The translations under genes and the position numbers were made by a program. The notes beneath the pieces are model-generated. The model ran no database searches. It was given only the letters and a program-made list of their open reading frames with translations, and was not told the origin of the DNA. Shown piece after piece: positions 1-64,000 of a stretch of 64,000 nucleotides of DNA (positions within the stretch are counted from its first letter, which is position 1; each line of letters begins with the position of its first letter). The DNA is from Armatimonadota bacterium (GTDB lineage: Bacteria; Armatimonadota; HRBIN16): positions 372,001 through 436,000 of the forward strand of contig BPGT01000003.1 in the NCBI GenBank assembly GCA_026003175.1, in the 5' to 3' direction.

Positions 1-11
1 TTCTGGTATAT

Positions 12-40
12 TTGACAGGGTTGCCGCAACAAAGTATAAT
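12..40 (+). promoter_or_regulatory. Sigma-70 promoter upstream of prepilin gene
   Basis: A perfect TTGACA (12-17) and a perfect TATAAT (35-40) are separated by 17 bases. It lies about 60 bases before the prepilin start and reads toward it. Confidence 0.75.
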
Positions 41-101
41 AGAACAATAAAGTTAAGCCCTTCACCGGTGAGGGCAAATGGAGAAAAGGAGGCACACAGT
101 C

Positions 102-866
102 ATGAAGCGACATGCTTTCACGCTCATTGAGCTGCTGGTGGTTATCGCGATTATCGCGATACTGGCAGCTATCCTGTTCCCCGTGTTCGCCCAGGCGCGC
201 GAGAAAGCCCGTCTGGCTACCTGCACTTCCAACATGAAGCAGATCAACCTCTCCCTGCTGATGTACATTCAGGACTACGATGAAACCTTCCCCGATGTCG
301 CCAACAATTGGTGGGCGGCTACGGATTGGGGTTCTCCGGGGCAGCCGGCGCATTACTTGGGGGTGGCTTGGGATCCCAGTTCGTACGGGGTGCAGTGGTG
401 TGGTTTCCAGACACCGCGTGTGCACATCCTGACGGTGCTTTTGCCGTACAACAAAAACGAGGGCATCTTCCAGTGCCCGACCATCCGCGCCAAAGAACCG
501 GGGGCACCACACAACTACTGCTACAAAGATTGGCTGAGCTGGTGGTGCAACGGCGACGGAACGTGGGGCGATGCTCCGCAGGTAGTGAAAGACTCCACGC
601 TGGCGGGTTATTCCCTCGCTTCACTGGCTGCCCCCGCCATTCAGGTCACCTGGTGGGAAGACTGGATGGGGGCGCACTCTGGCGAAAGCAGCGAGTGGGA
701 TGTGGATGTCGGATGGGACCCCGATGCCCAAACACACCCAGCCGGATTGAACATGGCGTTCGCCGATGGACACGTCAAATACTACTTCGACTACAGCATC
801 AACCACTATGTGCGTCGCCTGTGCCCACGTTCGGCATCGGACTACAGCCAGTGTCGAATCTATTAG
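102..866 (+). CDS. Type II prepilin-like protein (N-terminal methylation motif, H-x-DG type)
   Basis: Predicted pseudopilin-like surface protein of 254 residues. The N-terminus is a short basic leader followed by [20 protein letters not shown], the prepilin peptidase and methylation motif plus the hydrophobic assembly helix. The C-terminal part carries the H...FADGHVKYY motif seen in the large prepilin-like families of Planctomycetes and Armatimonadota. The start at 102 has an AAAGGAGG box at 85-92, whereas an in-frame ATG at 78 has none. A consensus promoter precedes it. A second member of the family lies at 43050-43919. Whether it forms a pilus, a secretion pseudopilus or something else cannot be told from sequence. 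Confidence 0.88.
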
Positions 867-879
867 CAGGAGGCAGAAC

Positions 880-1143
880 ATGAAACGCTCACGCGAGGTG
901 CCTGCTCCTATTGCGTTGGCGATTATACTCGTTGCGGCAGCAGTGATACTGGCAGGCGCGTGGTGGTGGACCTCTCACTCCAGAGCGGGGGCAGTGACCG
1001 CACCGCTGCCCAGTGGACAGGAGCAGATTCGCGTTACCCAGCAGGAGTATGATGTATTGACCAACGCCCTGCGCCGACGTAGGGAGCGTATGGAGGGGAG
1101 GCGCAACGCCGTGCCTCCAGCCTCTATGACCACTCCGAGGTAG
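880..1143 (+). CDS. Small single-pass membrane protein
   Basis: Hypothetical protein of 87 residues. A basic start (MKRSREVP) is followed by one hydrophobic helix (about residues 9-29), then a charged C-terminal tail rich in Arg (RRRRERMEGRR). GCAGGAGG at 867-874 gives a strong ribosome site for the ATG at 880. It lies 13 bases after the prepilin gene and before a terminator, so it is probably co-transcribed with it. I recognise no family; the arrangement suggests an accessory membrane protein of the prepilin gene. Confidence 0.65.
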   Translation: MKRSREVPAPIALAIILVAAAVILAGAWWWTSHSRAGAVTAPLPSGQEQIRVTQQEYDVLTNALRRRRERMEGRRNAVPPASMTTPR

Positions 1144-1157
1144 GCAGCCGTTCTCCT

Positions 1158-1188
1158 CTGCCCCCCTGCACCACGGGGGGCAGTTTTT
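1158..1188 (+). terminator. Rho-independent terminator
   Basis: A perfect 9-bp GC-rich stem (CTGCCCCCC at 1158-1166 with GGGGGGCAG at 1175-1183) with an 8-base loop is followed by TTTTT. It closes the prepilin/membrane-protein transcript. Confidence 0.85.
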
Positions 1189-1263
1189 ACCTTCTCCTCA
1201 TTTGCCCTCGGTCATCTCATCGTGTTAGAATAAAAAAACAGCGGAGTATCATGAGGCAAGAGT

Positions 1264-1716
1264 ATGCGCACCAACGAGGAGAAGCGAGTAGCGGTCTACC
1301 AGATGGATACTGAGCCGACCCGTCCCGAGACGGTGACGCCAGAAACTCCTCTGGAAACACTGAACCTTAACTGGCGGGAGCGTGACCTGCCGGAGCGAAT
1401 CCGCACTAAACATGTACACCGTTTGCACCCCTACTTGGGCAAGTTCATTCCGCAGCTGGTGGAGGTGTTTTTGCGCAAGTTTTTCAAGGCTGGGCAAACG
1501 GTCATGGACCCCTTCTGCGGCTCGGGTACCACTCTGGTACAGGCAAACGAGATGGGCGTTCACGCTGTGGGCTACGACGTCTCTGCTTTTAACGTACTGC
1601 TGTGCCGAGCGAAGACAACACGATATGACCTTGCCAGAATGGAAAAAGAGGTAACAGATGTACTAAGGTGTACCGCTGCACAGCATCGCAGGGCGCAGGG
1701 CAGCTCTCTCTGTTGA
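1264..1716 (+). CDS. DNA methyltransferase, N-terminal part (motif I), in a different frame from its C-terminal part
   Basis: The 150-residue product holds the SAM-binding motif of an amino (N6-adenine or N4-cytosine) DNA methyltransferase: DPFCGSGTTLVQA at about residues 82-94, preceded by the HPYLGKFIPQ segment usual in this class. Homology appears to stop near residue 137, after which the frame runs to a TGA at 1714-1716. The matching C-terminal half with the TSPPY catalytic motif is in another frame from 1668 on. This is either a frameshifted gene or a natural two-part enzyme coupled through TGATG at 1714-1718. A restriction endonuclease gene follows. Confidence 0.8.
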   Translation: MRTNEEKRVAVYQMDTEPTRPETVTPETPLETLNLNWRERDLPERIRTKHVHRLHPYLGKFIPQLVEVFLRKFFKAGQTVMDPFCGSGTTLVQANEMGVHAVGYDVSAFNVLLCRAKTTRYDLARMEKEVTDVLRCTAAQHRRAQGSSLC

Positions 1717-2495
1717 TGGAAGCCCGGGATATCGTCTATGATGCCGAGGGGACGTCCAGCAGTGAATACTTGCGCAGGTGGTATGCGCCGCAGGCGTTGC
1801 GTGAACTGTTGACCTACCGCGATATTGTAGAACGAGGAGAATACGAGTACAAGGATTTGCTGCGCATCATCCTTTCCCGCTCTGCACGTTCGGCAAGGTT
1901 AACCACCCACTACGACTTAGACTTTCCCAAACAGCCAGTCACCGAACCTTACTGGTGTCACAAACATGGGCGTATCTGTGAACCGACCACCGAGGCGTTC
2001 AAATTTCTCAAGCGCTATAGTATCGACACCATCCATCGAGTGAAGCAATATGCGCTGGTGCGTACCGATGCACAGGTGATGGTATACCATGCAGACAGTC
2101 GTACAGCGGAGTTTCCACCAGTAGACGGTGTGATTACCAGTCCTCCGTATGTGGGCTTGATTGACTATCACGAACAGCACGCCTATGCCTACCACCTGTT
2201 AGGGTTGCAAGATCTGCGCGATTGCGAGATTGGTGCAGCAGCGAATGGGGCATCGGAAAAGGCGAAGCAACAGTACATGACGGATATCGCCACCGTCTTC
2301 CGCCGAATCGCGAGGGTCATGCCCTCTGGATCGCCGATGGTGGTGGTGGCCAATGACAAGCATGACCTGTACGGTCGTATCGCCGAAATGGTCGGTGTGC
2401 GAGTGGAAGCGGTACTGCACCGGCATGTGAACCGCCGTACGGGGAGAAGAGCCAGCGAGTTCTACGAGTCCATCTTTATCTGGCGTACACCATGA
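1668..2495 (+). CDS. DNA methyltransferase, C-terminal part (catalytic motif IV TSPPY)
   Basis: The frame encodes the target-recognition and catalytic half of an amino DNA methyltransferase: LSRSARSARLTTHYDLDFP, EPYWCHKH and the catalytic ITSPPYVGLIDY. It lacks motif I, which sits upstream in another frame, so alone it could not bind SAM normally. A GTG at 1668 or an ATG at 1716 could start it; the ATG overlaps the upstream stop as TGATG but lacks a clear ribosome site. It ends four bases before the nuclease gene, a normal restriction-modification layout. Confidence 0.78.
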   Translation: MYRCTASQGAGQLSLLMEARDIVYDAEGTSSSEYLRRWYAPQALRELLTYRDIVERGEYEYKDLLRIILSRSARSARLTTHYDLDFPKQPVTEPYWCHKHGRICEPTTEAFKFLKRYSIDTIHRVKQYALVRTDAQVMVYHADSRTAEFPPVDGVITSPPYVGLIDYHEQHAYAYHLLGLQDLRDCEIGAAANGASEKAKQQYMTDIATVFRRIARVMPSGSPMVVVANDKHDLYGRIAEMVGVRVEAVLHRHVNRRTGRRASEFYESIFIWRTP

Positions 2496-2499
2496 AGCA

Positions 2500-3240
2500 A
2501 TGAGTGTGTTGAACGATACAACCCGCTCGCGGATACAGGGCTACCTGGAGGCTTTCGTGACAAACGTCGTGATGGAAGTCAGGGAGCATCTTCTTCCTGC
2601 TTCCCAGTCTGTGCGCCAGTATCTGGAGCAACAATCGACCGATGGCAAACTCAAGCCATTTCACCAGGCAATTATTCCGCCGGAGATCATGCGCCTGAGC
2701 GCGTTTGAGAGAAGCTTCAGTACGCGATTAGGCTCCACCTTCGAGGAATGTGCCCGTCTGATCGCTTTGCAATTTCATCACGATGCACGACGAGGCTATC
2801 AGCTAGGCGGCAAGGTGAGCCACTCTGCACTGCAAGAGATCGAGCGACAGGTCAACTTGTTTGAACATGTCTCGTCCTCGCGCCCGGTCATGCAGGAAAT
2901 GGTGGAAGCGGTGCTCGCCGCACGCCGGAACGATGACCTGATCCCTTTGCGTCTTGTCGCCGACCTGTGGGTGCAGCGGCATGATGGAACGCAGCTGTTC
3001 TTTGAAATCAAGTCACCTGTACCCAACAAGGGACAGTGTCTGGAAGTTACCCAGCGGCTGTTGAGGGTGCATCTTGTTACTGGGGAACAACGTCCGCAGG
3101 TAGTTTGGTTTGACGCCTTCACCCATTGCTTCGCCCCCTTCCAATGTGCTACAATCCTTGACGATAAATCCCCGATGGACGAAGGTTCGCTATGCCTCAG
3201 GACAAGATTATCGTTCGTGGCGCACGTCAGCATAACCTGA
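2500..3240 (+). CDS. TdeIII-family type II restriction endonuclease, C-terminally truncated
   Basis: The 246-residue frame resembles TdeIII-type restriction enzymes. It has the N-terminal [15 protein letters not shown] segment and a PD-(D/E)xK-like core, [19 protein letters not shown], with candidate catalytic D, E and K (about residues 157-170), followed by [13 protein letters not shown]. After about residue 205 the sequence loses family character, and it runs into the uvrA promoter and start codon in another frame. The expected C-terminal region appears missing. With the split methyltransferase this looks like a decaying restriction-modification locus. Family recognition is from memory of its motifs. 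Confidence 0.68.
3126..3155 (+). promoter_or_regulatory. uvrA promoter inside the 3' end of the nuclease frame
   Basis: TTGCTT (3126-3131), an 18-base spacer and TACAAT (3150-3155) preceded by TGC (an extended -10) lie about 37 bases before uvrA, inside the degenerate end of the restriction gene. Confidence 0.55.
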
Positions 3241-6059
3241 AGAATATTACCGTCGAGATCCCGCGCGATAAGCTGGTGGTCATTACTGGTATCTCGGGCT
3301 CGGGCAAGTCCAGCTTAGCGTTTGACACCATCTACGCCGAGGGACAGCGCCGATACGTGGAATCGCTCTCCGCCTACGCCCGCCAGTTCCTCGGACAAAT
3401 GGACAAGCCCGATGTGGACGACATCATCGGTCTGTCGCCAGCGGTTTCTATTGACCAGAAGTCTACTAGCAAGAACCCACGCTCGACGGTAGCCACTGTC
3501 ACCGAGATTTACGACCACTTGCGCCTGCTGTACGCCCGAATCGGCATCCCACACTGTCCCCAGTGCGGGTGTGAAATTACCCAGCAGACGGTGGAGCAGG
3601 TGGTGGATACCATCCTTGCCCTGCCGGAGGGCACGCGCCTGCAGATTCTCGCCCCTATCGTGCGCGGACGCAAAGGCGAATACCGCAAGGAGATGGAGGA
3701 TGCACGCAAGGCGGGCTACAACCGTCTGCGTGTGGACGGCGAGCCGATAGACCTGAGCGAACAGCCCATCCCCACGCTCGACCGCTACAAGATTCATCAC
3801 ATCGAGGTGGTGGTAGACCGCATCATCGTGCGCCCGGGCATCGAGAAGCGGCTCGCCGATTCGGTGGAGACAGCGATGCGCATGGGGCAAGGAGTGGTTA
3901 TCGCACAGATTATAGACGGCGAGGAGCTGGTCTTCTCGGAGAACTTCGCCTGCGCGGAGTGCGGCATTAGCCTGCCGGAGATTGAACCGCGCAGCTTCTC
4001 CTTCAACAGTCCTTACGGCGCCTGCCCGGAGTGCCACGGGTTAGGTTTCAAGACCGAGTTTGACCCCGCACTCATCGTGCCCGACCCCAGCAAGAGCATC
4101 GCCGAGGGCGCGATTGAACCCTTTGCGGGCAAAGATGGCTTGATGCCCTACTACGAAGGACTCCTGCGCGGGGTGGCACAAAAGTTGGGTTTCACCCTCC
4201 ACACGCCTCTCAACCGGTTGAACGAAAAGCAATGGCACGACCTGTTCTACGGCGTGGAAGGCAATGTCACCGTCACCTTCCGCAACCGCTGGGGGCGTAC
4301 GCGCTACTTCGACAGCGAGTTCGAAGGCATTATCGCCATGCTGCAGCGACGCTACAACGAGACCGAGTCCGAAAACGTGCGCGAGTGGCTGCAACGCTAC
4401 ATGTCGGATAAACCGTGCCCGAAATGCAAAGGGTTGCGCCTGAAGGACGAGAGCCTGGCGGTGACGGTGGGAGGACTGAATATCGCGCAGCTGACCGCGC
4501 TGTCGGTGGAGAAAGCGCAACGCTTTTTCGATCAGCTGCCCCTCCAGCTGACCGAGCGTCAGCGGCACATCGCGCACCAGCTGCTGCGCGAAATCCAGAC
4601 CCGATTAGGCTTCCTGCTGGATGTGGGGCTGGGGTATCTGACCTTAGACCGCCCCGCGGCGACGCTGGCAGGCGGCGAGGCGCAGCGTATCCGTCTTGCC
4701 ACGCAGATCGGCAGTGGTTTGATGGGCGTGCTGTACATTCTGGACGAGCCCAGCATCGGTTTACACCAGCGCGATAACCAGAAGCTGATTCACACCCTGC
4801 TACACCTGCGCGACCTGGGTAACACCATCATCGTGGTGGAACATGACGAAGAGACCATCCGCACCGCTGACCACATTATCGACATCGGTCCGGGCGCGGG
4901 CGAACACGGCGGTTACATCGTCGCGCAGGGTACGGTGGAGGACATCATCGCCTGCGAGCAGTCCGTCACCGGGCAGTATCTGAGCGGTAAACGCAAGATA
5001 CCCGTGCCGCTCATCCGCCGCCAACCGGGCGACCGTTGGTTAACCATTCGCGGCGCGCGCCAACACAACCTCAAGAACATCACCGTACGTATCCCGCTGG
5101 GGCTGTTCGTGTGCGTGACGGGCGTTTCCGGCTCTGGCAAATCCACACTGATTCAGGAGACCCTCTATCCGCGCCTCATGTACCATGTGTACGGCTCGCA
5201 TCCGCTGTGGGGCGCGCACGACGGCGTAGACGGCATCGAATATATTGATAAGGTAGTGGACATCGACCAGTCGCCCATCGGACGCACGCCGCGCTCCAAC
5301 CCTGCTACCTACACGGGCGTGTTCGATATGATTCGCGAGCTGTTCGCCAGCACGCAGGATGCCCGCGTGCGCGGTTATAAGCCGGGGCGGTTCAGCTTCA
5401 ACGTGAAGGGTGGGCGTTGTGAGGCGTGCAAGGGTGACGGCATTATCAAAATAGAGATGCACTTCCTGCCTGACGTGTATGTGCCCTGCGAGGTATGTAA
5501 AGGCAAGCGCTACAACCGCGAGACGTTGGAAGTAAAGTATAAAGGCAAGTCTATCGCCGATGTGCTGGACATGACAGTGGAGGAGGCGCTAGATTTCTTC
5601 AAAGCCATCCCACCCATCGCCCGCAAACTGCAGACCCTGCACGACGTTGGGCTGGACTACATGAAGCTGGGACAACCAGCCACCACGCTATCGGGCGGTG
5701 AGGCACAGCGCGTGAAGCTGGCTACCGAGCTCTCCAAGCGCGGCACGGGCAGGACGCTGTACATTCTGGATGAGCCCACCACCGGATTGCACTTCGCGGA
5801 TATCGAGAAACTACTGAACGTGCTGCACCGCCTGGTGGACAACGGCAATACGGTCATTGTGATTGAACACAATCTGGACGTGATTAAGACCGCTGACTGG
5901 ATTATCGACCTCGGTCCTGAAGGGGGCGCAGAGGGCGGTTATGTAGTGGCAGAGGGACCCCCCGAACAGGTAGCACAGGTGGAAGCCAGCTACACAGGTC
6001 AGTTCCTGCGCAGGATACTAGGCATGGAGGAGAGGATGCGGGAAGCGCTACAGGTGTAA
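3192..6059 (+). CDS. uvrA: UvrABC system protein A (excinuclease ABC subunit A)
   Basis: DNA damage recognition ATPase of nucleotide excision repair, 955 residues, the usual length. It has two ABC ATPase modules: Walker [10 protein letters not shown] near residue 33 and GVSGSGKST near 643, and signature motifs LAGGEAQR (about 492) and LSGGEAQR (about 833), each followed by ILDEP. Cysteine pairs of the zinc modules are visible (CPQC about 122, CAEC...CPEC about 255-280, CEAC...CEVC about 743-770). The frame is intact. The ATG at 3192 follows a weak GAAGG site. It overlaps the truncated nuclease frame and has its own promoter there. Confidence 0.98.
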
Positions 6060-6206
6060 GAGGCGTGCTGTATATGGATACACAGCAACACGCCCTTGCT
6101 CAGCAGAAACTTCGCCATCCGAGGAGAAAAACCAGTAAGGCTTTATTCGGGTATAATCTACTTGTCGTCACTGTTGGACTAACTGAAACACCAGAGGAGC
6201 AAAACC

Positions 6207-6773
6207 ATGGCGAAACGCACTGTGGAAATAGCTGCGCATGATTCGACAACGCCGCAGATACCCGGTGTGCAACAACAGGGAAACATCCTGCTGGCGAAGC
6301 TGGAGGACCTGGTGCGGTGGGGCAGGGTGAACAGCCTGTGGCCCCTTACCTTTGGGCTGGCGTGCTGCGCTATCGAGATGATGTCTACGGTCTCGGCGCG
6401 GTTTGACATTTCGCGGTTCGGCTCGGAGGTATTCCGTCCCAGCCCGCGACAGGCGGACGTGATGATTGTGGCGGGGCGAGTCTCCAAAAAGATGGGTCCC
6501 GTGCTACGCCAGCTGTACGACCAGATGCCCAACCCCAAGTGGGTCATCTCGATGGGGGCGTGTGCTTCCTGTGGCGGGGTGTTTAACAACTACGCGATTC
6601 TGCAGGGAGTAGACCAGATTGTGCCGGTAGATGTTTACGTGCCCGGCTGCCCTCCATCGCCGGACGCGCTGCTGTACGGTCTGCTGCAGTTGCAGCGCAA
6701 GATTCGCCAACAACATCGGGGGATGATTATCGAACTGGCTCCCCTGAAGCGTGAGGAGGTCGCTACCGGATGA
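6207..6773 (+). CDS. nuoB: NADH-quinone oxidoreductase subunit B
   Basis: Complex I subunit (188 residues) that carries cluster N2, the last iron-sulfur cluster before quinone. LACCAIEMM holds the adjacent cysteines, followed by MGACASCGG and [14 protein letters not shown], together the four N2 ligands. GAGGAG lies before the ATG at 6207. It overlaps nuoI by four bases (ATGA). No other complex I genes lie nearby, which is unusual since nuo genes normally form one long operon. It could serve a full complex I encoded elsewhere or a smaller related module. Confidence 0.95.
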
Positions 6774-7246
6774 TTACCCAGGTTGCGAAGCGATTTGTGA
6801 AGACGGTGCTTCCTCTGGCTCAGGGGTTAAGCATCACCTTCCGACATCAGCCCCCATTCCAGGAACCGATTACGGTGGAGTACCCCGAGCAGAAACGCCC
6901 CATGTATCCGCGTACGCGCTGGCGCCATGTGCTGAGGCGTTACGATAACGGGCTGGAGCGGTGCATCGGCTGTTCGCTGTGCGCGGGGGCTTGCCCGGCG
7001 CGTTGCATCTACGTGGAAGCCGCCGAGAACACCGATGAGCAACGCTACTCGCCCGGCGAGCGCTACGCCAGGCGCTACGAAATCAACATGTTGCGCTGTA
7101 TCTTCTGCGGATACTGCCAAGAGGCATGTCCGACAGGCGCCATCGTGCTGCGTGATGACTACGAGCTTGCCGATTACCACCGCAGTGACTTCATCTACAC
7201 CAAAGAGATGCTCTTAGAGCCAATACCTGCCCCTGAAGAGGAATGA
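6770..7246 (+). CDS. nuoI: NADH-quinone oxidoreductase subunit I
   Basis: Complex I subunit with two [4Fe-4S] clusters (N6a, N6b), 158 residues. The two ferredoxin motifs [12 protein letters not shown] (about residue 64) and [12 protein letters not shown] (about residue 109) are complete. It passes electrons toward NuoB, encoded immediately upstream with an ATGA overlap. A long GC-rich hairpin follows the stop. Length and motifs are normal for NuoI. Confidence 0.95.
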
Positions 7247-7288
7247 GACCCAGCACCGCCGCGGAACGAAAACCGCGGCGGTGAGTCT
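7246..7288 (+). terminator. Strong hairpin after nuoI, probable terminator
   Basis: A perfect 11-bp stem (CACCGCCGCGG at 7254-7264 with CCGCGGCGGTG at 7273-7283, loop AACGAAAA) is flanked by AGAC/GTCT pairing. There is no U-run, only TCTAATTATT, so termination is likely but not certain. Confidence 0.55.
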
Positions 7289-7296
7289 AATTATTG

Positions 7297-7325
7297 GGAA
7301 CCGACGCCAGCAACGCAGGCGTAAT
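7297..7325 (+). promoter_or_regulatory. Candidate ECF-sigma promoter (autoregulation)
   Basis: GGAACC (7297-7302), 17 bases, then CGTAAT (7320-7325) resembles the GGAAC...CGT promoters used by ECF sigma factors. It precedes the sigma gene by 23 bases, as expected if the factor controls itself. Confidence 0.45.
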
Positions 7326-7348
7326 AAGCAACAGGAGGACACCCCAGA

Positions 7349-7948
7349 ATGGAATGGACGAAAGAAGCAGCTGCCGGCTGGCAGGATACTCACGCGGAGT
7401 TTGAGACGCTGATGCGTCGCCATCACCGCACGGTGTATAATATCGCCTACCGCTTGACCGGCAATAGGGACGATGCGGAGGACCTGACGCAAGAGGCGTT
7501 CATTCGCGCGTTCCGGTTCTTTGACCGGTACAATCGCGATATGCCCTTTGAGAACTGGATGTACCGTATCGTCAACAACGCCTTTATCGATATGCTGCGT
7601 CGGAGACCGAAATTGCAGGTGCAATCGTTAGACCAGCCACTTAACCTGCAGGATTCGGATAGAGATGTGCAGTTCGAGATACCCGACGCAGCCTCTAACC
7701 CTGAGACGATCGTGATGTCTGAGGAACTGGAGGACTACATTCAGCGCGCTCTGGATGCGCTGCCACCCGATTTTCGCACCACCGTGGTGCTGGCGGACAT
7801 CCAGGGGTTGTCCTATGAGGAGATTGCCGAGGCGATGCATTGTTCGCTGGGCACGGTGCGCTCGCGCTTGCATCGCGGCAGGCGATTCCTTCGCCAACGC
7901 ATCGAAGCGTATCAACAAGCCAAAGCGCGTGGAGAGGTGACTGAATGA
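7349..7948 (+). CDS. ECF-subfamily RNA polymerase sigma factor
   Basis: Sigma-70 family factor of 199 residues with regions 2 and 4 only. Region 2 shows YRLTGNRDDAEDLTQEAFIRAF and MPFENWMYRIVNNAFIDMLRR (about residues 32-90). Region 4 shows the helix-turn-helix LSYEEIAEAMHCSLGTVRSRLHRGR (about 154-178). CAGGAGG precedes the ATG. The zinc-finger anti-sigma gene overlaps its stop by four bases, the classic regulator/antiregulator pair. An HtrA protease follows and may belong to the same envelope-stress response, though this is only positional evidence. Confidence 0.92.
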   Translation: MEWTKEAAAGWQDTHAEFETLMRRHHRTVYNIAYRLTGNRDDAEDLTQEAFIRAFRFFDRYNRDMPFENWMYRIVNNAFIDMLRRRPKLQVQSLDQPLNLQDSDRDVQFEIPDAASNPETIVMSEELEDYIQRALDALPPDFRTTVVLADIQGLSYEEIAEAMHCSLGTVRSRLHRGRRFLRQRIEAYQQAKARGEVTE

Positions 7949-8472
7949 TGAACTGTAGCAAGGTCCAGAACCTGCTTTCCTGCTATATTGACAGGGAGCT
8001 GCCGGGCGTCGATATGCTTGCTATCCAGAGACATCTGGACCGGTGCATCGAGTGCCGGCGCGAGCATCAGAGCCTATTGCAGGTAAAGCGTCTGCTCAGC
8101 GAAATGCCTGTTGTTTCTCCGCCCCTCTCTCTAGAGGAGCGACTGGTAGAAAAAGTATGCCATTCACCTGTCGCTGTGAACAGGTGGAGTTTACCCATAC
8201 CCAGGCGGTTGGTACGTCCGCTAGCCGCGGCTGCCGCTCTGGGGGCAATTACGCTTGGGGCGTGGTATCTTGGCGTGCAAGCTCGTTCGCCCGTAGAGGA
8301 TGAGGGCTTCATTGCTGCAGCTGGACTGGCGAGCGAGATAGACCGTGCTACCCTGGACGCCTACCTGTCCGGCAAGCTGCATCTCCGCAAGCAACCTTAT
8401 ATCCCAGCGGAGATCCCACTATACCCCTATGATAACCGGACTTCGCTGGTCTCCGTCCGATATTATCGGTAG
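7945..8472 (+). CDS. Zinc-finger (zf-HC2) anti-sigma factor, single-pass membrane protein
   Basis: Predicted inhibitor of the sigma factor encoded just upstream, 175 residues. The N-terminal cytoplasmic domain has the H-x3-C-x2-C zinc motif (HLDRCIEC, about residues 32-39) with an earlier Cys near residue 4. One transmembrane helix follows (about 91-108, LAAAAALGAITLGAWYLG), and then a short periplasmic tail. ATGA overlap with the sigma gene indicates coupled translation. Confidence 0.85.
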   Translation: MMNCSKVQNLLSCYIDRELPGVDMLAIQRHLDRCIECRREHQSLLQVKRLLSEMPVVSPPLSLEERLVEKVCHSPVAVNRWSLPIPRRLVRPLAAAAALGAITLGAWYLGVQARSPVEDEGFIAAAGLASEIDRATLDAYLSGKLHLRKQPYIPAEIPLYPYDNRTSLVSVRYYR

Positions 8473-8546
8473 AGCATAAAAGCAGAGGTGCGCCATGCTA
8501 CCTCTGCCTGAATACATAACACCCGTAACGAGGAGGGATGACAACA

Positions 8547-10073
8547 ATGATGGCTCCACAGCCAAGGGCGTGGGTGCTTACTTTGATGGTTCTGTTCAGC
8601 GTGGCGCTAGGAGCGTTCCTGGGAACCGCCTTTCAAAGACCGGGGGTAACGCTGGCGCAGGGCATGACACGTACCGTTTCAACTGCAACTGCTGTATCTA
8701 AAGCAGAGGCGCTTAGCGCGGCAGAGGCGATGGAAAGCGCGTTCGTGCGGGTAGCGGAAGAAGTATCACCGGCGGTGGTCACTATCTATGCCCGCAGAAA
8801 CGTCACCCGCCCCAGCCTGCGCTTTGACATACCAGACGATCTTCCGTTCCCATTCGAGTTCCGGCGAGGTAGTCGTGCGCCCGAAACCGTGCCTATTCCC
8901 ACGCGGGGAGTAGGTTCCGGCGTCATTGTGCGTAGCGACGGCTATATCCTGACCAATGACCACGTGGTTGCCGGCGCGGATCGCGTGGAGGTCGTACTCA
9001 GCGATGGGCGCAGGCTGGAAGGCAAAGTGATGCGCGACTTCCGCAGCGACATCGCGGTGGTGAAGGTGAACGCTACCGGCTTGCCGACCGCCAAGCTAGG
9101 CGATTCGGACACGGTGCGTGTGGGACAGTGGGCCATCGCGCTGGGTAGTCCCTTCGATAAACAGAACTCGATGACCGTTGGCGTGGTGAGCGCCTTGGGG
9201 CGCCGTGAGGCTATCGGGAGCATCACGCAAGGACAGCGTTACTACCCGAACCTCATCCAGACAGACGCCTCTATCAACCCGGGCAACTCGGGTGGTCCAC
9301 TGTTGAACATTCGCGGCGAGGTTATCGGCATCAACACCGCCATCGAGTCGCCCACAGGCAGCTTCGCAGGCATCGGCTTCGCCGTGCCGATTAACACCGC
9401 CCGTTTCGTGATGGAGCAGCTGATTACGCGCGGTAAGGTGGTGCGCGGCTTCTTCGGCGTCATGCCTGCCGACGTCACACCTGAGGACGCACAACGACTG
9501 AAGGTGAAGCAGGGTGCGCTGATTACCTCGGTCACGGAAGGCTCACCGGCGGCGCAGGCGGGCATTCAGGTAGAGGACGTGGTGGTAGAGTACAATGGCA
9601 AGCCGGTGCGGGGTGAGGTGGACTTCCGCGATATGGTGGCGCGCACCGAGCCGGGCACTGTCGTGCCGGTGAAAATCGTGCGCAACGGGCGTGAGATGAC
9701 CCTGCGCGTGAAGGTGGGCGAAGCGCCGGAGGTAGATGAGCAGACGCGCCAGCGGGAGCAGCCGCAGGAGAGCGGCCGCAAGCTGGGCATCAGCATCGAG
9801 AGGCTCACCCCTGAACTGGCGGAGCGTTACAAGCTGCCACGCAGCACGCAGGGCGTGGTGATTACCGAGGTCGTGCCCGGAAGCGCGGCGGACGATGCGG
9901 GACTGGCTGTCGGCGACGTGATTCTGCAGGTGGATGGACAGCGGGTGACCAGCGTGGAGGAAGTGCACCGCATCGTCTCAGGGCACAAGTCGGGCGATAC
10001 GGTGATATTCATCGTGCGTAGCAACACCGACGAAGGCGCCATCACTCGCCGCGTGCGCGTGGAAGTGCCTTAA
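8547..10073 (+). CDS. HtrA/DegP-type serine protease with two PDZ domains
   Basis: Envelope protein-quality-control protease, about 509 residues. An N-terminal hydrophobic segment serves as signal or anchor. The trypsin-like domain has the full triad: His in TNDHVVAGAD (about 138), Asp in SDIAVVKV (about 168) and Ser in NPGNSGGPL (about 247). PDZ1 lies at about 290-375 (VVRGFFGV, GSPAAQAGI) and PDZ2 at about 410-500 (LGISIERL, GSAADDAGL). AGGAGG at 8531-8536 is too close to the ATG at 8538, so a start at 8547 or 8550 fits better. It follows the sigma/anti-sigma pair, suggesting but not proving a shared stress regulon. Confidence 0.93.
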   Translation: MMAPQPRAWVLTLMVLFSVALGAFLGTAFQRPGVTLAQGMTRTVSTATAVSKAEALSAAEAMESAFVRVAEEVSPAVVTIYARRNVTRPSLRFDIPDDLPFPFEFRRGSRAPETVPIPTRGVGSGVIVRSDGYILTNDHVVAGADRVEVVLSDGRRLEGKVMRDFRSDIAVVKVNATGLPTAKLGDSDTVRVGQWAIALGSPFDKQNSMTVGVVSALGRREAIGSITQGQRYYPNLIQTDASINPGNSGGPLLNIRGEVIGINTAIESPTGSFAGIGFAVPINTARFVMEQLITRGKVVRGFFGVMPADVTPEDAQRLKVKQGALITSVTEGSPAAQAGIQVEDVVVEYNGKPVRGEVDFRDMVARTEPGTVVPVKIVRNGREMTLRVKVGEAPEVDEQTRQREQPQESGRKLGISIERLTPELAERYKLPRSTQGVVITEVVPGSAADDAGLAVGDVILQVDGQRVTSVEEVHRIVSGHKSGDTVIFIVRSNTDEGAITRRVRVEVP

Positions 10074-10082
10074 GCGAGAACC

Positions 10083-10985
10083 TTACCTCGAACCCCTCTC
10101 CCACCGGGAGAGGGGTTTCTGTTTGGATATCTCCTGGCGGCACTGCCACGCAATCTGCATCTTCTCCAGCAGACTGGTATGCGCTCTTTGTCGAAAAACG
10201 TCGTAGCGGTTGCTTTCGATCCGATCTAGAATGCGGGCATAGAGACGACTGCCCAACAGCACGGGATAGCGGTATTCACAGGGGAGCAGGGGGATGCCTC
10301 TTTCTGCTTCGGCATACAGTTTACGCGTGCGCTCTATCTCGAAGCGCAGCAAACGGATCACCGGTTCCGAGAGCCTGCCCTCTGCGATGTCTTGCACAGA
10401 GACTCCGAAACGTTCCATGTCCTCCTGCGGGAGGTAAATCCTGCCTCTTTGCCAGTCTTCGCCCACATCGCGCAGGAAGTTGGTCATCTGCATTGCCTCA
10501 CCCATGCGTGTAGCGGGGGGTAAGAGCCTCTCGTGATGACAACGGAACAGGCACAGCATCATCGCCCCCACTACCGCCGCACTACCCCACATATACTCTT
10601 GCAGTTCGGAATAGGTGCGGTAGCGGTGGCGATACAGGTCCTGGCGCATGGAGTTCAGGAAGTCGTGTATGTACCTTTCAGGAATCGCGAACAGTCTGGC
10701 GGTGTGCGCAAAGGCACGCAGCACCGGTTCCTCCACCCATTGCCCGGCAAGGGCGCGCTGCAGGGTTCGTTTGTATTCGTCGATGTAGCGGGCGATTTTC
10801 TCGGTGCTTGTACTGTTCGGTTCGTCCACCCACTGGTCGGGCAGGCGTACGAATGCATAGAGCGCGTGCACATGAGGACGCAGGTCAGGTGGGAAGAAGC
10901 GAGTAGCAAAATAGTAGCTTTTGCCAAAGCGTCGCTGTACCGCCTGGCAGTAGCGATAATCTGCAACGAGATGAGATTCCATCAT
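10083..10985 (-). CDS. crtB: Phytoene/squalene synthase family protein (CrtB-like)
   Basis: Head-to-head condensation of two prenyl diphosphates, probably GGPP to phytoene given the neighbours; about 300 residues. The two Asp-rich motifs are present: LPDQWVDEP (about residue 48) and FLRDVGEDWQRGRIYLP (about 165). The ATG at 10985 overlaps the stop of the acyltransferase (ATGA). It is the last gene of the five-gene carotenoid operon. The last residues (PLSRWERGSR) are encoded by the palindrome at 10091-10117, so the natural C-terminus seems extended by a repeat. Squalene synthase activity is the main alternative. Confidence 0.88.
   Translation of the reverse strand: MMESHLVADYRYCQAVQRRFGKSYYFATRFFPPDLRPHVHALYAFVRLPDQWVDEPNSTSTEKIARYIDEYKRTLQRALAGQWVEEPVLRAFAHTARLFAIPERYIHDFLNSMRQDLYRHRYRTYSELQEYMWGSAAVVGAMMLCLFRCHHERLLPPATRMGEAMQMTNFLRDVGEDWQRGRIYLPQEDMERFGVSVQDIAEGRLSEPVIRLLRFEIERTRKLYAEAERGIPLLPCEYRYPVLLGSRLYARILDRIESNRYDVFRQRAHTSLLEKMQIAWQCRQEISKQKPLSRWERGSR
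10091..10117. terminator. Palindrome between convergent htrA and crtB, bidirectional terminator candidate
   Basis: A 12-bp perfect stem (AACCCCTCTCCC at 10091-10102 with GGGAGAGGGGTT at 10106-10117) has a 3-base loop and is followed by TCTGTTT on the plus strand. It sits inside the 3' end of crtB and 18 bases after htrA. It resembles the arms of the dispersed repeat at 57086-57254. Confidence 0.6.
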
Positions 10986-11707
10986 GGCATCATCCTTGCC
11001 CACCATCGTTCGTTCACTGACGGCTTACCCCTTATCAGCAACTGGAACCCCGCCTGAAAAGCCTTCTCAGGGGTGTCGCAACATTCTGCCTCCTCACGCA
11101 GGGCATGGACTAATTGGGCGATACGATTTTGCGCCTCTGCCAACCACCTGTCGGGCGCCCTTTCGGCACACTCGAAAGGGGTGTCCACATGGATAAAAGC
11201 GCGAGGATACTGGTAGGTCGTCGCGGTGACGGCTATCGCTGCTGGCAATAACTGCACATCAGGTATCTTCTGAGCCAACCAGTGTAACGACCTGCCAAAA
11301 GGCAATAAGTGGTATCCCGAGTGGATCACCCCTTCTGGAAACAACAGCAACAGGTGCGGCGGATGTTGCATCCTGCGCACGGTACGACGCAGGCTACTCG
11401 CCCGGGTCACCGTATCACCCTTTGGGTAGGGCAGTGCACCCAGCGCCCAGAATGGCGGGAACCACCTCCATTCTTCCATCCACAGCGTCATGGGCAATCG
11501 CCATGTTTTGCCCAACAGATAGCATAAATAGCCATCCCACCAGTAGTGGTGGTTCGCGAACAAGATGGTGGAACGATGCGCTTCAGGCGGATGGAGCACA
11601 CGTGCATACACGGCTCGGAAGTGTGAACGCACACTCCAGCAGATGAGCCTGTCTACCATGACCTGACCTGTCCAGACTAACACACGCGGTAAGTGCGTCC
11701 TTTCCAT
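10982..11707 (-). CDS. PlsC-like acyltransferase (carotenoid glycoside acylation candidate)
   Basis: Lysophospholipid-acyltransferase-fold enzyme of about 241 residues. The HX4D-like motif appears as NHHYWWDGY (about residue 53) and the second block as LFPEGVIHSG. The start at 11707 has a strong GAGGAGAGG site and overlaps the glycosyltransferase gene by 31 bases. Between a glycosyltransferase and a phytoene synthase in a carotenoid operon, it most plausibly transfers a fatty acyl group to a carotenoid-bound sugar, as CruD or CrtO-type enzymes do. Phospholipid acylation is the alternative. Confidence 0.8.
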   Translation of the reverse strand: MERTHLPRVLVWTGQVMVDRLICWSVRSHFRAVYARVLHPPEAHRSTILFANHHYWWDGYLCYLLGKTWRLPMTLWMEEWRWFPPFWALGALPYPKGDTVTRASSLRRTVRRMQHPPHLLLLFPEGVIHSGYHLLPFGRSLHWLAQKIPDVQLLPAAIAVTATTYQYPRAFIHVDTPFECAERAPDRWLAEAQNRIAQLVHALREEAECCDTPEKAFQAGFQLLIRGKPSVNERWWARMMP

Positions 11708-12801
11708 CGTACCTCTCCTCGCTGGTACCACCCGATGGAACGCCAGAGCACCCCTTCCCCAATGCACACCCCGATGGGGAACAACAAGCCGTACCACAGT
11801 GGCAGTCCCGCCATCCAGCCCGACAGGCTGAATAACACGCTCCCCAGTGTATAATGTGCTATGTGCCAAACCGTTACCCCTGTCAACAGTGCCTCCGCCA
11901 ACGGCAGCAGATATACTGCCGCCAGAGCGATGGATACGGCTATCGCTCCCGATACCGAGCCGCATATTGCCACGGCATTTTTGGAAAAACCGTCTACGGC
12001 TTGTGCGAAACTGTCGTACATGCTGACCTCAAAGAGCCTGCGTCCATCCATAATCCAGACGCGCCCCTTTGTGGCTTTCACCACGCGAGCCAGCTGCACA
12101 TCCTCCAGGATGGCGGAGTGTACCTGCTGATGGGGTTGTATCTGCAAGTAGTAGGCTTGCGGAAAGGCAACAACCTGTCCATTCGCGAAGGCGAAGGCGG
12201 GGTGCGGATGCCGCTCCGCAAAGTGTAAAGGGAGCAGAGTGAACACCGAAAAGGGCACCATCGCCTTCAACAAACCGATCGGCAGGTTGCGAGCACGCAA
12301 AGCAGGTATCGCGGTGAGCATACAGGATGGGTTCTCACCAATATCGGCTATGGTTTGTGCTATAGAGGCCAGGCTCTTTTCGTGCAACAGCAGGTCAGCA
12401 TCCAGAAAAAGCAGCCAATCGCCCTCCGCCCGTACTGCCAGCTGGTAGCATGCCCAGTTTTTGCCCACCCAGCCGTCGGGTTTCGGGGGGGCGGTGAACC
12501 AGCACATTTGGCCCTCGGGATACATGGGCAGATTGTCGCGGAGCCATTCGGTGCTGCCGTCATCCGAGCCGTCGTCGCACAGGATAATCTGCAGCGGTGT
12601 ATACTGCTGCTGGCGTAAACTGCATACTAGGCGGGGTAACCGATGCCGTTCGTTGCGTACGGGTATCAAGACACTCAGCTTGGGTAAATGGTGCGTTGAA
12701 CCCGCAATGGGTAGCACTCTTCGCCGTTTCCAGTGCCACAAGTTTGCCAGCAAGATGACACATTGAACCAGCAGGATGGGCATTACCCACTGCGCTATCA
12801 T
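11677..12801 (-). CDS. Family 2 glycosyltransferase (carotenoid glycosyltransferase candidate, CruC/CrtQ-like)
   Basis: Membrane glycosyltransferase of 374 residues. One N-terminal helix precedes a GT-A domain: SVLIPVRNE (about 43), CDDGSDDGS, the DxD-like LFLDADLLLHE (about 131) and EDVQLARVVK (about 234). GWVGKNWAC is typical of the CrtQ/CruC branch. Two or three C-terminal membrane helices follow (about 285-355). It starts one base after the crtI stop. Operon context suggests it glycosylates the hydroxyl introduced by the CruF-like hydratase. Substrate and sugar cannot be read from sequence. Confidence 0.83.
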   Translation of the reverse strand: MIAQWVMPILLVQCVILLANLWHWKRRRVLPIAGSTHHLPKLSVLIPVRNERHRLPRLVCSLRQQQYTPLQIILCDDGSDDGSTEWLRDNLPMYPEGQMCWFTAPPKPDGWVGKNWACYQLAVRAEGDWLLFLDADLLLHEKSLASIAQTIADIGENPSCMLTAIPALRARNLPIGLLKAMVPFSVFTLLPLHFAERHPHPAFAFANGQVVAFPQAYYLQIQPHQQVHSAILEDVQLARVVKATKGRVWIMDGRRLFEVSMYDSFAQAVDGFSKNAVAICGSVSGAIAVSIALAAVYLLPLAEALLTGVTVWHIAHYTLGSVLFSLSGWMAGLPLWYGLLFPIGVCIGEGVLWRSIGWYQRGEVRWKGRTYRVC

Positions 12802-12802
12802 T

Positions 12803-14275
12803 TTATGCCTTGCCTCGCAGAATACCGGTCTGCTGCTCTATCCGCTGCTGGAGCAGTTCCGCCGAGATAAGCACCATCGGGATGCCGTTACCCGGTACGG
12901 TGCTTGCGCCCACGAAGTACACGCCCTCAAAAGGCGCACGGTTCGACGGACGGAAGCCGGTGGACTGGAAAAAGTCATGGCTCAATCCGAATGCCGCGCC
13001 CTGCCAAAGCCCCATCGCCTCCCAATCGGCGGGGGAGACGGTGTGCACAAAACGGATACCGTCCCTGTGCAGCCCTGCTTCTCGCTCCAGTCGGCTGAGC
13101 ACCTTTTCCAGTACTTCGTTCTTCATCTCAGAGGCGTCCTGCCCCGATCGGTTGGGCACAGGCACCAGCACGTACAGGTTTTCACTGCCCTCGGGGGCAT
13201 CGGACGGCTCGGTGCGCACGGACAGGCAGGTGTAGAAAGAGGGTTCCTGCGGAACCACCTTTTGCACAAAAATCTCATGCAGATTGCGCTCGAAATCCGC
13301 GCTAAAGTGCACGTTATGGTGCAGCAGAGAGGGCAGCTTGCCCTCGTATCCGATGCAAAACACCAGCGCACTGCAGGAGTTGCGCCACCTGCGGCGGGAT
13401 GGCTTCGTATCGGGTAGCAGGTTCGCGTAGGCGGTTGGCACGTCTGTGTTCAGCACAACTATCTCCGCGTGCAGGCTTTCTCCCGAATTCAGACGCACCC
13501 CTTTTGCTTGACCCGCCTGCACAATGACCTCTTCCACGCGCTCACCCCTGCGAATCTGCACACCTTCCTCCTGCGCAATGGTCTCCAGCGCACGCACCAG
13601 CTGATACATACCACCGCGCGGGAACCACACGCCTTCCCCCGACTCCATGTAAGTGAGGATACTATACACCCAGGGCGCCTGCAAGGGCGATAGCCCCAGA
13701 TACATGGTCTGAAAGGTGAAGAGCATCTGCAGGCGAGGGTCACGGGTGTAATGGCGGATACGGCGGTACAGATTCGCCAGCAAGCGATGCCTCACCAGCA
13801 GACCGATTTGCCTAGCGCCCAGCAAGTCCAGAGGAGAGCGGTAGTTGCGGCGCACGAACGCGGGCACTACGTCGTGTAGCATCGCAGACAGGTCAGCCAT
13901 CAGACGCAGGTAGCCGGGCACTTCCGCGGGCGACATCTTCTGAGCGATTTCACGTACCATGCTGGCGATGCAGGGCGAGGAATCGAAGCGCGTGCCATCC
14001 GCATAGAAGACGCGATACGACGGGAGGAGCAGCACCAGTTTTAGGTAGTCCTCTAGACGACGGTGCAGGTCGCGGAACAGCTTCTCTAGCGGGTCTAGCA
14101 TCATCAACAGGGTAGGACCCGTGTCGAAGCGAAAGCCATCACGTTGCAACAAGCCAACGCGCCCACCCAGCAACTGGCGCTGTTCCAGCAGGGTGACCCG
14201 ATAGCCTGCATGCGCTAGCCGCGCTGCTGCCGCCAGACCCCCAATACCTCCACCTACGACAATGACTTGTTTCAT
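12803..14275 (-). CDS. crtI: CrtI-type phytoene desaturase
   Basis: FAD-dependent desaturase of about 490 residues. The N-terminal dinucleotide-binding motif VVGGGIGGLAAAARLA is followed by LGGRVG and FDTGPTLL. The C-terminal family signature reads YFVGASTVPGNGIPMVL (about 450). The frame is open upstream to 14965 but only the ATG at 14275 makes sense: it overlaps the cruF-like stop (ATGA) and begins right at the Rossmann fold. It should convert phytoene toward lycopene or neurosporene. A different CrtI-family reaction, such as ketolation or diapo-desaturation, is possible. Confidence 0.92.
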   Translation of the reverse strand: MKQVIVVGGGIGGLAAAARLAHAGYRVTLLEQRQLLGGRVGLLQRDGFRFDTGPTLLMMLDPLEKLFRDLHRRLEDYLKLVLLLPSYRVFYADGTRFDSSPCIASMVREIAQKMSPAEVPGYLRLMADLSAMLHDVVPAFVRRNYRSPLDLLGARQIGLLVRHRLLANLYRRIRHYTRDPRLQMLFTFQTMYLGLSPLQAPWVYSILTYMESGEGVWFPRGGMYQLVRALETIAQEEGVQIRRGERVEEVIVQAGQAKGVRLNSGESLHAEIVVLNTDVPTAYANLLPDTKPSRRRWRNSCSALVFCIGYEGKLPSLLHHNVHFSADFERNLHEIFVQKVVPQEPSFYTCLSVRTEPSDAPEGSENLYVLVPVPNRSGQDASEMKNEVLEKVLSRLEREAGLHRDGIRFVHTVSPADWEAMGLWQGAAFGLSHDFFQSTGFRPSNRAPFEGVYFVGASTVPGNGIPMVLISAELLQQRIEQQTGILRGKA

Positions 14276-15075
14276 GACGCTGTTCTTTGCCACAAGAGTT
14301 CTCGATAGAGGCGCTTCCAGATCAGTAACATCAGCACCGTCACCGCTATCAGCCATAACAGGCTTGCCATCGGGCGCATATACAGCCACGCCAGCCCTGC
14401 CATAAAACCACCCTGTATCAGGTACAGCGCCAGTGCGAAGGGTTCCCACCGCCCTTGCCAGCCAGGGCATACTTTCCAGAAGACGGTTGCCACCAGTGTA
14501 CCCGTCAGCCACCAACCTAGCCAGTTGATATAGGGCATGCCGTAGAAGCCCCCTTCGGTGTGCCACTGCCAGTAAGCGAAGCCCGTGGTCATCGCCGGAT
14601 CCATGGCGAAATCCCACATAGTTAAGATAAACCCTGCTACCACAGGTCGTGCCCATGCTCGTGGTGTCAGCAGTTGGGTCATCATCATCGCGGGGTAGAG
14701 CATCATCATCCACGAAGGAGGGATCAGGTACGGAACGTGCCCGGCAAACTTGGGTCCGAGCAGGTCGGTGTAGGAGTAGGAACCAAAGGGAATGCCCGTG
14801 GTTGTGCCCAGCAGTTCCATGCCTCCTGCCAGCACAATGCACAGCACCAGCAGGGTCAGGGCAGGCTTCCAGCCTTCCCGATATCCCATCAAGAACAGTG
14901 CAGTGAGCACCCCCGTAAGCACATTGATAATGCCTAGCCAGAAGGTCAGGGCAGTATAATCCCAATCCGGTATCTGCGACAGATTATACATCGCCCAGGT
15001 ACCGGTCAGGCTAAAGATGGCAACCAGAGCGTGCAGTAGCAAGAAGAAGATACCCAGTTTGCGTAAAGGCGTCAC
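14272..15075 (-). CDS. cruF: Carotenoid 1,2-hydratase family membrane protein (CruF-like)
   Basis: Polytopic membrane protein of 267 residues with seven or eight hydrophobic helices. It matches the CruF/DUF422 family by GTTTGIPFGSYSYTD and VPYLIPPSWMMM (about residues 90-120), and by an Asp-rich MWDFAMDPAM. CruF enzymes hydrate the psi end of lycopene-like carotenoids, producing the tertiary hydroxyl that glycosyltransferases then use. It is the first gene of the operon; the CrtI start overlaps its stop. Bacterioruberin-type hydratase is a close alternative in the same family. Confidence 0.85.
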   Translation of the reverse strand: MTPLRKLGIFFLLLHALVAIFSLTGTWAMYNLSQIPDWDYTALTFWLGIINVLTGVLTALFLMGYREGWKPALTLLVLCIVLAGGMELLGTTTGIPFGSYSYTDLLGPKFAGHVPYLIPPSWMMMLYPAMMMTQLLTPRAWARPVVAGFILTMWDFAMDPAMTTGFAYWQWHTEGGFYGMPYINWLGWWLTGTLVATVFWKVCPGWQGRWEPFALALYLIQGGFMAGLAWLYMRPMASLLWLIAVTVLMLLIWKRLYRELLWQRTAS

Positions 15076-15126
15076 CGCTTTTCGTATGTGCTCCCACCCT
15101 GTTTGCCTGATTATACCTCGAAAGGA

Positions 15127-15738
15127 CTACCTGCGCTGCAACCGGACGATGTGCAGCCGTCGTCTATCTGGGGGCAGGTCGTGATAGTACGTTTCCCCGA
15201 CGCTCACGAAGCGAAAATAAGGGGTGAACACTTCGAAGAACTCTTCCAGCTTCAAGCGATAGGGACCGCCTTCGGGTGGCTGAGGCTGGTCGGCGTGGAA
15301 CTCTCGCATAAACAGAATGCCCCCCGGCTTCAGCACTCGCGCTACCGAACGGGCATACATGGGGCGTATCTCGGGCGCAAATGAGTGGAAGCACCCGGAG
15401 TCGCAAATCAGGTCGATAGTGGCGTCGCGAAAGGGCAAGAATCGGGCGTCCGCCTGAATCAAGGGAATATCCAGCCCCGCCTGGCGAATACGCTCCTGGG
15501 CGAAACGCAGCGGTTCGATCGCGATATCCACACCGATAACACGATAGCCCTGCTGTGCCAGGTATATCAGGTCGGTGCCCGTACCACAGCCGAGGTCTAT
15601 CGTGATGCCTTTGGGCAGTAACCCGCGACGCACCGCGTCCACCAGTGTTTCCGCCGGTTGTTCGCGGTGCCAGGGCATCTGCCCCGGTGGGGATTCCCGA
15701 TACCGTTGTTGCCAGCGTTGCGTGTGTTCGTCCCTCAT
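15127..15738 (-). CDS. Class I SAM-dependent methyltransferase
   Basis: Methyltransferase of 203 residues with a complete SAM-binding fold: motif I TIDLGCGTGTDLIYLA (about 46-61), acidic VIGVDIAIEP (about 67), motif II DATIDLICDSGCFH and VLKPGGILFM. The start overlaps the universal stress protein stop by four bases. It lies 51 bases upstream of the carotenoid operon, so co-transcription is possible. The substrate is unknown; the WxxxY...PW N-terminus resembles TehB/thiopurine-type enzymes. Confidence 0.85.
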   Translation of the reverse strand: MRDEHTQRWQQRYRESPPGQMPWHREQPAETLVDAVRRGLLPKGITIDLGCGTGTDLIYLAQQGYRVIGVDIAIEPLRFAQERIRQAGLDIPLIQADARFLPFRDATIDLICDSGCFHSFAPEIRPMYARSVARVLKPGGILFMREFHADQPQPPEGGPYRLKLEEFFEVFTPYFRFVSVGETYYHDLPPDRRRLHIVRLQRR

Positions 15739-16178
15739 CGTACAATCAGCACCGGTTTATTGTGCACCGCGTGGAGTACCTTGTGCGAGACACTGCCCAG
15801 CAACAGTGCCGAGGCGTCGGTTAGCCCGCGCGAACCCATCACAATAAGGTCTGCCTGCTCTTCTTCGGCAACCCGTACGATGGTGTCGGCGGTATGACCG
15901 TACTCGATGCGCGTGCTGTATTCTACCTGCGCCTCGTCCAGCAAAGGTGTCGTGACCGTAATCACCCCCTCCGCCGCCTGCTCCATCAGGCGCGTCACCA
16001 CTGCCACGTCGGTGGCGCCGCCGGGTAACACGGTGGACCCTGCCAGCGCAGCCGGAATATGTACCACATGGAGCACGGTCACTTTCGCCCCGTACGTTTT
16101 TGCCAGCTCCGCCGCCCAGCGGGCCGCCTTTAGCGCGGTCTCGGAACCGTCGGTTGCCAGAAGGATACGTTGAATCAT
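15735..16178 (-). CDS. Universal stress protein (UspA family)
   Basis: Single-domain UspA protein of 147 residues. It begins with IQRILLATDGSETALKAARW and ends with the ATP-binding type motif IVMGSRGLTDASALLLGSVSHKV (split by variable residues) and PVLIVR. A purine-rich GGAGGAGGA abuts an ATG at 16181; the next ATG at 16178 has better spacing. It is translationally coupled to the methyltransferase downstream (ATGA). The role is stress physiology, not further predictable. Confidence 0.9.
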   Translation of the reverse strand: MIQRILLATDGSETALKAARWAAELAKTYGAKVTVLHVVHIPAALAGSTVLPGGATDVAVVTRLMEQAAEGVITVTTPLLDEAQVEYSTRIEYGHTADTIVRVAEEEQADLIVMGSRGLTDASALLLGSVSHKVLHAVHNKPVLIVR

Positions 16179-16251
16179 CATTCCTCCTCCTCTACAAACT
16201 CTATACGCGCTCGACGTGGCTTTTTCCTTGCAGATGAGATGAAGGACATCC

Positions 16252-16280
16252 TTGACGTGCGAGTATTGCTTTGCTAAACT
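16252..16280 (+). promoter_or_regulatory. Sigma-70 promoter for the PhyH gene
   Basis: TTGACG (16252-16257), a 17-base spacer and TAAACT (16275-16280) end 43 bases before the start codon, within the divergent region shared with the stress-protein gene. Confidence 0.6.
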
Positions 16281-16323
16281 GAGTGTGTACACTGAGCATA
16301 TCCGTCTCAGGAGGGAAGCAACA

Positions 16324-17130
16324 ATGAGCCTGTCTCCCGAACAGAAGGCACAGTACGAGCGCGATGGTTTCCTGGCGGTACGCGGGATGCTTACCGAATC
16401 GGAGGTGCAATCCATCAAAAACACTCTGGCAGAGTATCTGCGCGCCGGTCTGGACAGGCTTCGCACTGGCGAAGTGCCTGAAACCGACACGGTGCACTAC
16501 AAAGGCGTAGGTATCCAGCTGGAGCCGGCGGTGCTTTCAGGCAAAGTGCGCGTAACCGACCCCCTCTACGCCGCCCGCAAGATATGGAACCTCTACGGCA
16601 ACGACCCACTGGTCACAGCCTTCGTCCGCGATGAGCGCATCCTGTCGCTGGTGACTAGCATTCTGGGTGAGGAGGTGTGGTTCTTTGCGGATAAGGCGCT
16701 GCTGAAGCCTCCACATATCGGCGTGGAGAAGCCCTGGCATCAGGACATTCCCTACTTTCCCTTCGAGCCAAAAGCGTCGTACCTCCATGTGGCGGTGTGG
16801 ATTGCTCTGGACGACGCCAATGCCCAAAACGGGTGCATGCAGTACATCCCGGGTAGCCATCAATGGGGCAACCTGACCACCGAAACCACCTGGACGGAAA
16901 ACGTGTCGCACCTGGCAGTGGATGAGTCGCGCATAGACCCTTCGAAAGCGGTGCTAGTAGAGGCAAAAGCGGGTGACCTGGTGCTGCATGATGGGATGGT
17001 GCTGCACTACTCCGCGCCCAACCGCTCACCGTATCCGCGCTGGGCATTCGTTCTGGATTTTATCAGCACACAGGCGCGGTATACCGGCGAGGGAGAGCCC
17101 AACTATCCATTGCTACGCCGTTCGAGATAA
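16324..17130 (+). CDS. Phytanoyl-CoA dioxygenase (PhyH) family protein
   Basis: Fe(II)/2-oxoglutarate oxygenase of 268 residues. The metal site is visible as WHQD (His about 139, Asp about 141) and a distal His in VLHYSAPNRS (about 228), followed by the Arg-containing PYPRWAF that would bind 2-oxoglutarate. CAGGAGGGA precedes the ATG at 16324. Family members act on very diverse substrates, so no specific reaction can be named. It is transcribed alone or with the nucleotidyltransferase 25 bases downstream. Confidence 0.87.
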   Translation: MSLSPEQKAQYERDGFLAVRGMLTESEVQSIKNTLAEYLRAGLDRLRTGEVPETDTVHYKGVGIQLEPAVLSGKVRVTDPLYAARKIWNLYGNDPLVTAFVRDERILSLVTSILGEEVWFFADKALLKPPHIGVEKPWHQDIPYFPFEPKASYLHVAVWIALDDANAQNGCMQYIPGSHQWGNLTTETTWTENVSHLAVDESRIDPSKAVLVEAKAGDLVLHDGMVLHYSAPNRSPYPRWAFVLDFISTQARYTGEGEPNYPLLRRSR

Positions 17131-17155
17131 AACAGGGTACAATCATCACCGGGTG

Positions 17156-17896
17156 ATGGAGATGATTGGCGACGCTGCCTTCTGGCGACGCTGGGAGGAC
17201 GACCTTTGCCGCAGTCAGAAAGCGGACTATGGACGGAACTTGCAGCTGGTAGAGTCGCTGTGGGAAGAGGCGCGGCTGCTGGGGTTGCTGTCACAGGAGA
17301 ACGCACCGGATAACATCCCTGCTCAGAGCACAGGGGAGAGGATATGCGTGTTTCGTGACTTGCTGGTAGCCATGGCGGGTGAGTTCGATCGCCGGGGTAT
17401 CCCCTACATGCTGATTGGTGGACAGGCGGTATTGCTTTATGGCGAGCCGCGTCTAACCGCTGACGTGGATGTGACGGTCGGTGTGCCACCGGAGGAATTG
17501 CCTTTGATGCTGGACGCGGTGGGAGCTTTAGGCTGGCAGGTGCTGGTGCAACCCCCCGACGATTTCGTGCGACGTACCCTCGTGTTGCCCTGCCGTGAGG
17601 CAACCACAGGGATACGCATCGATATCGTCTTCGCCCAGAGCGTGTACGAACAGCAGGCGCTGCAACGGGTGCGCCGCGTGCCGATGGGCGATGTACAGGT
17701 TTGTTTCGCTTCCGTCGAGGATGTGGTGGTACAGAAGCTGGTGGCGGGGCGTGCCCGCGACCTCGAAGATGTGCGCCGAATCTGGCTGAAGAATCCGGAC
17801 ATCGACGAGGCGTATATCCGTCACTGGCTGCAGCAGTTCGAGGAAGCATTAGGCGAGCCGTATCTGGCTCGCCTCGAGGAGATCAAGCGTGGTTAG
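17156..17896 (+). CDS. Nucleotidyltransferase-fold protein with N-terminal helical extension
   Basis: Protein of 246 residues. Residues 1-60 are a helical segment (FWRRWEDDLCRSQ, SLWEEARLLG) often seen as a separate small partner gene. From about residue 70 there is a minimal nucleotidyltransferase domain: IGGQAVLLYGEPRLTADVDV, with the active-site pair in DVDV and a third acidic residue in RIDIVFA. This resembles the AbiEii/MNT-like toxin-antitoxin NTases. Starts at GTG 17153, ATG 17156 or ATG 17162 are all possible. No clear toxin or antitoxin partner is adjacent. Confidence 0.72.
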   Translation: MEMIGDAAFWRRWEDDLCRSQKADYGRNLQLVESLWEEARLLGLLSQENAPDNIPAQSTGERICVFRDLLVAMAGEFDRRGIPYMLIGGQAVLLYGEPRLTADVDVTVGVPPEELPLMLDAVGALGWQVLVQPPDDFVRRTLVLPCREATTGIRIDIVFAQSVYEQQALQRVRRVPMGDVQVCFASVEDVVVQKLVAGRARDLEDVRRIWLKNPDIDEAYIRHWLQQFEEALGEPYLARLEEIKRG

Positions 17897-18192
17897 CCCT
17901 GGCTACAAATGCTTCTCCACGCGCAGGGCGATGTCTTCGGCGTACAGAGGGGTTCGCAGGGTCAGATAACCGCCCTCGTGTTGTACCTTCTCTTCCCGAA
18001 GCGGGTTCTGGAGAGTGGTAACATGTTTTCTCCTCTGCTCTCTGTGTGGTATCCAGCACAGCCGGAAGGCAGTGCTCCGACCGGAAGGTTTGTCTGTCAC
18101 CCAATACGCCAGGCAGAGGAGAGTTTACTTGTCTTGGAGAAGAAGGACTCCATACAAAACGGCGCACCACTTCGGGAGGGAGGAGGATAGAA
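17897..18192. other. Gap without a convincing gene
   Basis: About 296 bases separate the nucleotidyltransferase and the STN-domain gene. Short frames exist on both strands but none has a good start site or recognisable protein. I see no tRNA and no clear hairpin. Confidence 0.5.
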
Positions 18193-20154
18193 ATGCGCCT
18201 CTGGTTGCGCTGTGTGGCGTTCTGTGCTCTGAGCATGATAACCACTTTCTCACTCGCCTCTTCGCCTCTGGAGGATGACTCACGCCTGCAGCTGCCTATA
18301 AATCTTCGCGCAAAGATGCTACCCATACCGCAGATTCTCCGCGAGATCGGCAAGCGGACGGAAGTGCCACTGGAATGCACGAAGAGCATTTCTGAGGATA
18401 AGATGACCGTGCTGGTGCGCGACTGCCCGGCATGGAAAGTACTGCAGAAGATGGCAGAGGTCATGGGCTACTCCTGGCAGCAGACAAAGACGGGTTATCG
18501 GCTGACACAGTCCGCGCGAAGCGCACAGGAGGAAGCGCAGGCATTGCTGGAGGAACAGTCTGCTCTGCGCGAGGAAGTGCAACAGTTCATCCGTGAAGCA
18601 GAGCTCATAGCGCAGCGGGATTACCCGGAGATTGTTAGAGAGTATGTCCAGCTGGATAAGGAGATAGGCTCTCTTTGGGCACGTTCACAGGAGGTGCCGG
18701 AGGACCTATCTCGGCGCAGGAACCTGCTACATAATGTCGCACAGCCCCAGCGATACCTGTTCGCCAGAGTGTGCCAGCGTTTTTCCCCTCAAGATTGGCA
18801 GAGGTTCTGGAACGGCGAGGTGCTTATCGCCAGCACGATACGGGGTGAGCAGTGGCTGCCTATCACCGAAAACATCCCATCATGGCGCGAAGCCCGCGAG
18901 GAACTGAGTAACCATATTCTTTCCCAATTGGCTTACCCAGGTGGAACACCTGTGTTGCGTGAAGGACAGCGCTATACGCTTCCGGAGGTCAGCCCCTCGA
19001 CACAATATCTCTTTGCCTTCTACCTGGATTGGGAGGTCGGGCGTATACGAACGAACCTGATGCAGAGCGAGGATGGTAGAAGTTATGCGAGTGACCAGAT
19101 GGACGTGTTCTGGTCGGAAATGAGGCGAAAAGAAGTGCACCTCGGCGCACTCTGGCGGCGCTGGGAGGAGTGGCAGACGCCGAAGGAGGCTCGGAAAGAT
19201 TCTCCCCTGTGCCGCGAGCCCATCCAGAGACAAGGAGGCGAAAAAGATAACAGAACTACACCCTCGCCCTTTGTGGACAACCGAAAGACGATGGCGGACT
19301 ATCTGGGGTGGCTGTTTGACCACGCACAGGTTCATATCGTGGCGGATGCGTTTCGGTATCCGGTCGGCGGTGGGCAGATGTGCGCGGATGCTGAAGACAA
19401 GACTGTTGGCGACTGGATAGACCGCCTGACGAAAGATGCTGATAGCGCGTATCTGTTCGGCTGGTGGCGTATAGACAATGAGTTTTTGATGTTCCGCCAT
19501 CATCGTTACTGGTGGTTGCGCCAGAGCGAGCCTGCCGAGAGCTTGTTGAAGACTCTGGAGGAACGTACCGCAAAGCGAAGTATCTCTTTAGACGACTATG
19601 CCCGTCTGGCAAGAAGTATGACCCCAGCACAGGAGGGACGACTGAAATGTGACTTGCTGGTGGTACGGTTCGATAAGGCACCGTTCGGAGAGATATTGCA
19701 AAGCAATCTCCCAGCCCTGCGCTTTTGGGCAAGCCTGACTCCCGTGCAACAACACAATGTGCTGTCAGGCAAGCCTTTGCATGTGGACACACTGCCGCTG
19801 GCGTTACAACAGCTCTTCTGGCAGGCAGTGGGCTACGGGCTAGTACATGCCTCCGAGATTACCTCTCTGTCGGAACCAGCTTTATTGTTCCCGCAGTTGA
19901 GCGCTTCATACACTCAGAGGGAGCGGTATCGCTTTGTCGGTCAGGGATGGACCGACGAGGCGGATAGTATAGAGCAGTTCTGGAATGAACATTTTCCTCT
20001 GAGGATGGCGATAACAGGCAGTTTTACCCCGCCAACTGCTATCACAAAGTTCCTGAGTGCGGACTACCAGATGCATTTCGTGTTCTCACCGACGAACGTG
20101 GTACGCTACTTCATTCGCCTGCGCATTCCTGAAGGGGTGGGCGATCGGCTTTGA
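18193..20154 (+). CDS. Secreted protein with N-terminal STN/secretin-like domain, function unknown
   Basis: Hypothetical exported protein of 653 residues. MRLWLRCVAFCALSM starts a signal peptide that probably ends near residue 24. Residues about 36-100 (LPIPQILREIGKRTEV...AWKVLQKMAEVMGYSW) look like the short STN domain found before secretins and TonB receptors. Residues about 110-150 are predicted coiled coil. The rest contains tryptophan-rich segments with no family I recognise; a second STN-like stretch (TMADYLGWLFDHAQVHIV) may occur near 370. AGGAGG at 18180-18186 supports the ATG at 18193; the frame is open from 18046. Confidence 0.7.
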   Translation: MRLWLRCVAFCALSMITTFSLASSPLEDDSRLQLPINLRAKMLPIPQILREIGKRTEVPLECTKSISEDKMTVLVRDCPAWKVLQKMAEVMGYSWQQTKTGYRLTQSARSAQEEAQALLEEQSALREEVQQFIREAELIAQRDYPEIVREYVQLDKEIGSLWARSQEVPEDLSRRRNLLHNVAQPQRYLFARVCQRFSPQDWQRFWNGEVLIASTIRGEQWLPITENIPSWREAREELSNHILSQLAYPGGTPVLREGQRYTLPEVSPSTQYLFAFYLDWEVGRIRTNLMQSEDGRSYASDQMDVFWSEMRRKEVHLGALWRRWEEWQTPKEARKDSPLCREPIQRQGGEKDNRTTPSPFVDNRKTMADYLGWLFDHAQVHIVADAFRYPVGGGQMCADAEDKTVGDWIDRLTKDADSAYLFGWWRIDNEFLMFRHHRYWWLRQSEPAESLLKTLEERTAKRSISLDDYARLARSMTPAQEGRLKCDLLVVRFDKAPFGEILQSNLPALRFWASLTPVQQHNVLSGKPLHVDTLPLALQQLFWQAVGYGLVHASEITSLSEPALLFPQLSASYTQRERYRFVGQGWTDEADSIEQFWNEHFPLRMAITGSFTPPTAITKFLSADYQMHFVFSPTNVVRYFIRLRIPEGVGDRL

Positions 20155-20226
20155 CGATAATCCTGGGGCTGCTGTAGAATCCACAGAAAAAATCTTGTGG
20201 CGTACCCTTCCCTCTTGCGAAAACTG

Positions 20227-20235
20227 TGGTATAAT
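20227..20235 (+). promoter_or_regulatory. Extended -10 element, rRNA promoter P1 candidate
   Basis: TGGTATAAT at 20227-20235 is a perfect extended -10, and the surrounding ACTGTGGTATAATA is repeated exactly at the promoter before 23S. No good -35 lies at the right distance. Confidence 0.5.
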
Positions 20236-20309
20236 ACTTTGTGGCAAGCGCGGGGGAAAGGAAAGCCTCCGCGAGGGGAAAAATTTCCCCAAAAATCTTG
20301 CCGGAACCG

Positions 20310-20339
20310 TTGACAAATCGCGGAGATGTGGTGTATATT
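20310..20339 (+). promoter_or_regulatory. rRNA operon promoter P2
   Basis: TTGACA (20310-20315), an 18-base spacer and TATATT (20334-20339). The predicted start point lies just upstream of the 16S processing stem that begins at 20366. Confidence 0.75.
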
Positions 20340-20365
20340 ATTATCCGCGATTAAGAGAACGGTAG

Positions 20366-22088
<1,723 letters not shown>

Positions 22089-22206
22089 TTGCCACTACGC
22101 CTGCATGAAGCGTATCGTCAGACATATTGTCCGAAGTGGCTGAAGCTCCTTGACAAAGTGTGTGGCGTCAAGGGGAGGCATCAGCCTCCCCTTTGTGTCG
22201 CGAAGC

Positions 22207-22283
22207 GGGCCTATAGCTCAGGTGGCTAGAGCGCACCCCTGATAAGGGTGAGGTCGATGGTTCGAGTCCATCTAGGCCCACCA
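22207..22283 (+). tRNA. tRNA-Ile (GAT anticodon)
   Basis: 77 nt. The acceptor GGGCCTA pairs with TAGGCCC, the anticodon stem CACCC/GGGTG encloses CTGATAA with anticodon GAT at 22241-22243, the T-loop is TTCGAGT, and CCA is encoded at 22281-22283. It is located in the 16S-23S spacer. Confidence 0.96.
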
Positions 22284-22289
22284 TCGCGC

Positions 22290-22365
22290 GGGGGCTTAGC
22301 TCAGCTGGGAGAGCGTCTGCTTTGCACGCAGAAGGTCAGCGGTTCGAATCCGCTAGCCTCCACCA
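22290..22365 (+). tRNA. tRNA-Ala (TGC anticodon)
   Basis: 76 nt. The acceptor GGGGGCT/AGCCTCC includes the G3-U70 wobble that marks alanine tRNA. The anticodon loop is TTTGCAC with TGC at 22323-22325, the T-loop is TTCGAAT, and CCA is encoded. It starts six bases after tRNA-Ile. Confidence 0.96.
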
Positions 22366-22376
22366 CACCGAAGACA

Positions 22377-22405
22377 TTGACAGGCAACACCTACTGTGGT
22401 ATAAT
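22377..22405 (+). promoter_or_regulatory. Consensus promoter internal to the rRNA operon, upstream of 23S
   Basis: A perfect TTGACA (22377-22382), 17-base spacer and TATAAT (22400-22405) preceded by TGG (extended -10). It lies between tRNA-Ala and 23S. A start near 22412 would still include the whole 23S processing stem (from 22447). Confidence 0.75.
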
Positions 22406-23647
22406 AGATGCCTGCAGGCGGGGGACAGCGTGAACCCGCCCAAGATGTGAGCACCTTGAAAGTTGCATAGGGGTTCGGCATCAAAACCGGGCAAAGCGTC
22501 TGAGTATGCCGGTCAAGCTACAAAGGGCGCACGGTGGATGCCTTGGGGCAAAGGGCCGATGAAGGACGCGGTCAGCGGCGAAACGCCTCGGGGAGCCGCA
22601 AACAGGCTGTGATCCGAGGGTCTCCGAATGGGGTAACCCGGCCGTCGTAATGGACGGTCACCCACCGCTGAATCCATAGGCGGTGTGGAGGGCACCCGGG
22701 GAACTGAAACATCTTAGTACCCGGAGGAAAAGAAAGCAGATGCGATTCCCTTAGTAGCGGCGAGCGAACGGGGAACAGCCCAAACCGATAGGGTGCCAAA
22801 GCGGGCAGCGTTGCCCTATCGGGGTAGTGGGACCCACCAGCGGGATGGCACCGTCCCGCAGGGAGTTACAAAATCGCCCGTTAGCAGAAGTGCCTGGAAC
22901 GGCACGCCATAGAGGGTGACAGCCCCGTACGCGAAAACGGAGCGATCTCCCGGTGGGTATCCCAAGTAGCACGGAGCACGAGGAACTCTGTGCGAATCTG
23001 CGCCGACCACGGCGTAAGGCTAAATACCCTTTGCCACCGATAGCGCACCAGTACCGTGAGGGAAAGGTGAAAAGCACCCCGGGAGGGGAGTGAAATAGAA
23101 CCTGAAACCGTGTGCCTACAAGCAGTCGGAGCCCTATCCATAGGGTGACGGCGTGCCTTTTGCAGAATGAGCTGGCGAGTTACCGTACGCGGCAAGGTTA
23201 AGGCACTCTGTGCCGGAGCCGCAGGGAAACCGAGTCCGAATAGGGCGTTTAGTCGCGTGCGGTAGACCCGAAACCGCGCGATCTACCCATGGCCAGGGTG
23301 AAGCGGGGGTAAGACCTCGTGGAGGCCCGAACCGGTGTCGGTTGAAGACGGCTCGGATGAGCTGTGGGTAGTGTGGTGAAATGCCAATCGAGCGCGGAGA
23401 TAGCTGGTTCTCCCCGAAATGCATTTAGGTGCAGCGTTGCGTGTTTTCTGTCGCAGGTAGAGCACTGGATGGGCTAGGGGCCTCACCAGGTTACCAAACC
23501 CAACCAAACTCCGAATGGCGGCAGATGAAGCGCAGCAGTGAGACTGCGGGGGATAAGCTTCGCAGTCGAGAGGGAAACAGCCCAGACCGCCCGCTAAGGT
23601 CCCCAAATGCACGCTAAGTGTGAAAGGATGTGGAGCCACATAGACAA

Positions 23648-23678
<31 letters not shown>

Positions 23679-24481
23679 TAAACAGTGCGTAACAGCTGAC
23701 TGGTCGACGTGGCTCTGCGCCGATAATGTAAGGGGGCTCAAGCGTGCTACCGAAGCGGCGGGTTCTCCTGATACTCAGGAGAGCGGTAGGGGAGCGTTCT
23801 GCATGCAGTGAAGCCAGAGCGAAAGCACTGGTGGAGCGTGCAGAAGTGCGAATGCCAGCATGAGTAGCGAGAAGACGGGTGAGAATCCCGTCCGCCGAAA
23901 GCCTAAGGGTTCTCAAGGAAGGCTCGTCCCCTTGAGGTCAGTCGGGCCTAAGCCGAGGGCGAACGCCGTAGGCGATGGACACACGGTTGATATTCCGTGA
24001 CCAGGCAGGCGCGTTTGTACGATGGGGTGACGCCGGGGAAAGCTCCAAGCGCGGGGTTGGTTGACCGCGTTCCCTAGTTGGAGGTGTGCGGTAGGCAAAT
24101 CCGCCGCACGTTCAGCCTCTGACTAGGGACGAGCCGCGGCTACGGCCAAGGCGAAGTGGGGCGGACTCCGGACGAGAAAAACCTCTAAGGAGTGCCTGTC
24201 CTGCCCGTACCGCAAACCGACACAGGTAGGCGAGTAGAGGATACTCAGGCGCGCGAGAGAACTCCCGTTAAGGAACTAGGCAAAATGGCCCCGTAACTTC
24301 GGGAGAAGGGGCGCCACCGCAAGGTGGCCGCAGTGAAAGGGCCCAGGCGACTGTTTACCAAAAACACAGCTCTCTGCGAAGCCGAAAGGCGACGTATAGG
24401 GGGTGACACCTGCCCAATGCCCGTAGGTTAAGGGGAGGGGTTCGGCGCAAGCCAAAGCCCCAAACCGAAGCCCGGGTGAAT

Positions 24482-24522
<41 letters not shown>

Positions 24523-24530
24523 AGTCGGGT

Positions 24531-25265
24531 AAGCCTGGACTTGCCCCGCTGACGCCGCAAGGCGCAGCGCTAAACCGGCTCATATCGGGGAAGCCCTCGC
24601 CCAAACAGGCAGGGTAATCCCGAGGGAAGTTCCCAAACAGGGAACCCCGTAACGACTGACCCGAAAGGGGAGGCGCGCCCAAACGGGTGCGCAAAATGCC
24701 GGTTCCTCGCCCCTTGCATCGGCAAGGAAGTGGGGCCTATGGAGACGCGCAATGACGCCAAACACGCACGAACTGGACGGCTGGTACGTGACAGGCTTGA
24801 GCGAAGGTGAAGGCTGCTTTCAGGTGACCTTCACCCTGCGCAAACGATTGAAAGTGGGCATCGAAACACGCCCATCCTTTAGCCTGTCACTGAGCCAGAA
24901 AGATCTGCACCTGCTGCAAAGCGTGCAGAAGTTCTTCGGATGTGGCGGTATCCGCTACAGCCGAGCCGACCGAACCTATAAATACGAAGTTCGGTCCATC
25001 CGCGACCTGATGCGGAAAATTATCCCGCACTTCGAGCGGTATCCGCTGCAGGGTGCCAAACGCGAAGACTTCGAACGCTTTGCCAGCATCTGCCAAAAGG
25101 TGCACGCGAACCTGCACCTGAACCGACAACATCTGCGCGAGATTATCGAACTCGCGTACGCGATGAACAGTTCGGGCGTGCACAAGCGCAGTAAACGCGA
25201 TCTCCTAAGGGTACTCGGCGAGGAAAAGGGATAGTCTACCCCCTCTGGAAACAGAGGATGTGGTG
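24531..25265 (+). mobile_element. Group I intron 1 in 23S (site after E. coli U1951), with LAGLIDADG gene
   Basis: Intron of 735 nt. Removing it restores CGGGT|AAGTTCCGAC. The last exon base is U and the last intron base is G, as group I requires. P1 pairs exon GGGT (24527-24530) with GCCC (24543-24546), with a U-G wobble at the splice site. P10 pairs GGACTT (24537-24542) with the 3' exon AAGTTC. R element GTAACGACTGA (24649-24659), S element GATAGTCT (25230-25237, P7) and a P9 hairpin CCTCTG-GAAA-CAGAGG (25242-25257) are visible. The endonuclease gene lies between R and S, in the P8 region. Confidence 0.9.
24752..25234 (+). CDS. LAGLIDADG homing endonuclease (single motif) in intron 1
   Basis: Intron-encoded DNA endonuclease of 160 residues. 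One LAGLIDADG motif appears as YVTGLSEGEGCF (about residues 12-23), so the enzyme should act as a homodimer. QKDLHLLQSVQKFFGCGGI is the usual helix-turn segment, and the basic C-terminal part (KRSKRDLL) could bind DNA. It should cut intronless 23S genes at the intron site and promote intron homing; maturase activity is possible in this family. The stop codon TAG (25232-25234) lies inside the intron's S element. No strong ribosome site is seen, as is common for intron genes. Confidence 0.88.
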   Translation: MTPNTHELDGWYVTGLSEGEGCFQVTFTLRKRLKVGIETRPSFSLSLSQKDLHLLQSVQKFFGCGGIRYSRADRTYKYEVRSIRDLMRKIIPHFERYPLQGAKREDFERFASICQKVHANLHLNRQHLREIIELAYAMNSSGVHKRSKRDLLRVLGEEKG

Positions 25266-25516
25266 AAGTTCCGACCCGCACGAATGGTGTAACGATCTGG
25301 GCGCTGTCTCAACGGGAGACTCGGTGAAATTGTAGCACCGGTGAAGATGCCGGTTACCCACCGCAGGACGGAAAGACCCCGTGGAGCTTTACTACACCCT
25401 GGTATTGCGTTCTGGAGTAGTCTGTAGAGCGTAGGTGGGAGCCGCAAGGCGCCAATGGAACACCACCCTGACTATTCTGGGACGCTAACCCGAGCCGTTA
25501 TCCGGCGAGGAGACAG

Positions 25517-26469
<953 letters not shown>

Positions 26470-26633
26470 CCTAAAAGGTAACGGAGGCGCCCAAAGCTTC
26501 CCTCAGCGTGGTCGGAAATCACGCGTCGAGTGTAAGGGCATAAGGGAGGCTGACTGTGAGACCGACTGGTCGAGCAGGGGCGAAAGCCGGGCCTAATGAC
26601 CCTCTGGTGGCGTGTGGACGCGCCAGGGTTCAC

Positions 26634-26664
<31 letters not shown>

Positions 26665-26694
26665 GATCTTGCCCAAGCGCTCACAGCGACGGCA

Positions 26695-26736
<42 letters not shown>

Positions 26737-26743
26737 GAGCAGG

Positions 26744-26826
<83 letters not shown>

Positions 26827-27169
26827 GGTGGGCGCAGGAGGTCTGAGGGGGGCTGTCCCTAGTACGAGAGGACCGGGACGGACCGACCTCTGGTGTACCA
26901 GTTGTCCCGCCAGGGGCAGACGCTGGGTAGCTATGTCGGGTCGTGATAAGCGCTGAAAGCATCTAAGTGCGAAGCACGCCCCAAGATGAGACCTCCCACG
27001 GGGATAACCCGGTAAGGACCCCGGAAGAGAACCGGGTGGATAGGCCGCAGGTGTAAGCACGGTAACGTGTTCAGCCTAGCGGTACTAATAGTCCGAGGGC
27101 TTGACCATATTCGCGCTTTGCCCGAGATGCCAACCCCTGTGCAGCTCTCAAGTGGCTCACACCAGATGT

Positions 27170-27289
27170 TTCCTGGTGACCATAGCGGAGGGGAAACACC
27201 CGTTCCCATCCCGAACACGGCCGTTAAGCCCTCCAGCGCCGATGGTACTGGCGGGGCAACCCGCTGGGAGAGTAGGACGTCGCCAGGAG
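27170..27289 (+). rRNA. rrf: 5S ribosomal RNA
   Basis: About 120 nt. 5' TCCTGGTGACCATAGCGG pairs at its end with 3' CGCCAGGA. CCGTTCCCATCCCGAACACG and AGAGTAGGACG are the conserved internal blocks. It follows 23S by about 60 bases. Confidence 0.95.
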
Positions 27290-27296
27290 CTAATGA

Positions 27297-27334
27297 AGCC
27301 CCCTGACCGATTGGTCAGGGGGCTCTTACGTTTT
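27297..27334 (+). terminator. rRNA operon terminator
   Basis: A 12-bp perfect stem (AGCCCCCTGACC at 27297-27308 with GGTCAGGGGGCT at 27313-27324), loop GATT, then CTTACGTTTT. It is placed eight bases after 5S and just before the convergent SLBB gene. Confidence 0.88.
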
Positions 27335-27345
27335 CACCGGTGATA

Positions 27346-30300
27346 TTACTTCACCAGTGTCTCGATAAGACGAAACACAATCGCGCCGGTCGTGATAGAG
27401 CGTATCGCCGCGTCAATCTCCGCTTGTCGGTCACGCAACCGCTCTGCCATCACCCGGGTGGGCACAAAGATAATGTCTCCCAGTTCCACCGTGCGCACTT
27501 TTTGTGCGGGGAGCACCTCTCCGTTCGCCCGGATAATAAGCATCTTGTCGCGCGCGGCATCAGAGGTAAATCCACCGGCGTACTCTATGTAGTATCCAAC
27601 GCTCTTGCCCGGCACATACAGTACCGCAGAGGGCACGACCACCGCCCCTGTAACCGCTACCGTAGTCGGTTTCTCCGGGACGTAAATGATGTCCCCATCG
27701 CGCACTTCTATATCCGCCGTGCTACCCGGCTTCTGTAGCGCGGTCACCAGGTCAATGCGCACATTGCCCGCGGGCAGCAGGTCCTCTTCTTTCAGAGGAC
27801 GCGCTTGTGAAACCAGATCGCGCGTGAACAGTGAGGCGGCTTCGGCAACTCTCTCCACAGAGGGGGGAGTGCTTGCCGACGTTGCCTGTCCGAGCAGTGC
27901 TGACGCGCCCGCAGGAACAGAAGCGGGAGGCTGTGTCAGCCCCGCAGCAAAACGCACGCGCTCCACGTCTGACCGCGCTAACGCACGCCGATACTCCTCT
28001 TCATTCACAATTTTCAGAACCTGCAGGATACGCCCCGTTAACGTCTTTTGCAAATCACTTATCACCTGATCCGGTCGGCGCAATAGTCGCGCTGCCTGCG
28101 GATAGGCGGTATCCAGTAACCCTCCTGCCCGCTTCACAATGTCGCTGAGACGCTCCACAGGTGCTTGCAGCGTGTAGGGACCGGGTTCCTTGACCGCTCC
28201 GCGCAGGTAGACGGTCAACGGCTTCAGGCGGAAGTCACCACGTGCGCGCACCGTGACTACGTCCCCGTCTTCCAGCAAGGGATTCTGCGATTCTACCCCC
28301 TGTAATGCTTCTGCTAACCCAACCTCTATCGGAGGTGTGCCTACTGGTTTGCGTGCTTTGGCTATCTCCACACGAGCCGCCGCTTCGGGAAGGGGACCGC
28401 CTGCCAGCCGAATGAGGTCAGCGAGGCGCATGTTCTCCGCGCGTGGGTAGGTGCCCGGCGACTGCACCGCGCCGTCTATGGTCACCACATTTTCGGGGGT
28501 AAACTGCGCTTGCTCCCTGGTATATACCATCAGCATGTCCCTGTCTTGCAGGGGCACGTTGTGTTCAGGGTCATTGAGCATCGCCTTGCGCAGGTCAATG
28601 GCAAGCAGGGGACCGTAGCTACCATCCGGGTTGCGCCGTTGCAGGAACGCACGCTCAACGTAGGCGTTTGGCAGCACACCACCTGCCTGCAGTAGCAAAT
28701 CCTGCACACGCATGTTGTCGGCGCGGTAGTAAGTGCCCTGTTTTTGTACTGCGCCCCTGATCTGTACACGTCGGTCTCCCATCCACTCTACGTCTTTGAG
28801 GGCGTACACCACCAGTCGGTCGCGTCGTTGCAAAGGAAAGTTCGCCTGCGGATCGCGCTGCAACGCCTGCACCAGCGGTACCGGGATGAGGGTCTGGGTG
28901 TTATCCGGGTTGGTGCGGAAGAGGTCAGCGCGGTCGGTATAGGCATCTTCCAGTAAACCCCGTGCCCGCTCTATTAGGTCGGCGACCGTCATGCCCGGCG
29001 TCAGCGCATAGTTTCCGGGCTGGTCTACCGCGCCATCGATGGTTACGATGTTGGCGAAAACGGGGCGGATGCTGTACACCTCCACCCTGTCGCCATCATA
29101 CAGTGGAGGGTTGTTCTGCTCACCCGATTCAAGCAGGTTGGCGTCAATCAGTTGCCGCGCCTCGCCGGGGCGTACGGAGGTAACCGCCACTCGCTGCGCT
29201 ACACCCGATGGCCTCACTCCCCCCGCAAAGCCAATCGCATCGCGCAGTCTCTCCTCAGGTAGCAGTTCGTATATCGCCGGGCGATGCACCTCGCCGGATA
29301 CGCTTACCTGCACCTCCACAGGAGGGATGAAGATAACGTCGCCTGGCTGAAGCGGTACATCCTGACTACCGTCGCCGTATAACAGGAAACGGTAGAAGTC
29401 AAAGGTATGCACCGAGCCATCGGCGCGTTTCAACTGGATGCGTCTCAAGGAGCCATTGTCGCTGGGTCCGCCGCAGGCGTAGAGGGCGTTGAACAGGGTG
29501 GCTACAGCGGGCATCTGGTAGCTGCCGGGCGCGTACGCTTCACCAGCAATGATGACGGTCATCGTGCGCAGTTCGCGAAGTGTCAGTGTGACCTCAACGT
29601 TGCGGATGACGCGCGATAACGACTTGCGCACTGTTTCTTCCAGCTGTTGCAATGTCTGACCTCGCGCAATCACCTTGCCTCCCATTGGCAAAGCCACAGA
29701 TCCTTGCTGGTCAACACGGAGGTTTACCTCGTGGGGCTCTAGCGTGTCGCTCCAGTAGCGCAACGTGAGCAGGTCGCCCGGTCCCAGCTGATAGCGTTCG
29801 GGCGCGGGCATCAGCACGTTCATCCACAACATGGCGTCTGGACCCACGAAGTTTTTCAGTGCATCCGCTGGAGGCAGTACGAGGGGAGTTCCTTGAGCAG
29901 GCTGAACTGAGTAGGGATAGGTGATGTAGGGGAGCACCGGCAGCTGTTGTGTGGTTCCGGCGGGCACCCCGGAAACAGCGGGGGCAGCTGCGCCCTGCCT
30001 CCCTTCCTCCGTGGATTGTTGCTGAACAAGCGGTTTTCCTGCGGGCGGCTGAACAGGCATCTGGGCGGATTGCAGGGTACCTTGCAGCAACATCTGGAAG
30101 TAGAGCCGCCGCAAGTCAATGGCTTCTCGCGCTTGCTTGAAGTAGCTGTAGCCGAACCTTTCCAGAGGCACTACCTGCCGAGGACGCCCTTCCGACGACA
30201 TTGCCGGAGCGGTCTTGTTTGTTGCCGCTGGTTGCATCTCCTGGTCCTGAGTCTGGTTACTGGAAGGCAGTTGAGCAGGTGAGACCATCGGTGGTGTCGG

Positions 30301-30372
30301 TTGTCCATTTTGCGCCAGGGATAGTGTACCCAGCAGAAGCCCGAGACACAGGAACACTCCAACGTTGCGCAC
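27346..30372 (-). CDS. Polysaccharide export-type outer-membrane protein with seven SLBB domains
   Basis: Secreted protein of about 1008 residues. A signal peptide (NVGVFLCLGLLLGTLSLAQ) is followed by a proline/glutamine-rich linker and a poly-export domain (YQLGPGDLLTLRYWSDT, about residue 205). About seven SLBB repeats come next, each beginning like VTIDGAVDQPGNY or VYLRGAVKEPGPY, and a C-terminal membrane-like helix (TTGAIVFRLIETLVK). It resembles Wza but is much longer and has no export partner nearby. The GTG at 30372 has AGGAGG nine bases upstream, while the frame is open to an ATG at 30423 without one. Confidence 0.85.
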   Translation of the reverse strand: MRNVGVFLCLGLLLGTLSLAQNGQPTPPMVSPAQLPSSNQTQDQEMQPAATNKTAPAMSSEGRPRQVVPLERFGYSYFKQAREAIDLRRLYFQMLLQGTLQSAQMPVQPPAGKPLVQQQSTEEGRQGAAAPAVSGVPAGTTQQLPVLPYITYPYSVQPAQGTPLVLPPADALKNFVGPDAMLWMNVLMPAPERYQLGPGDLLTLRYWSDTLEPHEVNLRVDQQGSVALPMGGKVIARGQTLQQLEETVRKSLSRVIRNVEVTLTLRELRTMTVIIAGEAYAPGSYQMPAVATLFNALYACGGPSDNGSLRRIQLKRADGSVHTFDFYRFLLYGDGSQDVPLQPGDVIFIPPVEVQVSVSGEVHRPAIYELLPEERLRDAIGFAGGVRPSGVAQRVAVTSVRPGEARQLIDANLLESGEQNNPPLYDGDRVEVYSIRPVFANIVTIDGAVDQPGNYALTPGMTVADLIERARGLLEDAYTDRADLFRTNPDNTQTLIPVPLVQALQRDPQANFPLQRRDRLVVYALKDVEWMGDRRVQIRGAVQKQGTYYRADNMRVQDLLLQAGGVLPNAYVERAFLQRRNPDGSYGPLLAIDLRKAMLNDPEHNVPLQDRDMLMVYTREQAQFTPENVVTIDGAVQSPGTYPRAENMRLADLIRLAGGPLPEAAARVEIAKARKPVGTPPIEVGLAEALQGVESQNPLLEDGDVVTVRARGDFRLKPLTVYLRGAVKEPGPYTLQAPVERLSDIVKRAGGLLDTAYPQAARLLRRPDQVISDLQKTLTGRILQVLKIVNEEEYRRALARSDVERVRFAAGLTQPPASVPAGASALLGQATSASTPPSVERVAEAASLFTRDLVSQARPLKEEDLLPAGNVRIDLVTALQKPGSTADIEVRDGDIIYVPEKPTTVAVTGAVVVPSAVLYVPGKSVGYYIEYAGGFTSDAARDKMLIIRANGEVLPAQKVRTVELGDIIFVPTRVMAERLRDRQAEIDAAIRSITTGAIVFRLIETLVK

Positions 30373-30413
30373 GCCGCTTCTCCTCCTGTAACGATGTGCA
30401 GGTTTGCCTTCAC

Positions 30414-30443
30414 AGTATATCATGCACCTGCGGGTTTCGTCAA
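30414..30443 (-). promoter_or_regulatory. Promoter for the SLBB gene
   Basis: On the minus strand TTGACG (30443-30438), an 18-base spacer and TATACT (30419-30414), 42 bases before the GTG start. Confidence 0.6.
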
Positions 30444-30580
30444 AACCTCACAGGGCACTACAGATTGCAGGGCGGCTTGCCGATAATCTGCGTGGAGGCA
30501 CCTCGCAGGATTGCGAGGGAAGAACATCATTCTCATGGAGGAGAACGATGCGACGGTCGCCATTGTACAACGGAGGGTCA

Positions 30581-30832
30581 ATGTCGATAGGCGCGGTCAG
30601 CGCGCTCACCGGAGTGGAAGTGCACACTCTGCGCTACTGGGAGAAGGAGTTCAGCGAGTTTCTCAAACCCAGGCGCACCGGCGGCAAGCAACGCCGTTAT
30701 TCGGCAGATGACGTGACGCTGATCCTGGAGATTAAGCGGCTGCTGAAGCAGGAGATGTACAGCATCGCCGGAGCGAGGCGAGTGCTGGCGCAGAGCTACC
30801 GCAATAGCACCTCTGCACGTACTGCTGCTTAG
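30581..30832 (+). CDS. Small MerR-family DNA-binding protein
   Basis: 83-residue protein made up almost only of a MerR winged helix: IGAVSALTGVEVHTLRYWEKEF, then RRTGGKQRRYSADDVTLILEI and a short helix (LLKQEMYSIAGARRVL). No effector-binding or metal-binding C-terminal domain is present, so it may be a minimal regulator of the kind annotated as helix-turn-helix MerR proteins. CGGAGGG precedes the ATG at 30581. It lies between the SLBB gene (divergent) and a large glycosyltransferase gene; either could be a target, but no operator is evident. Confidence 0.82.
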   Translation: MSIGAVSALTGVEVHTLRYWEKEFSEFLKPRRTGGKQRRYSADDVTLILEIKRLLKQEMYSIAGARRVLAQSYRNSTSARTAA

Positions 30833-30881
30833 CCAGCAAACCGGCGTGGGGAATATTCAGGAAGAGATAGGAGCACAGCCA

Positions 30882-33800
30882 ATGCCCACCACAGCATGGG
30901 ATTGTTTTATCCCGTACTCGGCACACGATATCCAAGAGTTCATTTCTGCCGGTGCCGACGGCGCTGTGATTCAGCGAATTCGTCTGGAGCGCGATCGGCA
31001 GTCGCTATACACGGCGGATGTGTTCCTGTACCATCGTCGGCTGAAACGCCGCATGGTGTGGCAGTTTATCGCCGTCAATATCCGTGATGGAAACCTCCAC
31101 CTGGATTTCCCCACGCCGTTTCAACATGTTGATGGAGCGTGGCAGGAGCTGATTGCCCATGCCCTGATCAACGCACTGCAGGCGATACAAGCGAACACGG
31201 AAGCTGCACACGGCATCATTTTCAACGCCGATTTTCCGGTGCCGGATGATGTGCCCCCGCTGCTGGGAGGCGGCGAAAACAGGGTCGCGCCGGGCTTTGC
31301 CTGGAACGAGTTGTACATCCACAGCGCGAAACGCTACCTCTTCGCCAGTGAGCGGGTACAGGGGATGCGCGTGCTGGACCTGGGTTGTGGAACGGGCTAC
31401 GGCGCGAAGATACTTGCCCGACGGGCAGCGCAGGTTGTTGCAGCGGACGTGGACGGTTTCCCTCTGCAATACGGCGAGCGGACCTATCCTGATGAGAAGA
31501 TTCAGCGCGTGCGTATCGCCCCGATAAGTGACGTGCAAGGTTTGCCATTCGAGGACAAATCGTTCGACGCGGTAGTGAGCTTTGAGGTAATTGAGCACGT
31601 GCCTGTGGCGCAAATGGAGGCTTTCTTTGCCGAAATTGCGCGGGTGCTCAAGCCCGATGGTGTGGTGATACTCTCTACGCCCAACAAGCATGTGTACATC
31701 AACTACCCCGACCCTTACCACGTCTCGCTGATGACGTTAGAAGAATTCCGCCGGCTGCTGGAGAGCCGATTCAACAGCGTGCAGCTCTTTGGACAGGTGC
31801 GCTCGCGGCAACTACCGCATACATCGATGGAGTTCGACATCGTTCCAGAGACGGATGACGGGCAGGAGATTTACCTCGCGGTATGCCGAGAATATGCCGG
31901 GGACGCGCGAGCGATCGCTCTGCCACCACCTACGGTCTGGGAGACCTCTTTGCCTGAAGAGACTCTTGCGCAGGGACGACTGCCTGTTAGCGTGATCGTG
32001 CATACGCGCAACGAGGAACACAATATCGCCGAATGCCTGGAGCGGGTAAAGCACTGGGCGGGCGAGATTATCGTGATGGACATGGAAAGCACTGACCGCA
32101 CGGTAGAGATTGCCCGCCGCTACACAGAGAAGGTGTATCATCACCCGCTCATACACGATTTTGACCTCGCGCGCAACGCTAGCGCACAGCACGCACGCTA
32201 TGAGTGGATTCTGTACGTGGATGCCGATGAACGTGTGCCTGACGCGCTGGTAGACGCCCTGCGACAGATGTTGCCTGCGCTGGACGATGAGGTAGCAGCA
32301 ATCAAACTCACCTATAAGAACTATTTTCTGGGCAAGTGGATACGCTACGCGGGGCAGTGGTATCCCGGATACAAGGCGCCGATGCTGTTGCGCAGGGGCA
32401 GGTTTGAGTGGCTAGGCGCAGCGCATGAGGGCGTAAAGGTGTTCGGCAGAATCGTGCTCTTCCCGCCCGATAATCCCGACTGTGCAGTCGAACACTACTC
32501 CATGCCCACCTTAGAGCACTACATGCGCAAGCTCAACCATTACTCGCGGAGTGCAGCACAGCAGATGCTGGATGAACGTGCTCCCTGCTCGTGGCAGACG
32601 CTCGCCGCGGCGATGGGCTACGCCTTCCGCTTCTATTACGACCAGACGCAGGGCTATCGGGACGGTGCGCATGGTTTTCTGCTTTCTGTCTGTGCAGCAA
32701 TGAGCGCGCTCGCTGACCAGATTCGCTATGCCGAACTGCGCCTGCGCGACGGTTGGGACGGAAAAGAGCTGCTGCCTGTGAGTGCGGAAGAGTTTTTCCG
32801 TTTCGCGGCGGATGTAGCAGCAGGCAGGGTGCAGGTAGTGCAGAAGAAACTATCCCACATCCTGTCTTTTTCCGATGGCGAAACAGCAATGTCACCTCCG
32901 CCTTTATGGTGGAGCCGCTTGTGGCAACGACTTCAGCGGGAGCCGGCAGGGACGATAGCGCTCCTCGGCATGGCAGGAGGCGAATTGCCCGGTGACGGCT
33001 GGAGCAGGGCATCGGAAGACGAACAGGCAGACGCGCTGATTGCACTGGGCGAGCAGTGGCATGATGGAGTGCAGAGGCTCCGAGACGGAGGCAGTTTCTT
33101 GATCGGTGTGCCAGCTTTCCCACAGAACCCACTCGCCTGGCGCGAGCAGATAGAACAAGCCTTTGGCGCTACCGCGCACCTGATAGACCCTGAAAACAGC
33201 TGTTCGTGGCTGTTCGCCTTTGGCTGGAAAGGGCAGCGGGTAGAGCCAGTGCGTCGTCGGGTACTCGTGACCACCCACCAGCGGGCGTTAGAGATGCTGG
33301 GCGGCGGTGAGACGCAGCTTTTCGAGACACTGCTGGCGCTCAGAGAGCAAGGGATAGTAGCAGACGTGTCGGTATCCCTGCGTCTGCAGGAGGAACCCTA
33401 CGACCTGGTTCACGCCTTTAGTCTGTATCACGCAGACAAAGTAGAGCATCTAGAACGCACCAACAAGCCTCTGGTTGTTTCCACCATTTTCCGCGATAAC
33501 GCAGCCTTCTATCCGGTGATAGTCGGCGCGGCGGCCTTCCGGCAACAGACGACCTCACAGGTGGAAGAGGCGTTGCGAGCGTGGAAAGAGGGACGGGTGC
33601 GGGTGCAAGGCTTAGACCCGCGGTCGCTGGACGAACCAGAGGAGTTGCGGCGCATCAAGGAGCGTATTGTTCGGCGGGCGCAGTTACTCCTGCCTAACTG
33701 CCGGTGGGAGCTCTCGGCGTTGCGCAGCTACTTCCGGCTGGGATACAAGCCGGCGGAGGTAGTGCCCAACGCGGTCAACCCGGAAAGGTTCATCTGTGCG

Positions 33801-34682
33801 ACCCCTGATGCCTTTGTCCAGCGTTTCGGCTTGCGCGACTTTGTGCTGTGTGCCGCCCGCATCGAGCCGTTCAAGAACCAGCTCATGTTGATATGGGCAT
33901 TGCGCAGCACTGGTATCCCTCTGGTGTTGGCGGGCAAGTTCTCCGAGCCGGAATACGGCGCATTGTGCCAGCGATGGGCAGGGGAGAACGTGCACTTCGT
34001 AGGCGAACTCTCACCCGACCTGTTAGCCAGTGCGTACGCAGCGGCACGCGTGCACGCCATGCCCTCGTGGGCGGAGACGCCCGGCTTGACGAGCATGGAG
34101 GCTGCGCTCACCGGTTGTGCGATTGTGGTGGGCAATCAAGGAGCGGAGCGGGAGTATTTTGGGGATTTCGCCTACTACTGTCATCCCGCCGATGTAGATT
34201 CGGTGCGCGAGGCGGTGCTGAAAGCGTGGGAAGACCGTGACCTGACAAAGCGCGAGGCGTTCCGTGAGTACATCCTGAAGCACTACACGTGGTCAGAGAC
34301 AGCGAGGGTAACCGCAGAAGCGTATGAGCAGGTGCTACAGGCAGAAAAAACCGTTCTGTCTCTACCCGACTGGGACCAACCCGAAACGTGGCAACCAGTA
34401 GTGCAAGAGTATCTTCGGAAGCACCAGCCGGGGGAGGGCGCACTGCTTCAGCTCTATGCGGGCGCGTATAACGCTTTTAGCGCGCAAGCAGCCTACGAAC
34501 TGCTGGCGCAGTACGTGGTGTCGCTGGGCTATGACCCCGAACATTGCGCGGATATCGAGATTATCGACCATTTACCCGAAAACTTTTGGGGGAAGGTGCT
34601 GCTGACGGGTAGCCGCTACGATACTATCTTGCTTGCCCGCTATGGCAGTCAGTGCGAGCGTTTGCTGAAGAAAGCAGCTTGA
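30882..34682 (+). CDS. Giant fusion: methyltransferase + family 2 glycosyltransferase + family 4-type glycosyltransferase
   Basis: Protein of about 1266 residues with at least three catalytic domains. Residues about 160-300 are a SAM methyltransferase (VLDLGCGTGYGAKILA, FDAVVSFEVIEHV, LKPDGVVILSTPN). About 367-600 is a GT-A family 2 domain (VSVIVHTRNEEHN, MDMESTDRTVEIA, YVDADERVPD). About 790-1180 is a GT-B family 4-like domain (PFKNQLMLIWALRS, SWAETPGLTSMEAALTGCAIVV). An acidic helical linker joins them. The ATG at 30882 has AGGAG at the right distance. With the next gene it likely builds a surface glycan or modifies an S-layer or pilin; the substrate is unknown. Confidence 0.85.
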   Translation: MPTTAWDCFIPYSAHDIQEFISAGADGAVIQRIRLERDRQSLYTADVFLYHRRLKRRMVWQFIAVNIRDGNLHLDFPTPFQHVDGAWQELIAHALINALQAIQANTEAAHGIIFNADFPVPDDVPPLLGGGENRVAPGFAWNELYIHSAKRYLFASERVQGMRVLDLGCGTGYGAKILARRAAQVVAADVDGFPLQYGERTYPDEKIQRVRIAPISDVQGLPFEDKSFDAVVSFEVIEHVPVAQMEAFFAEIARVLKPDGVVILSTPNKHVYINYPDPYHVSLMTLEEFRRLLESRFNSVQLFGQVRSRQLPHTSMEFDIVPETDDGQEIYLAVCREYAGDARAIALPPPTVWETSLPEETLAQGRLPVSVIVHTRNEEHNIAECLERVKHWAGEIIVMDMESTDRTVEIARRYTEKVYHHPLIHDFDLARNASAQHARYEWILYVDADERVPDALVDALRQMLPALDDEVAAIKLTYKNYFLGKWIRYAGQWYPGYKAPMLLRRGRFEWLGAAHEGVKVFGRIVLFPPDNPDCAVEHYSMPTLEHYMRKLNHYSRSAAQQMLDERAPCSWQTLAAAMGYAFRFYYDQTQGYRDGAHGFLLSVCAAMSALADQIRYAELRLRDGWDGKELLPVSAEEFFRFAADVAAGRVQVVQKKLSHILSFSDGETAMSPPPLWWSRLWQRLQREPAGTIALLGMAGGELPGDGWSRASEDEQADALIALGEQWHDGVQRLRDGGSFLIGVPAFPQNPLAWREQIEQAFGATAHLIDPENSCSWLFAFGWKGQRVEPVRRRVLVTTHQRALEMLGGGETQLFETLLALREQGIVADVSVSLRLQEEPYDLVHAFSLYHADKVEHLERTNKPLVVSTIFRDNAAFYPVIVGAAAFRQQTTSQVEEALRAWKEGRVRVQGLDPRSLDEPEELRRIKERIVRRAQLLLPNCRWELSALRSYFRLGYKPAEVVPNAVNPERFICATPDAFVQRFGLRDFVLCAARIEPFKNQLMLIWALRSTGIPLVLAGKFSEPEYGALCQRWAGENVHFVGELSPDLLASAYAAARVHAMPSWAETPGLTSMEAALTGCAIVVGNQGAEREYFGDFAYYCHPADVDSVREAVLKAWEDRDLTKREAFREYILKHYTWSETARVTAEAYEQVLQAEKTVLSLPDWDQPETWQPVVQEYLRKHQPGEGALLQLYAGAYNAFSAQAAYELLAQYVVSLGYDPEHCADIEIIDHLPENFWGKVLLTGSRYDTILLARYGSQCERLLKKAA

Positions 34683-34803
34683 GGTTGATGGTATGTTCTC
34701 TGTCATGTAGACTGGTGTGCTTTCTTGTCCTGCTGAGCGAAGCATCTCAGCGCGTCGGTAGAAGGGACGGACATGACGGACTACCTGCAGGAGGCGAAGA
34801 GCG

Positions 34804-37800
34804 ATGAAACAGGCAGAAAGTGAACCGCTTCATATCGTCTGGGAAGGGGCTTTTCTGGCACGGCACAGCCTCGCGCTGGTAAACAGAGAACTGGTCACCG
34901 CACTGCATCGGCTGGCGCCGGAGTGGCAGTTCTATCTGGTGCCGCATCCCACGGATGATGGTGTGCTGCGCGGCAATCCTCGCTGGAAGTTTATCGAGGA
35001 GCGGATGCGCCGCCTGCCTCATCATATCGACGTGTGGATACGCCACCACTGGCCGCCCAACTGGCAGCGACCAAACGCTGATCGATTCATCGTGATTCAG
35101 CCCTGGGAGTTCGGCTCTATTCCTGTAGAGTGGGTAAATGCCATCAACCGTAACGTGGACGAACTGTGGGTACCGTCCACCTTTGTGCGTGACTGCTACG
35201 TGCGCGACGGCGTGCAGCCGGAGAAGGTGGTGGTAGTTCCGAATGGCGTCTCCGAGATCTTCTTCGAGCCAGTTGCGCCAATGGAACTGCCCACGCAAAA
35301 GCGGTTCCGTTTCCTGTTTGTTGGTGGCACGATACCTCGCAAGGGCATCGACATCCTGCTGGACGGCTACACACGCACCTTCACCCGTTCCGATGATGTG
35401 GTTCTGGTCATCAAAGATTTCGGCACGAACACCTTCTATCGCGGGCAGAACTATGTGGAGCAAATCCGGTGGTTCCAGCAGCAACCAGACGTACCTGAAA
35501 TTATCTACATCGCCGACGATCTGGACGAAGGGCAGATGAACGCGCTGTATCGCGCCTGTCATGCGCTGGTACATCCCTATCGCGGCGAAGGCTTCGGCTT
35601 GCCGATTGCGGAGGCGATGGCGTGTGGTCTGCCGGTTATCGTCACCGGCTTCGGCGCGGCAGTGGACTTTTGTAACGAGGAACGAGCCTTCCTCATCCCG
35701 GCAGGCGTGGAGTATTTCCCGGATAACTTGATTGGCGATATGGAGACGGTCAGCCGTCCGTTCTGGGCGAAGCCAGAGCGCAACGCGATGGAAGCATTGA
35801 TGGAGCAGGTATACCGCGACTATGAAGGTGCGAGAGCAGTTGCCGATCGTGCCACCCGATGGGTACGTGAAAACCTCACCTGGCAGCATGCGGCGCAGGC
35901 GGCAGCAGAAAGATTGTCCTGCGCGAGCGGGAAATCTTCAGGAGAGGATGCCGAATCCATCATCTACCGCGCCGCCGAGTGTGTGGCTCAGGAGAACTAC
36001 GACGAAGCGATTGTTCTTCTGGAAGAACTGGTCCGCGAGCAGCCACAACAGCTCAAAGCGTATTGTGGACTGGGCGTGGCTTACTTTCAGGCAGGCAGTA
36101 TCGCCCGGGCGGAAGGCTCTCTGCGGCAGGGGCTACAGGTTGGCGAAGACTTTGAGCTGCACTACCATCTGGCGTACATTCTGCTGCAAACCGGTCGCTC
36201 ACAAGAAGCGCTCCGCCATGCACTTCGCGCGGCGGAGCTGAACCCTGAATGCGAGGAGGCCATGGAACTGCTGCGCGGGCTGTATACCAAGCTGCAAAAG
36301 CGTTCCCTGAAGCGTGGCAAACACGCTTTGCAAAATGATCTGCAGCGGGCAAGTCGTCTCTTGCAACAGGGCAGCACCGCTGCGTCTCCAGTACCTGCTG
36401 TGAGCCAGCCTGCGACATCGCGCGTGACGAGCGCAAAGAAAACACATCCTGCTATCTCTCTGTGCATGATAGCGAAGGATGAGGAACACTTTATCGAGGA
36501 CTGCCTCCAGAGCGTACAGGAGCTGGTGGATGAGATAGTGCTGGTGGACACCGGCTCTACCGACCGCACGGTGGAAATCGCGCAACGGTACGGCGCGAAG
36601 GTAGTCCATCACCCCTGGCGAGAGGATTTCTCCGATGCCCGCAATGTGTCCTTGCAGCACGCTACCGGCGACTGGGTGTTGTGGCTGGATGCCGATGAGC
36701 GGCTGGACAGAAGTAGCGCCGAAGCCATCCGCAACGCCATCCGTGACCCGCAGTTTGCTGGTTATCTCGTGGAGATTTATAACGAGGTGGGTGACCAACA
36801 AAGCAGTAGCACCTTTGTACACCGCGCATGCCGTCTGTTCCGTCGCCTGCCGATTACGCGCTTTGAGGGGCGGATTCATGAACAAGTCGTGCCCTCGCTG
36901 GAACGTAACGGCTACGAGATAGCTTACCTGAAAGGCGTGCGCATTCGGCACCTCGGCTATCGACAGGACATCGTTGCCGAACGGCGTAAGCACGAACGTA
37001 CCATCCGCATGTTGCGCGAAGAGGTACAAAAGAACCCTGAGGATCTGTTCCAACGGTTCAACCTGGGTAATGCCTACTACGTCGCCGGGCAGTATGCAGA
37101 GGCGGTGCGCGAGCTGGAACCGATTGTGGACCGGATAGAGCCTTACGCCGACCACGCTGTTATCGGCTACGTGTTGCTGGCGAACGCCCTGTATCCTCTG
37201 GGGCAATACGAGCAGATGCTGCAGGTGCACGAACGCGCTGTCCAACGTGGTATTGACCATCCGGGCTTGCACTTCGCGGACGGTTACGCTTATCTTGCCC
37301 TGCGTCGCTATGCGGAAGCGGTGGAAGCCTTCCACAAGGCGATAGCAGCACGTGATGACGACCGATTCGTCGGCGGCGATACCAGCATTAGCGGCTTCAA
37401 AGCGTATTACGGGCTGGCTCAGGCTTACCTGGGGCTGGAGCAGCTGGAGCAAAGCGAGGCGGAATGCCGCCGCGCGCTAGCCGAACAGCCAACCTTCGCA
37501 GAGGCGCGCTATCTGCTGGCGCAGTTGCTGTTCACCAGAGGCGAAACCGCACTGGCACTCAAGGAGATCGAGCAGGCACATCGGGACGCACCACACAACG
37601 CTGAGATTGCTCGTGAACTGGCGGTACGCTACGAGCAAGCAGAACGCTGGGCAGATGCCTACGCGATATGGCGCAGGCTGGTGAGCGCGTCTCAGAACAA
37701 CGCAGAGTACCGCTGGCACAGTGCGACCTGCGCGGAGAAGCTGAACCTGTGGCACGAGGCGCAGGCAGATTACACCGAGCTGACGGTGGTACACCCACAG

Positions 37801-38169
37801 TTCGCGCCAGCGTGGGTGAATCTGGGCAGGGTGCATCTGGCGCGGGGCGACTACGAGGGCGCGCTCTCCTGCTTCACCCGCGCCATTGAGCTGAACCCTG
37901 AAGACGCCAACGCCTTCTTCAACGCGGGCGACGTACTGTACCAGCTGGGCGCATACGAAGCCGCCGCAGAGACCTATACCGCCGGATTACAGCGCGACCC
38001 GCATAATGCGCAGGGGTTCTTCACGCTGGGCAACGCCTATTTCCAGCTAGGCGCGTACGAAGCGGCAATGATGGCGTTCCAGCAAGCGCTCGCACTGCAG
38101 CCTGACCACTACCCCGCTCGCCACAACCTGGAGCTGGTCAAAGAGCAGATGAAAGGGCGGGTGGCTTAG
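34804..38169 (+). CDS. Giant fusion: GT4 glycosyltransferase + TPR + GT2 glycosyltransferase + TPR
   Basis: Protein of 1121 residues. Residues 1-370 form a GT-B domain (VVVPNGVSEIFFEP, FVGGTIPRKGIDILL, HPYRGEGFGLPIAEAMACG). About 385-495 are TPR repeats. About 546-720 is a GT-A domain (ISLCMIAKDEEHFIEDCL, VDTGSTDRTVEIAQ, WLDADERLD). About 745-1121 are some ten further TPRs (for example AWVNLGRVHLARGDYEGAL). The GT2 domain is recognisably similar to that of the preceding gene, suggesting shared origin. AGGAGGCGAAGAGCG precedes the ATG. The TPRs may scaffold a glycosylation complex or hold a protein acceptor. Confidence 0.86.
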   Translation: MKQAESEPLHIVWEGAFLARHSLALVNRELVTALHRLAPEWQFYLVPHPTDDGVLRGNPRWKFIEERMRRLPHHIDVWIRHHWPPNWQRPNADRFIVIQPWEFGSIPVEWVNAINRNVDELWVPSTFVRDCYVRDGVQPEKVVVVPNGVSEIFFEPVAPMELPTQKRFRFLFVGGTIPRKGIDILLDGYTRTFTRSDDVVLVIKDFGTNTFYRGQNYVEQIRWFQQQPDVPEIIYIADDLDEGQMNALYRACHALVHPYRGEGFGLPIAEAMACGLPVIVTGFGAAVDFCNEERAFLIPAGVEYFPDNLIGDMETVSRPFWAKPERNAMEALMEQVYRDYEGARAVADRATRWVRENLTWQHAAQAAAERLSCASGKSSGEDAESIIYRAAECVAQENYDEAIVLLEELVREQPQQLKAYCGLGVAYFQAGSIARAEGSLRQGLQVGEDFELHYHLAYILLQTGRSQEALRHALRAAELNPECEEAMELLRGLYTKLQKRSLKRGKHALQNDLQRASRLLQQGSTAASPVPAVSQPATSRVTSAKKTHPAISLCMIAKDEEHFIEDCLQSVQELVDEIVLVDTGSTDRTVEIAQRYGAKVVHHPWREDFSDARNVSLQHATGDWVLWLDADERLDRSSAEAIRNAIRDPQFAGYLVEIYNEVGDQQSSSTFVHRACRLFRRLPITRFEGRIHEQVVPSLERNGYEIAYLKGVRIRHLGYRQDIVAERRKHERTIRMLREEVQKNPEDLFQRFNLGNAYYVAGQYAEAVRELEPIVDRIEPYADHAVIGYVLLANALYPLGQYEQMLQVHERAVQRGIDHPGLHFADGYAYLALRRYAEAVEAFHKAIAARDDDRFVGGDTSISGFKAYYGLAQAYLGLEQLEQSEAECRRALAEQPTFAEARYLLAQLLFTRGETALALKEIEQAHRDAPHNAEIARELAVRYEQAERWADAYAIWRRLVSASQNNAEYRWHSATCAEKLNLWHEAQADYTELTVVHPQFAPAWVNLGRVHLARGDYEGALSCFTRAIELNPEDANAFFNAGDVLYQLGAYEAAAETYTAGLQRDPHNAQGFFTLGNAYFQLGAYEAAMMAFQQALALQPDHYPARHNLELVKEQMKGRVA

Positions 38170-38175
38170 CTGCCG

Positions 38176-38205
38176 TTGCGTGCACTACAGCCACAATGCT
38201 ATAAT
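38176..38205 (+). promoter_or_regulatory. Promoter upstream of queG
   Basis: TTGCGT (38176-38181), an 18-base spacer and a perfect TATAAT (38200-38205). It leaves a 5' leader of about 120 bases before queG, in which I see no clear structure. Confidence 0.5.
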
Positions 38206-38330
38206 GGGCGGGGTGAGCAGAGCGCACGCTATAGAAACGTTCAAACCCGAAGAGCAGGAGCTGCTGCCGCCGGGCAGTGGATAGAGAAAGCATGGAACGA
38301 CTGGAAAATCGCCTGGCATGATATGCAAGG

Positions 38331-39383
38331 ATGAATCAGCACAGTGTCAGCAGCGCAATCCGCGCTCATGCCCTTTCGCTCGGTTTTGACCTGGTGGGCT
38401 TCGCGCCAATACTCCCCCCTGCGCACGCGCTCTTCTTCCGCAAATGGCTGGAGCAGGGATTTCACGGCGAGATGGCATACCTTGCCCGCACTGCCGACGC
38501 CCGATGTGACCCGCAGCAGGTGCTTCCCGGCGCGAAAAGCGCGGTGGTGGTTGGATTGAACTATGCACCCGCTGTTTCACCCGTTACCGACGACCCTTCT
38601 CGCGGTGTGTTCGCCCGCTATGCGCTGGGGGAGGACTACCATCAGGTGATGGAGCAAAAGTTGGGGCAACTGCTGCAGTTTATCCGTCAGCACTATCCCG
38701 ACTGCCAAGCGAAGATTTATGTGGACGCCGGGCCGGTGTTGGAACGCGACCTCGCATGGCGAGCCGGGCTGGGCTGGTTCGGCAAAAACACCATGCTCAT
38801 CAACACCCACCGCGGCTCGTATTTTTTCATCGGTGAAATCCTGCTGGACGTGGAGCTGGAGTACGACCATCCGGCGTTCGGTGGCTGTGGCAAGTGCAGC
38901 CGGTGCATCGAGGCGTGCCCAACGGGAGCGATTGTCGCCCCGTACGTGCTGGATGCGAGGCGATGCATCAGCTATCTCACCATTGAGCTGCGCGGCTCCA
39001 TCCCCGAAGAACTGCGCTCGAAGATGGGTAATCGTATCTTCGGTTGCGACATCTGCCAGGAGGTGTGCCCGTTCAACCAGCCGCGTGCCCATGCCCCGTT
39101 GCGTTCCGCCCCCACTGCTGAACCCCGTTTCGCCCCGCGCGAGGTGACTCTGACACCGAAGTTGATAGACCTGTTGCGCATGAGTGAAGAGGAGTTTCGC
39201 GTCGCTTTTCGCAACAGCCCTGTCAAACGCGCCAAATGGCGAGGCTTCCGGCGTAACGTGGCGGTCGCGCTGGGCAACAGCAAAAACCCTGAGGTGTTAC
39301 CCGTGCTCCAGCAAGAACTACGGCGCGAAACCGATCCAACAGTGCACGAGCACCTGCAGTGGGCGATAGAGCAGTGTCGCTAA
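38331..39383 (+). CDS. queG: Epoxyqueuosine reductase
   Basis: Cobalamin and iron-sulfur enzyme that makes queuosine from epoxyqueuosine at the tRNA wobble base; 350 residues. Two [4Fe-4S] motifs are intact: CGKCSRCIEACPTGA (about 185) and CDICQEVCPFN (about 240). The cobalamin-binding N-terminal part has RYALGEDYHQVM and GLGWFGKNTMLI. The C-terminal HEAT-like segment (RRNVAVALGNSKNPEV) is typical. No ribosome site is obvious before the ATG (GCAAGG only). Its stop overlaps the stop of the convergent secreted-protein gene. Confidence 0.95.
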   Translation: MNQHSVSSAIRAHALSLGFDLVGFAPILPPAHALFFRKWLEQGFHGEMAYLARTADARCDPQQVLPGAKSAVVVGLNYAPAVSPVTDDPSRGVFARYALGEDYHQVMEQKLGQLLQFIRQHYPDCQAKIYVDAGPVLERDLAWRAGLGWFGKNTMLINTHRGSYFFIGEILLDVELEYDHPAFGGCGKCSRCIEACPTGAIVAPYVLDARRCISYLTIELRGSIPEELRSKMGNRIFGCDICQEVCPFNQPRAHAPLRSAPTAEPRFAPREVTLTPKLIDLLRMSEEEFRVAFRNSPVKRAKWRGFRRNVAVALGNSKNPEVLPVLQQELRRETDPTVHEHLQWAIEQCR

Positions 39384-42091
39384 TCATCCCCGACCTTCCC
39401 GAAGTTCCTGACCAGGATACCGAAGTCAAATAGCGTGACCTCTTTATCCCCGTCCAAATCGGCATTGGGGTTCCAGTTGGGATCGCCAGGCACGGAGCCG
39501 AAGGCAGCGACCAGCGCCCCAAAGTCGAAGAGACTGACTTCGTTGTCATCATCGATATCGCCGTTGGTGAGGCTCAAGCGCAAGGGAGCGGTGAGCGGAA
39601 AACGCACGCCGTGAAGCGTCTTCCTCAGCCAGTGAGAGCCTTTCAGGCTCACTTCGTACACACCCGGCGGGATAGAGACGGGTATACGGAAACGTCCCTG
39701 CTCATCCAGCACCACATCCCAGCTGCTGGTGCCAATCTGCATCCGCAGGACGATGTTCTTGGTTGAGGCTATCCAGTCTTCCAGCGTAACCTCACCATCG
39801 TAGAGCAGACTCAATAGTTGCCAGTTCAGCCGGGCGGTAGCGGTATCGCCCTCCTCGAAGTATTCCACCACGATACGGTGCACCCCTCCGCTGAGGGTAC
39901 GCTCAAAGGTGTAGGTGGTATCCGCTTGCGCGAACCATTTATCCAGTACGCTCACGCCGTCTATCCAGATACGCATTCCATCATTCGTAGTGGCAGTGAA
40001 GCGGTAAGTGCCGGGCGCGAAGTACCAGTCTCCTGTCCAGCGCGCGCTGAAGCCATCGCCGGGCAGGGCAGGGTCAGGCGAGCCATGCTGGTAAGCATAG
40101 TCTATGCGGGTCTCCAGACGACTGGTCAGGTAACCCTGCAGGTCTTTCGTCGTGTAATAGTCCGCTCTCCATGCGTTTAGCGGCACCTCGGGGGGAGGGG
40201 GTTCATCTGCCCAGCTTACCTGCACCCGCGCGGTACCCGTGCGGTGCCGGTAGCGCACCTGCACACGGTGGTATTCGCTCTGTGGGGAGGGTTGTCCCGG
40301 CACTACGTAGGGCGCATCCCGCGACGTGTAGATAATCGGTGTCCACGTTCGCAAGGTGGTATTCTCCCGGGCGTCGAAGACGAGCCTGCCATCGATAATC
40401 AGCTGTATCCCGCCGTCGGCGGTGATGGTGAACTTCTTCCAGCCTTCGGTGAAGCGGATATTGCCCAGCCAGTACACGCTGAAGTTGTCCGGGTCAACGT
40501 CGGGCGCGGGTGAGCCGGTCCAGGTGAAGTTGATGGCATTGTCCGTTCGGTAGCGCACGAAGGTCTGGAAGTTGTCGCCGTTGAAGTAGTTGCCTCGCCA
40601 GCGGTCGCGGGGCACAGTGACAGGATTATCGCGCAGGTCTATCTGGTGCACGTAGTAGCCATGCGTGAACAGTTGCCCCGGCGGCGCCGCCCAGCGTTGC
40701 AGGTTGAAGTCGGTAATCTCCTGAAACAGGAAGTAGAGTTGCCCGCGGTAGCGCAGTTTCAAGATAATCACGCCCCGATTCACGCTGGGGTAACCGAACG
40801 GGTTGCTTCCCAGATGGATCATGCCGTTCTCATCGGTGACGAAGGTCATATCGGGCACGTTATCGTAGGATTTGCCGTAGATGCCGGGGTAGGGTCCTGC
40901 CTGATAGATATCCACCCGCGCCCCGACGATAGGCACACCGTTCTGGTCAATGAACTGGATGTGGTTGGCATCAGGCAGGTCATTGAGGAAAACACCGATA
41001 TCGGGTGGGGCGTTCATGTTGCCCCTGCCGCGCTTGTGGTGCTTCCAGTTCCACACCGCTGTACTGTAGGCATCGTAGAAGGGTGGCCCTGCACCCATGA
41101 TGTCGCGCCACTTGTTGTAGTACACGCCCTCCCATGCGATTTTGGGCATCAACGAAGTACCCGCCACGAGGTTACCGTAATCGTCAGTTATCTGGATGGG
41201 CAGGGGATAGCCCGGATAGGCAGACTGATGCACGTCCAGCCCATACAGGTCGATATGATAGCGTGCGTGGTTCATTTCGTGGATACTGCCGAAGTCGATG
41301 AAAAACGGCCCGTTCCAGCGGAAGCCGTAGAAACCATCCGGTTGAATATCCTCTGGGTGATAGGGATAGCCCCATTGCATATCCACCGTGCGGTCGCGAG
41401 CATCGGGGTTATTGGTCGGTAATCCGCCTGCAAGGGGCAGTGCACCATCAGGCACTACTACTACCTTATCCAGCGCTATCCTGTCCAGCGCGCCGTCGGG
41501 GGAGGATGGATAAATAGCTTTAGCGAGCCACTCGTTCCAGCGGCGAACCATGCGTTGCCCCCAGTCTTCAAAGCCGTTTGCGCCGTCGTTGAGTAGATAC
41601 TGGTTGTTGTGGAAGTAGTTGTACAGGCTTTGCTCTACCCACAAACCGACCAGCAGAGCATTGGTACGGATTGAAACGCGGTTGTTCAGCTTCGAGATTT
41701 CGTACAGCGTGCCCGCAGGGTCGGCACGGAACTCCAGCGTGTGGTTGGTGCTCTCCCAGAACCATTCGTAGGGTATCGTCACCTCTTGCCCGGGCTGGAT
41801 GGTAACTACCCCGGATGCCGCCAACCCGCCGTCGAACCACCACTCATAAGGCACGGACACGGCCTCGGTGCCCCAGTTTTTGATGTGGGCGAAGTAGGTA
41901 ACCTGCTGCCCGGGAGCCGGAAGTCCGCTGGTGTAACTCATGTCGTTAGGGTCAAAGGCAAGACGCGGCGTGCGCTCAATGTAGAGCACGTCCACATCGG
42001 GCAGGAAGTTGGTTGTTGGAACCTGTGCGTATATAGGATAGGCGAGGACAAACCATACGGCACAGACGATGAGAAGTTGCAAGAGTCGCAT
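39380..42091 (-). CDS. Large secreted protein: CARDB, HExxH region, two PA14 domains, dockerin-like C-terminus
   Basis: Exported protein of 903 residues with signal peptide LLIVCAVWFVLAYPIYAQ. About 50-150 is a CARDB-like Ig fold (TYFAHIKNWGTEAVSVPY). About 150-480 is a domain I do not recognise that carries IHEMNHARYH near residue 270, an HExxH motif suggesting a zinc metallopeptidase. About 500-625 and 640-765 are PA14 domains (IIDGRLVFDARE, WIDGVSVLDKWF). A carbohydrate-type beta domain follows, then two dockerin/EF-hand-like repeats (DIDDDNEVSLFDFG and DLDGDKEVTLFDFG, about 845-900). The PA14 domains suggest glycan binding. Domain edges are approximate. Confidence 0.8.
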   Translation of the reverse strand: MRLLQLLIVCAVWFVLAYPIYAQVPTTNFLPDVDVLYIERTPRLAFDPNDMSYTSGLPAPGQQVTYFAHIKNWGTEAVSVPYEWWFDGGLAASGVVTIQPGQEVTIPYEWFWESTNHTLEFRADPAGTLYEISKLNNRVSIRTNALLVGLWVEQSLYNYFHNNQYLLNDGANGFEDWGQRMVRRWNEWLAKAIYPSSPDGALDRIALDKVVVVPDGALPLAGGLPTNNPDARDRTVDMQWGYPYHPEDIQPDGFYGFRWNGPFFIDFGSIHEMNHARYHIDLYGLDVHQSAYPGYPLPIQITDDYGNLVAGTSLMPKIAWEGVYYNKWRDIMGAGPPFYDAYSTAVWNWKHHKRGRGNMNAPPDIGVFLNDLPDANHIQFIDQNGVPIVGARVDIYQAGPYPGIYGKSYDNVPDMTFVTDENGMIHLGSNPFGYPSVNRGVIILKLRYRGQLYFLFQEITDFNLQRWAAPPGQLFTHGYYVHQIDLRDNPVTVPRDRWRGNYFNGDNFQTFVRYRTDNAINFTWTGSPAPDVDPDNFSVYWLGNIRFTEGWKKFTITADGGIQLIIDGRLVFDARENTTLRTWTPIIYTSRDAPYVVPGQPSPQSEYHRVQVRYRHRTGTARVQVSWADEPPPPEVPLNAWRADYYTTKDLQGYLTSRLETRIDYAYQHGSPDPALPGDGFSARWTGDWYFAPGTYRFTATTNDGMRIWIDGVSVLDKWFAQADTTYTFERTLSGGVHRIVVEYFEEGDTATARLNWQLLSLLYDGEVTLEDWIASTKNIVLRMQIGTSSWDVVLDEQGRFRIPVSIPPGVYEVSLKGSHWLRKTLHGVRFPLTAPLRLSLTNGDIDDDNEVSLFDFGALVAAFGSVPGDPNWNPNADLDGDKEVTLFDFGILVRNFGKVGDD

Positions 42092-42189
42092 TAGGGTTAC
42101 CCCTTTCTATAGGATGACGCTGGCAAAGAGCCTTAATAGCACCTCTATCAAGGTTAACCGCGCTTCTTATACCTTGCCTCACCGTGCGC

Positions 42190-42218
42190 ATTATACTACT
42201 ATCGGCAGAGCAGGTCAA
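42190..42218 (-). promoter_or_regulatory. Promoter for the PA14/dockerin-like gene
   Basis: On the minus strand TTGACC (42218-42213), a 17-base spacer and a perfect TATAAT (42195-42190), about 100 bases before the start codon. Confidence 0.65.
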
Positions 42219-42325
42219 TCAAACCGGAGCGCTGTTGGGTGGGTTCCTCTCTCCCGTGATAAGATGGCAACGGCAGGATTCCCCCAGCCTGTAACGAACA
42301 CAAAATCGCCGGAGGAAAGACGACG

Positions 42326-43003
42326 ATGGAGCGCGTTCCAAAAGGACTATGGACCGTCGGTGCGCTGGTGGCAGTTACCTGCGGCATTGTGCTGTGGCAG
42401 GGGATGTTTTCTGGCAGCGATGTGCCCGCACCCACTGCGGTGATCGGCGACACTCGGCAGCAATCGCCGCCCGCGTTTTCCACCCCAGCACCACCCCCTG
42501 AAACCGGTGACGCCGTTCCTTCTCAGCAGACACCGCTTGCCGGCAGCGATGAAATCGTGGTGCATGTGGCGGGTGCGGTCAAAAAACCGGGTCTCGTGCG
42601 AATACCGCGCGGCAGTCGGGTAAATGATGCGGTGAAAGCGGCGGGTGGTTTCAGCAGCCAGGCAGACCCCGACTCGGTGAATCTGGCACAACAGTTGGAG
42701 GACGGCGTGCAAGTATACGTGCCCCGCAAAGGCGAAGCGGTACAGGTGGAAGGACGTGTGGGACCGGCTTGGCAGGGCGAAGTACCACGGCGCAAGGAGA
42801 CCCCTTCGGGCAAAATCAATATCAACACTGCGAGTGCTGAACAGCTGGAGAGCCTGCCCGGCGTAGGACCCGCTACCGCCCGCGCGATTATCGAATACCG
42901 CAAGCAGAACGGCGGCTTTAGCTCCATCGACGAGCTGTTGGATGTGCGCGGTATTGGACCCAAAAAGCTGGAGCAGATACGACCTTATGTGACGTTACGA
43001 TAA
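42326..43003 (+). CDS. comEA: ComEA family DNA-binding protein (SLBB + helix-hairpin-helix)
   Basis: Membrane-anchored DNA receptor of natural transformation, 225 residues. An N-terminal membrane helix (LWTVGALVAVTCGIVLWQG) is followed by a Pro/Thr-rich linker, an SLBB domain (VVHVAGAVKKPGLVRIP, about 75-130) and a C-terminal double helix-hairpin-helix (ININTASAEQLESLPGVGPA, about 160-225). The domain order is that of ComEA. CGGAGGAAAG precedes the ATG. comEC is not in the window, but the nearby prepilin-like gene would fit a DNA-uptake role; that link is only inference. Confidence 0.92.
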   Translation: MERVPKGLWTVGALVAVTCGIVLWQGMFSGSDVPAPTAVIGDTRQQSPPAFSTPAPPPETGDAVPSQQTPLAGSDEIVVHVAGAVKKPGLVRIPRGSRVNDAVKAAGGFSSQADPDSVNLAQQLEDGVQVYVPRKGEAVQVEGRVGPAWQGEVPRRKETPSGKININTASAEQLESLPGVGPATARAIIEYRKQNGGFSSIDELLDVRGIGPKKLEQIRPYVTLR

Positions 43004-43031
43004 AAAGGCGCCGGGCAAACTGCCCAGCGCC
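43002..43031 (-). terminator. Terminator of the second prepilin gene
   Basis: On the minus strand a stem GGCGC-GGGC / GCCC-GCGCC with one mismatch (43031-43007) is followed by TTTTTA (43006-43001). It also separates this gene from convergent comEA. Confidence 0.75.
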
Positions 43032-43049
43032 CATACTATATGCAAGCGA

Positions 43050-43919
43050 TTAGTTACAGGTTTTGCCCTGCGGATAGGTGTAGATACCCATCGCTTCGTA
43101 ATCACAGATGAGCTGCGCCTGCGACTTGCGCGAACCGTCCGGGTTGGTCAGGGCAGGGTCGCGATAGTACTTGGCGTGCCCATCCGCGAAAATCCAGTTG
43201 CGCCCGTTCTGGTGTCTCTGCCCCTTGGGCCAGCGGCGGTTGGGAGCGGAGTTGTCGTAGCCCGGCGCGATATACCATCCCGCAAAGGCGTTGCCGTTGG
43301 ATTCAATGCGGCTGCCTACGTCGGTGACGTAGAAGGTTTGTGCCGGGAACTGGATGGATGCCATCGGTAGCATCTTACGGCAGTCGTAGGCATCCCACGA
43401 GACGTAGTACCCGCCTGCCAGATAGTAGTTGCCTGCGTACGACAGGGGCAAAACGTCACGCATGCCGTTCACTACGCTGCGAATACCGGAGTATGCTCTG
43501 GGCACCCCTGCCGCCAGCAGCTGCGCCTCGTAGCAGTAGGAGCCGTACTTGTTGAAGCCGCCCTTGTCTGGGTCGCTGGGACAGACCAGAATCTGGTAGT
43601 TCTTTTGATAGGGCATAATCGCCAGCGGGAAAGCGAACACGCCGCTCCAGTAGGGGTCCGAGCCGCTGGTGTCTACACGACAACCCTGTGACTGCGGCGC
43701 ACTACAGGGACCTACCCATCCGGTCTCGGGAAGAGTCTCATCGTAGTCCTGAGCGTACATCATGGATGCCAGACCAATCTGCTTCGCGTTGGAGAGGCAT
43801 TGCGTCTTGCGCGCCTGTTCTCTGGCTTGAGCAAACACGGGGAACAGGATGGCTGCCAGAATCGCAATAATCGCGATGACCACGAGCAGCTCAATCAAGG
43901 TGAAAGCACGCTTGCGCAT
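43050..43919 (-). CDS. Type II prepilin-like protein (second copy)
   Basis: 289-residue prepilin-like protein starting [19 protein letters not shown], with the same cleavage/methylation motif and following helix as the protein at 102-866, and [13 protein letters not shown] near residue 240. An AGGAGG box lies eight bases before the ATG at 43919; the in-frame upstream ATGs lack one. Several paired cysteines are present ([14 protein letters not shown]). A consensus-like promoter (43955-43984) and a terminator bracket it as a single-gene transcript. Confidence 0.9.
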
Positions 43920-43954
43920 GGAAAACACCTCCTGAACTTTATTTAACATCACAA

Positions 43955-43984
43955 ATTATATCCTATGAGGGACACGTGCGTCAA
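43955..43984 (-). promoter_or_regulatory. Promoter for the second prepilin gene
   Basis: On the minus strand TTGACG (43984-43979), an 18-base spacer and a perfect TATAAT (43960-43955), 36 bases before the start codon. Confidence 0.7.
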
Positions 43985-44019
43985 GCAGTTAAAGCAAGAA
44001 GGATCGGATATGATGTTAA

Positions 44020-44043
44020 GGAATATTTATAGGAATATTTATA
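44020..44043. repeat. Tandem 12-bp repeat upstream of the UroD-like gene
   Basis: GGAATATTTATA occurs twice head to tail (44020-44031, 44032-44043). It is AT-rich and lies in the promoter region of the following gene, so it could be a regulator site or simple slippage. Confidence 0.6.
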
Positions 44044-44124
44044 GCCTACGAGGATCGAGTGGCAGGTAGATTGCGGGGAGGCGGGGAATCTGAAATCAAA
44101 GACTCTGCATGGGTAGAAAGAGAT

Positions 44125-45225
44125 ATGTGGCGACATGTTCCTGTAAAAAATCCTCAGCCCAACGTGCAGGAGTTTATCGATGTTCTGCTGGGACGGATAC
44201 CGCAGCAACGTACTCCTCTGGTGGAATACATTGTAGACGATGTGGTCATGCGCCCGATAGTGACCGAGCTCATGGGCAGGGAGTGGATCACGCCTCAAGG
44301 CGACCGCGAGTCGCTGAAGGCTTTTCTCGATATGGTAATCGATTTCTGGTATCGCATGGGCTATGACTTCGTGCGCCTTGAGATTGGCTTGCCGTTTCAG
44401 GAGAGGCATCTGGTTACCGCCGACACCGCTTCCAGCAAACAACGCGCCTGGGCGGACGAACATCAGGGCGCGATTAGCAGCTGGGAGGACTTCGAGAGGT
44501 ACCCCTGGCCTTGCATCGAGGATGTGGACTTCTTCGCGCTGGAGTACATCAATGACCATCTGCCCGATGGAATGGGCTTTATCTCCTCGCACGCGGCGGG
44601 CATCTTCGAGCACCTCTCCTGGATTATGTCGCTAGAAGGATTATGTCTTGCGCTGTACGATGATCCTGGGCTGGTGCAGGCGGTAAGCGACCGTATCGGC
44701 GCGCTCATCACGCAGTTCTACGAGCACCTGTTGCAGCTGGATAACCTGGTGGCGGTCTTCCCGGGCGACGATATGGGCTTTCGCTCCGGCACGCTGATTG
44801 CCCCCGACGCCCTGCGCGAATACTGTCTGCCCTGGCACAAGCGGTGGGCGCAGATGGCGCATGAGCGCGGCTTGCCTTACTTCCTGCACTCCTGCGGCAA
44901 CCTGCAAGCCATTATGGAAGACCTGATTAGCGAGGTGCGTATCGACGGCAAGCACTCCTTCGAAGATGCCATTATTCCCGTGCAGGAGTTTCAGGAGCTA
45001 TACGGCGACCGCATCGCGGTGCTGGGCGGGATGGACCTGAATATCCTCTCGGCAGGCACGCCCGAAGAGGTGCGCCGGCATACCCGCGAATTGATAGAGA
45101 CCTGCGGAGCACGCGGCCGATATGCTATCGGTTCAGGCAACTCCATCCCCAGCTATGTGCCGGTGGAAAACTACCTGTCGATGGTAGACGAGGCGCTGGA
45201 CTGCATGACAGCGCAAGGAGCATAA
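44125..45225 (+). CDS. Uroporphyrinogen decarboxylase-fold methyltransferase-like protein
   Basis: UroD superfamily protein of about 366 residues. HSCGNL (about residue 257) matches the zinc-binding H-x-C motif of the corrinoid/coenzyme M methyltransferases (MtaA, CmuA) rather than heme UroD, and the N-terminal HemE-type Arg motif is not evident. VLGGMDLNIL and AIGSGNSIPSYVP are family blocks. An ATG at 44125 or a GTG at 44059 may start it. The radical SAM gene starts one base after its stop, so the two are very likely co-expressed. The substrate is unknown. Confidence 0.8.
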   Translation: MWRHVPVKNPQPNVQEFIDVLLGRIPQQRTPLVEYIVDDVVMRPIVTELMGREWITPQGDRESLKAFLDMVIDFWYRMGYDFVRLEIGLPFQERHLVTADTASSKQRAWADEHQGAISSWEDFERYPWPCIEDVDFFALEYINDHLPDGMGFISSHAAGIFEHLSWIMSLEGLCLALYDDPGLVQAVSDRIGALITQFYEHLLQLDNLVAVFPGDDMGFRSGTLIAPDALREYCLPWHKRWAQMAHERGLPYFLHSCGNLQAIMEDLISEVRIDGKHSFEDAIIPVQEFQELYGDRIAVLGGMDLNILSAGTPEEVRRHTRELIETCGARGRYAIGSGNSIPSYVPVENYLSMVDEALDCMTAQGA

Positions 45226-45226
45226 C

Positions 45227-46129
45227 ATGTTAACAGGCATCCACTTCTTGCTCACCTACAAATGCCCTTACGAGTGCGACCACTGCTTTGTGTACGGCAG
45301 CCCGAGAGCAAGGGGGACGTTCACCCTGCAGCAGATTATCGCCGTGCTGCGAGAGGCGCAGAAGCTGGGTACCGTACAGACGGTTTTCTTTGAGGGCGGT
45401 GAACCTTTTTTGTACTATCCTCTACTGCTGGAAAGTGTACGTATTGCCCGCGCGATGGGCTTCCATACAGGTATCGTCACCAACGGCTATTTCGCCACCA
45501 GTGTGGAGGATGCCATACTCTGGCTAAAACCCCTGCAAGAGGCGGGCATCGGTGCTGTCAGCTTCAGCGACGACCCCTTCCACAGCGGTTTGGAGGAAGA
45601 TACCCCTGCGAAACGTGCCATGTCGGCGGCGCAACAGCTGGGCATCTCCTGCGGGATAATTTCCATCAGCCCGCCAACAGTCACCTGTCCCGAAGAAGGC
45701 GAAGGCAAGAAGGGTGAACCCATTGTAGGAGGCGGCGTGCGTTTTCGGGGGCGAGCGGTGGAAAAACTGGTGGCAGGGCTTCCCACACGCCCCTGGCACA
45801 CTTTCACCGAATGTCCCTTCGAGAACCTGCGTGACCCCGGTCGGGTGCATGTGGACGCCTATGGCAACGTGCATCTCTGTCAAGGGTTATGCATGGGCAA
45901 CCTGTGGAAGAGCCCGCTTTCACAGCTGGTGAGACAGTACCGGGCAGAGGAACACCCGATATGCGCTCCGCTAGTGGAAGGCGGTCCCGCCGAACTCGCC
46001 CGACGGTTTGGGTACCCTGTGGAGTCGGGCTATGTGGAAGCATGTCATCTGTGTTACCTCGTGCGCCGTGCGTTGAGGCAACGATTCCCCGAATATCTCG
46101 CTCCGCCGCAAGTATATGGGCTGGGATAA
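45227..46129 (+). CDS. Radical SAM protein paired with the UroD-like gene
   Basis: Radical SAM enzyme of 300 residues. CPYECDHCFVYG near residue 13 is the CxxxCxxC site for the SAM-binding cluster, and FEGGEPFLY is the GGEP motif. A second set of cysteines occurs late in the protein (CPFENL, CQGLC, CAP, CHLC at about 185-285), suggesting an auxiliary cluster as in SPASM-type peptide-modifying enzymes. AAGGAG precedes the ATG. The substrate is unknown, and no small peptide substrate gene is evident nearby. Confidence 0.82.
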   Translation: MLTGIHFLLTYKCPYECDHCFVYGSPRARGTFTLQQIIAVLREAQKLGTVQTVFFEGGEPFLYYPLLLESVRIARAMGFHTGIVTNGYFATSVEDAILWLKPLQEAGIGAVSFSDDPFHSGLEEDTPAKRAMSAAQQLGISCGIISISPPTVTCPEEGEGKKGEPIVGGGVRFRGRAVEKLVAGLPTRPWHTFTECPFENLRDPGRVHVDAYGNVHLCQGLCMGNLWKSPLSQLVRQYRAEEHPICAPLVEGGPAELARRFGYPVESGYVEACHLCYLVRRALRQRFPEYLAPPQVYGLG

Positions 46130-46168
46130 GAAGGGTCAGTCCATGAAACCTTCCTCCTGCCCGGACGT

Positions 46169-46265
46169 CACGTTCCCCAACAGCTCGGCGGGAGCCTCGC
46201 CCTCCAGGGGGATAGGGGCGTGTGCACGTCTGGAGGGCGAACCTCCCGGTGAGCCGAACGTTACC
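46169..46265. repeat. Imperfect inverted-repeat element in the gap before pdhA
   Basis: The arms 46169-46206 and 46231-46265 are inverted copies sharing TGGAGGGCGA, CTCCCG, GAGC and GAACGT, and could fold into a long hairpin. The gap 46130-46432 holds no gene. A second small hairpin (GCGGCG at 46311-46316 with CGCCGC further on) lies nearer pdhA. It looks like a dispersed palindromic repeat. Confidence 0.65.
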
Positions 46266-46432
46266 TCCACCGCTTGCAGGAGTTGCCTCTTTTGTGCCAC
46301 AATATGATACGCGGCGAGCGTTGCACAGCGCCCGCCGCGATAGTGTGTGTACGGATGGCTATTCCTCTCCGTGCACCAACCCAGGCGTCGGCGCACATCT
46401 GACGCTGGACAGAAATTGAGGAGGAACATATC

Positions 46433-47464
46433 GTGAAGGCTGAGGTACCTGTAAAAAAGACGCTGCCGGGCTCTTTAACCCCGCAACGCTTGGTAGAACT
46501 ATACCGCACCATGCTGCTGATTCGCCACTTCGAAGAGCAATGCGCTCCCGCCTACCGACAGGGTAAAATGGGCGGATATATGCATGTGTATATTGGGCAA
46601 GAAGCAGTCGCCACCGGCTTTATCGCCCACATGCGCGACGATGACTACATGCTCTGCTCCTATCGGGACCACGGTCACGCTCTCGCGCGCGGCACCGACC
46701 CCCGCCGAATCATGGCGGAGCTGTTCGGGCGTTATACGGGCGTCGCCAAGGGGAAAGGCGGCTCCATGCATCTGGTGGATGTGGAACGAGGCTTCCTGGG
46801 CGGATACGGCATCGTGGGAGGTATGGTGCCACTGGCGGTCGGCGTGGGCTACGCAATCCGCTACCGCGGCACCGACCAGGTGTGCCTGTGCTTTTTCGGT
46901 GATGGCGCGATGAACATCGGGCCCGTGCACGAGGCGCTGAATATGGCAGCGATATACAAGGTGCCAGTCGTCTTCGTCTGCGAGAACAACCGCTACGCAA
47001 TGGCAACCCCCGTGGAGTTTGCCTCTGCTGTGCCGAGCCTTGCCGAGCGGGCAAAGCAATATGGAATGCCCACCAAACAGATTGGCGGCATGGATCTGCT
47101 GGAAGTGTATCGCGAGGCAGAGGAGATTATCCGCCATGTGCGTACCACCCCTGAACCCTTCTTTGTGGAGGTGCTCACCTACCGTTTTGAAGGACACGGC
47201 ATCGCCGATAACCCCACCAACCAGGCTCTCTACCGTACCAAAGAGGAGGTAGAATACTGGCGACAGCGCGACCCCATTGTGAATACAGCGCGATTCTTGC
47301 TGGAGAACGGTTTTGCTACCGAAAGCGAGCTGCTGGAGTGGGATGCGTACGCGAAACGGCAGGCTCTGGAAGCGGTCGCTTACGCCGATGCCAGTCCTGA
47401 ACCCCCACTGGAGGAGCTCTATCGGGATGTATATACCGACATGGAGGTGCAGGAGTGGCGGTAA
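46433..47464 (+). CDS. pdhA: Pyruvate (2-oxo acid) dehydrogenase E1 alpha subunit
   Basis: Thiamine-diphosphate-dependent E1 alpha of 343 residues. The ThDP motif GDGAMNIGPVHEALNMA ending in CENNRYAMATP (about 160-192) is complete, and YRDHGHALARG and GKGGSMHLVD are family blocks. The start is GTG at 46433 with a strong GAGGAGG site. It overlaps pdhB by 10 bases. Substrate could be pyruvate, acetoin or branched-chain 2-oxo acids; the sequence alone favours the pyruvate/acetoin group. No E3 gene is in the window. Confidence 0.93.
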   Translation: MKAEVPVKKTLPGSLTPQRLVELYRTMLLIRHFEEQCAPAYRQGKMGGYMHVYIGQEAVATGFIAHMRDDDYMLCSYRDHGHALARGTDPRRIMAELFGRYTGVAKGKGGSMHLVDVERGFLGGYGIVGGMVPLAVGVGYAIRYRGTDQVCLCFFGDGAMNIGPVHEALNMAAIYKVPVVFVCENNRYAMATPVEFASAVPSLAERAKQYGMPTKQIGGMDLLEVYREAEEIIRHVRTTPEPFFVEVLTYRFEGHGIADNPTNQALYRTKEEVEYWRQRDPIVNTARFLLENGFATESELLEWDAYAKRQALEAVAYADASPEPPLEELYRDVYTDMEVQEWR

Positions 47465-48432
47465 TCACCTACCGTGAAGCCCTGAGACAGGCGTTAACTG
47501 AGGAGATGGAGCGCGACCCTGGCGTGTTCATCCTGGGCGAAGAGGTCGGCCGCTATCAGGGCACGTTCCGTGTGACGGAGGGCTTGTTACAGCGGTTTGG
47601 CGAGATGCGCGTGGTGGATACGCCCATCTCCGAGTCGGGCATCGCAGGCATGGCAATCGGCGCGGCGATGATTGGCTTGCGCCCGGTGGCGGAGTTCATG
47701 ACCTTCAGCTTCGCGTTGATTGCAGCCGACCAGCTGGTCAACCATGCGGCAAAGATACTGTACATGTTCGGCGGGCAGATTACCGTGCCCGTAGTGTTTC
47801 GCGGTCCGGCTGGCGGTGGGGCACAGCTCTCCGCCCAGCATTCGCACAGCCTCGAATCGTGGTATGCACATATTCCGGGGCTGAAGGTAGTCGCCCCAGC
47901 TACCCCCGCCGACGCCAAAGGGATGCTGAAGACCGCCATCCGCGACAATAACCCGGTTATCTTTATGGAGCACGCAAAGCTATACTCCACGCGCGGGGAG
48001 GTGCCAGAGGGTGAATACACCGTGCCGTTTGGCGTGGCGGACATCAAGCGGGAAGGGCGTGACGTCACCATCATTGCCTATTCACAACCGGTATTACTGG
48101 CTTTGCACGCGGCGCAAAAGCTGGCGGAAACCGAGGGCATCGAGTGCGAAGTGATAGACCTGCGATCGCTACAACCGCTGGATATGGACACAGTACTGCA
48201 TTCCATCCGCAAGACGCACCGGGCGGTGGTGGCGCATGAGGACCACCGCAACGTGGGCTTCGGGGCAGAGGTGGTGGCGCGCATTCAGGAATTCGCCTTC
48301 GATGAACTGGACGCGCCTGTGCTGCGCGTTGCCAGTGCGGACGTGCCCATCCCCTACGCCCGCAATCTGGAGCGCGCCGCCTTCCCCAGCGAGGAAGATA
48401 TCATCCGCGCGGTGAAGCGTGTACTGGCTTAA
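47455..48432 (+). CDS. pdhB: Pyruvate (2-oxo acid) dehydrogenase E1 beta subunit
   Basis: E1 beta subunit of 325 residues that completes the ThDP site and contacts E2. Family blocks ILGEEVGRYQGTFRVTEGL, DTPISESGIAGMAIGAA, RGPAGGGAQLSAQHS and VVAHEDHRNVGFG are all present. The start is GTG inside the end of pdhA, so translation is coupled. E2 follows after 12 bases with AAGGAGGAG. Confidence 0.95.
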   Translation: MAVITYREALRQALTEEMERDPGVFILGEEVGRYQGTFRVTEGLLQRFGEMRVVDTPISESGIAGMAIGAAMIGLRPVAEFMTFSFALIAADQLVNHAAKILYMFGGQITVPVVFRGPAGGGAQLSAQHSHSLESWYAHIPGLKVVAPATPADAKGMLKTAIRDNNPVIFMEHAKLYSTRGEVPEGEYTVPFGVADIKREGRDVTIIAYSQPVLLALHAAQKLAETEGIECEVIDLRSLQPLDMDTVLHSIRKTHRAVVAHEDHRNVGFGAEVVARIQEFAFDELDAPVLRVASADVPIPYARNLERAAFPSEEDIIRAVKRVLA

Positions 48433-48444
48433 GGAGGAGAACGG

Positions 48445-49683
48445 ATGGCACAAGTAATTATGCCCAAGATGGGCGACGGAATGACGGAAGGAACCATCCT
48501 GCGCTGGCTGAAAAAAGAGGGCGACAGCGTAGAGGTCGGCGATATCATCGCGGAGATAGAGACCGACAAAGCCAGCGTGGAGCTGCCTGCAGAAGCATCG
48601 GGCAAGCTGGCGAACATCCTGGTCAAAGAGGGCGATACCGTGCCCGTTGGCGCGGTGATTGCAGAGATTCTGGGTGAGGGCGAACAGCCTCAGGTGACCA
48701 AACCTGCAGAGACGCCCACAACAGCAACGGAGATGGTGACGTCCGTTGCCGAACCGGTGGCGGAAGCACTGCGCGAGGAGCCTCCGACGCAAGAGCGGGT
48801 GAAAGCCTCTCCGCTGGCACGACGCATCGCGCAGGAAGCGGGCATCGACCTCGCCATGGTGAAAGGCACGGGACCTGGCGGGCGTATTGTGGAGCGTGAT
48901 GTGCAACAGTTCATTGCCTCTCGGCAAGCGACGGCTCGCCCACCGCTGACGGAGCCGGCACGTCCCGCCGCTGCGGTAGCCGAATCGCCTGCTCTGGTGG
49001 GGGGTGAACCGCTCAGCCGGATGCGCCGCCTTATCGCCGAGCGCACCACGCTCACCAAGCAAACGGTTCCGCACTTCTACGTGACGATGGACATCGACAT
49101 GTCCGAGGCGATGGCGCTGCGCGAACGGCTGAATACAGCGTTGCCCGAAGATGCACCGAAGATTTCGGTCAACGATTTTGTCACTAAGGCGTGTGCGCTG
49201 GCTCTGGCACGTTATCCGCAGGTGAACGCGCTGTACCAAAACGAGCGGATTTACCTCAGCAGCGAAATACACATCGGCATCGCGGTGGCGTTGCCAGATG
49301 GGCTGATTGTGCCCGTACTGCGCCATTGCGAGCGCAAAACGCTGCGCCAGATCGCAGTGGAGACGCGCCAGCTGGTAGAAAAGGCTCGAGCGGGACGCCT
49401 GACGCCCGATGAGTACACCGGCGCAACCTTCAGTATCTCTAACCTTGGGATGTACGGGGTGGACGAGTTCATCGCCATCATCAATCCGCCTGCGGTGGCG
49501 ATACTGGCGGTCGGTGCGGTGCAAAAGCAACCCGTTGCGCTGGAAGACGATACTGTGGTCGTACGACCGCGCATGAAGATTACTCTCTCCGCAGACCACC
49601 GTGCGCTGGACGGCGCAGTTGCCGCCGAGTTTCTGCGCGAGCTGAAGCGCATTCTGGAAAATCCATACGTGATGGTGGAGTAG
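48445..49683 (+). CDS. pdhC: Dihydrolipoamide acyltransferase (E2)
   Basis: Core acyltransferase of the 2-oxo acid dehydrogenase complex, 412 residues. One lipoyl domain (lysine in ETDKASVE, about residue 43), a linker, an E1/E3-binding domain (SPLARRIAQEAGIDLAMVKG, about 125-160) and the catalytic domain ending with ADHRALDGAVAAEFL (about 383) holding the His and Asp of the active site. A single lipoyl domain is common outside enterobacteria. It is the last gene of the operon; dihydrolipoamide dehydrogenase must come from elsewhere. Confidence 0.94.
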   Translation: MAQVIMPKMGDGMTEGTILRWLKKEGDSVEVGDIIAEIETDKASVELPAEASGKLANILVKEGDTVPVGAVIAEILGEGEQPQVTKPAETPTTATEMVTSVAEPVAEALREEPPTQERVKASPLARRIAQEAGIDLAMVKGTGPGGRIVERDVQQFIASRQATARPPLTEPARPAAAVAESPALVGGEPLSRMRRLIAERTTLTKQTVPHFYVTMDIDMSEAMALRERLNTALPEDAPKISVNDFVTKACALALARYPQVNALYQNERIYLSSEIHIGIAVALPDGLIVPVLRHCERKTLRQIAVETRQLVEKARAGRLTPDEYTGATFSISNLGMYGVDEFIAIINPPAVAILAVGAVQKQPVALEDDTVVVRPRMKITLSADHRALDGAVAAEFLRELKRILENPYVMVE

Positions 49684-49697
49684 CTGCACAAAAACCC

Positions 49698-49727
49698 TTG
49701 ACAAGTAGACCAATTGTAGTATATACT
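49698..49727 (+). promoter_or_regulatory. lexA promoter with overlapping inverted repeat
   Basis: TTGACA (49698-49703), an 18-base spacer and TATACT (49722-49727). The -10 is part of the inverted repeat TATAC-TTC-GTATA (49722-49734), a possible LexA operator for self-repression, though it matches no LexA consensus I know. Confidence 0.5.
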
Positions 49728-49756
49728 TCGTATAGTATTTCGGGGGAGGGAGGACA

Positions 49757-50401
49757 ATGACACGAGGACTGACCCATAAGCAGGAGATGATTCTGCGCTT
49801 CATCCTGCACTACACCCGTGAGAACGGCTATCCGCCTACCATTCGCGAAATTGGCAACCAGTTTGGCATCTCCAGCCTGCGCGGGGTGACCGTGCACTTG
49901 GACGCCCTGCAACGCAAGGGTTATATCGAGCGCGAGCACAAAAGCCGCAGTATCCGCGTGGTGCACCCCGAGTTTGTGCAGCATCTGGAGAGCTCGCCCG
50001 ACGTAGCGATGTTACCGCTGATAGGTACGATTGCCGCAGGCACGCCGGTGCTGGCATCACAGAACATCGAGGCGCTGGTACCGGTACCGCGCGAGATGGT
50101 GCACAACATTGAAGGTGCCTTCTTGCTGAGAGTACGGGGCGACTCGATGGTGGGCGAGCACATTCTGCCACGCGACCTGGTGATTATCAAGCCACAAAGC
50201 ACTGCTGAAAACGGCGAGCTGGTAGCGGTGCTGATTGGCGACGAAGCGACTATCAAGCGCATCCAGTACGATAACGGCAAGGTGCGCTTGCTTCCGGCAA
50301 ATCCCGCATACGAGCCGATTGAGGTGCGCCCCGAAGAAACACGTGTGATCGGCAAGGTGATTGGGCTGTTGCGCTCGTACGACAGAGGGTTGGCGTATTG
50401 A
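49757..50401 (+). CDS. lexA: LexA repressor
   Basis: SOS-response repressor of 214 residues. The N-terminal winged helix reads TIREIGNQFGISSLRGVTVHLDAL (as two blocks, about residues 25-52) and the C-terminal part is an S24 autoprotease domain. The self-cleavage site is Ala94-Gly95 (TIAAGTP), with Ser130 (GDSM) and Lys167 (ATIKR) as the catalytic pair. GGGAGGGAGG precedes the ATG. The convergent pabC-like gene begins 10 bases beyond its stop with no clear terminator between. Confidence 0.95.
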   Translation: MTRGLTHKQEMILRFILHYTRENGYPPTIREIGNQFGISSLRGVTVHLDALQRKGYIEREHKSRSIRVVHPEFVQHLESSPDVAMLPLIGTIAAGTPVLASQNIEALVPVPREMVHNIEGAFLLRVRGDSMVGEHILPRDLVIIKPQSTAENGELVAVLIGDEATIKRIQYDNGKVRLLPANPAYEPIEVRPEETRVIGKVIGLLRSYDRGLAY

Positions 50402-50411
50402 GAAAGCAAAA

Positions 50412-51257
50412 CTACATCTGCCCTTTAACCAGAGACTGGTATTTTGCCTGTAGGTTTTTGACTACTTGAGCTACCGGAATGGGTACGTCATCCAGGCGAA
50501 TGACCGGCACAATCTCGCGCACCGAGTTGGTCAGAAATACCGCCTGCGCATGGGGCAGTAGGCTAGCGTGGATGCGCTTTTCACGACACTCTATGCCCAT
50601 CTGCTGGGCTATTTCGAATACCGCCTGTCGCGTGATGCCCGCTATAATGCCCTCTTCCAGAGGCGGAGTCAACAGGCGTTCTGTATACCATACGAACACA
50701 TTGCTGAGAGCGCCTTCGGTTACATAGCCTTCGCGGTTGAACCATATTGTCTCGTCTGCGCCCTGCACCCTTGCCAGCAGCTGCGCTTCGAGATGCCACG
50801 CATAATTGCCCCATTTGGGCTGTTCTCCTCTCACTGCACGCGGGTCGGGTAACAGCGCAGCAGGGACGCCAGCCTGCCACCTTGCGATTTGCTCCGGGCT
50901 GATGCGCTCCGCCAGCATGAAATAGGAGGGCGCAATCAGTTCTGAGCCTGCGGTCACCGTGATGCGTAAGCGAGCGTCTACCCCCAGCAAATCGTTCGCT
51001 TCCAGCAGATTAGCGATAGCCTGCTGAACTGCTGATGTGCTGAGGTCCACTATCTGCCGGGCGTGAGCGAACAGGTGCAGTCGCTCCATCCAGCGGCGAA
51101 GGCGTTGCAAGTGCTGCTCCAAACGAAACGGATGTCCGTCATAACAACGCATGGTTTCGAACAGCGAGGCTCCGTACAGCACCGCTGCATCGCGTATCGG
51201 CAGATGTAGTTCGCTCTCAGCGCACAGGCGACCGTTGCACCATGCCCACAGTGCCAT
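50412..51257 (-). CDS. pabC: Class IV aminotransferase, probable aminodeoxychorismate lyase
   Basis: PLP enzyme of about 281 residues in fold type IV: RDAAVLYGASLFETMRCY near the start, a lysine in PKWGNYAWHLEAQ as cofactor lysine candidate, and EGALSNVFVW as the phosphate-binding block. It overlaps pabB, so release of p-aminobenzoate from aminodeoxychorismate for folate is the likely role. Branched-chain or D-amino-acid aminotransferase are the family alternatives. AAGGGGA favours the ATG at 51257 over 51263. Confidence 0.82.
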   Translation of the reverse strand: MALWAWCNGRLCAESELHLPIRDAAVLYGASLFETMRCYDGHPFRLEQHLQRLRRWMERLHLFAHARQIVDLSTSAVQQAIANLLEANDLLGVDARLRITVTAGSELIAPSYFMLAERISPEQIARWQAGVPAALLPDPRAVRGEQPKWGNYAWHLEAQLLARVQGADETIWFNREGYVTEGALSNVFVWYTERLLTPPLEEGIIAGITRQAVFEIAQQMGIECREKRIHASLLPHAQAVFLTNSVREIVPVIRLDDVPIPVAQVVKNLQAKYQSLVKGQM

Positions 51258-52800
51258 ATACATGCTCCCCTTGTGATGCACGAATAGCCTCAAACCACCC
51301 CATCGCCTTGATCAAGGTTTCCGCGTACTCCTCATCAGCATTCGAATCAGCGACGATGCCACCGCCTGCATAGAAGGTAATCTTCTTGTCGCGAACCACG
51401 GCGGTACGAATGGCGATGTTCATGTCGATGCCGCCGTGGAAGCCGATATATCCGAGTGAGCCAGTGTATACCTCGCGGGCGACAGGTTCTACCTCCTCGA
51501 TAATCTGCATCGCACGCACCTTAGGCGCACCGGTGATACTGCCGCCAGGGAACGTTGCCCATAGCAGAGTTGCCGCGTCTACCTCAGGGCGCAGGGTAGC
51601 TTGCACCGTGCTGGTGAGGTGGTACATCTGCGCAAAGCCTTCGAGCGTCATCAACTCGGCAACTTCGACGGTGCCAACCTGCGCCACACGCCCCAGGTCG
51701 TTACGCTCTAGGTCCACAATCATAATGTGTTCCGCGCGGTCCTTGTGGCTGTGCAACAGTTCACAGGCGTATCTCCTATCCTCGCTCATATCGGTTGCTC
51801 GCGGGCGCGTGCCTTTGATAGGGCGAGTTTGTACGCGGCGGGTGATGGGGCACACATGCAGAAACCGCTCTGGCGACAGGCTGATGATAGTGAAGTCTTC
51901 CGCTTGCAGGTACGCTCCGAAGGGTACAGGGCTGATGGCACGTGCTCGCAGGAACAATCCAGCAGGGGAACCTTCAAAGCACGCCTGAAACATCTGCGCA
52001 AGGTTGACCTGGTACACGTCGCCTGCTGCGATATAGCGCTGGATGCGCCGGTGAGCCTGCGCGTATTCACGTCGGCTCCAGTACACCTGCGTCTCGCCAC
52101 AATGGTAGGCGGGAGCAACGGGAGGAGCGGGGGTGTTCAGAAGACTCTGCCACTGTGTGACGAGTTGCTGAAGCCTTTCCTGTGCTCGCCGGAGCTGTGC
52201 AGCACCCTGGTGCGGAAAGCCCGTGGATGTCAGAATCATTTCCCGGCGGTAGAGGTCGATAGCTGCTATCGCGTCGTAGAAGCCAAACCAGTAGAGCGGT
52301 AACCTGTTAGGTGCAGGAAGGCGATTGGGGCAGGATTCTATCAGGGCTTTGAGTCCGTAGTTCAGAAAGCCGATGGCTCCCGCTGGCAGAGGCGTGAGAT
52401 AATTCGCAGCTGGCAGGGAGTATCTGTTCAGGAACGTCTGCAGTAGCCGCAAGGGGTTGCCCGCGACAAACTGGCTCCCCTCATCGGACGAGTGCCACCA
52501 AGCCCCATCCTCCGTGCCTTCCAGAATACCGAACGGCTCTTGTGCCACGATGCAGTAACGCGCCAAAGGGAATTTACCTGCGGGCGAAGGCTCCGTTGCG
52601 CTATCCAGCAACACGATGCCCGGCTGCTGCAGCGGCAGGCGGGTATATATCTCCTGCAGGGACAGCCCATCTGGCAAGGGGATAGCTGCCCACTGCAGAA
52701 GATGTTCGCCACACGGCGCTACCACGTGTTCTGCAGGGTACAGGCGCACTCCCTTACTCGAACTTATCCACCTTAAATCTCTCCACCGAGAACGGCTCAT
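51217..52800 (-). CDS. pabB: Aminodeoxychorismate synthase component I
   Basis: Chorismate-using enzyme of up to 527 residues for p-aminobenzoate synthesis. C-terminal chorismate-binding blocks are present: TRPIKGTRPR, ERNDLGRVAQVG, GSITGAPKVRAMQIIEE and GGGIVADS. The ATG at 52800 lies 47 bases inside the AMMECR1 gene without a clear ribosome site; a GTG at 52749 just after that gene is another possible start. No glutamine amidotransferase subunit is adjacent. Anthranilate synthase is the alternative, but the pabC partner argues for PABA. Confidence 0.88.
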   Translation of the reverse strand: MSRSRWRDLRWISSSKGVRLYPAEHVVAPCGEHLLQWAAIPLPDGLSLQEIYTRLPLQQPGIVLLDSATEPSPAGKFPLARYCIVAQEPFGILEGTEDGAWWHSSDEGSQFVAGNPLRLLQTFLNRYSLPAANYLTPLPAGAIGFLNYGLKALIESCPNRLPAPNRLPLYWFGFYDAIAAIDLYRREMILTSTGFPHQGAAQLRRAQERLQQLVTQWQSLLNTPAPPVAPAYHCGETQVYWSRREYAQAHRRIQRYIAAGDVYQVNLAQMFQACFEGSPAGLFLRARAISPVPFGAYLQAEDFTIISLSPERFLHVCPITRRVQTRPIKGTRPRATDMSEDRRYACELLHSHKDRAEHIMIVDLERNDLGRVAQVGTVEVAELMTLEGFAQMYHLTSTVQATLRPEVDAATLLWATFPGGSITGAPKVRAMQIIEEVEPVAREVYTGSLGYIGFHGGIDMNIAIRTAVVRDKKITFYAGGGIVADSNADEEYAETLIKAMGWFEAIRASQGEHVYGTVGMVQRSPVR

Positions 52801-53281
52801 TGGGCGCGATGCCTGCCTTCATACGGGCGATGTGTAACTGCTGTTCCACGGTGTTGACCTCCGGTAAATCGGGTAGTAGCAGACCGCGCCTGCCGTCCTC
52901 TGTGTGCACAATCACCCCGTACACGCGCGGGTCCAGCTCCTCCATTGACTGTACCGGCTCAGGCGGATGTAGCACGTACACAGTATATTCAAGGTCGTGC
53001 AGTTCCGACACGTCCACCGGCGGGAAGCGCGGGTCCTTCAGCGCGGCGTCCAGCGCGACCAGAATAATCTCCCTGCCGATGTCGGGATGCATGGGACGCA
53101 GCGTGCCGATGCAGCCGCGCAATTGCCCGTCGGAGGTGTGTATCGAAACGAAAACACCCTGCCAATTCTCCACCGGGGGCGGAGGCAAATCGGATGGCGG
53201 TTCGATAATTTCGCGGTCTCGTAAGAAATGCTCTACAGCCTCACGCGCCAGCTGAGCGTACGGATGACGTGTTGTTCCCAT
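52754..53281 (-). CDS. AMMECR1 domain protein (AmmeMemoRadiSam system protein A family)
   Basis: Conserved protein of 175 residues. RGCIGTLRPMHPDIGREI with the conserved Cys (about residue 55), DPRFPPVDVSEL and PVQSMEELDPRVYGVIV are the family blocks. It starts at ATG 53281, sharing one base with the plsY stop (TGATG). The biochemical function of the family is not established; it often accompanies MEMO1 and radical SAM genes, none of which are next to it here. Confidence 0.9.
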   Translation of the reverse strand: MGTTRHPYAQLAREAVEHFLRDREIIEPPSDLPPPPVENWQGVFVSIHTSDGQLRGCIGTLRPMHPDIGREIILVALDAALKDPRFPPVDVSELHDLEYTVYVLHPPEPVQSMEELDPRVYGVIVHTEDGRRGLLLPDLPEVNTVEQQLHIARMKAGIAPNEPFSVERFKVDKFE

Positions 53282-53904
53282 CAGCGCTTCCCCCACAGAT
53301 TCACTCGCGGCTCTGTGCCCGCCCGCAGGCGCTGGAAGTTCGGGCGGTGCTTCCACGCAATCCACAGCGCAGCGAGCAGGGCTGCTCCATGCACAATATC
53401 ATTTGTCTCAAATATCCACATCCACACCAGCGGCAAGGACAGCGACCCCAACACCGAGGCGACAGACACATAGCGGGTGAGCAACACCAGCACGCCCCAC
53501 GTGGCGAACGCACACAACGACGCCCACGGCGACAGCGCGAGAAATACCCCTAAACTGGTAGCAACTGCTCTGCCGCCCTGTCCACGCAGGTAGGGCGAGA
53601 AGCTGTGACCCACTATCGCGCCGATGCCCGCCGAGATGCCGTCCCAATTGAACACATTGCCTAGCAGAACAGGCGCACTACCCTTGGCGGTGTCCAGCAG
53701 AAAAACGATAACACCTGCTACCGGTCCCAGCACCCGATAGGCGTTGGTTGCCCCGATGTTACCGCTGCCTACCTCGCGCAGGTCTACCCCTTTCCATAGT
53801 TTAGCAATCAGCCAGCCGAAGGGAATGCCACCGATAAGGTAGCCGACCAGTAGTGCTAAACCATAGTCTCGTCCCAGCCATGCCAGCAGGTCCGTCATAG
53901 ACAT
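53281..53904 (-). CDS. plsY: Glycerol-3-phosphate acyltransferase PlsY
   Basis: Membrane acyltransferase that uses acyl-phosphate to make lysophosphatidic acid, about 207 residues with five or six helices. The three cytoplasmic motifs are present: GSGNIGATNAYRVLG (about 49), GHSFSPYLRGQGGRAVATSLG-type loop (about 100) and the late WKHRPNFQRLRAGTEPR. The ATG at 53904 has GGAGA eight bases before it; an in-frame ATG at 53919 overlaps glnE. Confidence 0.94.
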   Translation of the reverse strand: MSMTDLLAWLGRDYGLALLVGYLIGGIPFGWLIAKLWKGVDLREVGSGNIGATNAYRVLGPVAGVIVFLLDTAKGSAPVLLGNVFNWDGISAGIGAIVGHSFSPYLRGQGGRAVATSLGVFLALSPWASLCAFATWGVLVLLTRYVSVASVLGSLSLPLVWMWIFETNDIVHGAALLAALWIAWKHRPNFQRLRAGTEPRVNLWGKR

Positions 53905-53908
53905 GGTG

Positions 53909-56900
53909 TCAGTCTCCAAACAGATCGCGCTCTACCCACCCTCTTACTTCGCTCATCAGATGCTCGAACTCCTGCAGCATCTGCACCGGGTTTTCTCTGC
54001 CCAGCATCCGCGCCAGTATCTGCAGTTCCGCCTCGTCGTCGGGTATCACATCGCGCGGCATGCCGTGACGCAGGGTAAGCACGTTGCGCACGGTGTTCCA
54101 CAGCGGGTATGCCTCTGCCACGTTGCGACTGTCCGCGGGAGAGACCATCGCAATCATGCGCAGGGCATGCAGTGCGGAAAGGGTGCTGGTGTGGCGCACG
54201 CTACGGTGTTGTTTGCCCACGCGCAGCTGCCACGTTTGCACCGCGAATTCGATATCTAACATCCCGCCGTATCCCAGTTTCACATCGCGCCAGCGGTGCT
54301 CCGGCTTCAATCGTTCGTTCTCCACCCGGCGTTTGATGTGGCGGATGGACTCCAGCTCCTCGTCGCTCAGTCCGCGCGCATACACCACCTCTTCTTCCAC
54401 CATCTGCCGCCACGCTTCGCCGACTACCGGATTGCCTGCGACGGGGCGGGCTTTAATCAACGCCTGCCGCTCCCACGTGTCACCGCGCGTGAGGTAGTAC
54501 TGGCGGTAGTCGTCCACTGTACGCACAATGGCTCCAAAACGTCCCTCCGGTCGCAGGCGGGCGTCCACCTCCAGCGGCGCGTGCTGCGAGCGCACCAGTC
54601 GGCAAAACTGCAAGCACTCCTCGCACATCTTTGCGGTGACCGCATACGCCTCCGCGTGGGAAACAGATGCGGGATGCTCGAACACGAACAGGATGTCGGC
54701 ATCGGAGGCGTAGCCCAGCTCCCATCCACCCAGCTTGCCCATACCGATTATCGCCACCGAGCGCAACACCTCTTCTCGGTCAGGATGCGCTTCTATTGCG
54801 TGCGCCTGAACTAGCTGTAGCACGCACTCCAGGACCGCCTCCATCAAGTGCGTCAGGTCTCGGGCGGTATCCACGCCGCGTGCCTCGCCCCACACGTCGC
54901 GAGCGATAATGCGCAACCTCTCCCGTCGGATGAAAGAGGCTATCGCCTGCGCCTGTCGTTCAGGGAAGCCTCGCGGGATGCCGGGGCGCAGTTCCTCTGG
55001 CAAGCCCAGCCGCTGGCGCAGTGCCTGAAGCATCTGCTCGCGCGTTTTGGGTTCGCTGGCGATAATCTCCTCACTGAAGAGCAGGTCCAACAGCTCCTGG
55101 TGATTGCTCAGCAGGCGCATGGTAGGCGGGCTTGCCCCAGCCAGCCCCACCAGTCGCCGAAGCACCTCTGGACTGTCTGCGAAGGCGGTATATAGCTGTG
55201 CACGGTTGGGCACTGCTAGCGCGAGAGTCTCGATGCCCAGCAGGGCGTCATCGGGAGAAGGGCTGCGCGCGGCGTAGGTAATGAGCGCGGGTGCGATACG
55301 CAAAAAGCTCTGGCGCATGGCGGGGCTCGCCGCGCCTCGAGTAACAGGTTGCACCCCATCTATCTCCTCGATACCTGCGTCCGTGCCCATCAACGGGATT
55401 TGTAACAAACGTAGAGCGCGTTCCGGTTCACGGAAACCGTTCTGCTCTAGATGCTGGTGCACCTTTTGCTGTGCTCTGGGGTCGTCGATGGCGTTCAACA
55501 GGTCGCGCAGGGTGCTCTCCTGCTGTTGCATCACACGGTCGCTTGCCTCGCCGTAAAACACGCGCAGGAATATCTCGCGCACCTGCGCCCGCACGCGATC
55601 GTAGGTCTCGCGGAAGTACTCGGCGTTTTCGAAACCCATGCGCCTTGCCAACAAATCCAGCTGGCGCGGGTCGGTGGGCAGCTTCTGCGTCTGTTGTTCG
55701 TATAGTATCTGCAGGCGGTGCTCGATAGTGCGCAGGAAGCAATAGCTTTCGCGCAGGATAATGGCTTCTTCCGGGGTGAGAAACCCCTCACGGCGCAGCC
55801 GTTGCAATGCCTCCAGCGTGTTGCCCGTGCGCACCGAGGGGTGTTGACCACCCACCAGCAGCTGCAGCAGTTGCACGGTGAACTCGATATCGCGGATGCC
55901 ACCCTCCCCAATCTTGACGTTGGTGTGGGTCTCATCGGCAAGATTGGCTTTCTGCTCTAAACGGCGTTTGTTGTGACGGATGTCCTCCACCCATTCGGCT
56001 GGCACGTAGCTCTGGTAGATATACTCCTGCGCCATACGAGTAAACGCCTCGCCCAGGCGCGGGTCGCCCGCCACGAAACGCGCCTTAATCAGCGCCTGTC
56101 GTTCCCACGTCTCCGCCCAATTCTCGTAGTAGTGTCGGTAACTGCTGAGCGAACGGCTGGGTGGACCGTACCTGCCTTCAGGGCGCAGGCGCAGGTCTAC
56201 CCGAAACACAAACCCGCGCTCGGTGTTCCTCGCCAGCACGTTCACTATCTCTTGCGCCAGCCGCTCGGCATACTGGGAGCCGCTCATCTTGCCTGTGACG
56301 CCCACATCGTCATCATGCACAAAGATGAGGTCGATGTCGGAGGAGTAGTTCAGCTCCCTTCCACCCAGCTTGCCCATACCGATTACAGCGAAAGCGGGCG
56401 TCCCGCTCATCTCGTAGCGTCGAGCTAGTTCCCCGTGCGCTATTTCGTAAGCCACCTGCACACAGGCATCGGCGAAGTCGCTAAACGCCTGTGCGACCTC
56501 GGGCAGGTCCAGAACTCCCAGAATGTCCATCACACCGATGCGCAGTACCTCACGCTGTTTATAGCGGCGCAGAGCGTCTATCTTCATGCCGTAGCTGGTG
56601 CAGGTACGCATCAGGTTTTGCAGGTCGCGGTAATGCTGGGAAGCTGTTTTGGGACGCCGGCGCAGGCTGGGGTCGGAGAAGAACTCGAAGTACTCCGGGT
56701 TCTGTATCAGGATTTCAGAGAAGAACTGGCTAGTAGCGCACACGGTGAAGAAAATCTCCAGCACCGTGGGGTTCTCGGCAAGGAAGCGGTAGTAGGGCAG
56801 TCGGTTCGCCAGGTTCGCCTGCCAGCGTTCGAAGTTGTTCAGCGCCATATCGGGGTCGGGCGACAGCTTCATCGCCTGCAGTAGGTGGGGTAGCATCTGG

Positions 56901-57040
56901 TCAAAGGCTTCGGCGTGCGGTCCCCAGCCGCGCAGGATTTCGAAAATGGTACGCGCGCGTTGCAGGTCACGAATGCCAAGATCCTGCAGCAGCGCGTCGG
57001 TCAGCGATGCTAACGGGTTAGGTGGTTTTTCCACTGGCAC
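53909..57040 (-). CDS. glnE: Glutamine synthetase adenylyltransferase/deadenylase
   Basis: Bifunctional regulator of glutamine synthetase, 1043 residues, normal length. Two nucleotidyltransferase domains are visible: MGKLGGRELNYSSDIDLIFV (about 223) for deadenylation and MGKLGGWELGYASDADILFV (about 768) for adenylylation, each with helical bundles after it and RLRPEGR blocks. The product controls nitrogen assimilation with PII, which is not in the window. plsY follows after four bases; a tandem repeat lies just upstream. Confidence 0.95.
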   Translation of the reverse strand: MPVEKPPNPLASLTDALLQDLGIRDLQRARTIFEILRGWGPHAEAFDQMLPHLLQAMKLSPDPDMALNNFERWQANLANRLPYYRFLAENPTVLEIFFTVCATSQFFSEILIQNPEYFEFFSDPSLRRRPKTASQHYRDLQNLMRTCTSYGMKIDALRRYKQREVLRIGVMDILGVLDLPEVAQAFSDFADACVQVAYEIAHGELARRYEMSGTPAFAVIGMGKLGGRELNYSSDIDLIFVHDDDVGVTGKMSGSQYAERLAQEIVNVLARNTERGFVFRVDLRLRPEGRYGPPSRSLSSYRHYYENWAETWERQALIKARFVAGDPRLGEAFTRMAQEYIYQSYVPAEWVEDIRHNKRRLEQKANLADETHTNVKIGEGGIRDIEFTVQLLQLLVGGQHPSVRTGNTLEALQRLRREGFLTPEEAIILRESYCFLRTIEHRLQILYEQQTQKLPTDPRQLDLLARRMGFENAEYFRETYDRVRAQVREIFLRVFYGEASDRVMQQQESTLRDLLNAIDDPRAQQKVHQHLEQNGFREPERALRLLQIPLMGTDAGIEEIDGVQPVTRGAASPAMRQSFLRIAPALITYAARSPSPDDALLGIETLALAVPNRAQLYTAFADSPEVLRRLVGLAGASPPTMRLLSNHQELLDLLFSEEIIASEPKTREQMLQALRQRLGLPEELRPGIPRGFPERQAQAIASFIRRERLRIIARDVWGEARGVDTARDLTHLMEAVLECVLQLVQAHAIEAHPDREEVLRSVAIIGMGKLGGWELGYASDADILFVFEHPASVSHAEAYAVTAKMCEECLQFCRLVRSQHAPLEVDARLRPEGRFGAIVRTVDDYRQYYLTRGDTWERQALIKARPVAGNPVVGEAWRQMVEEEVVYARGLSDEELESIRHIKRRVENERLKPEHRWRDVKLGYGGMLDIEFAVQTWQLRVGKQHRSVRHTSTLSALHALRMIAMVSPADSRNVAEAYPLWNTVRNVLTLRHGMPRDVIPDDEAELQILARMLGRENPVQMLQEFEHLMSEVRGWVERDLFGD

Positions 57041-57085
57041 CCCTCGATGTGAACGATGATATGCGAAAGCCTGAGTGTAAGTAGA

Positions 57086-57254
57086 CCTAACCCCCCTGCC
57101 CCCTTCCCTGCGAGGGAAGGGGGAACTCCCCTCTCCTTGTAGGAGAGGGGACGGGGGTGAGGTTTTTCTGGCTCACCTAACCTTTCTGCCCCCTTCCCTG
57201 CGAGGGAAGGGGGAACTCCCCTCTCCTTGTAGGAGAGGGGACGGGGGTGAGGTT
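57086..57254. repeat. Two tandem copies of a palindrome-rich repeat
   Basis: Two 79-bp units (57086-57164 and 57176-57254, spacing 90) are almost identical. Each contains two hairpins: CCCCCTTCCCT/AGGGAAGGGGG and CCCCTCTCCT/AGGAGAGGGG. On the minus strand they translate as PHPRPLSYKERGV repeats, a known signature of dispersed intergenic repeats in several bacterial phyla. They occupy the gap between der and glnE. Confidence 0.88.
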
Positions 57255-57274
57255 CCACCACAACGCCCAATCCC

Positions 57275-58654
57275 TCATGCATCGTCGCGATGTTTGCCTT
57301 TTGCCTCCCTGACCTCGATACGGATAGGTGTGCCTTCTAGTGGAAACTGCTGGCGGATGGCGTTTTCCAGATAGCGTAAGTACGAGAAATGCACGATGTC
57401 CGGGTCGTTCACAAACAGCACCACCGTCGGCGGTTTGGTAGAGGGCATGGTGGCGTAGTATACCTTCAGTATTTTGCCTTTGCGGCTATATGGACGAGCA
57501 TCTACCGCATCGTGTATCAGGCGGTTGAGCACGCCGGTAGGGATGCGGTGTGCGTGTGCCTCCGCCGCCTCCAACGCGGTATCTACTACAGCGGGAATAC
57601 CCATGCCCGTCAGCGCGCTGGCGAACACAAGAGGCGCGAAGTGCAGGAACGGACACTCCTTACGGAAGATACGCGTGAAATCCATCATCAGCGTTTTGCT
57701 GGTGGGATTCTTCATCTTATCCCACTTGTTCACCACCACCACGCAAGCGCGTCCCTCTTCCACCGCGTAACCGCCCACGCGCTTGTCGCCGTCGGCAACG
57801 CCTTGCGGGCCGTCCAGCACCAGCAACGCCACATCGCATCGCTGGATGGCTTTTTGCGCCCGCAGCACGCTGTAATACTCTATGGAACCCTGCACCTTGC
57901 CCGGACGGCGGATACCTGCAGTGTCAATCAGCACCATCTTCTGCCCATCGCGCTCAAAGGGGGTGTCTATCGCGTCGCGGGTGGTCCCGGGTATTTCGCT
58001 CACTATCACGCGCGGCGCGCCGAGGATGGCGTTCACCAGCGACGATTTGCCCACATTAGGTCTGCCCACAATGGCAAGTTTGATCGCGGTGTCTTCCTCT
58101 TCCGATGGTCGGGCTGGCGGAAGCAGATCTGTTACCCTGTCTAGCACTTCGGCAACGCCATGTCCGTGTATCGCCGAGATGGTGAACACCTCATCCCAGC
58201 CCAGCGCGTAGAACTCGGTGGCGTCCGCTTCGCGACGGGCATTGTCCACTTTGTTCACCACCAACAGCACCGGTTTGGTGGTGGTACGCAGCACATCTGC
58301 CAGTTCCTCATCGGCAGGGGTGATACCCTCTACCGCATCCACCAGAAACAGGATAGCGTCCGCTTCTTCAACCGCCGCTAAAGCCTGCACGCGCACCTGT
58401 GTGATGAGAGGGTCTTCATCTTCCAGCAACACCCCACCGGTATCCACCACCTGGAAAATGCGCCCACGCCACTCGGCTTCCCCGTACAGACGGTCGCGGG
58501 TAATACCGGGCGTATCTTCCACAATCGCCACGCGCCTGCCCACCAGCCGATTGAACAGGGTGGACTTACCCACATTCGGCCGCCCTACAATCGCCACTGT
58601 GGGCAACCGTAGCTGCTGGGATTCACTGACGGTCTGTACAGAGGTCTTTTCCAT
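57275..58654 (-). CDS. der: GTPase Der (EngA)
   Basis: Tandem-GTPase needed for 50S ribosome assembly, about 459 residues. Two G domains each show GRPNVGKS (about 20 and 200), DTGG or DTAG, and NKVD or NKWD motifs, followed by the KH-like C-terminal domain (PTVVLFVNDPDIVHFSYLRYLE, split into two conserved blocks). The ATG at 58654 gives a start close to the usual length; the frame is open to an ATG at 58681 and neither has a strong ribosome site. Confidence 0.94.
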   Translation of the reverse strand: MEKTSVQTVSESQQLRLPTVAIVGRPNVGKSTLFNRLVGRRVAIVEDTPGITRDRLYGEAEWRGRIFQVVDTGGVLLEDEDPLITQVRVQALAAVEEADAILFLVDAVEGITPADEELADVLRTTTKPVLLVVNKVDNARREADATEFYALGWDEVFTISAIHGHGVAEVLDRVTDLLPPARPSEEEDTAIKLAIVGRPNVGKSSLVNAILGAPRVIVSEIPGTTRDAIDTPFERDGQKMVLIDTAGIRRPGKVQGSIEYYSVLRAQKAIQRCDVALLVLDGPQGVADGDKRVGGYAVEEGRACVVVVNKWDKMKNPTSKTLMMDFTRIFRKECPFLHFAPLVFASALTGMGIPAVVDTALEAAEAHAHRIPTGVLNRLIHDAVDARPYSRKGKILKVYYATMPSTKPPTVVLFVNDPDIVHFSYLRYLENAIRQQFPLEGTPIRIEVREAKGKHRDDA

Positions 58655-58812
58655 AGTGGACACCGATAAAGAGGATACCATAAAAGAGCACGTTTTGCCA
58701 AAGGGGACGAGAGAAAGGGTTTTGTGTCATTGCAAGACGCACACTGCCGAAACAATCTCCCACGTCAGCGGAGGGGATGGCTCCGCTATCGCTCGCCATG
58801 ATACGGGCGCAA

Positions 58813-60840
58813 TCAGCCTCGCTGCATCTGCTCGTACTCCAGTGGATGCTCCTCTTGCAGATGACGCAGGGAGATGCGCCCGTCCAGCCACACGCGACTC
58901 ATAGGGAACATGCCCGGCTTGAAGTGCACATGGTACATATGCCAGATGATGATGGTCAGGAACGCCAGCAGTGCCTCATAGCCATGTATCAGGCGGGCGA
59001 TGTGCCACATCCACAGCGGCAAGTAGCGGAAAGCCAGATCCTCGCCCCACATGACCAGCCCGGTCAGTATCATCACTACTGTGCCCCACACCACGGCGAG
59101 GTATTCGAACTTCTCAATCCAGTTGAACCGTCCGAAGCGCGGTTTCTCCTGCGACAACCCCAGATAGCAGCGAATCATTTGCCAGATATCGGTGAAGTCC
59201 TTGCGCGTCCAGCGCAGGTGCTTCAGCTGCTCGCGCCCGCGCGGGGTTAACAGCCACAGGGGATGCCATATCGCCAGCGTGATGAGCATCACCGCGCCAA
59301 TGCGGTGGATGATGCCGCGCAGTTCGACGCTGCCCGGGAAGCTGTAGAACACCCTCGCCCAGCCCGACTCGGCGTAGCTAACGGGCATGCCCGAAATCAC
59401 CAGCAGGGTGAACGCCACCACCAGCACCAGATGCTGTAACCGTTCGTTCAGGCTGAGGCGTTCTACAAACTGATGTGATAACGGGTCGTCGGGGCGGTGC
59501 GGCGAGACCGCGTGGCTTGGTCGTCCCCGCCGATAACTGAAGATGTCCAGTATCAGATAGATAGTAAAGAATCCGATGGTGGCGAAGATGGCTATCTGGT
59601 ATGCTACCTTGATGTACCAGTACAGCGGGCTGGCGGTACGAGTGCCCACGAAATGCACCTTGCCCATGGCTACCCCTCTGCCGATGCCCGGATGGCAGGA
59701 ACCACAGGTTTTCTGCAGGTTTGCAGGGTAGATGGTAGAACGTGGGTCAGTAGACGGCAGGATATTATGCGCTCCGTGGCAACTGGCACAATGCGCCACC
59801 GTACTTTGCCCATAGCGGTTCATGATACCATGATAGCTCTGGCGGTACGTGGACAGGCGCAGGGTGGGCAAGCCAATGGCGCGTTGCAGCTGCTGATTTT
59901 CGTGACACTTGCTGCAGGTGGCCACAATGTGCTGTGGGTACACCGAAGATTCAGGGTCCTGCGGGCTGCGGATGGTGTGCTCACCATGGCAGTCGGTGCA
60001 GACAGGGGCTTGCTTCACGCCCTTCGCTACTGCCTGACCATGGATGCTCTGCTGCCATTCCCGGAAGATACCCTCGTGGCATTTGCCGCAGGTTTCGGGC
60101 AAGTTGGCACGTGCGACGGTAGAGTTGGGGTCGGTAGCACGACGGATACCATGCACGCCGTGGCAGTCGGTGCATACCGCTGGCGGCTTCCCCGGCGCGG
60201 AGGAGGAGCCGTTTCTGCCCTGCCTGAGCAGCTGACCGTGCACGCTGCGCTCGTAATAGAGCAGTACCTCTCCTTTGGGGATGCGGTTCCACTCTACCAG
60301 CTGGGCATCGCTATGGCAACGGGCGCAGGTTTGCGGAATGTTTGCGTGGTAGACGTGCGAACCCGGATTACTGGCAGGCAGGATGTCATGGTGTCCATGA
60401 CAGTCCGCGCAACGCGGAGCATCGGGGTTGCCTCGTGCCACCGCCTCGCCGTGCACGCTGTCGGCGTAGGTCTTGAAAATCGCCTGCGCAAAGGTGGGCG
60501 CCTGCGCCACGCGCTTCTCCAGATGACAGCTACCGCATTCCACCTTCTGCACGTGCTTGGCGTGAGGCAGTTGGGTGGGGTTAATGTCTGTATGGCACTG
60601 CGTGCAGCGCAGGCTCTTGTGCACCGAGCGGTTGAACGCCACCAGGTCTACAAACACGCTCTTACGCCGCCCGTGCACGTCAAAGCCATACAGGTCGTCT
60701 TTGCCGTGACACCGCTGGCAGGCTTGGATCTCCTGCTGAGCGGTCATCGCAAGTCGGGCAGGTTGTTGTGCCCATACGACAGCTATCACCCACAACACCG
60801 TCAGGGTGCTTGCCAGTATCCACTTTAGACGAGTTTTCAT
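58813..60840 (-). CDS. Eleven-heme cytochrome c fused to a b-type cytochrome membrane domain
   Basis: Predicted electron-transfer protein of about 675 residues. After a signal peptide or anchor (LKWILASTLTVLWVIAVVWAQ), residues about 40-410 carry eleven CxxCH heme sites (CQRCH, CTQCH, CGSCH, CADCH, CARCH, CTDCH, CGKCH, CTDCH, CSKCH, CASCH, CGSCH). The C-terminal part has about five membrane helices with conserved His (RLQHLVLVV, IIHRIGAVML, IWHPLWLL, LIHGYEALL, IIWHMYHVHF), like cytochrome b561/formate-dehydrogenase gamma. It should connect quinones and periplasmic or extracellular hemes. AAGGGTGG supports the ATG at 60840. It ends the operon started by the Rieske gene. Confidence 0.87.
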   Translation of the reverse strand: MKTRLKWILASTLTVLWVIAVVWAQQPARLAMTAQQEIQACQRCHGKDDLYGFDVHGRRKSVFVDLVAFNRSVHKSLRCTQCHTDINPTQLPHAKHVQKVECGSCHLEKRVAQAPTFAQAIFKTYADSVHGEAVARGNPDAPRCADCHGHHDILPASNPGSHVYHANIPQTCARCHSDAQLVEWNRIPKGEVLLYYERSVHGQLLRQGRNGSSSAPGKPPAVCTDCHGVHGIRRATDPNSTVARANLPETCGKCHEGIFREWQQSIHGQAVAKGVKQAPVCTDCHGEHTIRSPQDPESSVYPQHIVATCSKCHENQQLQRAIGLPTLRLSTYRQSYHGIMNRYGQSTVAHCASCHGAHNILPSTDPRSTIYPANLQKTCGSCHPGIGRGVAMGKVHFVGTRTASPLYWYIKVAYQIAIFATIGFFTIYLILDIFSYRRGRPSHAVSPHRPDDPLSHQFVERLSLNERLQHLVLVVAFTLLVISGMPVSYAESGWARVFYSFPGSVELRGIIHRIGAVMLITLAIWHPLWLLTPRGREQLKHLRWTRKDFTDIWQMIRCYLGLSQEKPRFGRFNWIEKFEYLAVVWGTVVMILTGLVMWGEDLAFRYLPLWMWHIARLIHGYEALLAFLTIIIWHMYHVHFKPGMFPMSRVWLDGRISLRHLQEEHPLEYEQMQRG

Positions 60841-60857
60841 GTTGTTCCACCCTTGCG

Positions 60858-63125
60858 CTACGGCTGATGGCACTGGTTACAGTATTTGATGTCATGGCAT
60901 GTAGTGCACTGCGCTTTCTGCAGGTTCTTGACCCCGCTATAGCCCTTCCAGCCTCGTTGCTGACCCAGCTTGCCGTGGGTCTCGCCCCAGTCCTTGGGAT
61001 GTGGCATTGGCGTCTTATGGCAGTTCATACAGGCGTTGCGCCCGTGACACACCTGACAGCTGACTCCGCTGTCGGTGATGCGTCGCGGATGTTCCGTGCG
61101 GAAATCCTCCGTGTGCGACGAAGGCGGCGCCTGATGGCAGGTCTGGCAGGTCTCCTCCTGGAAGTTATGGCATCGCTGGCACAGTACGGGATTCTTGTGC
61201 CCGACCTGTGGGTGGTTCGAATCCCACCCTTCGGGATGCGGCATAGGCAAACCGTGACAGCTCTGGCAAAACTGAGGCTGGTGGCAGGAGTTACACGATG
61301 CCGCTCCCTGCTTTAGCGCCAGTTTGCCGTGTCCGACCTGCGGGTCGCGCAGGAAGTTTGCCACCTTGTGACTGGCTGGCAGTGCTCCGCTATGGCAGCC
61401 CTGGCAAGACTGAGGCGTATGGCACTGATAGCACATCTGGTGCATGGTTTGCCCTGCCCACTGTAGCTTCTCGCCGAACTGCGCCAATTTGGAGCCGTGT
61501 TGCTGGATCCACCGTGTATCGTGGCGCATCACCTTGTGGCAGCTCTCGCAGTAGTCTGGCGAGTGGCAGGCGGTGCACATCTCCGGTCGCTCCGCCGCGT
61601 TGCCGAAGTGGAACTTCAGCCACTGCGCATCGTGTGAGCTGGGGCGGCGGTTCTGGTGACATGCCTGACAGAAGAACGGCTTATGGCAGTCGCTGCAGCT
61701 GCCCGGGTCCTTGCGCACCTCGAACTTGTGGTTCACGAACCAGTTCTCCTCGAAGTGCGAGGCGGGCTTCTCCGGCTCGGTGGGCGGGATAGGGGGCATC
61801 TTCGAGTTGGGTCCGATGCTTACGATGTACGCCACCAGTGCCGCTTCCTTGTCCGGCGGCAGTTGGTACGCGGGCATGATGGTGTGTGGGTTGTGTGCGG
61901 AGGGGTTGCGCAGCAAGTTGCGCACTACTTCAGGGTCACGCTTGCCACCTAGTCCTAAATCGGGACCAACAGGACCTCCACCACCGTTGATGCCGTGACA
62001 GGAATAGCATTTCAGCTCCACGAACACCCGCTGTCCTTGTTTCTCCAGCGGTGACAGCCGCTCGGGTTCGGGCAGAGCTTCCATGCCTTTCACGTTGAGC
62101 CCCACAATGATAAGCAGCACCAGTGTGCCGGTGCTGAGCGCGAGCAAGCGCTTGCGTGGCTGGCGTTCGGGGTTGCGCTCGATAAATGGCACTATCAGCA
62201 GTAAGACCACCAGCAGAGTGGGTAACACAAACGAGCCGACGAACTCGAGTTTTGGCGGGAAGAAGTTCATCAGTTCATGCATCCACAGCACGTAGAAATC
62301 GGGATGCGGCTTGTAAGCGGTGTCCATCGGGTTGGCGCGCGGCTCTAGAGGAGCTGGGGATACGAGAGACAGCCATATCAACAGGGCGGAGAGGATAACC
62401 GCTCCCACGGCGATACGAGCAGTATGTTCGGGGTAGAGGCGTTGTGTCTTTTCCGCGTTTGCCTCTTCGTTCACCCGCACCCCCGGTGGCGTGACTCCCA
62501 TCCGGCGTACCTGCAGCACATGCCATGCTACCAGCAGGAACACCAGCACCGAGAGCACAAACACGTGCAGCACAAAGAAACGCATCAACGTGACCGCGCC
62601 CACCGTATCGCCCCCGCGCAGGAAGGTAGCAGCTGCCTCACCTACCAGCGGCACACCCTCTGCAATCTTCAAGCGCACCACCGTACCCCAGTATGCCTTC
62701 TGGTCCCACGGCAGCGCGTAACCGGTCAAACCATAGCCGATGACGGTCAGCAGGAGCAGCACACCCGTTACCCATATCATCTGGCGCGGTCGCTTGTATG
62801 CTCCCCAGAAGAACACGCGCAGGATATGGATGATGATAAGGGGCACGATGAGCCGTGCCGCCCAGTAGTGCAGAGCGCGGATGAACTGCCCCGCAGGCAG
62901 ATAATGTTCGATGTACTGCACCGAAGCATACGCCTGTTCCGGGGTGGGGCTGTAATAGAACATGAGCGCGCCGCCGGTGAGGAAAAGCACCACCAGCATC
63001 AACAGGGTCAACGCGCCGAAGATGTGTCCCCATCCTACACCGGCAGGCAGGGGTTGCGTCCAGAACCGCCCCCATGCGCTGATGAGCCCCGTCTCACGCT
63101 CAAACCAGTCCAGCAGTTTTCGCAA
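60858..63125 (-). CDS. Cytochrome b (b6 + subunit IV type) fused to monoheme and 14-heme cytochrome c
   Basis: Protein of 755 residues combining most of a bc complex. Residues about 1-230 are a cytochrome b with two His pairs (ALHYWAARLIVPLIIIHIL, LHVFVLSVLVFLLVAWH). About 235-365 resemble subunit IV, with PDFY in place of the PEWY quinol-site motif. A monoheme cytochrome c (CYSCHGINGGGG) follows near 375. The last 285 residues contain fourteen CxxCH sites arranged as seven pairs, mostly CxxCH-x4-CxxCH. The start is TTG with GGGAGG seven bases before it. The partner Rieske protein is encoded immediately upstream. Confidence 0.9.
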   Translation of the reverse strand: MRKLLDWFERETGLISAWGRFWTQPLPAGVGWGHIFGALTLLMLVVLFLTGGALMFYYSPTPEQAYASVQYIEHYLPAGQFIRALHYWAARLIVPLIIIHILRVFFWGAYKRPRQMIWVTGVLLLLTVIGYGLTGYALPWDQKAYWGTVVRLKIAEGVPLVGEAAATFLRGGDTVGAVTLMRFFVLHVFVLSVLVFLLVAWHVLQVRRMGVTPPGVRVNEEANAEKTQRLYPEHTARIAVGAVILSALLIWLSLVSPAPLEPRANPMDTAYKPHPDFYVLWMHELMNFFPPKLEFVGSFVLPTLLVVLLLIVPFIERNPERQPRKRLLALSTGTLVLLIIVGLNVKGMEALPEPERLSPLEKQGQRVFVELKCYSCHGINGGGGPVGPDLGLGGKRDPEVVRNLLRNPSAHNPHTIMPAYQLPPDKEAALVAYIVSIGPNSKMPPIPPTEPEKPASHFEENWFVNHKFEVRKDPGSCSDCHKPFFCQACHQNRRPSSHDAQWLKFHFGNAAERPEMCTACHSPDYCESCHKVMRHDTRWIQQHGSKLAQFGEKLQWAGQTMHQMCYQCHTPQSCQGCHSGALPASHKVANFLRDPQVGHGKLALKQGAASCNSCHQPQFCQSCHGLPMPHPEGWDSNHPQVGHKNPVLCQRCHNFQEETCQTCHQAPPSSHTEDFRTEHPRRITDSGVSCQVCHGRNACMNCHKTPMPHPKDWGETHGKLGQQRGWKGYSGVKNLQKAQCTTCHDIKYCNQCHQP

Positions 63126-63151
63126 TGTGGTTCCTCCCTTCTCCTGACGCG

Positions 63152-63628
63152 CTATACGTTCTCCGGACGCACGTACAACAGACCACCTTCCACTTTGTGC
63201 GGGTACTCCGCTAGCGGGCGAGGAGGTGGTCCCTGTATGACTCTGCCATCGGCATCAAAATATCCGGCATGACAGGGGCAGAAGAAAGCGTTTTTTGCTC
63301 GCTCCCATCGGACGGCACAGCTGGCATGTGTGCAGATATTGGAAAGCACCTTTAGCGAGCCATCGGACCTGGCGACCACGTAAACTGTGCTGCGTACGGT
63401 GCGGATAACCCATCCGTCGCGACGCTGATAGCTCAACGTGACTGCTTTGGGCTCACCGGCGGAGAACTCGTTCACGTTGCCTACTTTGATCCAGGGGGGC
63501 TTTTGTCTGCGGAAAGCGGGCGCTACCAACATGACCAGCGCGGGTATGCTGTATACGACTGCCAGGAGAGTTGCTAACGCTTTAACCAGCGTAGCCAGCC
63601 ATTCCCGACGTGTCAACCTTTCTTCCAT
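63152..63628 (-). CDS. Rieske [2Fe-2S] iron-sulfur protein
   Basis: Membrane-anchored Rieske protein of 158 residues. The N-terminal TRREWLATL and a hydrophobic segment (LATLLAVVYSIPALVMLVAP) form an anchor or Tat-type signal (one Arg pair only). The cluster motifs are CTHASC (about 104) and CPCHAGYFD (about 121), giving two Cys and two His ligands. First gene of the operon with the cytochrome b/multiheme fusion 26 bases downstream, so it should be the Rieske subunit of a quinol-oxidising complex. Confidence 0.93.
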   Translation of the reverse strand: MEERLTRREWLATLVKALATLLAVVYSIPALVMLVAPAFRRQKPPWIKVGNVNEFSAGEPKAVTLSYQRRDGWVIRTVRSTVYVVARSDGSLKVLSNICTHASCAVRWERAKNAFFCPCHAGYFDADGRVIQGPPPRPLAEYPHKVEGGLLYVRPENV

Positions 63629-64000
63629 GCTGCACGTGTCCTCACTCCTCTGTACAGGATGCCTTCAGAACTGCTGTTCGCCACGCTTTTTGCCCAAACC
63701 TTCTCAACGTGTGCGCATGCCACACGACAGATGATTGAATTAGATAAAACATTTCTATTAATACCAGTGTATAGAGTTTGAATACACTAACATTTTATCC
63801 GAATAATGGGTGGATTGTCAAATGAAACATCCGGTAACGTAACCGGAAAGCAGCAAATCTGCGGACGAGATTCTCGCCGGACCCACATGCGGTATTCAGT
63901 ATTGAGGCAATTTTTTGCGGCGTGCCAAGACTGATTGTTTGGGCGTTGTACTTTCCGCCAGAACGAGGTGTACGGACTACGGGCTTTCTGATAGATTATT
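63629..64000. other. Right-end intergenic region
   Basis: No convincing gene is seen from 63629 to the window end. It is AT-rich around 63730-63800 and contains the promoter of the Rieske operon; the remainder shows no clear structure. Confidence 0.5.
63792..63821 (-). promoter_or_regulatory. Promoter candidate for the Rieske/multiheme operon
   Basis: On the minus strand TTGACA (63821-63816), an 18-base spacer and TAAAAT (63797-63792). It leaves a leader of about 160 bases before the Rieske start. Confidence 0.5.

Follow-up and report, generated by a model that had tools for sequence, protein, structure and literature searches.

A cytochrome b fused to seven di-heme modules in Armatimonadota: a putative menaquinol-oxidizing complex with a covalent multiheme tail

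The window analyzed here is a stretch of 64,000 nucleotides from an Armatimonadota genome (assembly GCA_026003175.1, contig BPGT01000003.1, positions 372,001 to 436,000). Toward its end, the minus strand carries a Rieske gene, a gene fusing cytochrome b to 15 c-type heme motifs (CxxCH), and an 11-heme gene, in this order of reading. Their positions in the window, and those of the parts of the fused gene, are as follows.

63152..63628, minus strand: Rieske [2Fe-2S] protein, 158 aa, with an N-terminal membrane anchor (Pfam Rieske, 4.7e-16)
60858..63125, minus strand: fused cytochrome b, monoheme cytochrome c and seven di-heme modules, 755 aa, 15 CxxCH
62076..63125, minus strand: cytochrome b domain, residues 1-350, b6-like helices A-D followed by subunit-IV-like helices E-G
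61791..62063, minus strand: monoheme class-I-like cytochrome c, residues 355-445, CYSCH373 (Pfam Cytochrom_C, 2.6e-7)
60861..61790, minus strand: multiheme tail, residues 446-755, with 14 CxxCH and 16 further His
61656..61697, minus strand: di-heme module 1 (x4)
61536..61577, minus strand: di-heme module 2 (x4)
61392..61433, minus strand: di-heme module 3 (x4)
61254..61295, minus strand: di-heme module 4 (x4)
61134..61181, minus strand: di-heme module 5 (x6)
61017..61058, minus strand: di-heme module 6 (x4)
60867..60908, minus strand: di-heme module 7 (x4)
58813..60840, minus strand: CbcL-like gene, 11-heme cytochrome c linked to a cytochrome b of the b561/FdnI type (Pfam)

The fused gene is a single unbroken frame with a TTG start preceded by GGAGG. 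Its product matched Pfam Cytochrome_B (3.7e-43), Cytochrom_B_C (2e-4) and Cytochrom_C (2.6e-7), which cover a cytochrome b6/petB part, a petD-like C-terminal half and a class-I-type cytochrome c. The CxxCH motifs lie at residues 373, 477/486, 517/526, 565/574, 611/620, 649/660, 690/699 and 740/749. The first-pass annotation had described one frame joining a two-domain cytochrome b with both His pairs and a PDFY motif, a monoheme cytochrome c and 14 more CxxCH in seven pairs, six spaced by four residues and one by six. This description was borne out in full, the successive spacings being 4, 4, 4, 4, 6, 4 and 4.

The fused protein could be aligned with cytochrome b6 without gaps over residues 2-214, with all four heme-b His kept; these ligands (His86/100/187/202, in helices B and D) were invariant in 40 sequences of its relatives. 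In the same alignment, position 35 of cytochrome b6, the Cys for heme cN in b6f, is occupied by Ile. The PEWY-type motif of the Qo site reads PDFY at residue 275 (62292-62303), as it does in the genus of the window, with PEWY or PEWF in most relatives and a degenerate PAHTDWY in L113/L114. Structure prediction, which had been proposed for the heme tail, gave seven long membrane-type helices in the protein, but the tail itself was modeled poorly (pLDDT 45-70). The modeled membrane part resembled bc1 cytochrome b, with a TM of 0.7-0.8 on the target. When the whole model was used in a fold search, the matches were confined to this cytochrome b part and thus uninformative on the tail. We have used the topology rule of b6/subunit IV to orient the C-terminal part, and the seven modeled helices would therefore place the heme c part on the periplasmic side.

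In the monoheme domain, C373, C376, H377 and M417 were invariant in the same 40 sequences. Since both the CxxCH and Met417 are conserved, this domain is likely the equivalent of cytochrome c1/f and the direct acceptor of the Rieske electron. Family searches found no match to cytochrome f in the fused gene or its neighbors, and the separate cytochrome c1 of the bc1 type is not the case here either, the c domain being fused and class-I-like.

The Rieske gene stands upstream of the fused gene, carries the cluster boxes CTHASC and CPCHAG, has b6f-type Rieske proteins as its closest PDB relatives and keeps its position beside nearly all homologs of the fused gene. That the two proteins form a Rieske/cytochrome b complex is near certain. 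High-potential Rieske proteins have Ser after box II, and Gly at this place fits a low-potential protein of the menaquinol type; the residue is Gly in the Rieske protein of the window, in line with menaquinone as the probable substrate quinone. Altogether, the domains, the ligands and the fold match of the membrane part supported the earlier proposal of a quinol-oxidizing complex with a built-in multiheme extension.

The 11-heme gene, downstream of the fused gene, matched Cytochrome_C7 (1.3e-15) and Ni_hydr_CYTB (4.9e-13) in Pfam, as well as formate-DH-gamma (2.9e-13). Its likely start is an ATG at 60840, followed by a signal peptide, and an alternative GTG at 60873 is likewise open. The order Rieske, fused gene, 11-heme gene is preserved within the genus, the 11-heme gene stays beside the fused gene in L001-L004, and homologs of the 11-heme gene adjoin NrfH-anchored multiheme genes in other Armatimonadota families. 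Its product is a probable partner of the fused protein.

The tail modules follow the consensus CxxCHxxxxCxxCH-x4-5-P-x-SH-x3-W-x4-H over about 38-46 residues, a pattern kept in all families. The 14 motif His and 16 other His are enough for bis-His ligation of each tail heme, and we predict such ligation together with heme occupancy. In the six frames of the window, besides the fused gene and its 11-heme neighbor, one open segment only contains even two CxxCH. A scan of the 4.1-Mb genome for the CxxCH pair pattern gave 11 occurrences versus 0 in the reversed control, and seven of these 11 are the modules of the fused gene. We found no convincing family match for the tail in Pfam, NCBIfam or PDB: NCBIfam gave none, Pfam gave no more than a low score for Cytochrome_C7 and an MtrC/MtrF domain below threshold, and OmcS, OmcE and OmcZ were absent from the matches of the tail profile to all PDB chain sequences, the best of which was 3oue (0.0086). 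The OmcS/OmcE/OmcZ extracellular nanowires are built from a secreted multiheme subunit that polymerizes; the tail is membrane-anchored.

A homology search for the same domain order recovered the fusion in 23 of 291 Armatimonadota genomes, with full-length orthologs in 10 families. These contain 13, 15, 17, 19 or 21 hemes, always an odd number (1 + 2n). The first-pass annotation had allowed for an assembly fusion; an artefact of assembly or frame is ruled out, because the same length and spacing recur in independently assembled genomes and the same architecture is found across the 10 families. Twenty fused proteins, compared by their cytochrome b parts, formed one clade (support 100/99) with a single gain on the tree, separate from fusions with one or two hemes and from a split form of Chloroflexota; the second cytochrome b of the window genome fell in yet another clade. 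This ruled out horizontal spread or repeated fusion, and by the cytochrome b tree the fused design was inherited once across Armatimonadota. The only other phylum label among the homologs, a "Bacillota" MAG (L014), is the same contig as an entry of our genome set (G198, JAUVSA010000259.1), and the genome search and its cytochrome b group it with Armatimonadota.

As a separate observation, one copy of the fused gene (L015:5216-7894) is split over two frames, with 3 hemes in one and 15 in the other. This is probably an assembly indel; intact copies occur elsewhere, among them that of L010 from the same genome project.

The number of modules varies also within the genus. Two of its species (L005 and L103) are each shorter by precisely 46 codons (138 bp, one module) at an identical place, corresponding to gene nucleotides 1719-1856, from module 3 reaching into module 4, so that the first heme of module 3 is joined to the second heme of module 4. 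Since a sister family (L006) has the modules absent from these two, we read the difference as a loss through in-register recombination. It had been suggested that the tail grew by duplication of a di-heme unit. A change of length by whole units is directly supported by the 138-bp difference and the 1 + 2n hemes; the original growth by duplication would be the natural counterpart of module loss, but is not proven.

Relatives detected with the tail profile were present in 54 of 291 Armatimonadota genomes, with weaker stretches in 57/295 Nitrospirota and 15/350 Chloroflexota; attachment to cytochrome b was absent in every Chloroflexota relative looked at. The same modules follow an NrfH/NapC-type anchor in proteins of 16-28 hemes, several of which adjoin a CbcL-like gene; the four proteins below have 21-28 CxxCH:

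L007:974-2512: NrfH/NapC-anchored module protein
L012:6483-8495: NrfH/NapC-anchored module protein, 28 hemes in 670 aa
L156:574-2445: NrfH/NapC-anchored module protein
L158:673-2652: NrfH/NapC-anchored module protein

In addition, an MtrA-like protein ending in a single di-heme module is encoded adjacent to the fused gene in L009. Because the modules occur on Rieske/b, NrfH/NapC-type and MtrA-like proteins, the module is, as judged from sequence, a cassette common to several redox proteins.

To our knowledge, model metal reducers send quinol electrons outward via the small dehydrogenases CymA, CbcL and ImcH, none of which has a Q cycle. An open suggestion, dating from the finding of a Geobacter cluster (PMC2825233), is that bc complexes can supply extracellular electron transfer. 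This cluster, GSU2930-GSU2937, likewise combines a Rieske protein and a cytochrome b with many c hemes, but its hemes are on separate 2-, 5-, 10- and 12-heme proteins, whereas the fused gene places 15 on the cytochrome b polypeptide. In Kuenenia (PMC12954380), Kuste3096-3097 has a two-heme cytochrome c fused to cytochrome b, and two larger complexes have multiheme c subunits, but these are separate and the fused part has two hemes only; moreover, the Kuenenia complexes are b6-like and contain both heme cN and NAD(P) reductase modules, which were not seen in the fused system. Multiheme Rieske/b complexes are also known in Methanoperedens. The b-c fusions of Nitrospirota, FCPU426, Acidobacteriota and others share the cytochrome b-then-c order and the adjoining Rieske gene (34-41% identity), but end after one or two hemes (about 440-590 aa). 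Hence, the earlier statement that bc complexes normally use a separate one- or two-heme cytochrome c has to be amended, many-heme forms being known and fused forms with one or two hemes being common, and the new element is the covalent tail of di-heme modules.

Two further systems resemble the fused protein in part. In Chloroflexota (L054, L056, L063, L069, L076, L077), the cytochrome b unit likewise bears a multiheme extension at its C-terminal half, but cytochrome b6 is a separate gene and a subunit-IV-like protein is fused to seven CxxCH; since this cytochrome b6 belongs to another clade, the seven-heme extension apparently arose independently. In CbcL of Geobacter sulfurreducens (PMC9129911), a cytochrome b on the quinol side is covalently linked to a multiheme c domain in the periplasm. 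By domains and description, the layout of CbcL is close to that of the 11-heme gene at 58813-60840; unlike the fused complex, CbcL has an FdnI-type b domain and nine hemes, with neither Rieske protein nor Q cycle. Membrane-embedded multiheme cytochromes of unknown function have been reported in hot-spring Armatimonadota (PMC11788075), and the open-access literature that we searched contains no description of a wire of di-heme modules fused to a member of this cytochrome b family.

The window genome is 97% complete, and three of its loci outside the window bear on where the electrons might go:

L116:7926-13285 (G000:C1, 263.9-269.3 kb): MtrAB-like locus with two multiheme lipoprotein-like genes
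L118:2248-8308 (G000:C2, ~530-536 kb): second Rieske/cytochrome b pair, without cytochrome c
L119:4448-4771 (G000:C5): small triheme c7-type cytochrome beside a TtrA/TtrB-like molybdoenzyme pair

In the first of these loci, an MtrA/DmsE-type decaheme gene adjoins the gene of a large outer-membrane protein, followed by two 8-heme genes whose products have lipoprotein-like N-termini. The decaheme protein had chain A of the Mtr complex as its best PDB match (6r2q_A, 1.6e-26) and scored just below the TIGR03508 cut-off. The outer-membrane protein had no useful match in sequence families and was recognized by fold only, so that the barrel escapes sequence-based annotation. Its model (pLDDT 82) had 26 strands and a short helix between strands 1 and 2, features also described for MtrB of Shewanella (PMC7198977). 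MtrB (6r2q_B) was the best match of the model (Foldseek 5e-12; VIA Z 24.2 over 492 residues, the next being 15.8), but identity with it was only 13%. On the basis of the model, we regard the barrel as a divergent MtrB.

Shewanella MtrAB is fed by CymA, a NapC-type quinol dehydrogenase, and not by a Rieske/b complex. Homologs of the Armatimonadota barrel were found in 67 of 291 genomes of the phylum, beside an MtrA-like gene in the genomes checked. The genus of the window has its conduit genes about a contig away from the fused gene, without linkage. Among the relatives, L015 has MtrA-like, barrel, lipoprotein, Rieske and fused genes in succession on one strand, and in G201 an MtrA-like frame lies ~10 kb from the fused gene. 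A strong MtrA-like gene was present in 21 of 23 genomes with the fusion and in 76 of 268 without it (P = 3e-9), the genomes being related; at the family level, the co-occurrence was non-significant (9/10 vs. 23/35 families, P = 0.24). MtrABC has been found in other phyla of a hot spring harboring this family (PMC9671151); MtrAB-like conduits in the window genus are undescribed in the open-access literature searched.

Based on these data, the tail is likely a covalent electron outlet of the complex. We consider it reasonably likely that the complex oxidizes menaquinol with conservation of energy and that its heme wire, covalently attached and periplasmic, feeds a conduit in the outer membrane, and the balance tilts toward the cell exterior as the main electron destination. 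Here, the Rieske and fused proteins would oxidize menaquinol, with one electron per quinol passing through the two b hemes in a Q cycle. The other electron would move from the Rieske protein to the Met/His heme in the monoheme c domain of the fused protein and then into the string of bis-His hemes in the periplasm. The string would pass it to the MtrA-like decaheme in the MtrB-like outer-membrane barrel and to the surface multiheme lipoproteins, so that electrons would exit the cell and energy would still be conserved by the Q cycle. The 11-heme/b-type neighbor could be a second, non-bifurcating quinol outlet to the same heme network at low acceptor potential, and oxygen respiration would be carried out by a separate alternative complex III (ACIII) and caa3 oxidase. 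The outward direction, the direct contact with MtrA and the extracellular acceptor are what we infer for this route. Its weak points are the low-confidence model of the tail and the step from the monoheme to the tail, which may be uphill because the potential of bis-His hemes is usually below that of a Met/His heme.

A more far-reaching version, which we put forward only tentatively, has a single polypeptide extending from the Qo site across most of the periplasm and docking on the MtrA-like conduit, so that every exported electron conserves energy. The module number (6 to 10) would then be an evolvable ruler of the gap, and the cassette would have been swapped among Rieske/b, NrfH-type and MtrA-type anchors across the phylum. 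The fused gene would combine a Q-cycle complex and a multiheme outlet in a single frame, and this in a phylum for which extracellular respiration is scarcely known. The question can now be tested: the complex cannot shed its tail, natural variants of the tail differ by whole units, and the genes of the conduit have been identified.

Alternatively, the tail could be a periplasmic hub or capacitor serving soluble reductases (tetrathionate-like, DMSO-type or for nitrogen oxides) rather than the cell surface. A Rieske/b complex of Caldithrix has been proposed to supply periplasmic reductases through multihemes (PMC5317091), and the window genome has candidates for such a role in a TtrA-like molybdoenzyme with its Fe-S partner and the triheme c7-type protein, a candidate periplasmic shuttle, and in a DMSO-type II molybdoenzyme. 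The latter adjoins the second Rieske/cytochrome b, together with a protein that combines Fe-S, cytochrome c and NarI-like domains, and this second pair is the better candidate partner for it. Moreover, neither in the window genome nor in relatives do the reductase genes lie close to the fused gene, whereas MtrA-like and barrel genes are near it in relatives. We therefore find the hub unlikely.

Inward flow seems to us still harder to sustain. Here, Fe(II) or a partner cell would supply the conduit with electrons, and both the tail and the Rieske/b complex would run in reverse, reducing menaquinone. The MtrAB relatives PioAB and MtoAB of Fe(II) oxidizers do run inward, a reverse bc1 is known in acidophilic iron oxidizers, and low-potential bis-His hemes outside a Met/His heme would suit this direction. 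However, RuBisCO is absent from the 97% complete genome, which makes life by inward electrons less probable. In this family-level clade, the MAGs carry many glycoside hydrolases (PMC9671151), so that its members look like polysaccharide degraders with probably organic donors. Both observations make inward flow less likely than the outward route.

It is highly improbable that the complex is a cytochrome c reductase whose tail feeds the caa3-type oxidase encoded in the genome or only guards against over-reduction, since that oxidase is already preceded by a complete ACIII cluster with its own cytochrome c subunits and such a job needs no 14-heme tail. The first-pass annotation had advised looking for a canonical bc1/b6f or an alternative complex III, and the genome has both this cluster and the second Rieske/cytochrome b. 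The cluster, immediately preceding the caa3 genes, encodes a pentaheme ActA-like protein, an ActB-like TAT/molybdopterin-Fe-S protein, two NrfD-like proteins and Act-type cytochromes; with ACIII and caa3 available for oxygen, the fused complex is not needed for the oxygen chain.

Elsewhere in the window, at 57010-57282 on the minus strand, a short interspersed repeat read as PHPRPLSYKERGVPPSLAGKG occurs twice in one small frame, which sits between a glutamine-synthetase adenylyltransferase-like gene and a Der-like GTPase gene.
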